From Salicibibacter cibi (lineage in GTDB: Bacteria; Bacillota; Bacilli; Bacillales; Marinococcaceae), in contig NZ_CP054706.1 of assembly GCF_016495865.1 (NCBI RefSeq), forward strand, positions 1,240,001 to 1,304,000: a DNA stretch of 64,000 bases, in the 5' to 3' direction. The notes beneath the pieces are model-generated. The model was not told the origin of the DNA and ran no database searches. It saw only the letters and a list, made by a program, of their open reading frames with translations. Shown here in pieces: positions 1-64,000 of the stretch. Both the position numbers and the translations under genes were made by a program. Positions within the stretch are counted from its first letter, which is position 1. Each line of letters starts with the position of its first letter.

Positions 1-717
1 TATCGCGGGCGTTTGCAGTTAAAAATTGCCCGGATACGACCGGTAAGCGATCAAGATCAAGTGAAAATAGAGGATCTCGTACCGACGGCCCCTATGAAAA
101 AAACGGATATGTTTGAACACATCAATCAGTTTGTTTTTGATATCGAAAACGCTAAAATCCAACGAATGACACGTTTTTTGCTTAAAAAGCACCAACATGC
201 ATTTTTGGACGCTCCGGCAGCAACGAGAAATCACCATGAGTTTATGTCCGGACTTGCTTATCACGTCGTATGTATGCTTCAGCTCGCCCAATCGGTTGTG
301 CAATTGTATCCCAGTTTGAACAAAGATTTGCTTTATGCCGGGATCATCTTACACGATCTTGGCAAAGTGCGAGAATTGTCGGGACCGATTGACACGGAAT
401 ATACGATTGAGGGAAACCTGATCGGGCATATCTCTCTTATGGCTGCAGAAATCCGGCAAACAGCCTCTGAATTGAAAATTGAAGGGGAAGAACCGATGTT
501 GCTGGAACACCTTATTCTAAGCCACCACGGAAAAGGAGAATGGGGAAGCCCGAAACCTCCGCTTTTACGAGAAGCGGAAATTCTGCACTATATCGATAAT
601 CTTGATGCAAAAATGAATATGATGGATCGGGCGTTGGGAAAAACCGAAGAGGGCCATTTCACAGAACGTATCCCCGCTTTGGAAAATCGGACATTTTACA
701 AGCCGAAAAATATTTAA
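1..717 (+). CDS. yhaM: 3'-5' exoribonuclease YhaM, 5'-truncated by window edge
   Basis: The reading frame is open from base 1, so the gene starts outside the window; about 238 residues are visible against roughly 314 in B. subtilis YhaM. The N-terminal OB-fold nucleic-acid-binding part is mostly missing. The visible part is the HD phosphohydrolase domain: HDLGKVREL holds the metal-binding HD pair, followed by a second histidine motif ([15 protein letters not shown]) and a C-terminal YIDNLDAKM segment. The family degrades RNA and ssDNA in a metal-dependent 3'-to-5' manner in the cytoplasm. It is followed by yhaL and then convergent prsA, the same neighbourhood as in B. subtilis, which supports the assignment. 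Confidence 0.93.
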
Positions 718-783
718 AAGAGCATACAAGCCCTTCCGCCCTCATAAAGTAAAAGAAGAGGATTCGCAGAAGGGGTGGTCGAT

Positions 784-1050
784 TTGCAAGAACGGTCCAA
801 ACGTATGCTGTTAACGCTTGTGATTATATTCCTAGGACTCGCAGTGCTGCAAAGGTTTACATCGGATGTAGCGATAACGACGATTCCGTGGTGGGTAACG
901 GTGTTAATTTTGGCTGCAATCGTTTCCGGATATATGTGGATTCGGACAAGTCTTGAAGACAAAAAGGCAGAAGCGGAATGGATTGAACAAGAAGGGCGTG
1001 TCTACATTCGCAGAATGGAGCATGAACGCCAGCAACGGCAAGAACAATAA
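784..1050 (+). CDS. yhaL: YhaL-type small membrane protein (sporulation-associated)
   Basis: A small protein of about 88 residues with two predicted membrane segments near the N-terminus (LLTLVIIFLGLAVL and WWVTVLILAAIVSGYMW), followed by a charged, probably helical cytoplasmic tail rich in Glu, Arg and Gln. The start is uncertain. A GTG at 775 touches the AGAAGGGG ribosome site at 767-774, whereas the in-frame TTG at 784 has normal spacing and is preferred. Its place between yhaM and prsA matches B. subtilis yhaL, annotated as a sporulation protein of unknown mechanism. The identification rests on synteny and general architecture. Confidence 0.75.
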   Translation: MQERSKRMLLTLVIIFLGLAVLQRFTSDVAITTIPWWVTVLILAAIVSGYMWIRTSLEDKKAEAEWIEQEGRVYIRRMEHERQQRQEQ

Positions 1051-1051
1051 G

Positions 1052-1080
1052 AAGCACCTCCAACCATTTGGGAGGTGCTT
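1052..1080. terminator. bidirectional terminator between yhaL and prsA
   Basis: A perfect 10 bp stem AAGCACCTCC / GGAGGTGCTT encloses a 9-base loop and lies between two convergent stop codons (1050 and 1084). A-rich and T-rich flanks allow it to serve both strands. Confidence 0.85.
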
Positions 1081-1083
1081 TCC

Positions 1084-2007
1084 TTATTGCATGGGTTCTG
1101 CCTCGGATTCTTGCAGCCAACCTTCATATTCGCTGTCCATGATTTCAATATCGGACTCTTCCATGAGTTCCTGGATGACCTCTTCTGGCATTTTAGACTG
1201 TTCTTGTGTCAGTCTTGATTCGATTTCTTCTTCAAGCTCTTCATACGTTTCATTTCGGTCCAGGACTTCGATGATATGATAACCCATCTGTGATTCCACG
1301 GGATCGCTAATCTCTTCTATATCCAGCTCAAATGCAGCCTCAGCGAAATTTTCATCCATTTGGTGTCCTTCTTGAGGGAACGCTCCCACATTTCCGCCTT
1401 CCGGAACACTTGCCGTATCCTCGGAATACTCCTCAACAGCATCCTCGAAACTCATCTCGCCTTCAAGTTCGTTTAAAACTTCTTCGGCTGTTTCCACATC
1501 CTCGACGAGAATATGCCTGACTTCCACTTCGGTCAGTTCTTCTTCATTTTCTTCATAATAATCTTCTTTATCTTCTTCCGTAATGTCCACTTCCGCGGTG
1601 GACAGCTCCTCAATTACGACTTGGGGGAGCAAGAAATCTTCTTTCAGTTCATCGACGGAATCTACAGGGATCTGCAATTGCATTTGCAACATCTCCAGCA
1701 ATTGCTCGTCATCTTCGACGCCCATCTGTTCACGCATGTCCTCAAGTTCCGCGTCAACTTCTTCATCTCCGATATCCAGTTCTTCTGCCTGCTCCCTTAG
1801 GATAGTGTCTTGGACCATCTGGTTGAATAGCTCAGGGCCAAATTCATTTTTTAGTTCATCCGTAAATGCTTCTTCCGTCAATGAAGTTCCATCGATGTTG
1901 GCAATTTCCTCGCCGGAGTCGTTATCTGCATCTCCGTCATCATTGCATGCGGATAGCGCAATAGTTCCTGTTATGCATGCCGCCAGGGCAATTTTTGTTT
2001 TTTTCAA
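1084..2007 (-). CDS. prsA: foldase lipoprotein PrsA (peptidyl-prolyl isomerase)
   Basis: 307 residues. The N-terminus MKKTKIALAACITGTIALSAC is a lipoprotein signal peptide with lipobox LSAC, placing the mature protein on the outer face of the membrane. An N-terminal SurA-like chaperone region is followed by a parvulin-type PPIase domain at roughly residues 160-255, with the hallmark stretches VEVRHILVED, FPQEGHQMDENF and SQMGYHIIEVLD. PrsA assists folding of secreted proteins after Sec export. The mature chain is extremely acidic, with Glu/Asp runs throughout, as expected for an extracytoplasmic protein in a salty environment. It is convergent with yhaL and shares its terminator. Confidence 0.95.
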   Translation of the reverse strand: MKKTKIALAACITGTIALSACNDDGDADNDSGEEIANIDGTSLTEEAFTDELKNEFGPELFNQMVQDTILREQAEELDIGDEEVDAELEDMREQMGVEDDEQLLEMLQMQLQIPVDSVDELKEDFLLPQVVIEELSTAEVDITEEDKEDYYEENEEELTEVEVRHILVEDVETAEEVLNELEGEMSFEDAVEEYSEDTASVPEGGNVGAFPQEGHQMDENFAEAAFELDIEEISDPVESQMGYHIIEVLDRNETYEELEEEIESRLTQEQSKMPEEVIQELMEESDIEIMDSEYEGWLQESEAEPMQ

Positions 2008-2146
2008 TTTTTGTACACTCCCTATTCGTCTGAAACGTACGATTTAAAAACTTCATGGATTAGAAACAAGTTTACCATACCATAAAAAGATCGTGAGAAA
2101 AAACAAATATGTAGGTAGAACGCCCAATCGACTTGACCTATCCCTA

Positions 2147-2155
2147 CATAAGATA
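2147..2155 (+). promoter_or_regulatory. possible sigma-K/E-type -10 element before the YjcZ genes
   Basis: CATAAGATA fits the mother-cell sigma-K -10 pattern CATANNNTA and lies 27 bases upstream of the first yjcZ-like ATG, whose family is sporulation-associated. No transcript data support it. Confidence 0.4.
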
Positions 2156-2181
2156 ACTCAGGAATGGGAGGAGGTGGCATC

Positions 2182-2271
2182 ATGTCAGCTGGTTATGGAT
2201 ATGGCGGTGGCTTTGCGCTCATCGTTGTCCTGTTCATTCTGCTTATTATCGTAGGTGCCTCTTGGTTCTAA
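2182..2271 (+). CDS. YjcZ-family sporulation mini-protein 1
   Basis: A 29-residue protein: a Gly/Tyr-rich head (MSAGYGYGGG) then a single hydrophobic segment FALIVVLFILLIIVGASWF. This is the signature of the YjcZ family of tiny sporulation membrane proteins. An upstream GGGAGGAGG gives a strong ribosome site with ATG at 2182. The next gene encodes a near-duplicate, so the two probably form a sporulation-phase pair. The exact function of the family is unknown. Confidence 0.8.
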   Translation: MSAGYGYGGGFALIVVLFILLIIVGASWF

Positions 2272-2295
2272 ATTTTAAAGAAGGAGGAAATAACC

Positions 2296-2400
2296 ATGGG
2301 TTACGGTGCTGGTTATGGCGGAGGTTTCGCACTTCTCGTCGTATTATTCATCCTGCTTATTATCATTGGAGCTTCCTGGGGAGGTTACGGTGGTTGGTAA
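2296..2400 (+). CDS. YjcZ-family sporulation mini-protein 2
   Basis: 34 residues: MGYGAGYGGG head, membrane segment FALLVVLFILLIIIGASW, then a Gly/Tyr/Trp tail (GGYGGW) absent from the preceding paralogue. The AAGGAGG ribosome site lies at 2281-2287 and the gene starts 24 bases after the stop of the first copy, so the two are co-transcribed. High identity in the membrane segment indicates a tandem duplication. The terminator follows at 2432. Confidence 0.82.
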   Translation: MGYGAGYGGGFALLVVLFILLIIIGASWGGYGGW

Positions 2401-2431
2401 GCACACACATTGAATAGTTCCGCAGTTTTAT

Positions 2432-2460
2432 GGGTTGGTGCCGTGAGCGCCAACCCTTTC
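2432..2460 (+). terminator. terminator of the YjcZ pair
   Basis: Stem GGGTTGGTGC (2432-2441) pairs with GCGCCAACCC (2447-2456) with one G-U pair, loop CGTGA, followed by a short T-rich tail. Confidence 0.75.
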
Positions 2461-2464
2461 TAAT

Positions 2465-2647
2465 TTAAATGACTAAAAGTCTCACATATGTAGAAACGAG
2501 AAGAATCATAATGAGCACATTTATGGTTGTGAACACGTTGGGGATCTTCTCTTCTGTCATTTCTTTTTGTTCGACAAGGGAATTAGTCATGGTATTAATG
2601 ATAACTAAGTAAACAGCAGCGCAGAATATAAATATAAGAATAGACAT
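2465..2647 (-). CDS. small two-helix membrane protein, unknown function
   Basis: About 60 residues starting MSILIFIFCAAVYLVII; a GGAGG site with a 7-base gap favours this ATG over an upstream TTG at 2671. Two hydrophobic helices (residues about 2-18 and 40-58) are separated by a charged loop containing EQKEMTEEK. I do not recognise the family. It is convergent with the YjcZ pair. The ribosome site and the two-helix pattern argue that it is real. Confidence 0.55.
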   Translation of the reverse strand: MSILIFIFCAAVYLVIINTMTNSLVEQKEMTEEKIPNVFTTINVLIMILLVSTYVRLLVI

Positions 2648-2699
2648 GCCGGAACCTCCAATTACCTCCAAGATACATCACTTGGCTTTACTTTAACAA

Positions 2700-2950
2700 A
2701 CATTGGGGAAAAATGATAGCCGAAGCTCATGAAAGCTCAGGGTAAAGTGAACGTACAACAATTTATTAATCGAAATAAGGTTCGTTTCTTCCAAACGGAA
2801 GGAGCGCTACTTCGAAAAGGTTTAGAAACGGGAGGTGATCACAAGCGGAGGGAATAGATACTTTCAGGTCTCCGACACAGTGCTTATGTGGACTTTGATG
2901 AGACCGTTCATGAAAGCCGCATTCATCGTGTGATATGATGAGGGCATCTT
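2700..2950 (+). other. unexplained intergenic region with nested hairpin
   Basis: About 250 bases with no confident gene. It contains a nested inverted repeat: CTTTCA (2861-2866) with TGAAAG (2911-2916), GGTCTC (2867-2872) with GAGACC (2900-2905), and CACA (2876-2879) with TGTG (2887-2890). An ideal Shine-Dalgarno sequence GGAGGTGATC sits at 2831-2840 without a usable start codon at normal spacing. A weak 36-codon frame (GTG 2747 to TAG 2857) is also open. It lies upstream of the DUF2140-like gene. Confidence 0.4.
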
Positions 2951-2971
2951 GATTTGCAAAGGGTGAATGGG

Positions 2972-3541
2972 ATGAACTGGAAGTGGGCTTTTTTTATTCT
3001 CATAGGTGTCAACATCGTCGTTATCGCAAGCTTCTGGTTTCTTCTTTCCCCGATCGGTTCTGATTTAGCACCGGAGGAAATATCGGAAGGAGAGACCCCT
3101 CCCCCAGAGGAAGAAGCGCTTTTTACGGCTGAGACGTCGTTAGATCAAATTAGTGCCTATATGCGTTCGGAAACGGATGATGCCGTTGATATCCATATGG
3201 AAGAAGGCGAAATCGTTTTTACGGGCAGGTATACGTTTTTTGGGATGGACGTTGATCTTAATCTCTATTTGATTCCAACCGTATCGGATAGCGGAAATTT
3301 GCGTCTCGAAGAAAACGGAATGTCCATCGGATCTCTCAATTTGCCGTCTTCGGCCGTGCTGAGGGTCGTCGGAGAACAAGCTGATCTCCCTGAATTTGTT
3401 CACGTTTATCCTCAAGAAGGGATGATCGATGTGCATGTAAACGACATTGATATTGGGGACGATCTTTTCTTGCGCATCGGCACTTCCGAACTGGAAAATG
3501 GCTTGATCCCCCTGGAAGGCGTGTACGGTGATGACCAGTGA
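2972..3541 (+). CDS. YpmS-like DUF2140 membrane-anchored protein
   Basis: About 189 residues from ATG 2972. One N-terminal membrane helix (WAFFILIGVNIVVIASFWFLL) is followed by an acidic linker (PEEISEGETPPPEEE) and an extracytoplasmic beta-rich domain. The patterns ADLPEFVHVYPQEGMIDVHVN and GRYTFFGMDVDLNLYLIP resemble the YpmS/DUF2140 family, thought to be an exported lipid- or envelope-associated domain; its function is not established. An upstream TTG at 2954 is in frame but badly placed relative to AAAGGG. It is probably monocistronic. Confidence 0.65.
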   Translation: MNWKWAFFILIGVNIVVIASFWFLLSPIGSDLAPEEISEGETPPPEEEALFTAETSLDQISAYMRSETDDAVDIHMEEGEIVFTGRYTFFGMDVDLNLYLIPTVSDSGNLRLEENGMSIGSLNLPSSAVLRVVGEQADLPEFVHVYPQEGMIDVHVNDIDIGDDLFLRIGTSELENGLIPLEGVYGDDQ

Positions 3542-3574
3542 AAAAATCACTACACGCTTTTGGGGCGTGTAGTG
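3541..3574 (-). terminator. terminator of serC
   Basis: Perfect 10 bp stem CACTACACGC / GCGTGTAGTG with a 7-base loop. Read on the minus strand it is followed by a run of six T residues, so it terminates the hit-serC transcript. Confidence 0.85.
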
Positions 3575-3595
3575 TGCTGAGATCTTTTATGCTTT

Positions 3596-4702
3596 TTATC
3601 GGTGCTTTTGTTGAAAAGAAACCATGAAATCACGAAGGGCTTCGCATGATTCAAGAGATACGGCGTTATAGATCGAAGCGCGGCATCCTCCTACGGACCG
3701 GTGTCCGTTTAAACCGCTGAATTTCCTATCTTTTGCCTCTTCAAGGAAGCGCTTTGTCAACTCCTCCGTTGGCAGCGTAAAAGTGACATTCATGTTTGAA
3801 CGGCTGGACGGATGCGCATGCCCGCGATAAAACCCGTCGCTTTCATCAATGGCGTCATACAAGAGGGTGGCTTTGTTCCGGTTGCGGGTTTCCAACGCTT
3901 GGAGCCCCCCGTTTGCTTCAATCCACTGTAACGTGTTTTTCAACATGTATACCGCAAAAGTCGGCGGTGTATTATACAGAGAGGCTTTTTCTGCATGGGT
4001 GCTATAGCGCAAGATTGCCGGGACATTACGGGCGATTGTTTTCGTCTTTTCGAGCAATGGTTTCGAAATGATCACGAGCGTGACCCCGGAAGGGCCGATA
4101 TTTTTTTGGGCTCCAGCGTAAATGAGGTCAAAATTCTCAACGGGAAAAGAGCGGCTGAATATGTCGCTGGACATGTCAGCAATGACAGGCGCTTCCCATT
4201 CGGACATTCTTGTGAAATCTTGCCAAGCTGTTCCGTAGATCGTATTGTTGGATGTCACGTGAATGTAGGCATCATCAGCAGCGGTTTCGATGGTTTCGAA
4301 ATCGGGTACGCGTTTATAATTGTTATCTTCTCCACTCGCGCCGCTATACGTTTTCCCTAAGTGATCGGCTTCTTTTTTTGCCTTTTCCGACCAAGATCCC
4401 GTCAATATGTAATTGGCCTTTTGGTCCGGCGATAACAGATTATAGGGAACCATGGCAAACTGGAGGCTCGCGCCCCCCTGCAATAGTAAAACCTCATAGG
4501 CATCACTGATTCCGAGTAGGCGTTTGACCGTTGCGATGGCTTCGTGATGGACGTGTTCGTAGCTTTCGCCGCGATGACTGTGTTCCATAATGGACATGCC
4601 GGTTCCGTTATAATTTTCAAGTTCGGAAGCCGCTTGCCGGAGAACCTCCGCCGGAAGAGCGGCAGGGCCGGCGTTAAAGTTATGAATGTTTTCCTTTGTC
4701 AT
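3596..4702 (-). CDS. serC: phosphoserine aminotransferase
   Basis: 368 residues from the ATG at 4702, which follows AGGAGGT by 8 bases; a TTG at 4720 is in frame but overlaps that site. It is a fold-type I PLP enzyme converting 3-phosphohydroxypyruvate and glutamate to phosphoserine in serine biosynthesis. Diagnostic features are NFNAGPAALP at the N-terminus, GGASLQFAMVP, VTSNNTIYGTAW, ADMSSDIFSR, the PLP-lysine motif YAGAQKNIGPSG, and the C-terminal GHRSVGGCRASIYNAV. It lies 21 bases downstream of hit on the same strand, likely one operon. Confidence 0.96.
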   Translation of the reverse strand: MTKENIHNFNAGPAALPAEVLRQAASELENYNGTGMSIMEHSHRGESYEHVHHEAIATVKRLLGISDAYEVLLLQGGASLQFAMVPYNLLSPDQKANYILTGSWSEKAKKEADHLGKTYSGASGEDNNYKRVPDFETIETAADDAYIHVTSNNTIYGTAWQDFTRMSEWEAPVIADMSSDIFSRSFPVENFDLIYAGAQKNIGPSGVTLVIISKPLLEKTKTIARNVPAILRYSTHAEKASLYNTPPTFAVYMLKNTLQWIEANGGLQALETRNRNKATLLYDAIDESDGFYRGHAHPSSRSNMNVTFTLPTEELTKRFLEEAKDRKFSGLNGHRSVGGCRASIYNAVSLESCEALRDFMVSFQQKHR

Positions 4703-4723
4703 TTCCAGAACCTCCTGCAATGC

Positions 4724-5149
4724 TTACGCCATGTTTGATTGAACGGCTTGTGCGTAGGACTTTAAATCTTCATTAGAGTATTTGTCACTGTTATCCGCCC
4801 AATTGTAAAGCACTTCTTGGCCGTACCGGGGGATGAAATGCAAATGATAGTGAAAGATGGTTTGATCCGCTTTTTGACCGTTGTTATTCGCAATATTTAT
4901 GCCTTCAAAATTGAACGTTTCCTTTAACGCGCGGGCAATTTTCGGTGCTTTTGTGAACAACTTCGCGGCCGTTTCTTCCTGTAACTCGAAAATAGTAGCC
5001 TGATGGTCTTTTGGGATCAACAACGTGTGGCCTTCCGTCACTTGACTTAGATCCAAAAACGCGACGGCGTCATCGTCTTCATAAATTTTGTGCGACGGGA
5101 TTTCCCCTGAGACAATTTTACAAAAGATGCAATCGGAATGGGCAGACAT
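4724..5149 (-). CDS. hit: HIT-family nucleotide-binding protein Hit
   Basis: 141 residues with the histidine triad HYHLHFIPR near position 100 and the N-terminal CIFCKIVSGEIPS segment that in this family supplies two zinc-binding cysteines. Such Hint-type proteins hydrolyse purine phosphoramidates and related nucleotide adducts. AAAGGAGG precedes the ATG. As in B. subtilis, hit is divergent from ecsA; here it leads directly into serC. Confidence 0.94.
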   Translation of the reverse strand: MSAHSDCIFCKIVSGEIPSHKIYEDDDAVAFLDLSQVTEGHTLLIPKDHQATIFELQEETAAKLFTKAPKIARALKETFNFEGINIANNNGQKADQTIFHYHLHFIPRYGQEVLYNWADNSDKYSNEDLKSYAQAVQSNMA

Positions 5150-5237
5150 GGCAACGTCCTCCTTTTAGAAATGGAATTACTGTCTATGATATCAAACGTT
5201 CCCGCAGTTGCCCACTACGTTTTTTTCACCTCTCTAT

Positions 5238-5266
5238 TTCCAATTTATGCGGACAGAAGGTACAAT
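5238..5266 (+). promoter_or_regulatory. candidate promoter of ecsABC
   Basis: TACAAT at 5261-5266 resembles a sigma-A -10 box with a weak upstream TTTCCA-like -35, located 36 bases before the ecsA start. Confidence 0.45.
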
Positions 5267-5302
5267 AGGATAGAGAAGTAGACGTTGCAAGGGGGAACGC
5301 AA

Positions 5303-6046
5303 ATGGCATCATTGCTGAATGTGGAAGGCGTGACAGGGGGGTACAGCCCGAGGAAACCGGTAATTGAAGGCGTTTCTTTTCAGGTAAAAGCCGGAGAAAT
5401 TGTTGCTTTAATTGGCCTGAACGGTGCCGGAAAAAGCACGACAATCAAGCATATTTTAGGGTTGTTGGAACCCCTGGACGGCCGCATTGAAATCCGGGGG
5501 CAAACGAAAGATGACGATATAGACAGATACAGAAAAACGATGGGCTATATTCCGGAGACACCGATCCTTTACGAAGAATTAACGCTTTGGGAACACCTTC
5601 GTTTGACTGCGATGGCTTATGGAATCGAGGACGACACATGGCAAAAACGTGCCGAGATGTTAATTGAAACGTTTCGCATGAAAAAAATGACCCATTGGTT
5701 TCCCAGCCATTTTTCTAAGGGGATGCGGCAAAAGGTGATGGTCATGTGCGCGTTTCTTGTTGAACCGAACCTGTATGTCGTTGATGAACCATTTGTGGGC
5801 TTGGATCCGGTAGGTATTCAATCTTTGTTGGAACAAATGGTTATGATGAAGGAAAATGGCGCCGGGATTTTGATGAGCACCCATATCCTTACAACGGCGG
5901 AAAAACATTGCGATCGTTTTATTTTGTTGCATGACGGCCACGTCTATATGCACGGAACGATGGAAGAGTTGAGGCAGCAAGCCGGGATGCCGGAAGCGGA
6001 TTTGGACACCCTATACATTGAAATGACGAAGGAACCATCCGTATGA
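5303..6046 (+). CDS. ecsA: ABC transporter ATP-binding protein EcsA
   Basis: 247 residues from ATG 5303, preceded by AAGGGGG. Complete ABC ATPase: Walker A GLNGAGKSTT, Q-loop region ETPILYEEL, a variant signature FSKGMRQKV, Walker B YVVDEPFVGLDP and switch histidine STHIL. With EcsB it forms the Ecs exporter, which in B. subtilis affects protein secretion, competence, sporulation and membrane proteolysis through RasP. It overlaps ecsB by 4 bases (ATGA), indicating translational coupling. Confidence 0.96.
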   Translation: MASLLNVEGVTGGYSPRKPVIEGVSFQVKAGEIVALIGLNGAGKSTTIKHILGLLEPLDGRIEIRGQTKDDDIDRYRKTMGYIPETPILYEELTLWEHLRLTAMAYGIEDDTWQKRAEMLIETFRMKKMTHWFPSHFSKGMRQKVMVMCAFLVEPNLYVVDEPFVGLDPVGIQSLLEQMVMMKENGAGILMSTHILTTAEKHCDRFILLHDGHVYMHGTMEELRQQAGMPEADLDTLYIEMTKEPSV

Positions 6047-7266
6047 ATCCGGGAGATCTCTGGCGTGAACGTGCACAAGATTACTGGAATGTAGCCATTC
6101 GTTACATACGTTTGATGGCGACTGGCGGATTGATGGTCGCGATTTACGGAACGCTGTTGATTATCGGCGTTTACTACCAATCATTTCTTGATTGGCTTCC
6201 CGCTGATTTTCCGGTTTTGCAAATTCTCACGGTACTGTTTGCCTTTTTGCTTACCCGCAGTCCGGTGCGCACATTTATAAAAGAAGGAGACCTTGTTTTC
6301 CTGCTTCCATTTGAAGCACATCTGGGTCCTTATATGCGCAGATCGTTGCTGTATAGCTGGATCATGCAAAGCGTGGTTATCTTTTTCCTTTTATTTTTGC
6401 TGGCGCCACTTTATATCGAGCGGATGCCGGGCGATACTTTGGCTTTGGCCATTGTAATGGGCGCGCTGATTTTGGCGAAATTATGGAACGTTGTAGCGGA
6501 ATGGGGAGAACTCCGCCAACAATTTTCCGTCTCCCATTGGCGCCATCGCTGGCTTCGTTTCGCCGTTAATCTCGTATTGGTCTTTTTTCTGTTGCAAACC
6601 GATTGGGGGTTTGCCCTTGCTATCGCGATCATTATGATGGTCGTTTTAGGCGTGTATTACCGGCAAATGTATGCCAACCATTTTCTCAAGTGGGAGACAT
6701 TGCTTCAGCAAGAACATCGGCGTTTAAATGCTTTTTATCGATTCGCCAACGCTTTTACCGACGTGCGGCATGTGAAATCACCGGTGCACAGACGACGTTG
6801 GCTAGCCAACCAATTTGATCGTGTGAATCATCGAAAGGCAAATACGTATATATATTTATATGGGAAAACATTTGCCCGCTCCGGGGATTATTTCGGTGTT
6901 TTTATTCGATTGTCCCTTGTCGGAGGACTATTAATTTATGCTTCTCCGGAAGCATGGGATTGGTTAGTCGTCGTCATCGTCGGCCTGTTTATTTATATGA
7001 CAGGAGCGCAGTTGGCCCCCATTTATTCTCACCATGATATTTTGTTGTGGCCGTCCATTTATCCTGTGCCCGATCTTATTCGAAGACGCGCGCTTAAAAC
7101 GCTCCTCCGAGGCCTTCTGTTCGTGCAAACCTTTTGGTTTACGGTGATTGCTGCATTAACGCCGCTTTCAATGACCATCGCTGTGCTAACGTTGTTGGCT
7201 GGAGTAGCGGTCAGTTTCTATTTCACGGAATTTAAACTGAAAAAATCCATCGAGGAAAAATTATAA
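6043..7266 (+). CDS. ecsB: ABC transporter permease EcsB
   Basis: 407 residues, strongly hydrophobic, with several paired membrane segments (for example around residues 25-45, 55-68, 100-145, 170-205 and 285-400) separated by Arg/Lys-rich cytoplasmic loops. FVNLVLVFFLLQTDWG-type helices and the RRWLANQFDRVNHRKANTY region fit EcsB of Bacillaceae. It forms the membrane part of the Ecs exporter. Its start codon overlaps the ecsA stop. Confidence 0.93.
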   Translation: MNPGDLWRERAQDYWNVAIRYIRLMATGGLMVAIYGTLLIIGVYYQSFLDWLPADFPVLQILTVLFAFLLTRSPVRTFIKEGDLVFLLPFEAHLGPYMRRSLLYSWIMQSVVIFFLLFLLAPLYIERMPGDTLALAIVMGALILAKLWNVVAEWGELRQQFSVSHWRHRWLRFAVNLVLVFFLLQTDWGFALAIAIIMMVVLGVYYRQMYANHFLKWETLLQQEHRRLNAFYRFANAFTDVRHVKSPVHRRRWLANQFDRVNHRKANTYIYLYGKTFARSGDYFGVFIRLSLVGGLLIYASPEAWDWLVVVIVGLFIYMTGAQLAPIYSHHDILLWPSIYPVPDLIRRRALKTLLRGLLFVQTFWFTVIAALTPLSMTIAVLTLLAGVAVSFYFTEFKLKKSIEEKL

Positions 7267-7282
7267 AGGGAGGGGAAACTCT

Positions 7283-8038
7283 ATTTCGACTTCCTATGAA
7301 ACTGCGGCAAAAGTGGAGATGAACGAATGGCGAAGAAAGGTGTCAAAAAATCCATCGATGACGAAGACTTGGACGAAAGGGTTTCAAAATAAAATCAATC
7401 AACGTATCCCGGATCGTGTGCATCAAACGGTAGCCTCGGCACTTCGAACCATGATCGAGACGACCCTTAACGGTTCCGATTATGTAACAGCGACGGAACC
7501 GCTTAAAGCGGGGACATTAAAAGACCGGGAAGAAGAACTGGATGAAACTATTCGTAGGTATAAGCGGACTGCCAGTATTGAGGGGGCGGGAACAGGGTTC
7601 GGGGGCGTTTTTTGGGGCATGACAGACTTCCCGCTGCTTTTGGCGATTAAAATGCGTTTTTTATTCACAGCTGCCCATCTCTACGGCTTTGATCCCGTAA
7701 GGATGGAAGAACGCCTTTTCTTGTTGCAAGTCTTTCAAATGGCGTTTTCAGGAAATAAAAACAAGCAGGAGACCCTTACGCGCATTGACGATTGGGAAGG
7801 GTTTACGAATGATTTTCCCGGAGCGTTAACAGCTGACGAGGCAATGGATTGGGTTACGTTTCAATTAGAGTATCGCGATTTTATTGATGTGCCGAAAACA
7901 TTGCAGCTAATTCCCGGTTTCGGCGCAATTGTCGGGGCAACGATCAATTATCACTTTCTTGATCTACTGGGAGAAGCGGCAAAAAATTGTTATCGGATCC
8001 GTTGGTTTGAAGAAAGAAAAAATCCGGCCGAAGGGTGA
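7283..8038 (+). CDS. ecsC: EcsC family protein with probable ATT start
   Basis: About 251 residues if translation begins at ATT 7283. AAGGGAGGGG at 7266-7275 is an excellent ribosome site 7 bases before this ATT, and no ATG, GTG or TTG lies within reach of it in frame. The first conventional start, GTG 7313, has no ribosome site. The extra residues (STSYETAAKVEMNEW) correspond to the helical N-terminus seen in other EcsC proteins. The protein has EcsC landmarks including INQRIPDRVHQTV, a Gly-rich TGFGGVFWGMTDFPLLLAIK, and LIPGFGAIVGATINYHFLDLLG. EcsC is a membrane-associated protein of unknown biochemical function. Confidence 0.9.
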   Translation: MSTSYETAAKVEMNEWRRKVSKNPSMTKTWTKGFQNKINQRIPDRVHQTVASALRTMIETTLNGSDYVTATEPLKAGTLKDREEELDETIRRYKRTASIEGAGTGFGGVFWGMTDFPLLLAIKMRFLFTAAHLYGFDPVRMEERLFLLQVFQMAFSGNKNKQETLTRIDDWEGFTNDFPGALTADEAMDWVTFQLEYRDFIDVPKTLQLIPGFGAIVGATINYHFLDLLGEAAKNCYRIRWFEERKNPAEG

Positions 8039-8057
8039 ATACCGGCCGGACTTTTTT
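8023..8057 (+). terminator. terminator of ecsABC
   Basis: Perfect stem TCCGGCCG (8023-8030) / CGGCCGGA (8043-8050) followed by CTTTTTTT. The ecsC stop codon lies in the loop. Confidence 0.9.
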
Positions 8058-8067
8058 TATTCTATAT

Positions 8068-8354
8068 AGGGATTGCTGAACAACTTGCAGCTCTCAGCTG
8101 AAGCCGGGATGTCGCTTCCATGGCTTCGCTTTCCGCGGACGAACGGTCAAGCCTCCTCGCGCAAAACCGGCGCTGCGGGGGCTTGACGCGTCCGTTTTTC
8201 CGCTGGAGTCTCGCCATTGCAGCACCGTCCCACCGTACGTTGCCAGAAGTGCAAGGGTTTTTTGCTTATAGGATGAATTCCCTTGCATCCAACTTTGACA
8301 ACACCAACGGAAAATGCTTATGTGCCAGTCTTTTTCCATTATTCAGCAGTCCCT
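8068..8354 (+). mobile_element. MITE M1, copy a
   Basis: A 287 bp non-autonomous element almost identical to copies at 48232-48518 (inverted) and 62907-63194. Its termini are imperfect inverted repeats, AGGGATTGCTGAA on the left and AGGGACTGCTGAA (reverse complement) on the right. It is flanked by the direct repeat ATAT (8064-8067 and 8355-8358), the expected target-site duplication. The right end overlaps the last codons of yhaA. No transposase is encoded; the parent IS is not in this window. Confidence 0.88.
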
Positions 8355-9520
8355 ATATAATGGAGCACAGCTTTGCCAAGCGTTTTGGCGGCAATGAGCA
8401 TGGCCCGCTCATCAAAGTCAAATTTAGGGTGATGGTGGGGGTAATTTTCCTCGCGATCCGGAAAGGCAGCGCCAGTGAAGAAAAATGTCCCTTTCTTTTC
8501 TTTAAGGTACGCGCTGAAGTCTTCTCCTGCCATAATAGGATTTCGTGTTTCCACGCGCTCCACGCCCGGAACAGTTGTCGCTATGGAAGCAAGGTAATCG
8601 TTCGCCTTTGCATCGTTCACGACAGGTGCATATCCACGTTCGTATTGTAAACTTGCTTTTGCCCCCATTGTTTTAGCAGTACCGGTGACGATGGTTTCCA
8701 GTTCTTTCTCAATTTGGGTTCGCACGTCTTCCTTGAATGTGCGTACCGTTCCCACGAGGGAGGCAGTGCCTGCAATCACGTTATAAGGGTTCTCGGCAAC
8801 AAAACTTCCGATGGAAACGACGGCGGACTCAAGGGGATCGACACGTCGGGAAACCAATGTTTGAATGCTGTTCACCATTTGCGATCCAATGACAATCGCG
8901 TCTTTACTCGTGTGGGGAGCAGCACCGTGTCCGCTCACCCCTTCGATATCAATGTAAAAATGGTCGGCCGCAGCCATAAACGGGCCGCTGCGTTGTTGGA
9001 TCGTCCATAGAGGATCCACGGCCCAAAAGTGGGTGCCGAAAATCACATCGACGCCCTCAAGGCATCCGTCCGCGATCATCGGTTCGGCGCCCCCCGGGGC
9101 GTGCTCTTCGGCATGTTGATGAATGAAAACAATCGTACCTTTCAGGTTATCGGCTTGTTCGGTTAATGCCTTCGCCAGTACGAGAAGGGTGGCGGTATGA
9201 CCATCATGCCCACACCCGTGCATCGCTCCATCGACTTTGGATTTATAAGCAACGTCTTTTTGGTCCTGGATGGGCAACGCGTCGAAATCGGCGCGCAAAG
9301 CGATGGTTGGCCCCGGTTTTCCGCCTTTCAGGGTCGCGACAACGCCACGTCCGCCGACGCCTGTTTTGATCGGAAGTCCTAATGCTTTGTGGTAACGGGC
9401 AATATAAGCCGGTGTCTCTACTTCCTTGAAGGAAATTTCAGGGTATTGATGCAAATATCTTCGTATATCAACCATTTCCTGATAATGATCCGTTAACGTT
9501 TGATACAGTTGCTCCTCCAT
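8339..9520 (-). CDS. yhaA: M20-family amidohydrolase YhaA
   Basis: 393 residues. M20D metallopeptidase/N-acyl-amino-acid amidohydrolase signatures include ALRADFDALPI, the metal site HGCGHDGHTA, HQHAEEHAPGGAE, the dimerisation-domain motif VSGHGAAPHTS and the C-terminal metal ligand region NPIMAGEDFSAY. It probably releases amino acids from N-acylated substrates; the real substrate is unknown. The gene follows ecsC in convergent orientation, as yhaA does in B. subtilis. Its last four codons and stop (GTAE-stop) come from the terminal inverted repeat of MITE M1 copy a, so the original C-terminus has been altered. Confidence 0.92.
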   Translation of the reverse strand: MEEQLYQTLTDHYQEMVDIRRYLHQYPEISFKEVETPAYIARYHKALGLPIKTGVGGRGVVATLKGGKPGPTIALRADFDALPIQDQKDVAYKSKVDGAMHGCGHDGHTATLLVLAKALTEQADNLKGTIVFIHQHAEEHAPGGAEPMIADGCLEGVDVIFGTHFWAVDPLWTIQQRSGPFMAAADHFYIDIEGVSGHGAAPHTSKDAIVIGSQMVNSIQTLVSRRVDPLESAVVSIGSFVAENPYNVIAGTASLVGTVRTFKEDVRTQIEKELETIVTGTAKTMGAKASLQYERGYAPVVNDAKANDYLASIATTVPGVERVETRNPIMAGEDFSAYLKEKKGTFFFTGAAFPDREENYPHHHPKFDFDERAMLIAAKTLGKAVLHYIGTAE

Positions 9521-9589
9521 TGTATCACTCCCCCAAAATACGTAGTCGAAAGTGAATGGTGTTCGGCTTCGTATTCCTATTGTAGCATA

Positions 9590-10309
9590 TCATAGCCAAC
9601 CTGGAGAGATTCTCGCAAGGTAGCTGGAAATAACTTGGAAATATCCGGAAAACATCAAAATGCCGAATATAATCATGACGACTCCGCCGATTTGCTGTAC
9701 TTTTGGCAAAAAGCGATTGAGCCGACTGAGCTTATTAAGGGAGCCGGCATAAATCAGTGACACGGCCAAGAATGGAATGCCAAGCCCCATCGAATAAACG
9801 AAGAGCATTCCAGAACCGGCAAGCATGGAACCTTCCTGGCTGGCAAGCGCCAAAATGGAAGCGAGAACAACGCCGATGCAAGGGGTCCACCCTGCTGCAA
9901 AAACAAGTCCAAAGGCGACAGAACCAAAAAAACTCTTTGCTTTTTTCGGCGATTTGTTGCCGAATCGTTTTTCGGTCATAAGCGAACGAAGCGAAATAAT
10001 GCCTGACATTTGCAAACCGAATAGGACAATGATGATACCACCGATTTGTTCAAGGGCGCCGCTGTACATCCGGAACCATTCTCCGATAAGTGTGGCCGAA
10101 GCCCCCATCAATAAAAAAATGACAGTGAAGCCCGCGATAAAACCTAGGCTTCTTGATAAAATAATCTGTCGATCTGCATTAACAGCGCCACCGGATATGC
10201 TTGTTCCTGTAAGTTGTGCTAAAAAAGCCGGGACGAGCGGGAATACGCAAGGAGAGAAAAACGAGACCATACCGGCAAGAAGCGCAATCCCGAGCGAAAT
10301 ATCATCCAT
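9590..10309 (-). CDS. ccdA: cytochrome c biogenesis protein CcdA
   Basis: 239 residues with six predicted membrane helices and the two conserved redox cysteines in FFSPCVFPLVPAF (near residue 21) and AAGWTPCIGVVL (near residue 140). CcdA passes reducing power from cytoplasmic thioredoxin across the membrane to extracytoplasmic thiol proteins needed for cytochrome c maturation and spore formation. GGAGGT precedes the ATG. No other cytochrome c maturation gene is adjacent. Confidence 0.93.
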   Translation of the reverse strand: MDDISLGIALLAGMVSFFSPCVFPLVPAFLAQLTGTSISGGAVNADRQIILSRSLGFIAGFTVIFLLMGASATLIGEWFRMYSGALEQIGGIIIVLFGLQMSGIISLRSLMTEKRFGNKSPKKAKSFFGSVAFGLVFAAGWTPCIGVVLASILALASQEGSMLAGSGMLFVYSMGLGIPFLAVSLIYAGSLNKLSRLNRFLPKVQQIGGVVMIIFGILMFSGYFQVISSYLARISPGWL

Positions 10310-10500
10310 AATGAAACCTCCAAATAAGCCCTATGTATACTGGCGATCCAAACGATGTTCTTCTATCCATCTTATCAATTGTTTGTCCAAAAGATGCAAG
10401 CAAATAAGCATTGTAGTAAAATCGTCAAAAGGGGAAAGTGCAGTTGGTTGCTATGACTATCTTACAACGAATGCTGAAGAAATGAAAAGTTCGAGGGTTT

Positions 10501-10592
10501 TGTAGGTAAGAAAGTATAAATCAACTTTTTTACCTACATAAAGTGGGCGAAGACTTTCGCCATAAAAGCTTGGCGAAAAGCCAAGTTTTCGA
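10501..10592 (+). repeat. R1 double-hairpin repeat, copy a
   Basis: About 92 bp. Hairpin 1 has stem TGTAGGTAA / TTACCTACA. Hairpin 2 pairs CTTTCGCC with GGCGAAAAG around an ATAAAAGCTT loop. Related copies are at 30989-31081, 55714-55808 (inverted) and a shortened one at 25542-25601. It lies just upstream of the LiaF-like gene and may be in its leader. Confidence 0.85.
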
Positions 10593-10609
10593 AGAAGGGG
10601 GGAAGCCAC

Positions 10610-11356
10610 ATGGAACGAAACCGTATGTCTATGGTGTTCATGCTCGTATTGGCGGGCGGTCTTATTTTTAATTTTTTATTGTCGGGAATGAGTTGGTTTG
10701 GTTTTATTCTGCCTTTGCTATTTGTACTAATTGCTTTGTTATGTGTGTTAAATATGCATACAAGCGGCACTTATTTTTTCATGTCGCTATCTGTGGGTCT
10801 TATGGCAGGGTATTGGATACCTATCGGTACCTGGGTATTTCTCTTGGCCATACCGGTGTTATTTTTGTTCATTGCAATGTTTAACAAAACCGGAAAAGTG
10901 ATCGATATTGATAAGGATTTGGACAGAACCGACAAAAGACCAACATCCGAATCGCCACAAACGCAGCTAGTCGTTCCGAAAAGCAAATGGGTGGTGCTCG
11001 GCGATTATAAACTGAAAAAACAGGCATTCTCGATGCAAGATGAGGTAGAATTGAACGTCATTCTAGGTAGCGCCTCCATCGATATGACCCGTGCAATGAT
11101 CGAAGCGGACGCCATGGATTTTGCCGTTATGGACATTCTTGGTGAAACGAAAATAAAATTGCCGGAAGAATGGTCAGCAACTATCGAAATCGTTTCGATG
11201 ATGAGCAGCGTGAAAGTGCTTGGGCATACGGAGGAAGGGATGTTTGATCGCTCGACGCTCCAATTTGGCGACCCGAACCAATCATTCGGTCATTTGAACA
11301 TCAAAGTGACGACTGTGTTGGGCGATGTAAAGATCTCGCAGAAAAAACAGAAATAG
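10610..11356 (+). CDS. LiaF-like cell-envelope stress protein
   Basis: 248 residues. The N-terminal third carries closely packed hydrophobic helices (residues about 6-30, 34-48, 54-70 and 72-88). The C-terminal half is a soluble beta-solenoid-like domain of the type found in LiaF and cell-wall-active-antibiotic response proteins: FSMQDEVELNVILGSASIDMTRA and LGDVKISQ. LiaF inhibits the LiaRS envelope-stress system in B. subtilis, but no liaS or liaR is adjacent here, so its partner is unknown. The ribosome site GGGGGG precedes ATG 10610. A MITE is inserted directly after the stop codon. Confidence 0.8.
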   Translation: MERNRMSMVFMLVLAGGLIFNFLLSGMSWFGFILPLLFVLIALLCVLNMHTSGTYFFMSLSVGLMAGYWIPIGTWVFLLAIPVLFLFIAMFNKTGKVIDIDKDLDRTDKRPTSESPQTQLVVPKSKWVVLGDYKLKKQAFSMQDEVELNVILGSASIDMTRAMIEADAMDFAVMDILGETKIKLPEEWSATIEIVSMMSSVKVLGHTEEGMFDRSTLQFGDPNQSFGHLNIKVTTVLGDVKISQKKQK

Positions 11357-11363
11357 ACCATTT

Positions 11364-11594
11364 GGCTCTTCATCAAAGTCTATCGTTGATAATAATGATG
11401 GGAACAACGCTCGCTAGCGAAGGAAAAACACGAAGACTCCTGTGGGAAAGCGTAGTGGGAAGACCCCGCAGAAAAAAGCGAATTTCTTTTTTCGAGGAGG
11501 CTGAGCTTGGGGCCCACGGAAAGCGTAGTGTTTTTCCGTAGCGGTTATCATAGTGCATAATCCATTTGGCAACCATAGATTTTAGTGTTGACCC
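11364..11594 (+). mobile_element. MITE M2 (ISL3-like ends), copy a
   Basis: A 231 bp element with imperfect terminal inverted repeats (left GGCTCTTCATCAAAGTCTAT, right end CCATAGATTTTAGTGTTGACCC reading inward as its relative). It is flanked by a perfect 8 bp target duplication GACCATTT at 11356-11363 and 11595-11602. GGCTCTTC-type ends and 8 bp duplications are typical of ISL3-family elements. The left duplication begins at the last base of the liaF-like stop codon. No transposase is encoded. Confidence 0.85.
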
Positions 11595-11673
11595 GACCAT
11601 TTTTATGGGATAATCTCTACGCATTTTTAACGTTTTTCCATTAGCTTACATGTTTTTGTGGAAACTTCTGTAT

Positions 11674-11679
11674 TATAAT
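11674..11679 (+). promoter_or_regulatory. pbpF -10 box
   Basis: A consensus TATAAT lies 30 bases before the pbpF start. No good -35 is visible at standard spacing. Confidence 0.5.
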
Positions 11680-11708
11680 GGGGGAGAGTCGAATGTTTGG
11701 AGGAAATA

Positions 11709-13871
11709 ATGAAACGGTTTAATAAAAGCATCTATATTACGATCGTTGTTATTCTTTCCACGCTTGTGATTGCGGTAGGCAGCTACGCGCTGGCGCTGAT
11801 TGCCGGCAGTATATTGGTGGATGAAGACAAGCTCGACTTCCCTGAGACGACAACTTTGGTCGATGATAACGGCGAGGAACTGGGCCGCTTATTTACCGAA
11901 GACCGTGAAAAGATATCCATCAATGAAGTGCCTGAACATGTCCAGGAAGCGTTTCTTGCTGTCGAAGACCATCGCTTTTACGAACATCAAGGCATTGATT
12001 TTTGGGCGATCGGGCGTGCGCTTTATCGAGACGTACTTGCCGGAGCAAAAGTAGAGGGGGGCAGCACGCTTACCCAACAACTGGCAAAGAATGTTTTTCT
12101 GGATCAGGATCAGACGTGGATGCGCAAAACAAAAGAAGTGTTGATCAGCATGAATCTGGAAAGGAAATATAGCAAGGAAACGATACTTGAAATGTATGTA
12201 AACCAAATTTACTATGGCCATGGAACGTACGGAATTTCTCGTGCAGCTGAAACATATTTTGACAAACCGGTAAGCGAGTTGAACGTGGCAGAAGGAGCGA
12301 TGCTTGCTGCAATTCCTAAAGCGCCGTACAATTATTCCCCGGCTGCTGATGAAGAAGAAGCGGAGGTGCGCCGCAATACGGTGCTTGCGTTGATGGAACA
12401 GCATGGATTTATTGATGAAAACGAGCAAGAAGTCGCGGAGGGAGAGCCGATTTCTCCGGAATTACATGAAAAACCGGCGATGGACGAGTCCCTATATACC
12501 TATGTTGATATGGTTGTCGAGGAAGGGCGTGATCGCTTCGATCTCAGCGAAAACGAATTGATCACCGGCGGGTATACCATTCAACTTCCGATTGATGCCG
12601 AGATGCAGAAAGCTTCCCATGAAGTGATCCAAGATCAAAACCATTTTCCGGGAGATAATGAAAATGTGCAAGCTTCCTTTGCGTTGCTCGACAATTCCAC
12701 CGGCGCGGTGCAAGCGATTCACGGCGGCAGGGACTATGTGCGGAAAGGATTGAACCGAGCCCTCGTCCCCAGGCAACCCGGATCTGCATTCAAACCGATT
12801 TCCGTCTTCGCACCTGCGCTTTATTCAGGAGATTACAAGCCGTACTCGATGTTGCAGGACGAAGAAATCGTCTATGAAGATTATGATGATTACGCGCCAC
12901 AAAACATAAGCGGTGAATATAGCGGTACAATGACAATGAGAGATGCCGTTGTGCAGTCGGCGAATGCACCTGCCGTTTGGTTGCTTGATCAAATGGGGGT
13001 TGAGCAAGGAAAAGAATGGGCGGAGCAAGCGGTGCACCCATTTGATGATGAAGGCTTATCCGTTGCGTTGGGAGGGCTTTCTGATGGCGTATCCCCGTTA
13101 GACATGGCAGAAGCTTATACAACTTTTTCCAACGATGGCGTGAAAACCGAGCCATATTTTATTTCTAAAATTGACAATAGCGACGGTAGAGAAGTATTTG
13201 TTCATGATACCGAAATCGAGAGACTGCTGAGCGAGCAAGATGCTTGGTATATGACACGGATGTTGGAAGATGTCGTCAGTGAAGGCACCGGTCAAAGTGG
13301 AGAAACGGATCATGCATTGGCTGGGAAAACCGGAACGACCGGATTTGAAGAAGTCGAAGGGGCTAATCGTGATGCCTGGTTTGTCGGCTATACGCCTGCG
13401 TATACAGGTGCTCTCTGGATGGGGCATGATGACACGACGGAAGAGCAATATTTGGAAGGCGGAAGTTCCTATCCGACGGCGATGTTCAAGTCGATTTTAA
13501 ATCATGAGACGGTGGATCAAGAAGCGGTTGCATTCAGCAAGCCCGAGGGTGTTGAAGATCTGGAACCGCCTGTCCGGTTGGCGTCTGTGGATGATCTTAC
13601 GGCAGGATTGACCTTGCAAGGAGAAGGGTTTTTGAATGTTGAATTGCAGTGGACGGAAGCCGAAGATGAACGACTCGTGTATAACATTTATGAAGTGGAT
13701 GATGGAGAGCAAAATAAAGTCGGTGAAGCGGAAGGAGAAGGTTCGTACACCGTGAGCGGGGCAAATATGTTCTCGTTGAACGAATATATAGTTGTTCCAT
13801 ATAACCCTCAAACCGGCCAGGAAGGAGAACCATCGAATGTCGCGGATGTTCATCTTGCTTCGTGGTTCTAG
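11709..13871 (+). CDS. pbpF: bifunctional class A penicillin-binding protein (PbpF-type)
   Basis: 720 residues from ATG 11709, directly after GGAGGAAATA. One N-terminal membrane anchor (ITIVVILSTLVIAVGSYALALIAG) leads into a GT51 glycosyltransferase domain with EDHRFYEHQGID, GGSTLTQQLAKN and RKTKEVLISMNLERKYSK. The transpeptidase domain follows, with PGSAFKP (catalytic Ser-x-x-Lys), SANAPA (SxN) and KTGTTG. A C-terminal extension of about 90 acidic residues resembles an FN3-like domain. It polymerises and cross-links peptidoglycan outside the membrane. pbpF upstream of hemEHY matches B. subtilis, where PbpF acts in forespore and spore germination. Confidence 0.9.
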   Translation: MKRFNKSIYITIVVILSTLVIAVGSYALALIAGSILVDEDKLDFPETTTLVDDNGEELGRLFTEDREKISINEVPEHVQEAFLAVEDHRFYEHQGIDFWAIGRALYRDVLAGAKVEGGSTLTQQLAKNVFLDQDQTWMRKTKEVLISMNLERKYSKETILEMYVNQIYYGHGTYGISRAAETYFDKPVSELNVAEGAMLAAIPKAPYNYSPAADEEEAEVRRNTVLALMEQHGFIDENEQEVAEGEPISPELHEKPAMDESLYTYVDMVVEEGRDRFDLSENELITGGYTIQLPIDAEMQKASHEVIQDQNHFPGDNENVQASFALLDNSTGAVQAIHGGRDYVRKGLNRALVPRQPGSAFKPISVFAPALYSGDYKPYSMLQDEEIVYEDYDDYAPQNISGEYSGTMTMRDAVVQSANAPAVWLLDQMGVEQGKEWAEQAVHPFDDEGLSVALGGLSDGVSPLDMAEAYTTFSNDGVKTEPYFISKIDNSDGREVFVHDTEIERLLSEQDAWYMTRMLEDVVSEGTGQSGETDHALAGKTGTTGFEEVEGANRDAWFVGYTPAYTGALWMGHDDTTEEQYLEGGSSYPTAMFKSILNHETVDQEAVAFSKPEGVEDLEPPVRLASVDDLTAGLTLQGEGFLNVELQWTEAEDERLVYNIYEVDDGEQNKVGEAEGEGSYTVSGANMFSLNEYIVVPYNPQTGQEGEPSNVADVHLASWF

Positions 13872-14289
13872 CACCGGGGGAGCGGCGCCCTCAGGGGGCG
13901 GTTTACGGACTGAAAAGTGGGAAACCGATCGCATCACCGTAAACCGGTAGACCGTTTTTTGTTCGGATCTGGTGCCGCTCGATAGTGAGGTAAGCGTGGA
14001 TCGTTTCATGGCGCCTGTATTGGTGGGCTGCTCGTTTCGGTCACCATATGGAGGATTCATGGATCCCGAACCCGCCGCGTAAAACCGTTTTCGGCCCTCA
14101 TGACCGCCCCGTAGCGACAGTTTTGATTAACCGCTAGTTAACCGCTGCCCGCTTCGGTCTCCATCCCCCGCTCTATACGACCGTCCCAACGAGCCCATAG
14201 CCCATCTAACGGGGCTTTTTTTCTACATAAAAACAAATATGTGAAGAAACAATAATAGAAGCCGTCTGTGCAGAAAGGAAGGAAACATT
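13872..14289 (+). other. intergenic region after pbpF
   Basis: About 420 bases with no gene. It holds several degenerate GTTTCATGGCGCC and TTTCGGTC(A)CCAT motifs that recur around 26420 and 31640, GTAAACCG repeats, and a terminator near 14199. Confidence 0.5.
14199..14222 (+). terminator. terminator downstream of pbpF region
   Basis: Short stem AGCCC / GGGCT (14199-14203 with 14212-14216) followed by seven T residues. Confidence 0.6.
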
Positions 14290-15138
14290 ATGAGCGAACA
14301 GGAACAAGTAAATTATGGACCCTCCGGCGTTAGGCTCCCGATGACGTCGAAAAACGATGGACTTTTAGAACAAGTGACATCGGATGTGCATTGCCTTACG
14401 ATAAAAATTACAAACGTTTGTTTTATCGGAGATGTAACGAGCGGCTGGGTGTTGGTGGATACGGGTATGCCGAATTGCAAAGAGGATTTAATTACCGCTT
14501 TGCAAAATGAATTCGGTCAATTTAATCCCCCTCAGGCGATTATTCTCACGCATGGGCACTTCGACCATGTCGGTGCAGTCGCTGAACTGGTGGATGAATG
14601 GAAGGTGCCGGTTTATGCGCATACCAAGGAATTGCCTTTTTTAACAGGGGAAAAAGATTATCCCGAGCCCGATACGAGCGTCGAAGGGGGATTCGTTGCC
14701 AAATCATCGAAAGCTTTTCCGAATGAAGCGATTCAGTTGGGAAGCGCCGTGCAACCGCTCCCCGAACAAGGGAGAGTGCCTTATTTGGGTGAGTGGCAAT
14801 GGGTGCATACCCCCGGTCATGCGCCGGGTCAAATTGCGCTTTTTCGGGAAAGAGATCGCCTGCTTGTTTCGGGAGACGCTGTTATCACGGTCAAACAAGA
14901 CGAATTGAACAAAGTGTACAATCAGACACAGGAACTTCAGGGTCCGCCGAGATACCTTACAACTGACTGGGATGCAGCGAAAAAATCAGCAGAAACGCTA
15001 TATAACCTTAATCCGGAGATCATTGTTCCCGGCCACGGCGTTCCCATGTTCGGCCAAGAGTTGCACTCTCAATTTAAATCGCTGATCCAAAATTTTGATC
15101 AGAAAGCCGTCCCCGATAAAGGGAAATATCTTCATTAA
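14290..15138 (+). CDS. MBL-fold metallo-hydrolase
   Basis: 282 residues. Metallo-beta-lactamase fold with the metal-binding HxHxDH motif THGHFDHVGAV near residue 92, downstream ligands in HTPGHAPGQI and SGDAVI, and a last histidine in IVPGHGVPM. The stand-alone domain with no extra nucleic-acid-binding region fits a small-molecule hydrolase (glyoxalase II-like, lactonase or thioesterase). The substrate cannot be told. It has its own ribosome site (AGAAAGGAAGGAAAC) and no obvious operon partner; the chemoreceptor gene next to it is convergent. Confidence 0.85.
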   Translation: MSEQEQVNYGPSGVRLPMTSKNDGLLEQVTSDVHCLTIKITNVCFIGDVTSGWVLVDTGMPNCKEDLITALQNEFGQFNPPQAIILTHGHFDHVGAVAELVDEWKVPVYAHTKELPFLTGEKDYPEPDTSVEGGFVAKSSKAFPNEAIQLGSAVQPLPEQGRVPYLGEWQWVHTPGHAPGQIALFRERDRLLVSGDAVITVKQDELNKVYNQTQELQGPPRYLTTDWDAAKKSAETLYNLNPEIIVPGHGVPMFGQELHSQFKSLIQNFDQKAVPDKGKYLH

Positions 15139-15242
15139 GCATTTTCATTCATCTATAAAACTCCGACCTATTAGGGGGCAACTTGTGGTGGGTGATGGAG
15201 GTAGAATAAAAATTGGACAAACATAGAGTGTAACTCGATTAA

Positions 15243-15272
15243 TTGGCGCCACAACCGTCTGGGTGGCGCCAA
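15243..15272. terminator. strong inverted repeat between convergent genes
   Basis: Perfect 10 bp repeat TTGGCGCCAC / GTGGCGCCAA with a 10-base loop between the hydrolase and chemoreceptor stop codons. It has no T-run, so intrinsic termination is only probable. Confidence 0.5.
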
Positions 15273-15325
15273 ATATTAGCCACATCCCATTATTTGGCAC
15301 CGCAACTGGCCAAACGTTCCCATTT

Positions 15326-17008
15326 TCAAATGTTGAACTTAGAAATTTGCCCGTCCAATTCATTAGCCACTGCTGCCAACTCTTGGGATGCCTGGTTGAT
15401 GGATTCCATGGTTGCCGCCTGTTCTTCGATGGCAGCGGAAATTGCAGCGCTGTTATCCGTGGCATGGGTGGAGTTTTTTTGGACTTCCTCGGTATGGCTA
15501 AGGATCAATTGGCTTTTTTCAGTCACTTGTTTGATTAGCGTATCAATGGTGTCGGCCTTCCGGACAACGGCAGTAAAAGAGGCAAGAATGGCTTGATAGG
15601 CATTGTACATTTCTTCGATCGTTTTTTCGCCGGCAACAATGAGCGAAGTGCTTTGCCGAGATTGTTCTACGGACTTCTCCACATTCCCGGTCATCATTTC
15701 GATCGTCTTGGAGATGTCCTGGGTTGCTTCTTCACTTTCGGTCGCCAGTTTACGCACTTCATTTGCGACGACCGCAAACCCTTTGCCTGCTTCTCCTGCA
15801 CGTGCCGCTTCTATATTTGCATTCAATGCAAGCAAGTTTGTTTGTCCGGAGATATCTTTAATAAGGGTGATTACATCCTCAATATCTCGGGAAGCCTCAC
15901 CAAGGGACTCAATGGAATGGGCATTCGCTTCATTTTGAATGCGAATGCTTTGCATGCTCTCCAACGCTTCTTTTAATATTTTTAAGCCGTCGGCCGCCTG
16001 ATCGTTTGAGCGATTGCTTTCCGTGACAATTTCCTGTACGGCAGTATACACACGAGAAAGTTCCTCTTCCATCGATTGAAACGTCTCCCTTGAATCACGG
16101 ATGGATTGATCAAGGCCGACTTGCATCTCGGTGATTTCTTGAACGGAACCGGCTACTTCTTGTGAGCCGGCGTTTACTTCTTCTGCTGAAGCGACCAACT
16201 CTTCACTCGACGCAGCCACCGTTTGGGATGCTGAGGACACGCCTTTTACCATGTTTCCGAGATTCTCGGTCATAGCGTTTATCTCATCCGATAGGGAAGC
16301 CAGTTCATCACGCCCTTCAACAGGGAGTGGCTCCACATTCAAGTGTCCGGCACTTACCTGTGTTGTTCTTCTCGCGATGCGTTCGATCTTTTTCTGCATT
16401 CTTCCTGCAAAAATGATGAAGATTGTTACACCAATGATTACCGCAGCCCCCGCGGCAACGATGCTTGATAATACAGCATAGAACATCATTTCTTGCGCAG
16501 ACTCATTGGCTTCCTCCAGATTGTCCGTAAAATAGGACTGAAGATTCCCGGCGCGTTCATTGATGTTGGATGTCAAAAACTCCATGTCGGCCATTGCCGT
16601 TTCATCGGGCAATACTTGCAGGTTAATATAATGGGAGACGCGGGAATTAAACATTTCGTTTTGTACATTAAGATGATGCAACTCTTCGCTACTGTATGCC
16701 GTGTTGGTCCCGTTCTCCAAATTTCTTAGGTGCTCATTCATTATTGCATCTAGCGTTTCGTAGTAGTCAAAATCAGGGTCTTCCTGAAACTGCAGATCAG
16801 AGATAAATATGTATTTTTCCTGAAAGGTGTGCGAAGCATCTTTCGCATCGATAACATAAGAACGCCACTGATCCATTTCTTCCACTCGGTCATTAATATC
16901 CATAATTTGGACAAAAATAAAAACAAATCCACTTACAAAGCACAGCGTTGTGGCAAGTAAAATAGACAACAGTTTTGTTCGAATGCGGGTAGGTTGATAA
17001 AATTTCAC
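15326..17008 (-). CDS. methyl-accepting chemotaxis protein
   Basis: 560 residues starting at GTG 17008 after GGAGGG. A first membrane helix ([21 protein letters not shown]) precedes an extracellular four-helix-type sensor of about 140 residues, then a second helix ([23 protein letters not shown]), a HAMP linker and a long coiled-coil signalling domain. The hairpin tip is the canonical [19 protein letters not shown] followed by [13 protein letters not shown], which contacts CheA/CheW. The ligand is unknown. No che genes are adjacent. Confidence 0.95.
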
Positions 17009-17217
17009 GATTTTCCCTCCAAATGATTCAAGGTTCTACGATTTTATGAACTTTAGCCTAGGATGAACGGTCATACAAGACATCTGCAGTTGTTTATGAT
17101 AAAAAAGGAATAGAAGCGTTATGCTCATCGCTAGCAACTACGGAGCTTTGGACGGACTCATAAATAATATCGGCTAGTTGGGTGCAATTATGAAGAGAAG
17201 ATGAAAGGATGTTCGCG
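17009..17217 (+). other. divergent intergenic region before hemE
   Basis: About 210 bases between the divergent chemoreceptor and hemE. No RNA gene or clear promoter pair is recognised; a TTGGAC at 17148 is a possible -35. Confidence 0.35.
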
Positions 17218-18248
17218 GTGGTTACAATGAACGATTCATTCATTCGGGCAGCAAAAGGGGAGGGAGGCCTCGTAAAACCTGTATGGTATATGAGACAGGC
17301 AGGTCGGTCACAACCGGAGTACCGGGCGTTAAAAGAAAAATATTCGCTATTTGAAATTACCCATGACCCCGAGCTATGCGCGTACGTCACGAGGTTGCCC
17401 GTTGAACAATACGGAAACGATGCTGCCATTCTTTATAAAGACATCATGACACCAATTCCGGCACTTGGGGTTAATGTAGAGATTAAAGCAGGCGTCGGTC
17501 CCGTGATTGAACAACCGGTCCGCACGATGGACGATGTAGAACGCTTGCATCAGCTGGAGCCTGAAGCGCATGTGGATTATGTGCTTGAAACGATCCGTTT
17601 ATTACGGACACAATTGCAAGTTCCGTTAATTACATTCGCGGGCGCTCCGTTTACGTTGGCCAGTTATATGGTCGAGGGGGACCTTCGAAAAATTACGAGC
17701 AAACGAAAACGATGATGTATGGAGATCCAAAGACATGGACATTGCTGATGGATAAACTGGCAGATATGACGATTACTTATACGAAAGCCCAAATCGCGGC
17801 GGGCGCACAGGCGATTCAAATTTTTGATTCCTGGGTTGGCGCATTGAGTGCTCCCGACTATCGTTTTTTTGTTAAGCCGGCGATGGAAAAAATATTTGCT
17901 GCTCTCCGCCCGGAAGGCGTACCACTTATTATGTTCGGGGTAGGCGCGAGGCACTTATTGGCCGAATGGGATGAGCTCCCGCTTGATGTCATCGGACTTG
18001 ACTGGCGAACTTCGGTCACAGAAGCCCGTAGTCAGGGGATTACAAAAGCGTTACAAGGAAACCTTGATCCGGCTGTTTTACACGCACCGTGGGACGTGAT
18101 TGAAAAGAGGGCGAAGCAAATTTTGGATGAAACGAAAGATGACCCGGCCTTTATCTTTAACCTTGGCCACGGGGTCACTCCAAGTGTTCAACCGGAAACC
18201 CTGAAACGATTAACATCCTTTGTGCACGAGTATTCAGCAGGACAGTAG
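17218..18248 (+). pseudogene. hemE: uroporphyrinogen decarboxylase hemE with single-base frameshift
   Basis: Two overlapping frames together make a full-length HemE of about 343 residues. The first encodes the N-terminal half, including [17 protein letters not shown] and [15 protein letters not shown]. It then leaves frame at a run of five G residues (17676-17680) and ends at 17715. The second frame resumes the family sequence with [18 protein letters not shown] and FNLGHGVTP. Adding one G restores [17 protein letters not shown], the expected family sequence. HemE decarboxylates uroporphyrinogen III to coproporphyrinogen III. A sequencing error, a true mutation or slippage could each explain it. 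Start GTG 17218 is preferred for spacing from AAAGGA. Confidence 0.88.
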
Positions 18249-18262
18249 GAGGACAAACAAAG

Positions 18263-19195
18263 ATGGCAAAGAAAGAAATAGGGTTATTAGTGATGGCGTA
18301 TGGCACACCAAGAAACCTTGATGAAGTGGAAGCATACTATACGGATATTCGCCACGGTCGGCCTCCCACGCAAGAAGCGTTGGACGATCTAATCGATCGA
18401 TACAAGGCTATCGGGGGCATTTCGCCCCTCGCGCGCATTACGGACGAACAAATGCGGGCATTAGAAGAGATGCTAAACGAACAATCAACCGACAAATCGT
18501 TCAAAGCTTACCTTGGCCTCAAGCATATCGACCCTTTTATCGAAGATGCCGTTGCGAAAATGAAAGAAGACGGCATCGAAGAAGCGGTCTCGATTGTTTT
18601 GGCGCCCCATTACTCCACATTCAGTGTTAAATCTTATAATGGACGTGCACTCGAGAAGTCTGAAGAGATTGGCGGCCCGACGATCCATGCCGTTGAGAGC
18701 TGGTACATGGAGCCGAAGTTTTTACAGTTTTGGAGCGAGCAACTTAAACAGTTGTTCCAGCGCGTCAATCGGGAAAAATCCGTTGTCATTTTTTCGGCAC
18801 ACAGCTTACCGGAAAAAATCCTCACCGATAATGATCCTTACGTCGATCAACTGAAGGAAACTTCGAGCTTAATTGCTGAAGCTGCAGGCGTGAAAAATTA
18901 TGAAATAGGTTGGCAGAGCGAAGGAAATACCGCCGACAAGTGGCTCGGGCCCGACGTTCAGGATTTAACGCGCACGCTTTATGAGAAACACGGCTATGGC
19001 ACGTTTATCTATTGCCCCGTAGGGTTTGTGGCGGATCATTTGGAAGTGCTGTATGATAACGATATCGAGTGCAAAATCGTTACCGACGACCTAGGTGTTA
19101 ACTACGAGCGCCCTCCGATGCCGAATACGGATCCCATGTTTATCGGGGGCTTAAAGGACGCCATCATTAAACGCTTAAAGCTGGATCAAGCATGA
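18263..19195 (+). CDS. hemH: coproporphyrin III ferrochelatase
   Basis: 310 residues. Ferrochelatase landmarks include [25 protein letters not shown] at the N-terminus, [15 protein letters not shown], the metal-site segment [11 protein letters not shown] and the C-terminal [15 protein letters not shown] and [15 protein letters not shown]. In Firmicutes this enzyme inserts iron into coproporphyrin III in the cytoplasm. It lies 14 bases after hemE with its own AGGAGG, and overlaps hemY by 4 bases. Confidence 0.95.
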
Positions 19196-20595
19196 AAATC
19201 GCGATTATTGGCGGGGGTATCACTGGACTTTCCGCTTTGCATGAAATAGAAAAACAACGGGCCGAAAGCGGAAAGCAAGTAGAAGTGAACCTTTATGAAA
19301 AGGGGACAGCGCTCGGTGGGAAAATCAGCACGTTGCACCGCGATGGATGTACGATTGAGCGCGGCCCCGACTCTTTCATCATTCGCAAACCGGAAATGAT
19401 GTCCCTCGTCGAAGAATTGGGTTTAAGCGACCAGCTCGTCAAAAATCATACCGGACAGGCCTACATCGCGAGCAACGGATCATTTCATCCCATTCCCGCA
19501 GGATCCGTTATGGGCATCCCTACTAGAGCCGCCCCTTTCCTTCGATCCCCATTGTTAACAAAAAAAGGGAAGATGCGTGCAGTTGCCGATTTATGGTTAC
19601 CCGCAAAAAAAAAAGAAGACACGGATGAATCGCTAGGCCTCTTTTTTCGAAGGCGTTTTGGAGATGAGTTGGTCGACCGTTTGTTGGAACCTTTGTTATC
19701 GGGATTGTACGCAGGTGAATTAAATGAGTTGAGTTTGGAATCGACGTTCCCCCAATTTCGGCAAATGGGGGACAAGCATCGAAGCCTTATGCTAGCCTCC
19801 CGTTCCATGGCGAAAAAACGGCAGCAGTCGGCAGGGACCGCTCAAAAAACCGGGCTTTTCCGTACCGTAAAAGGTGGCTTATCAGTCATTGTCGATGAGA
19901 TGGAGAAAGCAGCGTCTGAAGGAACGATTCATAAAGAAAAACAATTACAAGAGATCATTCCGGGAGAAGAAAAAGGGTACGCCCTTCATTTTGCGGACGG
20001 CACAAAAACAGAGGCAGATGAGGTAATCCTCACCACTCCGCATCAAACGGCAGCCAACGTATTGCCGTCGCTATCCGTGGGCGAAGAGATGAAAGCGTTG
20101 CCCGGTGCATCGGTTGCCACCGTAGCGATTGCTTTCCCTGCCTCGTCTCTCCCGGAAACGGTGAAGGGAACCGGCTTCCTCATCCCTAAAGGAGAAGGGG
20201 ACAGTGGGATTCTAAAAGCGGTAACGCTCGTGCATCATAAATGGCCGCAGTTGGTGCCGGACGGAAAAGTCCTTCTGCGTTGTTTCGTCGGACGTCCGGG
20301 GAACGATGCGATCGTTCGTGATCCGGATGAAACTATCGTTGCGCAAACATTAAACGAGCTGCGAAAATTTCTGGACATACGTGGAGAGCCATTGTTTACA
20401 GATGTCAGCCGCTGGAAGAGTGCCATGCCTAAATATACGGTCGGTCACCAATCGAGGGTGGCCGCTTGGGAATCGGCGCTTGCCGATGAATACCCGGGTG
20501 TTCACATAGCCGGAACATTTTACCGGGGGGTCGGACTGCCGGATTGTGTGCGTCAAGGCCAGGATGTCGCCATTCACGTATTGTCCCGGAAGTAA
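19192..20595 (+). CDS. hemY: coproporphyrinogen III oxidase (HemY/CgoX)
   Basis: 467 residues with an N-terminal FAD-binding Rossmann motif [18 protein letters not shown], followed by [13 protein letters not shown] and ERGPDSFI, and a C-terminal FAD-binding segment [22 protein letters not shown]. This oxygen-dependent flavoenzyme oxidises coproporphyrinogen III to coproporphyrin III for HemH, at the membrane. ATG overlaps the hemH TGA (ATGA), so the two are translationally coupled. A terminator follows at 20643. Confidence 0.95.
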
Positions 20596-20642
20596 GCGAA
20601 AGACATGCATCTGACCTGTTTTTTGATGTCTGGATTTCCCAT

Positions 20643-20673
20643 GCGCTTGTCGGAGAAGACGAGTGCTTTTTTT
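20643..20673 (+). terminator. terminator of hemEHY
   Basis: Stem GCGCTTGTC (20643-20651) / GACGAGTGC (20658-20666) with two G-U pairs, loop GGAGAA, followed by seven T residues. Confidence 0.85.
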
Positions 20674-20684
20674 CTTGTTTTTGA

Positions 20685-22040
<1,356 letters not shown>

Positions 22041-22050
22041 GGGAGTTTTG

Positions 22051-22521
22051 ATGACGGAAAACATGGATCATTTTTTCCTAGTTCGAGAAGATATGTTAAC
22101 CGAAGCGATGCAAAAAACGCTCGAAGCCAAACGCTTGCTCGAAAACGAACCATCGACAACGATCGGCGATGCCGTCCAAAAAGTCGGTCTCAGCCGTAGC
22201 GCTTTCTATAAATATCGGGATGCTATTCTTCCGTTTCACACGATGAGCCAGGCGAAAATCATTACCCTCTCTATTCTGTTAACGGATAAGTCCGGTGCTT
22301 TGTCCGAGTTGTTAGGGGTTGTTGCAGAGACACAGTCGAATGTACTTACGATTAATCAAACCATTCCTTTGCAAGGGCGTGCCAATGTAACGCTTACGGT
22401 AGACACGACGATGTTAAATATTGAAGTCAAAAGTCTGATGCAACGAATTAAAGAAATGCTAGCCGTTGAAAAAGTCGAATTGGTCGGATCCGGTACCGGA
22501 TCCGCAAATAAAGATAAGTGA
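22051..22521 (+). CDS. pheB: ACT-domain protein PheB
   Basis: 156 residues starting at ATG 22051, 10 bases after the obg stop and behind GGGGAG. A helix-turn-helix-like N-terminal segment (TIGDAVQKVGLSRSAFYKYRDAILPF) is followed by an ACT domain (KIITLSILLTDKSGALSELLGVVAE). ACT domains bind amino acids, and the place before pheA suggests aromatic amino-acid sensing. The biochemical role is not established. Confidence 0.92.
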   Translation: MTENMDHFFLVREDMLTEAMQKTLEAKRLLENEPSTTIGDAVQKVGLSRSAFYKYRDAILPFHTMSQAKIITLSILLTDKSGALSELLGVVAETQSNVLTINQTIPLQGRANVTLTVDTTMLNIEVKSLMQRIKEMLAVEKVELVGSGTGSANKDK

Positions 22522-22543
22522 TGGAGAAAGAGTGAGGAATCAT

Positions 22544-23425
22544 ATGGAAACAATTGCATATTTAGGGCCTGAAGGAACGTTCAGTGAATTAGCGGCAACT
22601 GCCTTTACAAAATCCGCTGAACGCTTTCCATACAGAGATATTCCGAGTTGCTTGCAGGCACTCGCAAAAAAAGAAGTAGATGGCGCGGCCGTCCCATTGG
22701 AAAATACGATTGAAGGATCGGTAAATATCACACTTGACCATCTCGTGCACAAGCATGACCTCCCGATTGTCGGCGAGTTGGCAATTCCGATTGCCCAGCA
22801 CTTGCTCGTGCATCCTAAAAATGCCGATCAATGCATGGAGACTGTGTATTCGCATCCTCACGCCCTTGCACAATGCCACGACTTTCTGTCAAAACATTTG
22901 GCAGATGCTGAATGGATGCACGCGTCGTCAACAGCTAAAGCCGCTCAAGAGATCTCCGAAGATTCGGGCTTGAAGCGGGCGGTAATTGCTAATCGATTGG
23001 CTGCGAAAAAATACGGACTGACCGTAGCTGCCGAGAACATTCATGACTTTGCCAATAACCACACCCGTTTTGTGCTTCTTTCCACGAGAAATGTACAGGA
23101 AGATACATTAAGGGAGATGCGACCGCATGTGAATAAAAAAACAACCATCGTCGTAACACTTCCCTCGGATTATTCCGGAGCGCTTCATCAAGTATTATCC
23201 GCATTTGCGTGGCGTAAACTCAACCTTTCGAAGATCGAGTCAAGACCGATGAAAACAGGGATCGGGCATTATTTTTTTATTATTGATATTGACCATGAAT
23301 ACGACGATGTGTTGGTCCCCGGGGCGCTTGAAGAAATCAAGGCTATTGGCTGTGGAGCGCGGTTACTCGGTTCGTACCCATCGGCCGTCATTCATGAAGA
23401 AAATGAAATGGAATCAACAGTTTAA
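22544..23425 (+). CDS. pheA: prephenate dehydratase
   Basis: 293 residues from ATG 22544. The catalytic domain begins IAYLGPEGTFSELAA and includes VPLENTIEGSVNITLDHL and NNHTRFVLLS, whose Thr-Arg-Phe is the family's catalytic motif. A C-terminal ACT domain (VVTLPSDYSGALHQVLSAFAW, KIESRPMKTG) gives phenylalanine feedback. It converts prephenate to phenylpyruvate. It is the last gene of obg-pheB-pheA, as in B. subtilis. The nad genes that follow pheA in B. subtilis are absent here. Confidence 0.95.
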   Translation: METIAYLGPEGTFSELAATAFTKSAERFPYRDIPSCLQALAKKEVDGAAVPLENTIEGSVNITLDHLVHKHDLPIVGELAIPIAQHLLVHPKNADQCMETVYSHPHALAQCHDFLSKHLADAEWMHASSTAKAAQEISEDSGLKRAVIANRLAAKKYGLTVAAENIHDFANNHTRFVLLSTRNVQEDTLREMRPHVNKKTTIVVTLPSDYSGALHQVLSAFAWRKLNLSKIESRPMKTGIGHYFFIIDIDHEYDDVLVPGALEEIKAIGCGARLLGSYPSAVIHEENEMESTV

Positions 23426-23431
23426 ATGAAC

Positions 23432-23470
23432 AGCGGAGGAATGCCTGTATGCGGCGCCTCCGCTTTTTTT
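23432..23470 (+). terminator. terminator of obg-pheB-pheA
   Basis: Perfect stem AGCGGAGG (23432-23439) / CCTCCGCT (23457-23464) followed by seven T residues. Confidence 0.88.
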
Positions 23471-23587
23471 CGGCATGCGCTTATGAATACTCGCCTTCTT
23501 CCTCGCATATTGTTGTATTGGATGCAGTACGGTTACGGAAGCGAAAGAAGCTAATCACATGAACACGTGAATTGGAGGGAAAGAAAC

Positions 23588-24748
23588 GTGAAAATCCACA
23601 TTGTTCAGAAGGGCGATACATTATGGAATCTTGCCCAGAAATATGATGTCGACTTTGAAAAGCTAAAAGGAGCGAATACACAGCTTGCAAATCCCGAAAT
23701 GATCATGCCTGGCATGAAACTCAAAATTCCTGGAAAAACAGTGCCGGCAAAAAAGGAAACGGAAACGAAAGAAGTTAAGGAAAAGCAAATGCCAAAGGCA
23801 GAACAAATGGAAAAACCTGCACCGGAAACACCAAAAGCGCCAAAAGCCCCAACACCTCCAAAGCCAAAGGAACCCGTGTACAAAAAGCCACAAGTACCGA
23901 AAAAAGAAGAACCTGCGCCCGCCAAACCGAAAGCCCAACCAAAACCTGCAGTCAAGCCACCGCCTAAGCAAATGCCGGTGATGCAAGTGCCAAAAAAACA
24001 ACCGAAATCTGAAAAGGACAAAGAGAAGGAGGGAATGCCGCCGAAATTCCAAAAACCAACCTTACAAAAATATGAAGAGAAAAAAGAAATGCCCGAACAA
24101 GAGAAGCCAAAAAAACCACAGGAAAACACAGCAGACAAAGAAAAGGTGGCATTACCTCCAAAATTCCAAAAGCCTGTTTCTCAAAAAAATGAAGAAAAAA
24201 AGGAATCGGCACCAAAAACAGAGGAAACGGTGTATAAGAAACAGCCAATGGAAAAGCCTAAAATAAAAGAGCAACCGTGTAAAACGTGTGGACAACCGAC
24301 CGGGATGTACGCACAGGCTTCCCAACAGCCGCCAATGCCGCCTCCATATGGAGTCCAACAGATCCCGCCGCATCTAATGCAATATTGTTTTGTCCCGGTT
24401 CAACAGCAAGGCTACCCGGCCGTGCCGTATTCACAATATGAGCATCCCGGCGGCTACAAACAGCAGCCGGAATTTCAAGAAGGATATGATCAATATTACC
24501 ATGCATATGGCTATGGGAATGGGAATTATGGGAAAAACGGTTTAGAGCCGGGATACGGGACTGAATCACATGCTATGGCCCCGTACCGTTATACAATGCC
24601 GGCGCCACCCCCGTTGCCCGTTCATCCATATGAGCAAGGGTATGGATACTATCCGCCTGTTGTCCCCTATTACGAACCAGTATATTATCCGTATGATCCG
24701 AGACAATATGAGGGGCCGCGGGCTGAAGAAAATGAGGAGAACGAATAA
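23588..24748 (+). CDS. safA: spore coat morphogenetic protein SafA
   Basis: 386 residues from GTG 23588 with GGAGGG upstream. The N-terminal LysM domain (residues 1-48: KIHIVQKGDTLWNLAQKYDV ending MKLKIPGK) binds peptidoglycan and directs coat assembly. A low-complexity Lys/Pro/Glu region (about 55-220) contains a repeated PPKFQKP...QK.EEKKE unit. The C-terminal part is Tyr/Pro/Gly/Gln-rich, typical of coat proteins. A CKTCGQPTGMY segment sits between them. In B. subtilis SafA organises the inner coat with SpoVID and precedes coxA, as here. Confidence 0.88.
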   Translation: MKIHIVQKGDTLWNLAQKYDVDFEKLKGANTQLANPEMIMPGMKLKIPGKTVPAKKETETKEVKEKQMPKAEQMEKPAPETPKAPKAPTPPKPKEPVYKKPQVPKKEEPAPAKPKAQPKPAVKPPPKQMPVMQVPKKQPKSEKDKEKEGMPPKFQKPTLQKYEEKKEMPEQEKPKKPQENTADKEKVALPPKFQKPVSQKNEEKKESAPKTEETVYKKQPMEKPKIKEQPCKTCGQPTGMYAQASQQPPMPPPYGVQQIPPHLMQYCFVPVQQQGYPAVPYSQYEHPGGYKQQPEFQEGYDQYYHAYGYGNGNYGKNGLEPGYGTESHAMAPYRYTMPAPPPLPVHPYEQGYGYYPPVVPYYEPVYYPYDPRQYEGPRAEENEENE

Positions 24749-24829
24749 TTTGGCCGGTCTTCCTTCAACTGACAGGAGTAATCCCCCTTTTTTCTTCACA
24801 ACTTAAAGCGTGAAGGGGGGCTATAATTT

Positions 24830-25507
24830 ATGAAGAAGATGGCACTTTCACTGGCCGCTTTTTCGGTAATTACAGCAGGGGTAGCGGGCTGTGGAACTGC
24901 AGACGATAATGCCGCTGGTCCTGGGAATAATACCGGAGTGAATCATGTGGGGAATCAAACCGAGCAACAAGATGCAGGTTATGCTGGCTGGGATCGAACG
25001 GATCGTGGTGATCGCGGAGAAGGCCCGATCACGGATATGTTTACCGTAGATGATCGACAGGGGCAACAGCAACAAGGCCAAGGTATGGGGCAAGGCACTG
25101 GTACCGACGGTCAAAACCAAACCATGGATCGTCCGGGCGGAACGATGAACCACAACAATAACGGCGGAAATGGAGAACAGGACGAAATCCAGGAAATGAT
25201 CTCGGAGATGGATAATATAGAGAACAGTCATGTGGTTGTTGATGATGACCACGTTCTTGTAGGGGTCAGAACGTCTGGTAATGATGGCGATGAAACTGTA
25301 GATAACATCCGTGAAGATTTGGAAGATGAAACCGATAAAGAGGTATACGTCTCAGACGATGAGGATATTTATGACGATATCCGCGGAGTCGAAAATGACT
25401 TGGCTGAAGGTACCGGCGAAGCTTTGGATGAGACTGGCGCAACCATTGAAGGGATTATTGAAGACTTGAGCGATGCCGCACAACGTCCGTTTGAGCAGAG
25501 CCGATAA
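24830..25507 (+). CDS. coxA: YhcN/YlaJ-type sporulation lipoprotein CoxA
   Basis: 225 residues. Lipoprotein signal MKKMALSLAAFSVITAGVAGC with lipobox VAGC. A Gly/Asn/Gln-rich spacer is followed by a YhcN/YlaJ domain (DNIENSHVVVDDDHVLVGV, DKEVYVSDDEDIYDDIRGV), very acidic. In B. subtilis CoxA is a cortex-associated spore protein encoded directly downstream of safA. It has its own AAGGGGGG ribosome site and a strong terminator at 25513. Confidence 0.88.
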   Translation: MKKMALSLAAFSVITAGVAGCGTADDNAAGPGNNTGVNHVGNQTEQQDAGYAGWDRTDRGDRGEGPITDMFTVDDRQGQQQQGQGMGQGTGTDGQNQTMDRPGGTMNHNNNGGNGEQDEIQEMISEMDNIENSHVVVDDDHVLVGVRTSGNDGDETVDNIREDLEDETDKEVYVSDDEDIYDDIRGVENDLAEGTGEALDETGATIEGIIEDLSDAAQRPFEQSR

Positions 25508-25512
25508 CGAAC

Positions 25513-25541
25513 AAAAAAGAGGCCGAAAGGGCCTCTTTTTT
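25513..25541 (+). terminator. terminator of coxA
   Basis: Perfect 12 bp stem AAAAAAGAGGCC / GGCCTCTTTTTT with loop GAAAG; the T-run is part of the stem, so it may act on both strands. Confidence 0.88.
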
Positions 25542-25601
25542 GGCAGATAAGAAAGTGCAACGAAGGCTTCCACCATGAAGGCTTGGCGAAAGTCCAGCCA
25601 T
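25542..25601 (+). repeat. R1 repeat, shortened copy d
   Basis: Begins GGCAGATAAGAAAGT like R1 hairpin 1, lacks the middle, and ends with a diverged GAAGGCTT...AAGGCTTGGCGAAAG version of hairpin 2. It lies between coxA and yebC and appears to be a decayed copy. Confidence 0.6.
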
Positions 25602-25683
25602 GTCAACGGGGGAAATCAATCGATGCCCCTGGAGTATAACCTCCGTACATGATATATTGAAGAACGGAGGAGGTTTTGATCAA

Positions 25684-26412
25684 ATGGCAGGCCATTCCAA
25701 ATGGAATAATATAAAACGAAGGAAAGAAGCACAGGATACAAAACGTGCGAAAATCTTCACAAAAATGTCCAAAGAAATTTTTGCGGCTGTTCGGGCGCAA
25801 GGGGATGATCCCGCGACTAATCTTCGATTGCGGACTGCGGTACAAAAAGCAAAAAACGCCAACGTTCCTATAAACAATATTGACCGAACGATCAAAAGAG
25901 CAAGCGGTGACAGCGGAAATGTACAATATGAACAAATCAGTTATGAAGGGTATGGACCTGGAGGTGTCGCGGTTTTTGTGAAAACCTTAACGGATAATCG
26001 CAATCGCACAGTCGCGGATATCCGTCATGCTTTTTCCAGAAACGGCGGCAATCTCGGGGAAGATGGTTGTGTTTCTTTTTTATTTGCCGAAAAGGGACTG
26101 ATTTTGCTTAAAAGCGAAGAATTTGATGAAGACACAGTCATGCTTGAAGCGATTGAAGCAGGCGCTGAGGATATGGAAACGGAAGATGGGCATTATTTGA
26201 TCTGGACAGATGACAAGGAGCTGGAACAAGTCAGGGAAGCACTTGCGAATAACGGCTACCCAATCGATACCGCCGAGCAAACCATGATCCCGAACACCAC
26301 TTCAGCGCTTGAAGGAGAAGACGCAAAAAAAATGGAAGCTTTGATCGATATGCTTGAAGACAATGATGATGTACAAGATGTCTATCACAATGGGGAGTTC
26401 CGGGAAGGGTAA
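25684..26412 (+). CDS. yebC: YebC/PmpR-family protein
   Basis: 242 residues from ATG 25684 behind AGGAGG. The N-terminus MAGHSKWNNIKRRKEAQDTK is diagnostic, followed by EIFAAVRAQGDDP, RNGGNLGEDGCVSFLF and DDVQDVYHN at the C-terminus. Members were described as transcription regulators, and more recently as factors relieving ribosome stalling at proline stretches. It lies between coxA and ruvA like B. subtilis yrbC; bofC and csbX, found between them in B. subtilis, are missing. Confidence 0.94.
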   Translation: MAGHSKWNNIKRRKEAQDTKRAKIFTKMSKEIFAAVRAQGDDPATNLRLRTAVQKAKNANVPINNIDRTIKRASGDSGNVQYEQISYEGYGPGGVAVFVKTLTDNRNRTVADIRHAFSRNGGNLGEDGCVSFLFAEKGLILLKSEEFDEDTVMLEAIEAGAEDMETEDGHYLIWTDDKELEQVREALANNGYPIDTAEQTMIPNTTSALEGEDAKKMEALIDMLEDNDDVQDVYHNGEFREG

Positions 26413-26547
26413 GTTACGTAAGCATGGTGCCTGATGAACCAATCGAAACGGTCGCCATGAGGTGCCACGGTGCCCGAACCGATCCCGCCGCTTGAGCCGT
26501 ATATGTTAAAATGGGAGTAAGTTTTCACTGGAAATGAGGGGACATCT

Positions 26548-27150
26548 TTGATTGAACGGTTAAGGGGACAAGTCGTCTTTCGCGATCATGAATCGATCAC
26601 GCTTGATGTTAACGGGGTTGGGTATTTAATTTATTGTGCAAATCCATTTGCATATGACATAAACGATGAAAAAGAAAGGCACATTTATACGTATCAGCAC
26701 GTACGCGAGGATGCCATCCGTTTATACGGTTTTTCCACCCGGGAAGAGCGGGTGCTTTTTAGCAAACTTTTGCAAGTGTCGGGCATCGGCCCCAAAGGCG
26801 GGCTCGCCATATTGGCTGAAGGGAATGCAGCGCTTGTCGTGCAGGCGATTGAAGAAGAGAATGAAGCAATGCTCGTCAAATTCCCGGGCATAGGAAAAAA
26901 AACGGCGCGGCAAATGATTCTGGACCTTAAAGGAACGCTTGATGTTACGGTGTCGAATGAATCAGAAGCTGTTCACGCGCAAACGGTGATGCCGATGCAA
27001 TCCGGAGCATTGCAGGAAGCGATGGAAGCGCTTCGTGCCCTCGGGTACGGGGAAAAAGAAATCAAAAAATGCGAGAAAGCTTTGCAGCATGAAGAACTTG
27101 AAGCAGATGAATATGTCAGACGTTCGCTCCGCCTCATGGTTGAGCGTTAA
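26548..27150 (+). CDS. ruvA: Holliday junction branch migration subunit RuvA
   Basis: 200 residues. N-terminal OB domain (MIERLRGQVVFRDHESITL), two helix-hairpin-helix motifs (LLQVSGIGPKGGLAIL and LVKFPGIGKKTARQMILDL) and the C-terminal RuvB-binding domain (EAMEALRALGYGEKEIKKCEKAL). Translation starts at TTG 26548 after GAGGGG. Tetramers of RuvA hold the junction while RuvB pumps DNA. It lies 12 bases upstream of ruvB. Confidence 0.96.
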   Translation: MIERLRGQVVFRDHESITLDVNGVGYLIYCANPFAYDINDEKERHIYTYQHVREDAIRLYGFSTREERVLFSKLLQVSGIGPKGGLAILAEGNAALVVQAIEEENEAMLVKFPGIGKKTARQMILDLKGTLDVTVSNESEAVHAQTVMPMQSGALQEAMEALRALGYGEKEIKKCEKALQHEELEADEYVRRSLRLMVER

Positions 27151-27162
27151 AGGAGGGATCGC

Positions 27163-28176
27163 ATGGATGAGCGGTTAATCTCCCAAGAGCGTTTGGGGGA
27201 TGAGGAAGAAGGACGGGAAGAAAGTATACGCCCTCTGTCGCTGGATCGTTATATTGGCCAGGAACAGGTGAAGCGTAATTTGCAAGTTTTTATCGAAGCC
27301 GCCAAAATGAGAGAAGAAAGCCTTGACCATGTGTTATTATACGGTCCCCCCGGCTTAGGGAAGACGACACTCGCAATGATTATCGCCCATGAAATGAATG
27401 TCCATTTGCGAACAACTTCCGGTCCGGCGATTGAACGTCCCGGCGACCTGGCCACCATTTTGACGACATTGGAGCCGGGGGATGTTTTATTCATCGATGA
27501 GGTTCACCGCTTGCAACGTCCGGTCGAGGAAGTGCTGTATCCCGCCATGGAAGATTTTTCCATCGACATTGTTATCGGGCAAGGATCCGGGGCAAAATCT
27601 GTTCGTCTGGACTTGCCGCCGTTTACACTTGTCGGTGCGACGACGCGTGCAGGGCTTTTGAGCGCACCGTTACGGGATCGGTTTGGCGTCATGAGCCGCT
27701 TGGAATTTTACAAGCTTGAAGAGTTGGCGAGTATTATCCTACGCACGAGTGAACTGCTAGGGATCGGTTTGGAGCAAGATGCCGCTGATGAAATTGCAAG
27801 GCGGGCACGGGGGACCCCGCGTATCGCCAATCGGCTTTTGCGTCGTGTACGGGATTTTGCGCAAGTCAATCGGGCGGAAACGATCACTGTGCAAGAAGCG
27901 GAATCGGCTTTGGGCCACCTTGAAGTGGATCGTCTCGGGCTTGACCAAATCGACCACCGGCTTTTGAAAATGCTCGTGGATAAGTTCGCGGGCGGTCCGG
28001 TCGGCATTGATACGATGGCGGCGGTCGTTGGGGAAGAAGCAGAGACAATTGAAGATGTATATGAGCCTTATCTTTTGCAGATCGGTTTTTTGCAAAGAAC
28101 CCCGCGCGGGCGGGTTGTCGCCCCGTCAGCGTATGAGCATTTCGGCTGGGCGGAGAAGGGCAAGTCCAATGGCTGA
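27163..28176 (+). CDS. ruvB: Holliday junction helicase RuvB
   Basis: 337 residues. AAA+ ATPase with Walker [13 protein letters not shown], Walker [10 protein letters not shown], sensor [18 protein letters not shown] with the arginine finger, and a C-terminal winged-helix domain ([27 protein letters not shown]). AAAGGAGG precedes the ATG. Its last 8 bases overlap the DUF2905 gene. Confidence 0.97.
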
Positions 28177-28387
28177 CATACCACGATGGCTCATTATTAT
28201 CGGCATTGTGCTAATCGCGGTCGGTTTGCTCTGGCAAGTGGGCGGTCGGTTTTTGCCGATCGGTCGTTTGCCGGGCGACTTTTTGTTCAAAGGTGAAAAT
28301 ACGACCGTGTACATTCCGATCATGACGAGCATTATAATAAGCGTTGTGCTTTCCCTTATTTTTCTTATCATTGGAAGGTTTAGATAA
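28169..28387 (+). CDS. DUF2905 small membrane protein
   Basis: 72 residues with two helices ([20 protein letters not shown] and [19 protein letters not shown]) joined by the conserved [21 protein letters not shown] loop of DUF2905. Function unknown. It overlaps the end of ruvB by 8 bases and sits 3 bases before queA, so it is part of the ruvAB-queA-tgt operon. Confidence 0.85.
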
Positions 28388-28390
28388 AAG

Positions 28391-30576
<2,186 letters not shown>

Positions 30577-30664
30577 GGCTGTTACTGCTTCTTTTGGCAA
30601 GCATGCTTCATTTTTGTACAGGTTGAAGCTTCATGAAAGAAAATGAGAAGGGAGTGTATCCAAC

Positions 30665-30919
30665 ATGGAAGCGATTATTATGTTAGTATTGATGTTTGCG
30701 ATTGTTTATTTCCTACTTATTCGCCCGCAGCAAAAGCGGCAAAAGCAGATTCGGGAAATGCATTCAAACTTGCAAAAAGGTGATGATGTGATCACGATCG
30801 GTGGGTTGCACGGCAAGATTGACGCAATTGACGAAGACAAACTCGTTTTGCTCGTGGATGAAAACCGCAAACTTACGTATGACCGTTCAGCGGTAAGGGA
30901 AGTTGTCAACCAGAATTAG
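30665..30919 (+). CDS. yajC: preprotein translocase accessory subunit YajC
   Basis: 84 residues: one N-terminal membrane helix (IIMLVLMFAIVYFLLIRPQQKRQKQ) and a conserved cytoplasmic tail (NLQKGDDVITIGGLHGKI, DRSAVREVV). YajC associates with SecD and SecF, which are encoded 4 kb downstream, to support Sec-dependent export. Confidence 0.95.
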   Translation: MEAIIMLVLMFAIVYFLLIRPQQKRQKQIREMHSNLQKGDDVITIGGLHGKIDAIDEDKLVLLVDENRKLTYDRSAVREVVNQN

Positions 30920-30940
30920 CATGATTTTAAAAAGAACAAA

Positions 30941-30985
30941 GACCGGATGCAGGGCAAGAAATGCCTTTTGCTCCGGCCTTTTTTG
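30941..30985 (+). terminator. terminator of the ruvA-to-yajC operon
   Basis: Long imperfect hairpin with outer CCGGA / TCCGG and inner GCAGGGCA / TGCCTTTTGC pairing, followed by six T residues. Confidence 0.8.
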
Positions 30986-30988
30986 TTT

Positions 30989-31081
30989 GGCAGGTAAGAA
31001 AGTATAAATCAACTTTATTACCTGCATAAGTTGGGCGAAGGCTTTTCGCCATAAAAGCTTGGCGAAAAGCCCAGTTTTCTA
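30989..31081 (+). repeat. R1 double-hairpin repeat, copy b
   Basis: Hairpin 1 stem GCAGGTAA / TTACCTGC. Hairpin 2 is a perfect 11 bp stem GGCTTTTCGCC / GGCGAAAAGCC around ATAAAAGCTT. Hairpin 1 differs from copy a by a paired change (T-A to C-G), so both versions keep the helix. It sits right after the yajC terminator. Confidence 0.88.
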
Positions 31082-31139
31082 AGATGAAGGAATTGGTTCT
31101 TTTCACCGACTTCTGACCTAGCTGAGGACAGCATCTTTT

Positions 31140-31517
31140 TTATCGCACAGAACCGAAAAGCGAGACAGCGACCATTCCTCCGAATGAAGCACTAAAAATA
31201 GCGGCGAGAAAAACGATGATCTGATTTAGGCTTAGGTGAATGCCGTATCCCAGGTATTGCATGAAAGCAGCAACACATGCAAATAATAGACCCGCACTTA
31301 GCCCGACTAGCCAGCCCTTCGATCGAGATTGTAACCCTGCTATGAACCCGCCAATTAATGTGACTACAATTGTAATTCCGATCGTTATTCCTATCATCGA
31401 CTGTTCCATCACTGAACCGAAACGTAATAGCGTGGCGATGATTAATCCGGCAAATAGCACGAGCGAAAGCATGGTAATGAACGAAGTGCCGAGCGCCCGC
31501 AGAAAACGTGTTTGCAT
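31140..31517 (-). CDS. yrzE: YrzE-type TIGR04086 membrane protein
   Basis: 125 residues with four predicted helices (LGTSFITMLSLVLFAGLIIATLL, IGITIGITIVVTLIGGFIAG, LVGLSAGLLFACVAAFMQYLG and LNQIIVFLAAIFSASFGGMVAVSLFG). The layout fits the TIGR04086 family; B. subtilis yrzE occupies the same position after yajC. Function unknown. An AAGGGGGG ribosome site precedes the ATG on the minus strand. Confidence 0.8.
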   Translation of the reverse strand: MQTRFLRALGTSFITMLSLVLFAGLIIATLLRFGSVMEQSMIGITIGITIVVTLIGGFIAGLQSRSKGWLVGLSAGLLFACVAAFMQYLGYGIHLSLNQIIVFLAAIFSASFGGMVAVSLFGSVR

Positions 31518-31914
31518 AGGAAGCCCCCCTTATTTCACGTATTGCTATAGCTTATGATTGAAACAAGCATATAGAAGAGGGAAATGGAATTGTTTTGACA
31601 GAGGTTAGTTCGGACACATGTTACATTTTGGAGGGTACGGTCTACATGAGTGTTTCATGGCGCCCGAACGCAAGCCTGAACCGAGATTTCGGTCTTCATG
31701 GACGCTGTGTTATGTAGCGCCCGGATCTGAGCCATTTCTCCACTCACGAGCCTCATAAGCGGTTCATAATCCCTGAACGCACACCTTTCCTTTCAACCAC
31801 TCACGGCACCTTTATGCTCACCGAGCGTGTTGGTCAGGTCAGTCATCGTAAAAAACATGGAGCATGCACTTTTTCTCATTGGGCATCCTAGGAAGAATGA
31901 TTGAGGTGAAGTGA
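31518..31914 (+). other. intergenic region between yrzE and the DUF421 gene
   Basis: About 400 bases, no gene seen. It contains degenerate copies of the CATGGCGCC...TTTCGGTCTTCATGG motif also found near 14000 and 26430, and several CACTCACG-like short repeats near 31740-31810. Confidence 0.45.
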
Positions 31915-32568
31915 GTGACAGAGTTATTTGGACTGGCCTGGCGGACGCTGTTTTTCTATTTTTTTCTTTTGGCTGCTCTTCGTGTGATGGGGAAACGTGA
32001 AGTTGGAGAGCTCACGATCCTTGATTTTATTGTTTCGATTATGATCGCTGAATTTGCAGCGATGGCTGTCCAGGAGCAATCGCTGATCCAAGGTATGGTG
32101 CCGATTCTAATCTTGGCATGTATCCAGATCGGCCTCGCGTACGTATCGCTGAAAAGCAATCGTCTTCGCGATGTGTTAGACGGTGAGCCGACAATGATCA
32201 TTCAAAATGGAAAAATCGATGAGGAAGCGATGCGCACCCAGCGATATAACTTTGACGATTTATTACAGCATTTGCGCACGCAAGGCATCAGTAATTTTAC
32301 CGACGTTGAATATGCTGTCTTGGAGCCGTCCGGGGATCTATCGGTGATAAAAAAAGAGCGTGGAGACGATCCCAATGACATTGTTTATCCTCTACCAATG
32401 ATCATTGATGGCGATATACAACATGATCACTTGCAACAAATCGGTTTGGATGCGGGAAAGCTAATGGACAAACTGCAAGCGCGCGGGTATACCAATGTGA
32501 AAAGTATCGCCTTGTGCGTCTCAAAGAAAAACGGCGCCCTCATTGTCGATGAAAAGGATGAACGGTAA
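31915..32568 (+). CDS. yrbG: DUF421 membrane protein (YrbG-like)
   Basis: 217 residues from GTG 31915, behind GAGGTGA. Three N-terminal helices with the family motif LRVMGKREVGELTILDFIVSIMIAEFAAMA, then a cytoplasmic domain with GEPTMIIQNGKIDEEAMRTQRYNFDDLLQHLRTQGI and FTDVEYAVLEPSGDLSVIKK. Related YetF-type proteins associate with sporulation and with spore germination control in B. subtilis, but the role of YrbG is not established. Convergent with spoVB. Confidence 0.88.
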   Translation: MTELFGLAWRTLFFYFFLLAALRVMGKREVGELTILDFIVSIMIAEFAAMAVQEQSLIQGMVPILILACIQIGLAYVSLKSNRLRDVLDGEPTMIIQNGKIDEEAMRTQRYNFDDLLQHLRTQGISNFTDVEYAVLEPSGDLSVIKKERGDDPNDIVYPLPMIIDGDIQHDHLQQIGLDAGKLMDKLQARGYTNVKSIALCVSKKNGALIVDEKDER

Positions 32569-32581
32569 TCTTTGTAAAAAA

Positions 32582-34135
32582 CTAACGAAAGAAAGATTGA
32601 AGGATTGGGATTCGGCTGATATTCTTAATAGGGAGGAGACGGAATAACATTAATCCAATCATGTAAAAGACGACTGTAATCGTTAGGCTGATAATGGTTC
32701 CGACGAGCATGTCATCGGATGAAATAAATGTGCGGAATGAGTGAACGGCCACCCCCGCGGTCAATATTGTGACAAGCAGTGTGCCGGTCCAGTCTCTCAC
32801 TTTTAATGTGAATCCTATCGCTCTTGAAACACTGACAAAATGGAGAAGCGTAACAACCATAAGGCTCGCGCAGATCGCGAGTGCAGCTCCCATGATGCCA
32901 AGTTCCGGACGAGATGCCAAAAAGGCTATGGCAGTCATTTTAACACCTGCGCCGATGAGACTGTTGTACATAGCCGCTTTTGCCAAATTTAACGCTTGCA
33001 GCACGGATTGCAACGGCATTTGAAAATAGAGAAAGATACAAAAGGGTGCGATCACTTTTAAGTACACCGCCGCTTGTGGCGCTTCATACATAAGTGATAG
33101 GATCGGGACAGCGAATACGTACAAAATGACAACGGAAATACCGCCGGACAGCAGGGCAATTTTCGTCGTTTGCTGCAAACGTTTTTGAATGGTGGCATGA
33201 TCGCCTTTGCTATGGGCCTCGCTGATAGCCGGGACGAGCGAAACCGATAAACTTTGCGTAATAAAAGAAGGCAAAAAAAGCAGGGGGACGACAAATCCGA
33301 CCAATTCCCCGTATTGGCTCGTAGCTGTAACGGTTGCCACTCCGGCAATAGCCAAGCTTTGGGCGACGATGATCGGCTCAAGAAACTGAGAAATCGATCC
33401 GACGAGCCTGCTTCCGGTCGTGGGAAGCGCAATCGTCATTAAGTCTTTTAATGTGTTCTTTCCCCCTTCCAAAGCGGAAAGGAAGTTTCTGCGGATTTGC
33501 ATCGTTTTTTTATTCTTAAACACATAAATGACGTAGAGCAAAGAGGCCAGTTCACCGGCAACAACCGAGATCATCGCTCCTGCGGCCGCATATTCGACCC
33601 CAAATGGCAAAAAGATGCTCGTACAAAAGGCAACGAGGGTGATGCGGATGACTTGTTCGATCACTTGGGAATAAGCGATCGGGCGCATGTTTTGCATTCC
33701 TTGAAAGTAGCCTCTTAATACCGCGGAAACGGCCACAATCGGGACGATCGGGATAATGGCAAGAAGCGGATAAAGCGCACGGGTATCCGTTAACAGCATA
33801 CTCGCCAGAAGCGGTGCAACCGCGAGCATGGCGGTCGTTAATACAGCACTTAATGTGCCTGTAATGATAAGGGAAACGATCAAAATTCTTTTTTTCCGTT
33901 CGTGTTCGCCATGGGCTTCGGCTTCCGCAATTAATTTGGAAATCGCAACCGGAAGCCCGAGTTGGGTAAGTGTAATAATAAGCAAAAGACTGGGGACGGC
34001 CATCATATAAAGCCCCATGCCTTCAGATCCCATCACCCGGGCCATGACAATTTTATTGATGAACCCGAGGATACGGGTGATTAAACCTGCGATAATAAGA
34101 ATGAAAGCACCTGCGAAAAACGTTTGCCTTGTCAT
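32582..34135 (-). CDS. spoVB: stage V sporulation protein B (polysaccharide flippase family)
   Basis: 517 residues with about 14 predicted membrane helices. The start MTRQTFFAGAFILIIAGLITRILGFINKIVMARVMGSEGMGLYMMA and QLGLPVAISKLIAEAEA match the SpoVB/MurJ-like MOP superfamily. SpoVB is needed for spore cortex synthesis, presumably by flipping lipid-linked peptidoglycan precursors in the mother cell. A clear AAGGGG site precedes the ATG. Position between DUF421 and comN is as in B. subtilis. Confidence 0.92.
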   Translation of the reverse strand: MTRQTFFAGAFILIIAGLITRILGFINKIVMARVMGSEGMGLYMMAVPSLLLIITLTQLGLPVAISKLIAEAEAHGEHERKKRILIVSLIITGTLSAVLTTAMLAVAPLLASMLLTDTRALYPLLAIIPIVPIVAVSAVLRGYFQGMQNMRPIAYSQVIEQVIRITLVAFCTSIFLPFGVEYAAAGAMISVVAGELASLLYVIYVFKNKKTMQIRRNFLSALEGGKNTLKDLMTIALPTTGSRLVGSISQFLEPIIVAQSLAIAGVATVTATSQYGELVGFVVPLLFLPSFITQSLSVSLVPAISEAHSKGDHATIQKRLQQTTKIALLSGGISVVILYVFAVPILSLMYEAPQAAVYLKVIAPFCIFLYFQMPLQSVLQALNLAKAAMYNSLIGAGVKMTAIAFLASRPELGIMGAALAICASLMVVTLLHFVSVSRAIGFTLKVRDWTGTLLVTILTAGVAVHSFRTFISSDDMLVGTIISLTITVVFYMIGLMLFRLLPIKNISRIPILQSFFR

Positions 34136-34226
34136 ATTCGTGCCCCTTCCTTATGGCCGGCAAAATCCAAGGGATTGTCCGCCACTACATATCTATGCAA
34201 AGAGAAGGGCCAAGCATGACAAGCAA

Positions 34227-34463
34227 TGATAAAGTGAACCTTCCATCAGAGAGGGGCCCCCTCTGATGGATTAAAGTACACCGGCTAAATTCGCCACGTC
34301 CTGTGGCAATGCCGGCACTAGCCTGTCCTAGGCGTCGCAATCCAGATGACAGAAATCAGATAGCCAGAGATCAGATGCATGTTAGACCGAAGAGGGGAAG
34401 GGTTTCCGGGAAATAACTTTCTTCTATCTGACATTCCGGCTTCTGATGTCTGACCTCCGGAAT
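34227..34463 (+). repeat. R2 interspersed repeat, copy a
   Basis: About 237 bp matching 54053-54290 in inverted orientation. It starts with a hairpin CCATCAGAG...CTCTGATGG (34243-34269), continues through a conserved GGCTAAAT.GCCACGTCCTGTGGCAA segment and a GGCGTCGCAATCCAGAT block with several AATCAGAT-like direct repeats, and ends in GATGTCTGACCTCC. It lies between the divergent spoVB and comN genes. Coding capacity is absent. Confidence 0.82.
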
Positions 34464-34491
34464 ACCACCGGGATAAAGTGAGGGGAAAACC

Positions 34492-34827
34492 ATGGCAAAT
34501 GTCCAACAGTTTGAGGTATGGAAAACGGATGTAAAGCCAATACTTGAATTAAAAAGAGATGAATTTCACCTGTTCGGGCATGACAAAGCTTCAGAAGAAG
34601 ATATCTGGAGACTGGGGATTGAGAAGCTACGCAAAGAATCGGAATATACGCCTTTTAATCGATTTGTAAACGTCTTGATGCGTTTGTCTGTCACGGATTA
34701 TATGAATGAAAAGACGATCAATGCCTATAAAGGAACGGAAGGTTGGTTAAAAGATACCGATGATGAGTTGGAAGGGATCCTTGATGAGGTTCTCGGCAAC
34801 GAATCAGAAGCGGATAACCGGAAATAG
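34492..34827 (+). CDS. comN: post-transcriptional regulator ComN/YrzD family
   Basis: 111 residues, all soluble: WKTDVKPILELKRDEFHLFGHDKASEEDIWRLGIEKLRK and FVNVLMRLSVTDYMNEKTINAYKG. This fits the post-transcriptional regulator family in which B. subtilis ComN acts on comE mRNA and interacts with DivIVA. An upstream GTGAGGGG serves as ribosome site. The location between spoVB and secDF matches B. subtilis yrzD. The acidic C-terminal tail is longer than I would expect. Confidence 0.82.
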   Translation: MANVQQFEVWKTDVKPILELKRDEFHLFGHDKASEEDIWRLGIEKLRKESEYTPFNRFVNVLMRLSVTDYMNEKTINAYKGTEGWLKDTDDELEGILDEVLGNESEADNRK

Positions 34828-34955
34828 GGTGGTTATTGGTTTCCGGTGTACGATCCGTTTGCATCAGCCCGCTTAAACCGTTTTAGATATATTCGCTTCC
34901 GCGAGGGAGCTGTCTATCGTTGCGACTGGAGTGACGATTGAAGGAGGAACAACGT

Positions 34956-36260
34956 ATGGGAAAAAAATGGGGAAGAATCGGGGCTTTTTTCGCCATTATC
35001 ATCGCGCTCGGCGTATTGATCTCACAAACGGCATTTGATGTTGCCCGCGATACAAACCTCGGCCTTGATCTTCAAGGAGGATTTGAAGTTCTGTATGAAC
35101 TGGAACCGGATGGAGAGAGAGAATTAACCGAGGATGACATTCAGGCAACCGCTTCGGCATTGAACGAACGGGTGGACGTGCTGGGCGTTTCGGAACCTTC
35201 GATTACCGTTGAGGGAGACGATCGCATACGTGTGCAGCTTCCGGGCATCGAAGACCAGGAAGAGGCCCGCGAACTCTTGGCCACAGAAGCGGACCTCTCT
35301 TTTCGAACGGTTGATGATGAGCTAGTGCTTTCCGGGGAAGAACTTGAGCAAGGGGGCGCAAGTGCCGGTTTTGATGAAGCAAACCAACCAATTGTGCAAG
35401 TGACGTTACAAGATGGTGAGGAGTTTGGAGATATCACCAGTGAATTAAGCCAACGCCCGGAACCGGAAAACTTGCTCGTTATCTGGCTTGATTATGACGA
35501 GGAGGAGAATTCCTTTTATGAAGAAGCGAATGAACCTGAGCCGGAGTTTTTGTCGGCACCGAGCGTAAGCCAGCCTCTGTACACCGAAAATGTTTCCATT
35601 GAAGGCATGGAGTCCCTTGAGGAAGCCGAATTTTTGGCGGAGATGCTCAATGCTGGTTCGCTTCCTGTTCAAATCGAGGAAATATACTCCAACACGGTGG
35701 GGGCATCTCTAGGGGAACAAGCATTGGAGCAAACACTGTTCGCAGGAATGGTCGGTGTGGCGCTTATTCTTTTATATATGATGGCTTATTACCGTTTTAT
35801 GGGTGTGATCGCCTCGCTTACATTGTTGGTCTATATTTATCTGGTGATGATTCTTTTTAACTCCATTCAAGGGGTGCTGACCTTGCCGGGCATTGCCGCT
35901 TTAATTCTTGGGGTCGGGATGGCGGTGGATGCCAATATTTTAACGTACGAGCGCATCAAGGAAGAGTTAAAAGAGGGAAGGTCCATGAAATCCGCGTTTA
36001 AATTGGGAAGCAGGCGTGCCCTCGGAACTATCATCGATGCCAATATAACAACGATCATCGCTGCCGCCGTTTTATTTTATTTCGGTACAAGCGCGGTACA
36101 AGGATTTGCCGTCATGCTCATCGTCAGCATTTTGATAAGTTTTATTACTGCGGTATATGGCACACGACTCTTGCTGGGGCTATGGATTAACAGTCGAACG
36201 TTAAATCGTAAATATTGGCTGTTTGGTGTAAAGGAGCGTGATGTTCGCCGTGGACTTTAA
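34956..36260 (+). CDS. secD: protein translocase subunit SecD
   Basis: 434 residues from ATG 34956 after GGAGGAAC. N-terminal helix, then NLGLDLQGGFEVLYEL, a large acidic periplasm-side domain (RVDVLGVSEPSITVEGDDRIRVQLPGI), and a C-terminal block of five helices containing GVGMAVDANILTYERIKEEL and ALGTIIDANITTIIAA. SecD uses the proton (or sodium) gradient to pull exported proteins outward. B. subtilis has a fused SecDF; here SecD ends at a stop and SecF is separate. Confidence 0.95.
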   Translation: MGKKWGRIGAFFAIIIALGVLISQTAFDVARDTNLGLDLQGGFEVLYELEPDGERELTEDDIQATASALNERVDVLGVSEPSITVEGDDRIRVQLPGIEDQEEARELLATEADLSFRTVDDELVLSGEELEQGGASAGFDEANQPIVQVTLQDGEEFGDITSELSQRPEPENLLVIWLDYDEEENSFYEEANEPEPEFLSAPSVSQPLYTENVSIEGMESLEEAEFLAEMLNAGSLPVQIEEIYSNTVGASLGEQALEQTLFAGMVGVALILLYMMAYYRFMGVIASLTLLVYIYLVMILFNSIQGVLTLPGIAALILGVGMAVDANILTYERIKEELKEGRSMKSAFKLGSRRALGTIIDANITTIIAAAVLFYFGTSAVQGFAVMLIVSILISFITAVYGTRLLLGLWINSRTLNRKYWLFGVKERDVRRGL

Positions 36261-37194
36261 TTTTGCCGATAAAGATATTGATCTGATTAAACACAGAAAA
36301 ACGTATTTTTTCTTTACGATTGCGATCGTGCTCGCCGGTGCCATTTTGTTGTCAACGCTCGGCCTTAATTTAGGTATCGATTTTGAAAGCGGCACGCGCG
36401 TCGATCTCATGTCGGAAGAGCCGTTAACGGAAGAGGAAATTGAAAATGAGATCGCCGCCGTCGGATTGACAGCGGATGATATTACGCTTGCCGGAGAAAA
36501 CAATGAAGAAGCTTCTGTCCAATTTATCGGCGATCTTGATCAAGAGGAAGCACTCGAATTACAAGGGCATTTTGAAGAAGCATTCGGACATGAACCGAAT
36601 GTGAGCACTGTTTCCCCCCAAATTGGACGCGAGCTCGCCATCAATGCGTTGATTGCTACCGGATTGGCTTCGCTCGGAATCGTTATTTACGTTGCGATTC
36701 GTTTTGAATTTTTATATGGGCTTGCGGCCATCGCCGCGCTTCTTTATGATGCTTTTTTTGTCATATCCGTTTTTAGTTTGTTGCAGTTGGAAATCAATAT
36801 CCCATTTATTGCAGCGATACTCACCGTTATCGGTTACTCGATTAATGATACGATTGTAACCTTTGACCGTATGAGGGAAAACGTTCGGAAGGAAGAAGAG
36901 GAGAGGGACATTGAGGATTTTGACCACTTGGCGGGAATTGTAAATAAAAGTTTGTTACAAACGCTCACCCGTTCGATTAACACAGTCTTAACGGTGTTGT
37001 TTGCCGCGGTGGCCATCTGGCTCTTGGGAAGTGAGGCGATCACTTCATTTGCCTTCGCAATTGTGATCGGGCTCGTGGCTGGTACGTACTCCTCTCTTTT
37101 TCTGGCCGCACAATTGTGGCTCGTATGGAAAAATAAGCATATGCAAAAACAAAGGGAAAAAGCAGCAACGGAAATGGAAGGAAGCGAGTCTTAA
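36241..37194 (+). CDS. secF: protein translocase subunit SecF
   Basis: 317 residues, ATG 36241 preceded by AAGGAG and overlapping secD by 20 bases in another frame. Landmarks: DFNFADKDIDLIKHRKTYFFF, LNLGIDFESGTRVDL, a short extracytoplasmic domain, then helices with GYSINDTIVTFDRMRENVR and LTRSINTVLTVLFAAVAIWLLG. It forms the SecDF complex with SecD and YajC. The clear ribosome site and overlap argue for true separate genes and not a broken fusion. Confidence 0.95.
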   Translation: MFAVDFNFADKDIDLIKHRKTYFFFTIAIVLAGAILLSTLGLNLGIDFESGTRVDLMSEEPLTEEEIENEIAAVGLTADDITLAGENNEEASVQFIGDLDQEEALELQGHFEEAFGHEPNVSTVSPQIGRELAINALIATGLASLGIVIYVAIRFEFLYGLAAIAALLYDAFFVISVFSLLQLEINIPFIAAILTVIGYSINDTIVTFDRMRENVRKEEEERDIEDFDHLAGIVNKSLLQTLTRSINTVLTVLFAAVAIWLLGSEAITSFAFAIVIGLVAGTYSSLFLAAQLWLVWKNKHMQKQREKAATEMEGSES

Positions 37195-37262
37195 GAGGGG
37201 GCTCTCCTCTCTCACTTCCCACCTCCCACCTCCCACAGTCAGTAAGTAAGGTCGTGATTAGG

Positions 37263-38162
37263 ATGGCGGACTTTGATGAGATACGATATAAACGGGTCAA
37301 ACATGCAGCTTGGATAGGCATCATTGTTAACATTGGCCTTGCCATCGCCAAGGGCATCTTCGGTGTGTTGGCCAACAGCCGGGCATTAATCGCTGATGCT
37401 GCCCATTCGGCTGCTGATGTCGTCACATCTTTTGCTGTTTTGATCGGCATTCGGGCAGCGGAACTACCACCGGATGAAGACCATCCTTATGGGCACGGAA
37501 AAGCGGAATCGATTACTGCCATCATTGTGAGCGTGCTTTTGTTCATCGTCGGTTTGGAAATTGCGCTGAGCACGATCGGGGAAATGAGAGGGGGGAACGA
37601 GGCTCCTGGTACCATCGCCCTGTATGTCATCATTGCATCTATCATCGTCAAAGAAGCCTTGTTTCGCCTCAAAGTGCGCATCGGAAAAAAGTATAACAGT
37701 GAAGCGATTATCACCGATGCCTGGCATCACCGTTCGGACGCCATTTCGTCGATCGCTGCCCTAGCCGGAGTTGGCGCATCCATTCTCGGTTCAAATTTTG
37801 ATATTTACTGGCTCCTATACGGAGATTTGGTCGCGGGAGTGTTCGTTGCCGGTCTTGTCATGATCATGGCCTGGAAATTGGGCAGGGAAACCATCCATAA
37901 CGCCCTCGACCATGTTTGGCATGAGGAAGATACGGCAGGTTTGAAAAACAAGGTGCTCGGGATTGATGGAGTACTCGGAATTGACGAGTTTCACGCTCGT
38001 CAGCATGGACATTATGCAATCATTGATATTAAAATAGTCGTAGACCCGGAAATTAGTGTTCGTGCCGGTCATGACATTGCCACAGATGTAAAGGGCTTAT
38101 TAATGGAAGAGGAGAGTGTGCGAAACGTACTTGTTCATGTGAACCCTTATAATGACGAATAA
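37263..38162 (+). CDS. cation diffusion facilitator (CDF) transporter
   Basis: About 299 residues. Six-helix CDF protein with metal-site motif IADAAHSAADVVTSFAVLIG in helix 2, DEDHPYGHGKAESI and the second site ITDAWHHRSDAISSIAAL in helix 5, then a cytoplasmic metal-binding domain (VLGIDEFHARQHGHYAIIDIKIVVDPEISV, VLVHVNPYND). It exports Zn, Mn or a similar divalent ion against protons. Start ATG 37263 or GTG 37254 cannot be separated. The upstream gap holds a C-rich ACCTCCC tandem stretch. It replaces part of the yrvC-yrvD region of B. subtilis. Confidence 0.9.
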   Translation: MADFDEIRYKRVKHAAWIGIIVNIGLAIAKGIFGVLANSRALIADAAHSAADVVTSFAVLIGIRAAELPPDEDHPYGHGKAESITAIIVSVLLFIVGLEIALSTIGEMRGGNEAPGTIALYVIIASIIVKEALFRLKVRIGKKYNSEAIITDAWHHRSDAISSIAALAGVGASILGSNFDIYWLLYGDLVAGVFVAGLVMIMAWKLGRETIHNALDHVWHEEDTAGLKNKVLGIDGVLGIDEFHARQHGHYAIIDIKIVVDPEISVRAGHDIATDVKGLLMEEESVRNVLVHVNPYNDE

Positions 38163-38179
38163 TGGGGAGGAAAAAAGAA

Positions 38180-38476
38180 ATGAGAGGGCAATGGACACTC
38201 ATCATGGGGCTGGTTGCCGCATTGTTGATTTCGATATTTGCAGTGATTAATGTAGAAAGCGTAGCCGTCAACTTTCTGTTCGGAACAACGCAAATTCCTT
38301 TAATTCTTATCATCCTCGGTTCAGTGCTGATGGGCGGGCTTGCCGTTGGCGGCGTTGGGATGCTGAAAGTGTATCGCCTGCAGCAAGAAGTTCGGCGCCT
38401 GAAAAGGGACAATGCGGAAGGCCGCCAGGCAAACGATCATCCGGAACCGGAGCAAGAAAGCAAGCATAGGGATTAG
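38180..38476 (+). CDS. LapA-domain (DUF1049) membrane protein
   Basis: 98 residues from ATG 38180, behind GGGAGG. Two helices (WTLIMGLVAALLISIFAVINVESV and IPLILIILGSVLMGGLAVGGVGML) flanking VAVNFLFGTTQ, then a charged coiled tail (RLQQEVRRLKRDNAEG). This is the pattern of the LapA/YrvD family; members have been linked to envelope assembly in proteobacteria. The role in Bacillaceae is unknown. It follows the CDF gene within 20 bases and precedes recJ. Confidence 0.8.
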   Translation: MRGQWTLIMGLVAALLISIFAVINVESVAVNFLFGTTQIPLILIILGSVLMGGLAVGGVGMLKVYRLQQEVRRLKRDNAEGRQANDHPEPEQESKHRD

Positions 38477-38494
38477 CGTAGTGCCAAAGAGTGA

Positions 38495-38522
38495 TTGTGT
38501 TCTACCGCCGGTTCTGTATAAT
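38495..38522 (+). promoter_or_regulatory. candidate sigma-A promoter of recJ-apt
   Basis: TTGTGT (38495-38500), 16-base spacer, consensus TATAAT (38517-38522), 34 bases before recJ. Confidence 0.6.
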
Positions 38523-38556
38523 AGAGGGCGGCAAGGGGAGGAGTATTGGTTAGAAA

Positions 38557-40908
38557 ATGTTAGATGCAAAAACGAGGTGGAAGATCTGGCCATTAGATAC
38601 ACGGGCCAAGGCACTGGCAGATGAACTCCGCGTCTCTGAACGTACCGCCCACCTCCTGTGCCGTCGGGGGATGGAGCACGTAGAGGACGCGCGTGTTTTT
38701 TTACATACAGATGAATCGGTCCTCCATGATCCTTTTACATTGGCGGGTATGGAGGATGCAGTCGACCGTATCAAACGCGCGGTGAATGAGGATGAAAAAA
38801 TCGTCGTTTTCGGGGATTATGATGTGGACGGGGTGTCCAGCACGGCGCTAATGTGTGAAACGCTTGAAAAAATGGGCGCGAGATATGATTGGTACGTGCC
38901 CAATCGCTTTACCGAAGGGTATGGACCCAACAGCGCAGTATTTCAAAAAATGCAGGATGATGGCTGTACGCTCGTGATCACAGTCGATACGGGAATTGCG
39001 GCCATTGAACCGATTAACGTTGCGCAGAAAAACGGTCTGGATATCATCATTACGGACCACCACGAGGCGCCTCCGGAACTCCCTGACGCTTTAGCGATCA
39101 TTAATCCAAAACAAATCCATTGTCCGTATCCTTTCAAAGAATTGGCAGGCGTTGGCGTTGTGAGTAAACTTGCCCATGCCTTGCTCGATGTTTTTCCCGA
39201 GGACGGGCTTGATCTTATCGCGCTAGGGACCATCAGTGATCTCGTTCCGCTCGTGGATGAAAATCGTTTCTTTGCCAAAGCCGGATTAGAAACATTAGAT
39301 CAGCTCAACCGTCCGGGTGTGCAGGCATTAAAAGAAATATCCGGGATCAAAGGCCCTCCTTTTACGGAAGAAACGGTCGGTTTTGGGTTTGGGCCGCGGC
39401 TTAATGCCGCCGGTAGAATGGATGCTGCGACCCCGGCGGTACAACTGCTGTTAACTTCCGACCCCGAACAGGCGCATTCCTCTGCAGAAATGATCGATGG
39501 ATACAACCGTGAACGGCAACAAACGGTGGAAAAAATCACGGAGGAAGCACTTGCCCAATTGCAGGCAAAGGAAGAAGATCTGCCTGCAATTGTTGTGGCC
39601 GGGAAAGGGTGGAACTCCGGGGTGACCGGGATCGTTGCCTCGAGACTTGTGGAAAAGTATTACCGGCCGACGATTGTTATCGCTATTGACGACGAAGGAA
39701 ACGGCAAAGGGTCTGCCCGCAGTATTGAAGGGTTTGACCTCTATCGATCGCTTTCCAAACACGTTCATCTTTTCCGTCGTTTCGGCGGGCATCGGATGGC
39801 GGCAGGATTATCCATTGATGAAGATAAGATCCCAGACCTTCGGGCGACCCTCGGCGAAGAAGTGAATCATACATTGTCGGCTGAAAGCTTCGTGCCAACG
39901 ACCGATATTGAATTAACGCTTTCCGTCGAGGAAATCACTACGAAGCTGATTAGGGAAATCGAAAATCTGGCACCATTTGGCGTTGGAAATCCCAAGCCGT
40001 TGGTGCAGATTGCGGATGTTCCGATTCAACAAAAACGAAAAATTGGAAGCATGCAAAATCACTTAAAGATGTCGGTAGGAGATGCTGGTCCTCTGGATTG
40101 CGTCGGCTTCCGCTTAGGCCACCTTCATGATCGAATTCAGAACGATGCAAACATCCATCTGGTCGGTGAATTGTCCGTGAATGAATGGAAGGGGAATGAA
40201 AAGCCGCAAATCATTCTCAGAGACGTCGCCATCAAAGAGCGACAAGTTTTCGATGTTCGCGGAGGGAAAGATTTACAATCACTCACCCGTAATGCTCATC
40301 CAACAGATTCGCTTACCATTGTTATTTTTCAACAAGAACACGAAAGCGATGCGATTGAACAAGGGTTTTTCTCCTCTGACTTTTTATTTCCCGTTGAGGA
40401 AAGCTTAACTGCGCCAACGGATATCTTATTTTTGGATCTTCCGAAACACCTATCTGATTTAACACGGTTCCTAAATGAAAACGAGTCGTTCATTCGTTCG
40501 ATCTACACAGGTTTTATGGAAAAGGGCCAAACTTTTTTCACGGCAAAACCAACACGTGAGGCTTTTAAATGGTTGTATGTTTATTTTAAAAAATATGCCC
40601 CCCTGTATATCCGGGAACACGAGCCGGTCATTACAAGGTACCAAGGTTGGTCGACAGATACTATTCATTTCATGCTTCAAGTGTTTATGGAACTGGAATT
40701 CGTGGCGATGCGCGAAGGAAAGCTAGTCGTAAACGATAATCCGTTTAAACAAGATTTGCAAGCATCACCGACGTATCAATCCTATGAAGAAAAACGGGAA
40801 ATCGAAGAAACGTTGAAGTATTCCACCTACCAAGCGTTAAAAGCATTTTTACTTGCCTGTATGCCAGATGAAAAGAAACAAGCAGAGGTGCTGACCGATG
40901 GATTATAA
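38557..40908 (+). CDS. recJ: single-stranded-DNA exonuclease RecJ
   Basis: 783 residues. DHH phosphoesterase domain with [34 protein letters not shown] and [18 protein letters not shown]1 domain with [33 protein letters not shown] and [15 protein letters not shown] domain near [12 protein letters not shown]; and a Bacillus-type C-terminal extension of about 220 residues. It degrades ssDNA 5'-to-3' in recombination and mismatch or excision repair. The end overlaps apt by 11 bases. Confidence 0.95.
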
Positions 40909-41413
40909 AGAACATATTGAAATCATCAATGATTACCCGGTGAAAGGCGTGCAATTTAAAGATATCACCCCCCTCATGCAAAATGGGGAAGTTTATCAAC
41001 AAGCAATCGATGAAATGGCAGAGTATGTAAAATTAAAACATGTCGATGTCATTGCAGCACCGGAAGCACGGGGATTTGTTGTTGGTTGTCCGATCGCATA
41101 TACATTGAACAAAAGTTTCGTGCCTGTACGTAAATCGGGGAAGTTGCCGCGAATGGTCGTCGAGACGAATTACGGCCTTGAATACGGGAAAGCCAGCCTT
41201 GCCATTCATAAAGACGCCATTAATCCGGGGGATCGGGTGCTGATTACCGATGACCTTCTCGCAACCGGCGGCACGATTGAAGCGACGATCCAGCTCGTGG
41301 AGGAGCTAGGCGGAGAAGTCGTTGGCTGTGCGTTTCTCATTGAGCTTGCTTATTTGGATCACGGAGAAAAATTGAAAAACTATGATGTTTATTCGCTTAT
41401 GACGTATGATTGA
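40898..41413 (+). CDS. apt: adenine phosphoribosyltransferase
   Basis: 171 residues. Type I phosphoribosyltransferase with the PRPP motif [18 protein letters not shown], the N-terminal [21 protein letters not shown], and [32 protein letters not shown]. It salvages adenine to AMP. It overlaps recJ and precedes relA, the conserved recJ-apt-relA order of Bacillaceae. Confidence 0.97.
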
Positions 41414-41454
41414 GGAATCTTTTCGCGGGCGGTAGACAAAGAGTGCCTATAGGC

Positions 41455-41483
41455 TTTACAGGTCGTGACTTTTTCTGGATAAT
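41455..41483 (+). promoter_or_regulatory. candidate promoter of relA
   Basis: TTTACA (41455-41460), exact 17-base spacer, GATAAT (41478-41483), 40 bases before the relA start. Confidence 0.55.
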
Positions 41484-41522
41484 AGACGAAATAGAGTTTG
41501 TGAGCAGGTTGAAGGTGATTCT

Positions 41523-43697
41523 ATGACGAAAGAACAAGTAATGGAGAAGATGGGCGAATATCTATCCGAAGAGCAAGTGGATTTTGTTGAACGTGCCTAT
41601 CATTATGCTGAAAAATATCACGACGGCCAATATCGAAAATCAGGGGAGCCGTATATCCGTCATCCAGTTCAGGTCGCGGGAATATTGGTTGATCTTCAAT
41701 TGGAACCCGCGACCATTGCCGCTGCTTTTTTGCATGATGTGGTTGAAGATACGGAAGTGACCGTTGAAGATCTTACCGAATTGTTCGGGGAAGAAGTTGC
41801 CATGCTTGTGGATGGTGTGACGAAATTAAAAAAGATCAAATATAAATCGAAAGCGGAACAACAAGCGGAAAATCACCGCAAAATGGTTGTTGCCATGGCT
41901 CGTGACATCCGCGTGATTATGATAAAGCTTGCTGATCGCCTTCACAATCTACGGACACTTAAATACTTGCGTCCTGAAAAGCAGAGGCGTATTGCGAAAG
42001 AAACCCTTGAAATCTTTGCCCCCCTTGCCCACAGGCTCGGTATTTCCACCATAAAATGGGAAATGGAAGACATCGCCCTCCGTTACTTGGATCCACAACA
42101 ATACTATCGGATCGTCAATCTAATGAAACAAAAACGTGCGGAGCGAGAGCAATATATTGAAGAAGTGATGGATGATATCCGGGAGAGTGTCAAAGAATTA
42201 AATGTGGAAGCGGACATATCCGGACGCCCGAAGCATATTTATAGTATTTATCGCAAAATGACGATCCAGAAAAAACAATTCAATGAAATTTATGACCTGC
42301 TTGCGGTGCGTATTATCGTCCGAAGCATCAAAGATTGCTATGGGGTGCTCGGCATTATCCATACTCGTTGGAAACCAATGCCGGGCAGGTTTAAAGACTA
42401 CATCGCCATGCCGAAAGCCAACATGTATCAATCGTTGCACACGACAGTACTCGGACCAAAAGGGGAACCGCTGGAAGTGCAGATACGCTCCGAAGAAATG
42501 CATCGCATAGCGGAATATGGTGTGGCCGCCCATTGGGCATACAAAGAAGGAGAAACGATTAACCAACAATCGCTCGATAAACTCGGTTGGTTCCGTGAAA
42601 TTTTGGAGTGGCAAAAAGATACTTCCAACGCGCAAGAATTTATGGAATCCCTTAAAATTGACTTATTTTCCGATATGGTTTTCGTTTTCACCCCAAAAGG
42701 GGATGTCATTGAATTGCCGAGAGGGTCGGTGCCGATCGATTTTTCCTATCGTATTCATACGGAGATCGGGAACCAAACCATTGGCGCCAAAGTGAACGGA
42801 AAGATGGTTCCCCTTGATCATCAACTGAACACCGGCGACATCGTTGACATCATGACTTCCAAACATTCGTACGGTCCGTCTCAAGACTGGTTAAAACTGA
42901 CGCAAAGCTCCCATGCCAAAAACAAAATCAAGCAATTCTTTAAAAAAGAACGTCGGGAAGAAAATGAACAAAAAGGCCGCGAGGCGATTGAAAAAGAATT
43001 GCGCGCCCAGGATTTCACTCCGAAAGAGGTTTTAACCGAAAACAACCTCCAGGATACAGTGGTGAAATTCAGTTTTTCCGGCCAGGCGGATATGTTTGCG
43101 GCTGTCGGTTACAATGGAATATCCGCGAAGCAAGTCGTGACACGGTTGACGGAAAAAATACGCAACAAAACGAAAGAACAAGAAAAAAAGACGGTGACCG
43201 AAGCGATCAAAGATATACCGGTCCCGGCGAGAACCCGCCGTTCAAATACCGGTATACGTGTGAAAGGAGCGGACAACCTCCTTATCCGACTCTCCAAATG
43301 CTGCAACCCGGTACCCGGAGACAATATTCGCGGTTTTATCACGAAAGGGCGCGGGGTTTCTGTTCATCGCGCCGATTGCCCGAATGTTGCTGATACAGAG
43401 GAAAATCAAACCCGCTTGATCGAGGTTGAATGGGAGCCCTCACAGGAAAAAGTAAAAAACTATAACGTTGATATTGAAGTTACCGGCTATGATCGCCGGG
43501 GGCTTTTAAATGAAGTGCTGAATGCAATCGCAGAATCAAAAACGAACATTAACGCTGTGAACGGGCGCTCGGATAAAAATAAAATGGCCGTGATTGATAT
43601 CACGATTGCTATCAGCAATCTCGACCACTTACGAAAAGTCGTGGAAAAAATCAAGCGGTTGCCCGATATTTATTCCGTACGGCGAGTGCTGCACTAA
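41523..43697 (+). CDS. relA: bifunctional (p)ppGpp synthetase/hydrolase Rel
   Basis: 724 residues. HD hydrolase domain with [13 protein letters not shown] and [16 protein letters not shown], synthetase domain with [25 protein letters not shown] domain ([30 protein letters not shown]), a zinc-finger-like [27 protein letters not shown], and C-terminal ACT domain ([21 protein letters not shown]). Both catalytic sites look intact. It controls the stringent response on the ribosome. Start ATG behind AAGGTGAT; 25 bases separate it from dtd. Confidence 0.97.
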
Positions 43698-43722
43698 TAA
43701 CATCAGCAAAGGAGAAGCGGGA

Positions 43723-44163
43723 GTGAAAGCTTTAATACAACGGAGCAGAAGTGCGAAGGTGAGCGTCGATGACAAAACCGTTGGAACGATCGAACATGGC
43801 TATGTTGTGTTTCTTGGTATCACCCATGAAGATACGAAACACGACGCCCGCTGGCTTGCGGATAAAATTGCCAACCTTCGCCTTTTCGAAGATACCGATG
43901 GAAAGATGAACCTATCGCTTATCGATACGGCCGGTTCGGTTTTATCGATTTCTCAATTTACCCTTTACGGGGAAGCCAAAAAAGGAAGACGCCCAAGTTT
44001 TGTGCAAGCAGCGAAGCCGGCACAAGCAGAAGAGCTCTACGATTACTTTAATGCACAACTGAGCGACATCGGCATTGCCGTTGAAACCGGGGAATTCGGG
44101 GCCGCAATGCAAGTGGATTTAACCAATGATGGCCCGGTGACCCTTATGCTTGAATCCCCATAG
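43723..44163 (+). CDS. dtd: D-aminoacyl-tRNA deacylase
   Basis: 146 residues from GTG 43723 after AAAGGAG; a much earlier ATG at 43594 lies inside relA and is not used. Family motifs: [17 protein letters not shown], the active-site [17 protein letters not shown], and the second gate motif [12 protein letters not shown]. It removes D-amino acids wrongly attached to tRNA. It is part of the relA transcript, as in B. subtilis (yrvI). Confidence 0.95.
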
Positions 44164-44214
44164 GGTATCAAACTACCGCGACTTGGATCGTTGATGGATG
44201 AAATCGCGGAAAAG

Positions 44215-44243
44215 TTGACATCTTAAACAGAGGTACGTATGAT
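44215..44243 (+). promoter_or_regulatory. promoter of the hisS-aspS T-box transcript
   Basis: Consensus TTGACA (44215-44220), 17-base spacer, TATGAT (44238-44243). Transcription should start near 44250, at the beginning of the T-box leader. Confidence 0.85.
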
Positions 44244-44249
44244 AAAATA

Positions 44250-44514
44250 CAAGAGAATAGCAAGCCGATGATGGAGAAAAGTACGCGACCCCTTGCAGGC
44301 AGAGAGGACGGGCCATGGCTGCAAGCCCTTCTGTGCAATGTCGGGGAAAGACACTTCGTAGGTTTTTGATCGAACGTGAAGCCATTAATAGATCTAAACG
44401 CAGCGCGGGCGTTAACCGCGGAAGCGGAAGCGATTGCCGTCGGGGATCGCTTCAATGTGGGTGGTACCGCGGGCTTGTGCTCGTCCCTCTGATTCGTTTC
44501 AGGGGGATTTTTTT
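44250..44514 (+). promoter_or_regulatory. T-box leader controlling hisS-aspS
   Basis: The T-box sequence TGGGTGGTACCGCGG is at 44458-44472. Stem I has the AGTA bulge motif (44280-44283) opposite a specifier loop reading AAAGACA, with GAC (Asp) in the canonical place before a conserved A. CAC (His) overlaps it within GACAC. The upper Stem I pairs TTGCA with TGCAA and CAGAGAGG with CCTTCTG. The terminator hairpin TCCCTCTGA / TCAGGGGGA (44484-44507) is followed by seven T residues. Uncharged tRNA would stabilise the antiterminator and switch the operon on. Confidence 0.93.
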
Positions 44515-44607
44515 AATGGGATGCTAGTTACAAAAAAGAAGTGTAGTCGAATAAGCAAACACATTGCTAACACAAATTCATAAAAGAAGGGAAGTGCAGG
44601 ATGTCTT

Positions 44608-45885
44608 ATGAACATTAATATCCCGAGAGGAACCCAGGATGTTTTGCCCGATCAAAGCGCCCAGTGGCAATACGTGACAGAAATCGCCAAAGAAATTAGT
44701 CGCAAGTACAATTATAAGGAAATCCGCACGCCGATTTTTGAGGCTACAGAACTGTTTCAACGCGGGGTAGGTGACAGTACGGATATTGTGCAAAAGGAGA
44801 TGTATACGTTTCAGGATCGCAGTGGGCGTTTAATCACGCTACGACCGGAAGGGACAGCTCCAGTCGTACGGTCTTATGTGGAAAATAAGCTCCACGGCGC
44901 TCCGCAGCAACCGTTGAAGCTTTATTATTTCGGTCCGATGTTTCGCTATGAACGTCCGGAATCAGGCCGGATGCGGGAGTTCTACCAATTTGGCGTGGAA
45001 GCGATCGGAAGCGATGATCCTGCGATAGACGCTGAAGTGATCGCGATGGCGATGGATTTCTACCAAGCTTGCGGGCTGGATAACTTGAAACTGGTGATCA
45101 ATAGCTTGGGTGATCAAGAAAGCCGCGCCTCCCACAAACACGCGCTGATCGAGCACTTTTCCCCGCGCATTGATGAGTTTTGTGAGGATTGCCAGGCACG
45201 GCTTGCGCAAAACCCGTTGCGAATACTGGACTGCAAGGTGGACCGTGAACACCCTTTACAGGAAACGGCACCGTCCATTCTTGACTATCTAAATGAAGAT
45301 TCAAAGCTGTACTTTGAAACCGTGCAACGCTTGCTCCGCGATATGGATATCCCTTTTGTCATTGATGACAATCTTGTACGGGGACTTGACTATTACACGA
45401 ATACATCGTTTGAGATTATGCTTGAAGAACCCGAATTTGGAGCAACTACAACCCTCGCCGGCGGGGGGCGTTATGAAGGATTGATTGAAGAGTTGGGTGG
45501 ACCATCCGTCTCCGGCATTGGATTTGCCTTAAGCATCGAACGGTTACTAATGGCGCTAAACGCTCGTGATGCACTCCCGAATGTTGAAAACGCGCTTGAC
45601 GTTTATCTTGTAACGGTCGGGGATGTTGCTGCCGAAAAAGGCGCAGGCATACTGAGAGAATTGCGCCATGAAGGGCTGTCGGCAGACAAAGATTACCTTG
45701 GAAAAAAGGTAAAGGCACAGTTCAAGGCGGCAAATCGTCTGCAAGCTGCTTATACAGCCATCATAGGGGAAGAAGAATTGGCAGCCGCTATGGTGAAGCT
45801 CCGGGACATGTCTACGGGCGAAGAAGAAAATATCCCGATGAAAAGGCTCGCAGGACACATTAAACAGCTCCAAAAGATGCAATAA
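44608..45885 (+). CDS. hisS: histidyl-tRNA synthetase
   Basis: 425 residues. Class II synthetase: motif 1 [15 protein letters not shown] to [12 protein letters not shown], motif 2 [23 protein letters not shown], the His-specific [15 protein letters not shown] and the motif 3 region [31 protein letters not shown]-terminal anticodon-binding domain follows residue 330. It charges tRNA-His and is controlled by the T-box upstream. It lies 32 bases before aspS. Confidence 0.97.
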
Positions 45886-45917
45886 CCCTTGTGAAAAAGA
45901 AAAGGAGAATGATAGCG

Positions 45918-47702
45918 ATGGCAAAAAAGGAAAGAAGCCATTATTGCGGTGAGATTACGGAAAGCATGATCGGCGAAAATGTTCGGCTCAAAGGTTGGGC
46001 GAGAACGAGGAGAGATTTGGGGCAAGTTATTTTTATTGACCTCGGCGATTCCAGCGGGATCGTCCAAACGGTTTTTAACCCTGATATTAGTGAAAAAGCT
46101 TTAACGATTGCTGATGGCGTCCGTAGTGAATATGTGCTTGATGTGCAAGGGAAAGTCGTTCTCCGGGACGAGGAAACGGTGAATGAAAAGATTGCTACCG
46201 GAACTGTGGAAGTGCAAGTCGAGGAAATAGCCATTCTAAACAAATCAAAACCGTTGCCTTTTTCAATGGACGAAGATATCAACGTCTCCGAAGATGTGCG
46301 TTTGTCCCATCGGTATCTTGATTTGCGGCGACCGGAAATGCAACGCATTTTTCAATTGCGTCACAAAATTACCCAGGAAACCCGCAATTACTTAAATGAG
46401 CATTCATTTATGGAGGCGGAGACGCCGATGTTGACGAAAAGCACGCCGGAAGGCGCACGTGACTATTTGGTCCCAAGCCGTGTGCATGAGCACGAATTCT
46501 TTGCGCTTCCGCAATCGCCGCAGCTTTTTAAACAGCTGTTTATGATTGCCGGTTTTGAGCGCTACTATCAAATTGCCCGCTGTTTCCGTGACGAAGATCT
46601 TCGCGCGGACCGGCAACCGGAGTTTACGCAAATTGATATCGAAGCATCGTTCATGGATAAAGAAGCGCTGTTTTCCATGACCGAAGAAATGATGGCGCGG
46701 TTATTAAAAATTAGCCATGATTTCGATGTGACGACGCCTTTTCCACGCATGACCTATCATGAAGCGATGCATCGGTATGGTTCGGATAAACCCGATACAC
46801 GCTTCGGTATGGAATTGGTGGAGCTTTCCGACATTGTTAAGAACAGTCGTTTTCAAGTTTTCACAAAAGCGCTTGAAAACAACGGCATCGTGAAAGGGTT
46901 GAATGCAAAAGGACAGGGGGATGGCATGTCCAGAAAAGAGATCGATGATCTCGCCGAATTTGCCGCGATTTACGGAGCGAAAGGGCTTGCCTGGTTGAGG
47001 GTTGAGAGCCCCGACTCGTTAAAAGGGCCGATTGCGAAATTTTTAAATGAAGACGAGCAACGTCAAGTGATGGAAGCAATGGAGGCAGAGCAAGGAGATT
47101 TACTGTTGTTTGCTGCCGATGAGTCAAGCGTTGTGTTTGATGTGTTAGGCGCATTGCGCTTAAAATTCGGAAAGGAACTTGGGCTCATTGATGAAAAAGC
47201 TTTCCATTTCCTTTGGGTGACCGACTTCCCGCTCGTTGAATATGACAAAGATACCAATCGCCATGTTGCTCTTCACCATCCATTTACGCGACCGGTTGAA
47301 GAAGATATTGACAAACTGGAAACGGCTCCGGAAGAAGTTACGGCAGATGCCTATGATCTCGTTTTGAATGGCTACGAACTTGGTGGCGGTTCACAGCGTA
47401 TTCATGAGCCTGACCTGCAAATGAAAATGTTTCGAACGCTTGGATTTAGTGAAGAAAAAGCGAAAGAGCAATTTGGTTTTCTCATTGACGCCCTCTCTTA
47501 TGGCGCTCCCCCACACGGAGGCATTGCTCTTGGTCTGGACCGAATTGTTATGCTCCTTGCCGAGGCCGATAATTTGCGCGAGGTTATTGCCTTTCCGAAG
47601 ACGGCAAGTGCAGGCGACTTATTAACGGGGGCGCCAAGCAGCGTTAGCGAAGAACAATGGAAAGAATTGCATTTGCGTCCGAGACAACAACCCGGACAAT
47701 AA
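45918..47702 (+). CDS. aspS: aspartyl-tRNA synthetase
   Basis: 594 residues from ATG 45918, behind AAAGGAG. N-terminal OB anticodon domain ([26 protein letters not shown]), motif 2 [30 protein letters not shown], the bacterial GAD insertion (about residues 290-425), and motif 3 [31 protein letters not shown]. No terminator is obvious directly after the stop. In B. subtilis yrvM and 6S RNA follow; here about 5 kb of accessory DNA lies between aspS and 6S RNA. Confidence 0.97.
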
Positions 47703-48003
47703 GAGGCGCTGGGTTGGGAATATTAGCGACGTATTCTCCTATTATCCTCGCGGTAAGCTCTCGTAAACCCTCGTAAACCCTCGTAAGCTCAGAGATTACG
47801 GGAGCTACTCCCCGGTTTGTCCGACGCACAAGAGGTGCTAGTGTCGGCGTTGTCACAGAAGGTGACGGTTTCAACTTGTTTCCTTATTCAAAGAAGGCAT
47901 GAAATTTTCGTCTACAATTTCATATGAACGGCCATAATTGGCTTAGAACTAGTTTCTTGTCTATCTAAATTTCTCCTATGATAATGAAAGACAACGTTTT
48001 TTT
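47703..48003 (+). other. intergenic region after aspS with tandem repeat
   Basis: 300 bases without a gene. Three perfect tandem 10-mers CTCGTAAACC (last one ending GT) lie at 47761-47790, bordered on both sides by TAAGCT. A GTGTCGGCGTTGTCACAGAAGG segment weakly resembles part of repeat R2. Confidence 0.55.
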
Positions 48004-48224
48004 GGGCTCTTCACCAAAATCTATGGCTGACAAACTAGGGGCAATTATGATTGGTAGTGACCGTTACGGAAAAACACTACGCTTTCCGTGGGCCCCGAGC
48101 TCAGCTTCCTCGGAAAAAAGAAGTTCGCTTTTTTCCTGCGGGGTCTTCGCCCTGCGCTTTCCCATAGCGCTGATCAAGCGTTATCCATGCATTGGCTTGT
48201 TAACCATAGATTTTAGTGTTGCCC
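48004..48224 (-). mobile_element. MITE M2 (ISL3-like ends), copy b
   Basis: 221 bp element with ends GGGCTCTTCACCAAAATCTA and CCATAGATTTTAGTGTTGCC. Its internal core (GGGAAAGCG...AGACCCCGCAG, CTGAGCTCGGGGCCCACGG) matches copy a at 11364-11594 in the opposite orientation. No 8 bp target duplication is visible, and MITE M1 copy b begins only 7 bases beyond its right end. Confidence 0.8.
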
Positions 48225-48231
48225 CATATGT

Positions 48232-48518
48232 AGGGACTGCTGAATAATGGAAAAAGACTGGCACATAAGCATTTTCCGTTGGTGTTGTCGAAGCTGGATG
48301 CAAGGAAATCCATCCTATAATCAAAAAACCCTTGCACGTCTGGCAACACACGGAGGGACGGTGCTGCAATGGCGAGACTCCAGCGGAAAAACGGACGCGT
48401 CAAGACCCGGAAGCGCCGGTTTTGCGCGAGGAGGCTTGACCGTTCGTCCGCGGAAAGCGAAGCCATGGAAGCGACATCCCGGCTTCAGCTGATAGCTGCA
48501 AGTTGTTTAGCATTCCCT
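48232..48518 (-). mobile_element. MITE M1, copy b
   Basis: 287 bp, inverted relative to copies a and c. Flanked by the perfect direct repeat ATATGT (48226-48231 and 48519-48524). Adjacent to MITE M2 copy b, forming a two-element array upstream of the creatinase-like operon. The 81-codon open frame inside it is not considered a gene. Confidence 0.88.
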
Positions 48519-48733
48519 ATATGTACATACGACACAATTTCTTTTAGGGAAGAGGGTGTTACAATGTGACGTTTCGTAACAAATGGTTGATAGAATGTGC
48601 TGTGTCAGTGGCCCTACTAGTATTGAACGAAGACCAATACTGCCGGACTATCACATTCAAAAGTTCAAAAAGCTATGCAAGTCCTGACAAAAATACATTT
48701 AGACTTTGTATTAATGATTTGATGTGTTAATAT

Positions 48734-48760
48734 GAACATGTTCTTATTATGAACATGTTC
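48734..48760 (+). promoter_or_regulatory. twin palindromic operator of the creatinase-like operon
   Basis: Two exact copies of the palindrome GAACATGTTC (48734-48743 and 48751-48760) with centres 17 bp apart, directly after a probable extended -10 (TGTGTTAATA, 48723-48732). They lie 25 bases before the first start codon. The TetR regulator encoded at the end of the operon is the likely ligand. Confidence 0.8.
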
Positions 48761-48784
48761 ATTGAATATTTACGGAGGGTTATA

Positions 48785-49933
48785 ATGTCTATAAATCAAG
48801 AAATAGTAGAAATGCGAATGTCAATGTTTCGCTCCCGTATGGCTGACAAGAGCATCGATTACACGTTGTTATGGGACCCTGATAACCAATATTATTTGAG
48901 TAATTTTCAAGCGATTTCCTATTCCAGGCCCATTGTGCTGCTCATTGAACAGAAAAAATCCCAATACATTATCCCGGCTTTAGAGGAAGATCACGCGAAG
49001 GAAAAGACAAATGTTGATGAGTTTTTTATTTACCATGAAAAAGTACAAAATAGTCACTTGAATACAGATTATAAAGAGCCTTTATGCAATATCATGAATG
49101 ATTGGCCTAAAGATGTTGTTGTGGGTGTTGAAATGGACATACTGCCTGCCTCGATATATCAAATATTGCATGAACAAGGGTTTAGAATGAAAGATATAGA
49201 ACAAGATCTCATTGAATTACGTAGTGTGAAAGATCAAGAGGAAATTTATTGGCTTGAACAAGCAGGTCGTTTGTCAGATGCAGCGTTAGAAGCGTCATTT
49301 GCAAATGTAAGAGTCGGGATGAGTGAACTGGAATTTGATTCTTTTGGCGATCAGAAATTATTAGAAATGGCTTCAAAAGAGTTTCCTGGTTTAATTGTTG
49401 GTTATGAAAACTGGACGTGTTCCGGAATCGAGCGTAGTGTGATGCCTCATCTTCACTCCAGCACGCGTAAATACGAAAATAATGACGTGATTATACATAG
49501 TCGGCAAGTATGGATCAATGGATATCGCGCGGAAAATGAACGAACTTTTTTTATGGGAGAACCCACGGAAGAGCAAAAAAAATGCTTTCAACTTGCTGTA
49601 GATGCTCAACAAGCTGGTTTTGACATGGTCAAGCCAGGTGTGAAGGCCAAAGATGTGGATATTGCTTCCTTTGATATTTTTGAGGAAAAAGGCTACGGAA
49701 AATATGTGCAGCATCGAATTGGACATGGGCTTGGTTTGACAGAGCATGAAGAACCTTACCTTCGTTTTGACAATGATCTTGTTTTAGAAGAAGGCATGGT
49801 TTATACGATCGAACCGGGCATTTATGTACCGGGTGTTGGCGGCTTTCGTCACTCTGATACAGTTATTGTTACAAAAGACGGGTGCCGAAGTATTACAGCA
49901 TATCCTCGGGAAATGGAAAAGCTGATGTTTTAA
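48785..49933 (+). CDS. creatinase-like M24-family hydrolase
   Basis: 382 residues from ATG 48785 behind GGAGGG. An N-terminal creatinase/prolidase domain (about 1-130) is followed by a pita-bread M24 domain. Of the five M24 metal ligands, the first Asp is Ser239, the second is Glu250 and the last Glu is Ser357; only His314 (IGHGLG) and Glu343 (IEPGIY) remain. The C-terminal GVGGFRHSDTVIV resembles metal-free creatinase. I infer a non-metal amidinohydrolase- or ectoine-hydrolase-like enzyme and not a dipeptidase. The substrate is unknown. The gene is AT-rich compared with its surroundings and leads an operon with a BCCT transporter. Confidence 0.8.
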   Translation: MSINQEIVEMRMSMFRSRMADKSIDYTLLWDPDNQYYLSNFQAISYSRPIVLLIEQKKSQYIIPALEEDHAKEKTNVDEFFIYHEKVQNSHLNTDYKEPLCNIMNDWPKDVVVGVEMDILPASIYQILHEQGFRMKDIEQDLIELRSVKDQEEIYWLEQAGRLSDAALEASFANVRVGMSELEFDSFGDQKLLEMASKEFPGLIVGYENWTCSGIERSVMPHLHSSTRKYENNDVIIHSRQVWINGYRAENERTFFMGEPTEEQKKCFQLAVDAQQAGFDMVKPGVKAKDVDIASFDIFEEKGYGKYVQHRIGHGLGLTEHEEPYLRFDNDLVLEEGMVYTIEPGIYVPGVGGFRHSDTVIVTKDGCRSITAYPREMEKLMF

Positions 49934-49944
49934 GCAAACGGTAG

Positions 49945-49963
49945 CCCCCTCGTAAAGAGGGGG
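49945..49963 (+). terminator. intra-operon hairpin
   Basis: CCCCCTC / GAGGGGG with loop GTAAA, between the hydrolase and transporter genes. The tail is poor in T, so it is more likely an mRNA-stabilising or attenuating hairpin than a full terminator. Confidence 0.5.
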
Positions 49964-49995
49964 TCATTATTTCTTCAAAGGAGATTGATTTTAAC

Positions 49996-51516
49996 ATGAG
50001 TGAGAAAATTGACAAGACTATCTTTTATCCATCAATACTTGTCGTATTAATAGCCATTGGGTTGCTAATCGGATTTCGAGAAACAGCAGAGCCTGTGATT
50101 GAAGAGATGCTGGCAATGGTTACGACCAATTTGGACTGGGCGTTTGAGTTTCTGACAATAGGTTTATTTATCCTGTTTATATGGTTGATATTCGGACGTT
50201 TTGGCAAAGTGAAGCTAGGGGATCCCGATGATAAGCCCGAATTTTCAAGATTTAGTTGGGGTGGCATGCTTTTTACGGCTAGTATGGGAACAAGCATTAT
50301 GTTTTGGTCCATTGTTGAGCCCCTTTACTATTATACGGATCCTCCATTCGGGATTGAACCTGAAACAGCAGAAGCCGGCGATTATGCTGTTACTTATGGT
50401 TTATTCCATTGGGGTATATCTGCATGGGCTTTATACGCCCTCCCGGCACTCGTGATTGCCTATAGCCTCTATGTTCGAAAAGAACGATCATTAAGGATCA
50501 GCACTGCTTGTCGAGGTATTTTGGGGAAGCATGCTGATGGTTTAATCGGGAAAGGAATCGACATTCTTGTGATATGGAGCCTTGTTGGAGGTTTGGGAAC
50601 GTCATTAGGTCTTGGCGTACCTATGGTTTCTAATGTTATATCGGAGATCATTGGGGTAGAACCATCTATGATGATGAATGTATTGGTCCTTTTAGTGTTT
50701 ACGGTCATCTTTAGTATAAGTGCTTATATCGGCTTATACAAAGGCATTCGACGACTAAGTGATTGGAATGTATATATAGCCCTGGGATTGGCTTTATTTG
50801 TTATCGTTGTAGGTCCGACAATGTTTCTTCTCTCCTATTTTGCCAATAGTCTAGGTTTAATGTTCGACAATTTTATGCGTATGAGCTTGCATACAGATCC
50901 TATTAGTCAAAGTGGATTTCCGCAAGACTGGACCGTCTTCTATTTTGCATGGTTCGCGGCGACGGCCCCATTTATTGGTCTATTTGTGGCCCGTATTTCC
51001 AAAGGTCGTACCATTCGTGATCTTTTGAGTACCGTTATATTATGGGGGTCATTTGGAAGTTGGCTTTATTTTGGGGTCTTCGGTGGCTATGGCATAAATT
51101 TAGAACTTACGGGACAACTTAATTTCTCAGAAATCGTTCAGGAAAGTGAGCAGGCTGTTATCGTAGAAGTTTTAAGTTCCTTGCCTTTGGCTTCACTGTT
51201 TCTCATCTTCTTTGCGGTTCTCGGTTTTATTTTCTTGTCAACCTCTATTGACTCTGCTGCATACGTACTCGCGGGGATTACAACGGAAAGGTTAGGAGGG
51301 ACTGAGCAGCCAGCACGATGGAACCGCTTGTTATGGGGGTTTATCTTAGCCACACTGGCCATTAGCTTAACGCTCGCAGGGGAATTGCAAGTCGTTCAAT
51401 CATCAGCCGTACTCGTTTCCGTACCGGTGTTAATCATGTATGTATTGTTAGCTTCCTCTCTCTATCGTTGGCTTCATGAAGATGAAAAGAAAAGGAGAAA
51501 AAACCATGTCGAGTAA
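49996..51516 (+). CDS. BCCT-family transporter, substrate uncertain
   Basis: 506 residues with about 12 predicted helices. BCCT hallmarks: GTSIMFWSIVEPLYYY in TM4 and WTVFYFAWFAATAPFIGLFVARISKGRTIRDLL around TM8. In the BetP-type cage, TM8 reads YWAWWISWSPF; here it is Phe317, Trp319, Phe320 and Thr323, so most Trp positions are changed. That suggests a substrate other than glycine betaine. The gene lies 62 bases after the creatinase-like gene and overlaps tetR by 11 bases, so uptake and hydrolysis of the same compound is likely. Confidence 0.88.
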   Translation: MSEKIDKTIFYPSILVVLIAIGLLIGFRETAEPVIEEMLAMVTTNLDWAFEFLTIGLFILFIWLIFGRFGKVKLGDPDDKPEFSRFSWGGMLFTASMGTSIMFWSIVEPLYYYTDPPFGIEPETAEAGDYAVTYGLFHWGISAWALYALPALVIAYSLYVRKERSLRISTACRGILGKHADGLIGKGIDILVIWSLVGGLGTSLGLGVPMVSNVISEIIGVEPSMMMNVLVLLVFTVIFSISAYIGLYKGIRRLSDWNVYIALGLALFVIVVGPTMFLLSYFANSLGLMFDNFMRMSLHTDPISQSGFPQDWTVFYFAWFAATAPFIGLFVARISKGRTIRDLLSTVILWGSFGSWLYFGVFGGYGINLELTGQLNFSEIVQESEQAVIVEVLSSLPLASLFLIFFAVLGFIFLSTSIDSAAYVLAGITTERLGGTEQPARWNRLLWGFILATLAISLTLAGELQVVQSSAVLVSVPVLIMYVLLASSLYRWLHEDEKKRRKNHVE

Positions 51517-52216
51517 AGAAATACAAAGAGAACGAATGTGGCACTATTTTATTAATGCGGCGGCTGATTTGATAGAAGAAGTAGGGATTGAAAAAATCAC
51601 AGCTCGTAAAGTTGCCGAGAGAGCAGGATTTACAACTTCCACGATCTATAATTATTTTCAAGAGCTTTCCCATGTTATATTTTTCGCATCTATGCGTTAC
51701 ACAAAACCGTATCTTGAACATTTGCCGCTGTATATGGCTCAAGGAAGGAATACGCTAGAAAAATGGTTGTACGGGTGGGAATGCTTTTGCAAAGAATCGT
51801 TTAAACACCCACAGATCTATGCAAGTATTTTTATTAATCATTTAGGTTCCATTCCTGAAAATTTGCTCAATCATTACTACAGTATATACAAAAATGATCT
51901 CGTAAGATTACCTGAACATCTTCAATCCATTATATTGGAGCATACACTCTCCATACGAAGTTCCCTATATGTACAGCAAGCGGTGGATGAAGAAATGCTA
52001 AGTCAAGGAGATGTGAATTATATTTCAGAAGTCACCCTTTTAATTTGGAAAGGCATGATGATGAATGTGTTAAATCAACGTAGGACATATTCGGAAACAG
52101 AAGCGATGCAACAAACACTTCAACTTATCCAAAAAACGGTAATGAAGGTTGTTCCGGAAGAAAAACAAAATGATGTAAAGGTGGTATTTCATTTTGATCA
52201 TGAAGCATGTGTGTGA
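51506..52216 (+). CDS. TetR/AcrR-family transcriptional regulator
   Basis: 236 residues from ATG 51506 behind AAAGGAG. N-terminal helix-turn-helix: INAAADLIEEVGIEKITARKVAERAGFTTSTIYNYFQELSHV. A variable ligand-binding domain follows. Its gene overlaps the BCCT stop by 11 bases and shares the operon. The twin GAACATGTTC palindromes before the operon have the size and symmetry of a TetR operator, so autoregulated control by the imported compound is inferred. Confidence 0.9.
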   Translation: MSSKEIQRERMWHYFINAAADLIEEVGIEKITARKVAERAGFTTSTIYNYFQELSHVIFFASMRYTKPYLEHLPLYMAQGRNTLEKWLYGWECFCKESFKHPQIYASIFINHLGSIPENLLNHYYSIYKNDLVRLPEHLQSIILEHTLSIRSSLYVQQAVDEEMLSQGDVNYISEVTLLIWKGMMMNVLNQRRTYSETEAMQQTLQLIQKTVMKVVPEEKQNDVKVVFHFDHEACV

Positions 52217-52405
52217 AATTATCATTGGTAATTTCGTTGCCGGCACCCCTTGGTTTTTTAAAAAGAATCGTTTATTTTATACGACACTTAAAGGGATGTG
52301 CTAACTGTCAATTAGTGTAGCGTATTGTTTATGGCAGTACCCGTCGCGCGTGCACAGAAATATCACTGCTGAGCAATTATGATTTTAGTACAAATCGTGA
52401 AAATA
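52217..52405 (+). other. intergenic region between tetR and unknown gene
   Basis: About 190 bases with no feature recognised apart from AT-rich stretches. Confidence 0.4.
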
Positions 52406-52454
52406 AAACCGCGTGAAATCAAGAAAAGTTTTTACATTTGATTTCATGCGGTTT
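52406..52454 (-). terminator. long-stem terminator of the unknown small gene
   Basis: 17 bp stem AAACCGCGTGAAATCAA / TTGATTTCATGCGGTTT (one G-U pair), followed on the minus strand by TTTTATTTTC. Confidence 0.75.
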
Positions 52455-52486
52455 AGTCATTGTTATGGTCTGTCCCCAGGCGCATG

Positions 52487-52777
52487 TTATTTTTGTTCAA
52501 CTTCGCGAAAAGAGGAAATAAAAGGTTCGGGGTTTTCCGTGATAAAATAAGAACGTACGCCGTGAGACGTGTGTAAATAAAGAAACCCGACCTCGTTTTC
52601 TTTATAACGGTAAGAAATGTCGAAAATTTCAGCGAGCGGGTAACTATCTCCGTCAATATCTATTCGATCCCGATACAAATTCATATCGGTCTTATATTGC
52701 TCGGTATGTTTTTCAATGGCCCCGATTTTTTGTTCAATGTGCGTGATCGGTTGGCTGTTTACCAGTTGATTATCCAT
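52487..52777 (-). CDS. unknown 96-residue protein
   Basis: 96 residues, soluble, no signal peptide. The N-terminal third is probably helical (HIEQKIGAIEKHTEQYKTDMNLY), followed by a beta-rich part (RIDIDGDSYPLAEIFDISYRYKENEVGFLYLHT) resembling small PH-like domains. I do not recognise the family. GGAGGG precedes the ATG, a consensus -10 (TATAAT on the minus strand, 52804-52799) lies upstream, and a large palindrome covers the -35 region. A dedicated terminator follows, so it is a genuine, regulated single-gene unit. Confidence 0.65.
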   Translation of the reverse strand: MDNQLVNSQPITHIEQKIGAIEKHTEQYKTDMNLYRDRIDIDGDSYPLAEIFDISYRYKENEVGFLYLHTSHGVRSYFITENPEPFISSFREVEQK

Positions 52778-52803
52778 GAAGAATCCCTCCTGTTTCTCAT
52801 TAT

Positions 52804-52855
52804 AACCAGCAAACGGTTAAATTAAAAACACTGTTTTTAATGTCGTTTTGCTGTT
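52804..52855 (-). promoter_or_regulatory. palindromic operator and -10 of the unknown small gene
   Basis: A perfect odd palindrome TTAAAAACACTGTTTTTAA (52822-52840) is nested inside a wider repeat (AACCAGCAAACG at 52804-52815 with CGTTTTGCTGTT around 52844-52855). The minus-strand TATAAT overlaps its edge, so a repressor bound here would block the promoter. Confidence 0.6.
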
Positions 52856-52951
52856 AGCAGTTTAATTTAATCCAGATGTAAGTGCCGTTATTTCGGGTGG
52901 TCAGCCATCACTTTTCGATTTCCTACGGCTTCTGAAATCTGACTTCCGTTC

Positions 52952-52980
52952 TTGCAGAGGTGTTCCAATCATGCTATAAT
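52952..52980 (+). promoter_or_regulatory. promoter of 6S RNA
   Basis: TTGCAG (52952-52957), 17-base spacer, consensus TATAAT (52975-52980), with transcription expected from about 52987. Confidence 0.85.
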
Positions 52981-52986
52981 CACATT

Positions 52987-53180
52987 ATAAAGAGGTCCTG
53001 TAGTGTGCGTACAACACTATTCGTTTTAAAGCCAACACTTTTTGATAGGGAGCCTGACGTTTCAACTGGAAGTAAATGCCCTTCACAGGGACTTACGGAA
53101 GGCTGAGCAGGGCACCCACCTGCCATTGCAGGCTTCAAAACTTGGTGATCTTTACGGCACAACGGGACTTCTTGTTATTA
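52987..53180 (+). ncRNA. ssrS: 6S RNA (bsrA/ssrS type)
   Basis: About 190 nt between a strong promoter and a terminator in the aspS-rarA region, where B. subtilis carries bsrA. The ends pair to form the closing stem: AGAGGTCCTGTAGTGTGCGTA near the 5' end with TTTACGGCAC.ACGGGACTTCT near the 3' end. The interior contains further long helices (AAGTAAATGCCC / GGGACTTACGG, GCAGGGCACC / CACCTGCC). 6S RNA mimics an open promoter and sequesters sigma-A RNA polymerase in stationary phase. Exact ends are estimated. Confidence 0.82.
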
Positions 53181-53187
53181 CATAAGT

Positions 53188-53218
53188 AAGGCTGCCAAGG
53201 AATGATTGGCAGCCTTTT
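53188..53218 (+). terminator. terminator of 6S RNA
   Basis: Perfect 11 bp stem AAGGCTGCCAA / TTGGCAGCCTT with loop GGAATGA and a short T tail. Confidence 0.88.
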
Positions 53219-53239
53219 CCCGTTAAAAGCAAAATTTTC

Positions 53240-53878
53240 TCAGACTGAATCTTTGGCGATATTTTCAATGTTACCGTCATGGTCCAGTCGAAAATCGTTG
53301 GATCTCATGAAAGGCTCAGCGTTGGTTTCATCCATAAACGTCATTTTTCGTGCACGGTTAATGACGGTGAGCAAAGACTGATATTCTTTTTCCAGTTCTT
53401 CGTGTTTATAGCGCCAAGCGTTTACCGCTGTTTGCAGTTGCTGATTTTCTTCTTCTAACACCGTCACTTTCTCTTCGTCGATACCGGTATTTTCCCGTTT
53501 GTTTTTCAATGTTTCCAAAAAGACAATCACCTGCTCGAGTGACAAGTCTTCGTCATTACCGGGATTTGCCTTGTTTTCGGAGGATGTTTCCATCGCGTTC
53601 GCCGTTTTCATTCCTAGCGTTTGTTGCACGGCGTTTGCGGCATCTCGCCGTTGAAAGTTTTTCCGGTCCCGTTTTGCTTCGCTTATTTTCCCTTCATAAC
53701 GATCTCGTACAACTGCATTCCAACGGAAACCGCAGGCAGCAGCCGTGCGATTTAATATATCGCCGACTTCTTCAAAGGCTTTTAATTGCGTGCTTCCTTC
53801 TCTTATGTGTTTTAATACTGTTTCGGCCAGTAATACATCGTCCTCGTGTGACCAAGCATCTTGGCGTACTTTCGTCAT
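53240..53878 (-). CDS. rsfA: RsfA-family prespore transcription regulator
   Basis: 212 residues from ATG 53878 (an earlier ATG at 53905 is less likely). The N-terminal Myb/SANT-like domain TRQDAW-type sequence ([37 protein letters not shown]), [26 protein letters not shown], and a C-terminal coiled coil (residues about 120-180) match RsfA, which tunes sigma-F-dependent genes in the forespore. It is not adjacent to rarA in B. subtilis as far as I recall, so it may be a paralogue or a relocated gene. Confidence 0.85.
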
Positions 53879-54052
53879 TTCTATCCCTTCTTCCTTGAGG
53901 TTCATAGTTTTTACCTTATCCCATCAATGGGCGATGCCTTTGATGGTAGTTTTACTTTCTGGTATTAATATGGACCATATTCATAATCTCTATACTTCCC
54001 AAAATGAAAAGAAGGAAAAGAAATCGAAATTATCCCGCTGGTAGGCGCCCGC

Positions 54053-54290
54053 TATTCTGGAGGTCAGACATCGGAAGCCGGAAGTCAGATGAAAGTTATT
54101 TCCCAGCATCCCTTCGCTTCTGCGATCTATCGTCATCTGTTCTCTGGCTATCTGATTTCTGTTATCTGGATTGCGACGCCCAGGACGGGCTAGTGCCGGC
54201 GTTGCCACAGGACGTGGCCAATTTAGCCAGCGTACCCTTAATCCATCAGGGGGTAACCCTCTCCTCTGATGAAAGTTCCACGTTATCGCT
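54053..54290 (-). repeat. R2 interspersed repeat, copy b
   Basis: Inverted copy of 34227-34463. Its end reaches the last codons of rarA (stop at 54283-54285). It conserves the CATCAG...CTGATG hairpin, the GGCGTCGCAATCCAGAT block and the GATGTCTGACCTCC end. It fills most of the gap between rsfA and rarA. Confidence 0.82.
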
Positions 54291-55569
54291 GTGAAGGTTT
54301 AATCGTCTGGTTAATCTTCGTTTGCGCTTCCCGAAATGCTTGTTCAAATTTGCTGTTGCCTTGGAAGCGCAAATAACGGTGGTGTTTTAACGGGTCAGGA
54401 AGATATTGCTGTTGGATTAGCCCGTCTTTGTAATCATGCGGATAGAGGTATCCGATTCCTCGATTTAAATGTTTTGCCCCTTGGTAACTGCTGTCCCGGA
54501 TATGCGCGGGAATCGGTGCTGATCCGTGCTTGTCAATGTCTTGCAAAGCAGTGTTCATCGCCCGGTAAGCAGCGTTGGATTTTGGGGAGAGCGCGAGTTC
54601 GACGACGGCATTTGCAAGTGGGATCCGTGCTTCCGGAAATCCCAAACGTTCTGCCGTTTCAATAGCTGCCAACGTCCGTGCCCCGGCTTGCGGATTGGCA
54701 AGTCCGATATCTTCGTATGCCATGACGAGCAGTCGGCGCCCAATGCTCGTGAGGTCGCCTACCTTGATTAATCGTGCTAAATAATGAAGGGCAGCATCCG
54801 CATCACTTCCGCGGATGGATTTTTGGAAGGCGGAAAGTACGTCGTAATGATGATCGCCGTCTTTGTCATGATCGAAATTTTTCTTTTGTGTACATGTTTC
54901 GGCAATCGTTACATCAATGTGAATGATACCATCATCGCCCGTAGGGGTAGATAAAACAGCGAGTTCAAGCGCATTCAGGGCTGCTCTCATATCGCCGCCG
55001 GAAGAGGCGGCCATATGTTCAAGTGCATCTTCATCCACTTTTGTCAGATGTTCACCCAACCCTTTGTCGTCGTTTGCAAGCGCGGTTTCGAGCATTTTAC
55101 GAATGTCTGTTGTTTCGGGTTTATGAAGTTCGAAAACATGGCAACGACTGCGTATTGCGGGATTAATCGAATGATAGGGATTGGCGGTCGTTGCGCCGAT
55201 CACAAGTAATTCCCCACTTTCCAGATGGGGGAGCAAGAAATCCTGTTTGCTTTTATCCAATCGATGGAACTCGTCAAGAATGAGAATTAAGCTTCCGTAC
55301 ATACGTGCTTCTTCCGCCGCGGTTTGCAGATCTTTTTTTTGATGTTCCGCAGCATTCAGCAGTTTATAATGAATGTTTGTGCTCCCGGCAAGTGCGGTCG
55401 CAAGTGACGTTTTCCCGGTGCCGGGCGGACCGTGCAAAATCATTGGATGCAACTTGTTCGCCTGCACCATTCTTTGAATAAGGGCTCCCTCTCCTAACAG
55501 GTGATTCTGGCCGTAAACTTCATCAACGGTTTTGGGACGCATGCGATAGGCAAGTGGTGGGCTGCTCAT
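54283..55569 (-). CDS. rarA: replication-associated recombination protein RarA
   Basis: 428 residues. AAA+ clamp-loader-like ATPase: LAYRMRPKTVDEVYGQNHLLG, Walker A HGPPGTGKTSLA, Walker B LILDEFHRL, sensor GATTANPYHSINPAIRSRCHVFEL, and C-terminal MgsA domain (SDADAALHYLARLIKVGD, LGFPEARIPLANAVVELALSPKSN, GYLYPHDYKDGLIQQQYLPD). It acts at stalled replication forks. The order rarA then cymR is as in B. subtilis, though the strand is opposite to cymR. Confidence 0.95.
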   Translation of the reverse strand: MSSPPLAYRMRPKTVDEVYGQNHLLGEGALIQRMVQANKLHPMILHGPPGTGKTSLATALAGSTNIHYKLLNAAEHQKKDLQTAAEEARMYGSLILILDEFHRLDKSKQDFLLPHLESGELLVIGATTANPYHSINPAIRSRCHVFELHKPETTDIRKMLETALANDDKGLGEHLTKVDEDALEHMAASSGGDMRAALNALELAVLSTPTGDDGIIHIDVTIAETCTQKKNFDHDKDGDHHYDVLSAFQKSIRGSDADAALHYLARLIKVGDLTSIGRRLLVMAYEDIGLANPQAGARTLAAIETAERLGFPEARIPLANAVVELALSPKSNAAYRAMNTALQDIDKHGSAPIPAHIRDSSYQGAKHLNRGIGYLYPHDYKDGLIQQQYLPDPLKHHRYLRFQGNSKFEQAFREAQTKINQTIKPSQR

Positions 55570-55686
55570 CGTTGACCTCCTGGCATGTATTTACACAGGG
55601 AATACACGTTCTTTTTCATTAGAGTAACACAGATACTTGCAATCAACAACAAAACCGCTTCGAATGCATGGGTATGGAAAATATGC

Positions 55687-55692
55687 TATAAT
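55687..55692 (+). promoter_or_regulatory. extended -10 promoter before the YczE-like/cymR operon
   Basis: TATGCTATAAT is an extended -10. Its transcript would include R1 copy c in the leader before the YczE-like start at 55833. Confidence 0.6.
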
Positions 55693-55713
55693 ACTATAGG
55701 ATTATTGGGTCTT

Positions 55714-55808
55714 TTAGAAAACTTGGCTTTTCGCCAAGCTTTTATGGCGAAAAGCTTTAGTTGCACTTATGCAGGTAATAAAGTTGATTTATACTTTCTT
55801 ACCTGCTA
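55714..55808 (-). repeat. R1 double-hairpin repeat, copy c (inverted)
   Basis: Reverse-complement copy with hairpin 1 stem GCAGGTAA / TTACCTGC and hairpin 2 arms CTTTTCGCC / GGCGAAAAG. It lies between the promoter at 55687 and the YczE-like gene, so it is predicted to be transcribed as part of the leader, antisense to copies a and b. Confidence 0.85.
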
Positions 55809-55832
55809 AACAAAAAGAGAGAAGGAATAACT

Positions 55833-56522
55833 GTGCAACACTCACTTGGGAGAGTGAAGAGAGACTTCTTGCGTTGGGGAATATTTACCGCAGGGATCAT
55901 GATCATGTCGGCAGGGATTGCCTTAATGATTCGGGCGGATCTTGGCGCTGCACCTTGGGACGTGTTTCACATTGGCTTGATGATGAACCTAGGGTTAACG
56001 GTGGGAAGTTGGAGCATTATCGTCGGAACGGCAATTATAGCGACATCGGCGCTGTTGGACCGCAGGCTTCCACAATTGGGAAGCGTCCTTAATATGGTAT
56101 TTGTCGGTGTGTTTATTGACCTTTTTCTTCATGTCATTTCCACACCGGATCACTTAGGTATACAATTTTTCATGTTAATCATGGGCGTACTCATTATGGG
56201 GGCAGGCATCGGCATTTATATTGCACCAAAATGCGGTGCCGGCCCACGGGATATGCTTATGCTGTCAATCGCAAATAAAACAGAAATACCGATTGGCCGT
56301 GTCCGTTTATTCATGGAAATCACGATTCTCCTATGCGGCTGGATGTTGGGCGGACCGGTTTTTATCGGCACCATTATTTTTTCATTGACAATTGGGCCGG
56401 TCGTTGGCTATACATTGCCTTACTGCCAACGACTATTTAATGCTTGGCTAGAAAGAGGGGGCGAAAATGAAAATTTCGACGAAAGGTCGATACGGACTTA
56501 CCATCATGATCGCGTTAGCTAA
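55833..56522 (+). CDS. YczE/YitT-type membrane protein
   Basis: 229 residues from GTG 55833. Five predicted helices with the YczE-family motif MSAGIALMIRADLGAAPWDVFHIGL and the repeated MGAGIGIYIAPKCGAGPRDMLMLSI. B. subtilis YczE affects bacillaene/surfactin production by an unknown route; the family may transport small solutes. It overlaps cymR by 56 bases in another frame, so the two are translated from one message. This neighbour is not next to cymR in B. subtilis. Confidence 0.82.
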   Translation: MQHSLGRVKRDFLRWGIFTAGIMIMSAGIALMIRADLGAAPWDVFHIGLMMNLGLTVGSWSIIVGTAIIATSALLDRRLPQLGSVLNMVFVGVFIDLFLHVISTPDHLGIQFFMLIMGVLIMGAGIGIYIAPKCGAGPRDMLMLSIANKTEIPIGRVRLFMEITILLCGWMLGGPVFIGTIIFSLTIGPVVGYTLPYCQRLFNAWLERGGENENFDERSIRTYHHDRVS

Positions 56523-56886
56523 AAAGCATGGAGATGGACCGATTTCTTTACGATCGATCGCGAAAGAGTATAACTTATCGGAGCACTACCTCGAGCAATT
56601 AATTGCGCCGCTCCGTAATGCGATGTACGTAAAAAGTGTCCGCGGCGCTTATGGCGGTTACATGCTGACAAAAGATCCGAAAGAGATTACCGCGGGAGAC
56701 ATTATCCGCGTCCTTGAAGGGCCGATCAGCCCGGTAGAAGTGGTGGAGGATGAAGAGCCGGCCAAACGTGACCTTTGGATTAAGATCAGGGATGCTGTAA
56801 AAGACGTACTCGATTCCACGACGCTCGATGATTTGGCGAACTATGAAGAGACAGGCGATATGGAAGACTATATGTTTTATATTTAG
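56467..56886 (+). CDS. cymR: Rrf2-family cysteine metabolism repressor CymR
   Basis: 139 residues. N-terminal winged helix with KISTKGRYGLTIMIALAKKHGDGPISLRSIAKEYNLSEHYLEQLIAPLRNA and VRGAYGGYMLTKDPKEIT; no Fe-S cluster cysteines, as expected for CymR and unlike IscR. In B. subtilis CymR with CysK represses cysteine uptake and synthesis genes. It overlaps the YczE-like gene and precedes iscS. Confidence 0.93.
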   Translation: MKISTKGRYGLTIMIALAKKHGDGPISLRSIAKEYNLSEHYLEQLIAPLRNAMYVKSVRGAYGGYMLTKDPKEITAGDIIRVLEGPISPVEVVEDEEPAKRDLWIKIRDAVKDVLDSTTLDDLANYEETGDMEDYMFYI

Positions 56887-56964
56887 CCGGGGGAACACAA
56901 AGAGAGAAGATTTATAGATTGGGATTTCCTATTTCTCTCGTATCCGGAATTAAAGGTGATAAGC

Positions 56965-59254
<2,290 letters not shown>

Positions 59255-59255
59255 G

Positions 59256-59915
59256 GTGAACGCATACCAAAAAGGGATGGACGCAATGCAAGCCGGAAAC
59301 TACGAAGAAGCGATCACTCATTTCCGGCAAGCGCTTGAAAGCGCCCCTGACAATCCTTTGCTTTATACAAACATGGGCAGTTTGCTTGCGCGTGCAGGGG
59401 AATATAAACAGGCACTTGCCTGTTATCAGCGCGCGATCCAGTTGGATGACAAGCAGGCAGGCGCATACTACGGGGCAGGAAATATCTCCTATAACGTCGA
59501 AAATTATCAGGAAGCACTACAGTTTTATAGGCAAGCTGAGGCGGTGGGCATGGATGACCAGAGTCTGCACATGATGATCGGAATGTGCGAATACCAGTTA
59601 GACAACCTTCCGTTTGCGATGGCTCGCTTGCAACGGGCGGTGGAATTGGACCCCGACGATGAAGATGCACGCTTTTATTTTGGGTTGACGCTTGCAAAAT
59701 CAGAGCTCATAGCCGAAGCCATCGAAGCTTTTCAGACGGTTATCGGCAAAAATGAAGGCCACGCCGACGCCCATTATAATTTGGGGATTGCCTATTTTTC
59801 CAAAGCGGAAAATAAGAAGGCGCTTGATTATTTCAACAAGACATTAGAGTTGCAACCGGATCATTATTTGGCTGCACACGGGAAAAAGCAAGTGAAAAAA
59901 GCGACGGAGAATTAA
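59256..59915 (+). CDS. TPR-repeat protein (YrrB-like)
   Basis: 219 residues from GTG 59256, with six consecutive TPR units such as GNYEEAITHFRQALESAPDNPLLYTNMGSLLARAG and EYKQALACYQRAIQLDDKQAGAYYGAGNI. TPRs mediate protein contacts. Its place between mnmA and recD2 matches B. subtilis yrrB. An ATG at 59220 inside mnmA is an alternative start; the family's usual length favours 59256. Confidence 0.88.
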   Translation: MNAYQKGMDAMQAGNYEEAITHFRQALESAPDNPLLYTNMGSLLARAGEYKQALACYQRAIQLDDKQAGAYYGAGNISYNVENYQEALQFYRQAEAVGMDDQSLHMMIGMCEYQLDNLPFAMARLQRAVELDPDDEDARFYFGLTLAKSELIAEAIEAFQTVIGKNEGHADAHYNLGIAYFSKAENKKALDYFNKTLELQPDHYLAAHGKKQVKKATEN

Positions 59916-59940
59916 GCGCTGATTGATGAGGAGGCCAATC

Positions 59941-62220
59941 ATGAACGAGGAATGGAAGTCATCGATGGATAAAATCACCGGAACGGTAAGCCATGTTATT
60001 TTTCGGAATGAAAAAAATGGCTATACGGTTTTAAACATCCGTGTCGATGACGCAACTCCTGCTGTTGACGCCTCCTCCATTTCTGTTGTCGGCCATTTTC
60101 CTTACCCCCCCGAAGAAGATCTATTGACGTTTTACGGGCAATTTCGCGAACATGAACGTTATGGTCAACAGTTCAACATGGAACTATACGAACCTTATAT
60201 CCCCGAAGGAAAACCGGCGGTAATCCAGTATTTATCCAGCGATCGCTTCCCCGGCATAGGAAAGAAAACCGCCTCCCGTATCGTTGCTGAATTAGGCGAA
60301 TCGGCGATTGATAAAATCCTCCACCAGCCTAGCCTTTTGTATGACATTCCCGATATTAAGCGTCAACAAGCGGATGTGCTCACCGAGCGGTTAATGGAAG
60401 AACAAGAGATCGCCGGTGTGATGAGCCGCTTGATTACATATGGGTTCGGTACGGAATTGGCCACAAAAATTATTCAGGCGTATAAAGGGGAGACGCTAGA
60501 GGTAGTTGAAAAAGACCCTTATCAACTCGTTCAGGATATTGAAGGCATCGGTTTTCAAAAGGCCGATGCACTTGGCGTTCAATTAGGCATTGCACCGACG
60601 GAAAAGAAGCGGCTTAGGGCAGGGTTGCTATTTTCTTTGTGGCAAATGTCCCAAAGCATCGGACACGTCTATTTGCCGGTAGACGTATGGATTGAAGAGG
60701 CGTTGAAAGTGCTGAATTATCGAAACCTTGAAGTGGATGCCACAATGTTGCAAAAAGAAATTGTTGAACTTGACGAGGAAGGTACGGTTGCTGTTCCGGA
60801 CGAACGAGCTTATTTATTATCGCTCTTTTTTGCGGAGAAGGGGCTGGCAACGAACGTGAATCGTTTGTTGGACACGGAAGTTCAGGAAACGTTTGCTGAA
60901 GACCTGTATTTGAAAATGTTGGGTGAGTTGGAAAATGATTTCAAGATCACATACGCCGATCGTCAAAAAGAAGCGGTAGAGCTCGCCCTCAAGTCTCCGC
61001 TCATGATTTTAACCGGTGGACCAGGAACGGGGAAAACAACGGTTATTCGCGCAATTGTGGAGATGTTCAAACGCTTGCGCGGTTGGAACCAACGAAAAGA
61101 AAAAAAGCTTCCGGTTCTGCTTGCCGCGCCTACGGGAAGAGCTGCGAAACGAATGGCAGAGACAACCGGACTGAAAGCGTTTACTATTCACAAATGGCTT
61201 GGTTGGCGCGGCGAAGAAGAGGAATTTCTTGAACACGATGAAGAAAATCCGCTCGAAGGGGAGCTGTTGATCATCGATGAAGCGTCCATGATTGACCTAT
61301 GGCTCGCGAATCAACTATTTAAGGCGATACCGGCCGGGATGCAAGTGATTATCGTCGGCGACGAAGATCAATTGCCATCCGTAGGACCGGGGCAAGTGCT
61401 CGGGGATTTGCTTAGATCGGAAAAAATTCCGTCGATATCGTTGTCGTCGGTTTACCGCCAGGCCGAAGGTTCCTCGATCATCGATTTGGCCCACGATTTA
61501 AAAGAGGGTCAGTTATCCGCTGATTTTAAAGAAACGAAACCGGATCGATCGTTCATTGCATGCCAAGGAACGAGCATGCCTGACGTTATTCTTCAAATAT
61601 GCCAAAAAGCGATGGAAAAAGGCTATTCTGCGCGTGAAATTCAAGTGCTCGCCCCGATGTATAAAGGGACGGCGGGCATTCATTTGCTGAATGAAAAACT
61701 GCAAGCCCTATTTAATCCGCCGAAACAAGGGAAGCGGTCTATGACGTATGGCGATGTCGTCTTTCGCAGTGGCGATATCGTCCTGCAACTCGTCAATAAT
61801 CCCGAGGACAATGTTTTTAACGGAGACCGCGGCGAAATCATCGCTCTTTTAAAAGAAAAAGAAACCGAAGATGGAAAAGAAAAACTCGTCGTTACGTTTG
61901 ACGGCATTGAGGTGTACTATGAAAAACAGGACTTAAAACAAATCACACTTGCGTATTGTTCCTCGATTCATAAAGCCCAAGGAAGCGAATTCCCGATTGT
62001 TATCGTTCCCTTATCCATGTCCTACCGACGGATGTTAAAAAGGAATTTGCTTTATACAGCGATCACGAGGGCGCGTGATTCATTAATCATGGTCGGCGAA
62101 CAGCGGGCATTTGCATTGGCTGTGGAGAAAAATGACCAATACAGCCGCTATTCCCATTTGTACCATCGTATACAGGAAGCAAGTACCAATCATGAAAACG
62201 TCAAGGAAGGACAATACTAA
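59941..62220 (+). CDS. recD2: RecD2-type ATP-dependent 5'-3' DNA helicase
   Basis: 759 residues from ATG 59941 after GAGGAGG. N-terminal OB/HhH region (FPGIGKKTASRIVAELG, IEGIGFQKADALG) absent from RecBCD-type RecD, then a superfamily 1B helicase: Walker A LTGGPGTGKTTVIRAIVEM, LLAAPTGRAAKRMAE, Walker B IIDEASMID, VGDEDQLPSVGPGQVLGDLL, SSVYRQAEGS and C-terminal YTAITRARDSLIMVG. It affects replication-fork progression and mismatch repair in B. subtilis. Confidence 0.96.
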   Translation: MNEEWKSSMDKITGTVSHVIFRNEKNGYTVLNIRVDDATPAVDASSISVVGHFPYPPEEDLLTFYGQFREHERYGQQFNMELYEPYIPEGKPAVIQYLSSDRFPGIGKKTASRIVAELGESAIDKILHQPSLLYDIPDIKRQQADVLTERLMEEQEIAGVMSRLITYGFGTELATKIIQAYKGETLEVVEKDPYQLVQDIEGIGFQKADALGVQLGIAPTEKKRLRAGLLFSLWQMSQSIGHVYLPVDVWIEEALKVLNYRNLEVDATMLQKEIVELDEEGTVAVPDERAYLLSLFFAEKGLATNVNRLLDTEVQETFAEDLYLKMLGELENDFKITYADRQKEAVELALKSPLMILTGGPGTGKTTVIRAIVEMFKRLRGWNQRKEKKLPVLLAAPTGRAAKRMAETTGLKAFTIHKWLGWRGEEEEFLEHDEENPLEGELLIIDEASMIDLWLANQLFKAIPAGMQVIIVGDEDQLPSVGPGQVLGDLLRSEKIPSISLSSVYRQAEGSSIIDLAHDLKEGQLSADFKETKPDRSFIACQGTSMPDVILQICQKAMEKGYSAREIQVLAPMYKGTAGIHLLNEKLQALFNPPKQGKRSMTYGDVVFRSGDIVLQLVNNPEDNVFNGDRGEIIALLKEKETEDGKEKLVVTFDGIEVYYEKQDLKQITLAYCSSIHKAQGSEFPIVIVPLSMSYRRMLKRNLLYTAITRARDSLIMVGEQRAFALAVEKNDQYSRYSHLYHRIQEASTNHENVKEGQY

Positions 62221-62299
62221 GCCTCCTGGCCTTTTATGTATAGCTGGAGGATGATTTGACCATTCTGTGAAAAAGGTGATTTTTTACAGGAGGGTCTGT

Positions 62300-62530
62300 A
62301 TGGTTCATTGTCCCAATTGCCATTTAAAAGATTTAGGGAAAATTGGAAGCTCACAATATTATTGTGGGCGCTGTTGCATAGAAATCGTCATTCAAGGGGA
62401 ACATTTAGCTGTTTTCCAAGTCGAGGAAGACGGGTCGCTTAGTTCATTGGATGACCTCTTTAGTAATGAGGAGCGACGGATAAAGATGGAGGAGCGTCCC
62501 CAGCTCATACAAAAAGCGTCAGGACGGTAA
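62300..62530 (+). CDS. small zinc-ribbon-like protein
   Basis: 76 residues from ATG 62300 behind AGGAGG. Two CxxC pairs (CPNC at about residues 4-7 and CGRCC at about 25-29) form a likely zinc ribbon, followed by an acidic tail. I do not recognise a named family. It follows recD2 closely and may be its last operon partner. Confidence 0.7.
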   Translation: MVHCPNCHLKDLGKIGSSQYYCGRCCIEIVIQGEHLAVFQVEEDGSLSSLDDLFSNEERRIKMEERPQLIQKASGR

Positions 62531-62570
62531 ATGCCATTTGCCAATATGATGTATGAATGGAGGGTCGCCC

Positions 62571-62741
62571 ATGAATAACAAAGCCGCCTCTTCACTGCTT
62601 ATTGCAGGAATCGGATCTGTCGGTACAGCCATTTATATGTACAACGCTCAGCAACGACGCTCAAACCCTAATTGGATGTCAAAACTTAAGAAAAACAGGT
62701 ACTACAAACAATTGCGCAGAGCATACAGGCGCACTTTCTAG
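62571..62741 (+). CDS. YrzQ/DUF3918-like small protein
   Basis: 56 residues from ATG 62571 behind GGAGGG: one hydrophobic segment (ASSLLIAGIGSVGTAIYMY) and a basic tail with KLKKNRYYKQLRRAYRRTF. Size, layout and the recD2-yrrI neighbourhood fit YrzQ of B. subtilis. Function unknown. Confidence 0.6.
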   Translation: MNNKAASSLLIAGIGSVGTAIYMYNAQQRRSNPNWMSKLKKNRYYKQLRRAYRRTF

Positions 62742-62782
62742 CGTGAAAATCGCCCGTCTCACGAAAACGGGCGATTTTCACG
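62742..62782. terminator. 16 bp hairpin after recD2 gene group
   Basis: Perfect stem CGTGAAAATCGCCCGT / ACGGGCGATTTTCACG with a 9-base loop; TTTT lies in the stem. Confidence 0.75.
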
Positions 62783-62906
62783 TAGGAGTTCTCTGTTCAT
62801 GGAGCTCGAAAGCGGTGAAAAAAAGAGTATGCGGTCGTCATGAAAGGATTATGGCGACCGAATGGATCGAATCCCGGAGCAAATGTCGCCATGCCACATA
62901 GTAAAT

Positions 62907-63194
62907 AGGGATTGCTGAACAACGTGCAGCCATCAGCTGAAGCCGGGATGCCGCTTCCATGGCTTCGCTTTCCGCGGACGAACGGTCAAGCCTCCTCGCG
63001 CAAAACCGGCGCTGCGGGGTCTTGACGCGTCCGTTTTTCCGCTGGAGTCTCGCCATTGCAGCACCATCTCTCCGTACGTTGCCAGAAGTGCAAGGGTTTT
63101 TTTGCTTATAGGATGGATTTCCTTGCATCCAGCTTTGACAACACCAACGGAAAATGCTTATGTGCCAGTCTTTTTCCGTTATTCAGCAGTCCCT
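62907..63194 (+). mobile_element. MITE M1, copy c
   Basis: 288 bp, same orientation as copy a, one base longer in a T-run. Flanked by AAAT on both sides (62903-62906 and 63195-63198). It lies between the recD2 gene group and the yrrI-type gene. Confidence 0.88.
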
Positions 63195-63288
63195 AAATAT
63201 GCCGAAATTCTCAGCGGTCGTCCACTTTCTCGAATAATCACTCCTCAACAGTAAATGCTAATCATAATAAGACGCTGTGGAGGTAGGG

Positions 63289-64000
63289 ATGACATCACGG
63301 AAAGGCTTGCTTCGGTCACTTTTTTTACTAATATTGTTGGCTTGTTTATATTTTTTGTACTTACTTGCGCCTGTATGGAAACCGGTGTTGTTCAGTATTG
63401 GAAAAATACTCTTACCGTTTTTGCTTGCCGGATTATTTGCGTATCTCTTGCATCCTGTCATTGCCTTTTTGCAGCGAAAGGGGTTACCACGGTGGGCGTC
63501 AGTATTACTCATTTACCTGCTGTTTTTTGGCGGGGGTATTTGGCTATTGATTGAAATGGCTCCCGTTTTGGCTCGTCAATATCGGGAGATCGTCAATGAA
63601 TTGCCGGGGTGGATTCAAGCCTTCGAATCCGGATGGCTATCCATGCACCGCCAGATCGATACACTGCCTCCCGTCATTCACGATCAGGTCGAAGAGGGCG
63701 TCGTGCAACTGGAAACCAACGGAGAAGATATGCTGGATAGGGTGGTGGAGCAATGGCCGGCGATTGTTGAAGGGGTGGTCATGCTTTTTTTGCTTCCTTT
63801 TTTAGTCTTCTATTTGCTGAAGGATTTGCATGCCTTTGAAAAAGCGGCCACGTATGTCATCCCTGAACGGTGGCAGAAAAATGGAAAAAAATTTGTACAG
63901 GCTGTGGATCACGCGCTCGGCTTTTATATTCGGGGACAAATCGTCGTTTCTCTTTGCGTAGGTGTGCTTTCGATTGTCGCACTGTGGATCGTTCAGCTCC
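63289..64000 (+). CDS. yrrI: AI-2E-family transporter YrrI-type, cut by window end
   Basis: ATG 63289 follows GGAGG; 237 codons are visible and the frame is open to the window end, against about 350 residues usually. Helices include LLRSLFLLILLACLYFLYLL, ILLPFLLAGLFAYLLHPVI and WASVLLIYLLFFGGGIWLLI, then a hydrophilic domain and MLFLLPFLVFYLLKDL, the AI-2E family (PF01594) pattern. B. subtilis yrrI lies downstream of recD2 and upstream of alaS. Substrate unknown; some relatives are Na+/H+ antiporters. Confidence 0.88.
   Translation, partial: MTSRKGLLRSLFLLILLACLYFLYLLAPVWKPVLFSIGKILLPFLLAGLFAYLLHPVIAFLQRKGLPRWASVLLIYLLFFGGGIWLLIEMAPVLARQYREIVNELPGWIQAFESGWLSMHRQIDTLPPVIHDQVEEGVVQLETNGEDMLDRVVEQWPAIVEGVVMLFLLPFLVFYLLKDLHAFEKAATYVIPERWQKNGKKFVQAVDHALGFYIRGQIVVSLCVGVLSIVALWIVQL

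Follow-up and report, generated by a model that had tools for sequence, protein, structure and literature searches.

To our knowledge, few metal-free enzymes of the M24 fold have a known substrate, namely creatinase, which turns creatine into urea and sarcosine, and the ectoine hydrolase DoeA. In creatinase the residues R64, H232, E262, H324 and E358 belong to the active-site pocket. The six metal ligands of DddP, another M24-fold enzyme, are described as invariant and needed in the accessible part of PMC4108388. For the BCCT carrier DddT, the available portion of PMC13270143 reports that W320A lost activity, that W321A gained activity, and that two DddT relatives failed to carry DMSP. According to the accessible sections of a 2026 paper (PMC13188858), ectoine import is possible by both BCCT and ABC systems, and Bacillota have separate putative ectoine clusters. 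No published description of an M24/BCCT/TetR trio was found among the best-ranked matches of a literature search on the trio and on metal-free M24 enzymes that covered titles and the starts of abstracts, with most subscription journals outside its scope.

The locus described here lies in a 64-kb window (the whole stretch of 64,000 nucleotides analyzed) of the genome of a halophilic bacterium, a single contig of 3.81 Mb. Encoded on the forward strand are an M24/creatinase-fold hydrolase (382 aa, 48785..49933), a BCCT carrier (506 aa, 49996..51516) and a TetR-family regulator (236 aa, 51506..52216). The genes are placed as originally predicted, overlapping or closely spaced behind two exact palindromes, and the BCCT and TetR genes overlap by 11 bp if the TetR start is 51506. 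Translation of the hydrolase most probably begins at 48785, preceded by a GGAGGG site, rather than at the first ATG of its open reading frame (ORF) at 48749, the position where the second palindrome begins. We consider a terminator-like hairpin between the hydrolase and carrier genes (49944..49964, forward strand) to be weak, given that 5 such sites were found in the region versus 2.9 expected. A scan found no sigma-70 promoter 5' of the hydrolase gene (10 sites in the region in total versus 11.9 expected). The stretch from 48734 to 52216 had been noted as AT-richer than its neighbors, and its GC content is indeed 40.0% versus 46.8% for the whole window, with only 2 of 606 sliding windows of the same size being lower. 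It had also been placed in an accessory insertion between aspS and the 6S RNA. In agreement with this, the block from about 47.68 to 52.39 kb has no counterpart between these genes in genomes G001, G002, G003 and G006. In these genomes the sequence that continues after aspS, with the 6S RNA, is the same as in the window; the gap at the empty site measures about 35 to 60 bp in three of them, and in G003 it comprises about 470 bp that match nothing here. The two adjacent MITEs of the original prediction correspond to two repeats. One is a high-copy repeat adjoining the cassette (48220..48522), found by genome-wide similarity matching at at least 40 places, itself included, at 91 to 100% identity (40 of 266 candidates were scored), with two further copies inside the window; the other is a short repeat (48012..48167) that is 82% identical to 11440-11587 by self-BLAST. 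"MITE" is a reasonable, though putative, label for both.

The palindromes are likely TetR operators. The regulator has a PF00440 helix-turn-helix domain (35.9 bits, cut-off 24). GAACATGTTC occurs twice in the 64 kb, at 48734 and 48751, and two copies were obtained in 0 of 100 shuffles. The candidate operators are the first copy (48734..48743), an exact palindrome conserved in relatives, and the palindrome ATGAACATGTTCAT (48749..48762) 5' of the hydrolase gene. The inner 12-mer of ATGAACATGTTCAT is found three times in the genome. The two further genomic copies of TGAACATGTTCA lie inside ORFs that by eye resemble cheA and a carbon-starvation-protein gene, and we took them as chance. GAACNNGTTC is present 5' of the hydrolase gene in each of the eight named loci with the order M24, BCCT, TetR (0.023 loci expected from letter shuffles). 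In the second TetR class, made up of loci with a divergent TetR gene or of the Brevibacillus and C. difficile forms, TAATCATGATTA was found in the searched stretch at 14 of 16 loci (0.025 expected); at L029 it is present further away than that stretch, and at L017 the class B palindrome is absent. At L014, which lacks a TetR gene, the class A site is incomplete. The TetR recognition helices split with palindrome class (G[FY]T in 11/11, GYN in 15/15), and this covariation suggests that the palindrome is probably read by the TetR protein.

The three genes form a real and conserved set. A search with alignment A1 returned 30 named loci, one of them a remnant (L041) and 29 with a full or partial M24 gene that clusters with that of the window; the search patterns were derived from close homologues, and its results are therefore biased toward these. 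A genome search for the trio had been proposed, and the genes do co-occur elsewhere: BCCT and TetR genes were both present at 21 of the 29 loci (the TetR of L026 was found by translation). A 682-aa S15/CocE-type hydrolase is encoded at 16 of the 29. The enzyme, at 59% identity or more, was found in six of 41 related genomes, a set that partly shares species with the named loci. A BCCT gene adjoins it in five, and G002 is the sixth. In G002 (82% enzyme identity) and G006 (89%) the enzyme gene lies elsewhere than at the aspS/6S RNA site, and therefore the cassette moves. The hydrolase family is rare, with close members in 3 of 398 genomes of a phylum sample and, at a looser cut, members in 8 of 398 genomes of a class sample, our own genome included in both. 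It is also found on a Cytobacillus plasmid and, as the whole trio, in G303, as well as on a metagenome-assembled contig filed as Spirochaetaceae (L039). This distribution points to horizontal transfer, subject to the usual reservation about MAG contigs.

The hydrolase belongs to the M24/creatinase fold, given its scores of 169.6 bits for PF00557 and 60 bits for PF01321 (cut-offs 23 and 22). In the alignment, the M24 metal-ligand places Asp, Asp, His, Glu and Glu are occupied by S239, E250, H314, E343 and S357. Three of the five ligands are thus replaced, and the replacements are fixed across the 30 rows of A1, unlike what a metalloprolidase or aminopeptidase P would have; the enzyme is as metal-free looking as first proposed. 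The aligned equivalents of creatinase R64, H232, E262, H324 and E358 are kept as R48, H222, E252, H314 and E343. Equivalents of creatinase H376 and R335 are absent, with S357 in place of the former and a shorter loop at the latter. In a 31-row M24 tree, creatinase sits on a very long branch, and the tree therefore does not place the hydrolase family. The original prediction had named homologues that bind metals and act as Xaa-Pro dipeptidases, and a failure of the genes to co-occur as outcomes that would count against it, and neither appeared.

The carrier is a BCCT protein (PF02028, 516.9 bits; TIGR00842, 458.2 bits versus a cut-off of 407.55) whose best solved relative is DddT (PDB 21FH, E 3e-134, 43% identity). 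Residues W105, W140, S204, W313, F316, Y317 and W320 of DddT are kept in the cassette BCCT, and Y112 is kept in the window's protein and in 20 of 24 aligned cassette BCCTs (one of which, L068, is a repeat of L016). In all 24, however, W321 is replaced by F, Y324 by T, G101 by S and A99 by G. The aromatic cage of DddT (W140, W320, W321, Y324) is therefore incomplete, with W139 and W319 kept and F320 and T323 in the other two places, and the shared F and T mark a distinct BCCT group. In the congener G002, four OpuC-type ABC genes, read by eye, take the place of the BCCT gene between the enzyme and TetR genes, all in one orientation behind the same palindrome, so that enzyme, regulator and operator are kept. 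OpuC-type genes also adjoin the enzyme gene in Filobacillus. The best solved match of the G002 binding protein is OpuCC (E 1e-54). Unlike OpuCC, which has a Thr with a functional role in its YSGT motif, both enzyme-linked binding proteins (G002 and Filobacillus) have Glu there while keeping YSG; the Thr is present in an Opu protein encoded farther upstream at L019. We read the Glu as a sign that the ligand is a cation but not glycine betaine. The pairing of BCCT with hydrolase had been taken as a hint of a zwitterion, and the BCCT or OpuC-type carriers do point to a betaine-like compound, which we consider a plausible chemical class for the substrate. Carriers of distant members vary (OpuC, APC, SSS, NCS1 with a hydantoinase, solute-binding protein family 5, and a set labeled TTT-like by eye, whose binding protein has no Pfam match). 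Their substrates may therefore differ too, and the hydrolase subfamily may serve several.

A proline dehydrogenase gene lies within about 9 kb of the enzyme gene, beside BCCT or SSS carriers, in 6 of 45 neighborhoods (the 29 named loci, the window, the plasmid and 14 stretches of other genomes, with duplicates left out). At one or two such genes per 4 Mb, our own estimate for these loci, which are not independent, is well under one of 45. The six are Neobacillus niacini (L021), Bacillus sp. MRMR6 (L027), Sporosarcina sp. JAI121 (L029), G435 (L080), the Cytobacillus plasmid (L083) and G727 (L094). In G435 the gene directly follows an M24-amidohydrolase pair with an SSS carrier; in G727 it is accompanied by PruA, SSS and amidohydrolase genes; and on the plasmid it occurs with PruA, an ornithine-cyclodeaminase-family gene and a piece of aconitase X. 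The accessible part of PMC5144071 describes aconitase X as a cis-3-hydroxyproline dehydratase in hydroxyproline clusters. At L021 and L027, an opposite-strand regulator gene separates the proline genes from the cassette. The other 39 neighborhoods, the window included, have no proline gene, and several of them end at contig ends. These links to proline catabolism and to the S15/CocE-type hydrolase go beyond the original prediction.

It is very likely that the cassette is a regulated import-and-hydrolysis unit with an uncharacterized enzyme. Our best explanation, to which we give a probability of roughly 45%, is a self-contained, horizontally moving, substrate-induced catabolic cassette for betaine-like uptake and metal-free hydrolysis, with an N-substituted proline as the best-guess substrate. 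We infer repression and induction, inward transport, the bond cleaved and the substrate as follows. TetR would stay bound to the palindromes until the entry of a betaine-like compound releases it; a small cationic carboxylate would be imported by the BCCT, or by the OpuC-type importer in the congener; and the M24 protein would cleave this carboxylate, with no metal involved, in an acidic pocket of the creatinase type formed by H222, E250, E252 and E343, with R48 from the N-terminal domain placed like creatinase R64. If the substrate is an N-substituted proline, the proline released would pass to glutamate via proline dehydrogenase. Several observations stand against this explanation. The window's cassette has no adjoining proline gene, and a pocket with three acidic residues is a better match for a cation or an amidine than for an ordinary peptide. 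Three of the 29 loci (L033 to L035) have a TetR without a BCCT, five (L014, L036, L037, L039 and L040) have neither, the carriers differ, and in G018 a 61% BCCT, the one such strong match, lies apart from the M24 gene. We also know of no precedent for metal-free hydrolysis of an ordinary X-Pro bond.

The same acidic pocket could instead belong to a creatinase-type amidinohydrolase that converts creatine or another guanidino acid to urea and an N-substituted amino acid. The five kept residues agree with this, as does creatinase (1CHM) being the closest solved fold by Z, and to this extent the "creatine-like" part of the original substrate guess fits the active site. Identity is only about 24%, however, and the changes at H376 and the R335 loop weigh against it, as do the expected partner enzymes in 15 chosen genomes, seven with the close enzyme and eight others. 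Urease does not track the enzyme, being over cut-off in two of the seven (G000 and G002, not G005, G006, G008, G022 or G303) and in three of the eight, and a monomeric-sarcosine-oxidase-like match occurred in three of the seven and five of the eight, none over cut-off. We therefore regard this reading as unlikely. Less probable again is an ordinary Xaa-Pro metallopeptidase that lies beside a carrier by chance. Prolidases give the top PDB sequence scores (E 1e-46) and rank first with Foldseek, homologues are named Xaa-Pro peptidase or "Xaa-Pro dipeptidase" in databases, and some relatives have S15-type and proline genes nearby. Against these stand the ligand replacements, the lack of any prolidase family model over cut-off (best 177 of 630 bits) and the frequent co-inheritance with betaine-type carriers.

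Two osmolyte enzymes also came into question, and family scores together with residue alignments lowered both, as they did the ordinary prolidase. Cleavage of DMSP or another tertiary-sulfonium or quaternary osmolyte, as by DddP with DddT, would suit the kinship of the carrier to DddT and the presence of the M24-fold DddP among the structural matches. We consider it very improbable, given a DddP score (NF043017) of 38.8 bits against a cut-off of 600, the loss of M24 ligands in a hydrolase set against DddP's need for its own, the F and T in the cage, and the DddT relatives without DMSP transport. Slightly more remote still is a second type of ectoine or hydroxyectoine hydrolase of Bacillota. 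DoeA is also an M24-fold protein without the usual ligand letters in the alignment, its structures rank fourth and fifth, and carriers of both kinds seen here are among those described for ectoine. The hydrolase, however, scores 69.6 bits against the 613-bit cut-off of the DoeA/EutD model TIGR02993, and where it has R48, E252 and E343, the DoeA-like proteins and the DoeA chain have different residues. A further point against the ectoine part of the original guess is that two DoeA-like genes lie elsewhere in this genome, scoring 476 and 459 bits and themselves under the 613-bit cut-off. One follows aldehyde-dehydrogenase-like and homoserine-dehydrogenase-like genes by eye, a gene order like that of the putative Bacillota ectoine cluster in the accessible part of PMC13188858, and such separate clusters argue in the same direction.

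Returning to the N-substituted proline reading, we think it possible, with the odds clearly against, that the M24 protein founds an uncharacterized subfamily of metal-free hydrolases splitting a betainic N-substituted proline, and that the cassette represents a pathway, so far undescribed, from osmolyte to nutrient, in which enzyme, regulator and operator stay constant and carriers of different families replace one another in situ. A nutrient and an enzyme chemistry hidden by annotation would then come to light in a family that is labeled "Xaa-Pro dipeptidase" and accompanied by betaine carriers in hosts as different as halophilic Bacilli and anaerobes, and the candidate operator offers a ready reporter for naming the inducer. 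Among known systems, the hydrolase shares with creatinase a two-domain pita-bread fold, the loss of the metal site and the five residue equivalents, but differs in its low identity, its Ser and shorter loop, and its gene set with BCCT and TetR. Like DoeA/EutD (PDB 6TWK), which acts on an osmolyte, it has an M24 fold lacking the usual ligand letters, although its pocket letters differ and its score falls far under the family cut-off. Its best sequence score is to prolidase (3Q6D, 1PV9), with which it shares the His at H222, whereas three of the five metal ligands are replaced.

Sequence comparison indicates that a locus of Bacillus sp. FJAT-27445 is a decayed form of the cassette, given that the gene for the M24/creatinase-fold enzyme is represented there by a remnant (L041:9001-9285) whose match is limited to residues 282-382; the DUF2179 gene, a usual neighbor, adjoins this remnant. 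On a Cytobacillus plasmid, the CocE-type hydrolase gene is a 151-aa ORF (L083:8349-8804) compared to the usual ~682 aa, whereas the BCCT and enzyme ORFs were full length. A second BCCT gene (43% identical) was found in Natribacillus together with HyuA/HyuB-type genes (L012:609-8109), adjoining the cassette on the opposite strand. By eye, this set looks like acetone carboxylase.

The window also carries three copies of a 300-bp MITE-like repeat (8064-8367, 48220-48522, and 62905-63201), which occurs at 91-100% in at least 40 places in the genome, the 48220-48522 copy included, among the best 40 of 266 candidates from a genome search. Two Bacillaceae-1 RNAs (34269-34334 and 54177-54242) lie within a repeat pair that is 84% alike (34228-34464 and 54053-54287).

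Elsewhere in the S. cibi genome, a 46% paralogue of the enzyme (L008:6228-9368; contig positions about 2231200-2234400) adjoins transporter genes labeled TTT-like by eye, whose large membrane subunit is split into two ORFs, in contrast to the single 490-aa ORF of the related genome G003. At about 1698100-1701900 (L010:1114-4870), aldehyde-dehydrogenase-like and homoserine-dehydrogenase-like genes, named by eye, are followed by a gene resembling that of the ectoine hydrolase DoeA, and this set is similar to the putative Bacillota ectoine cluster of PMC13188858.
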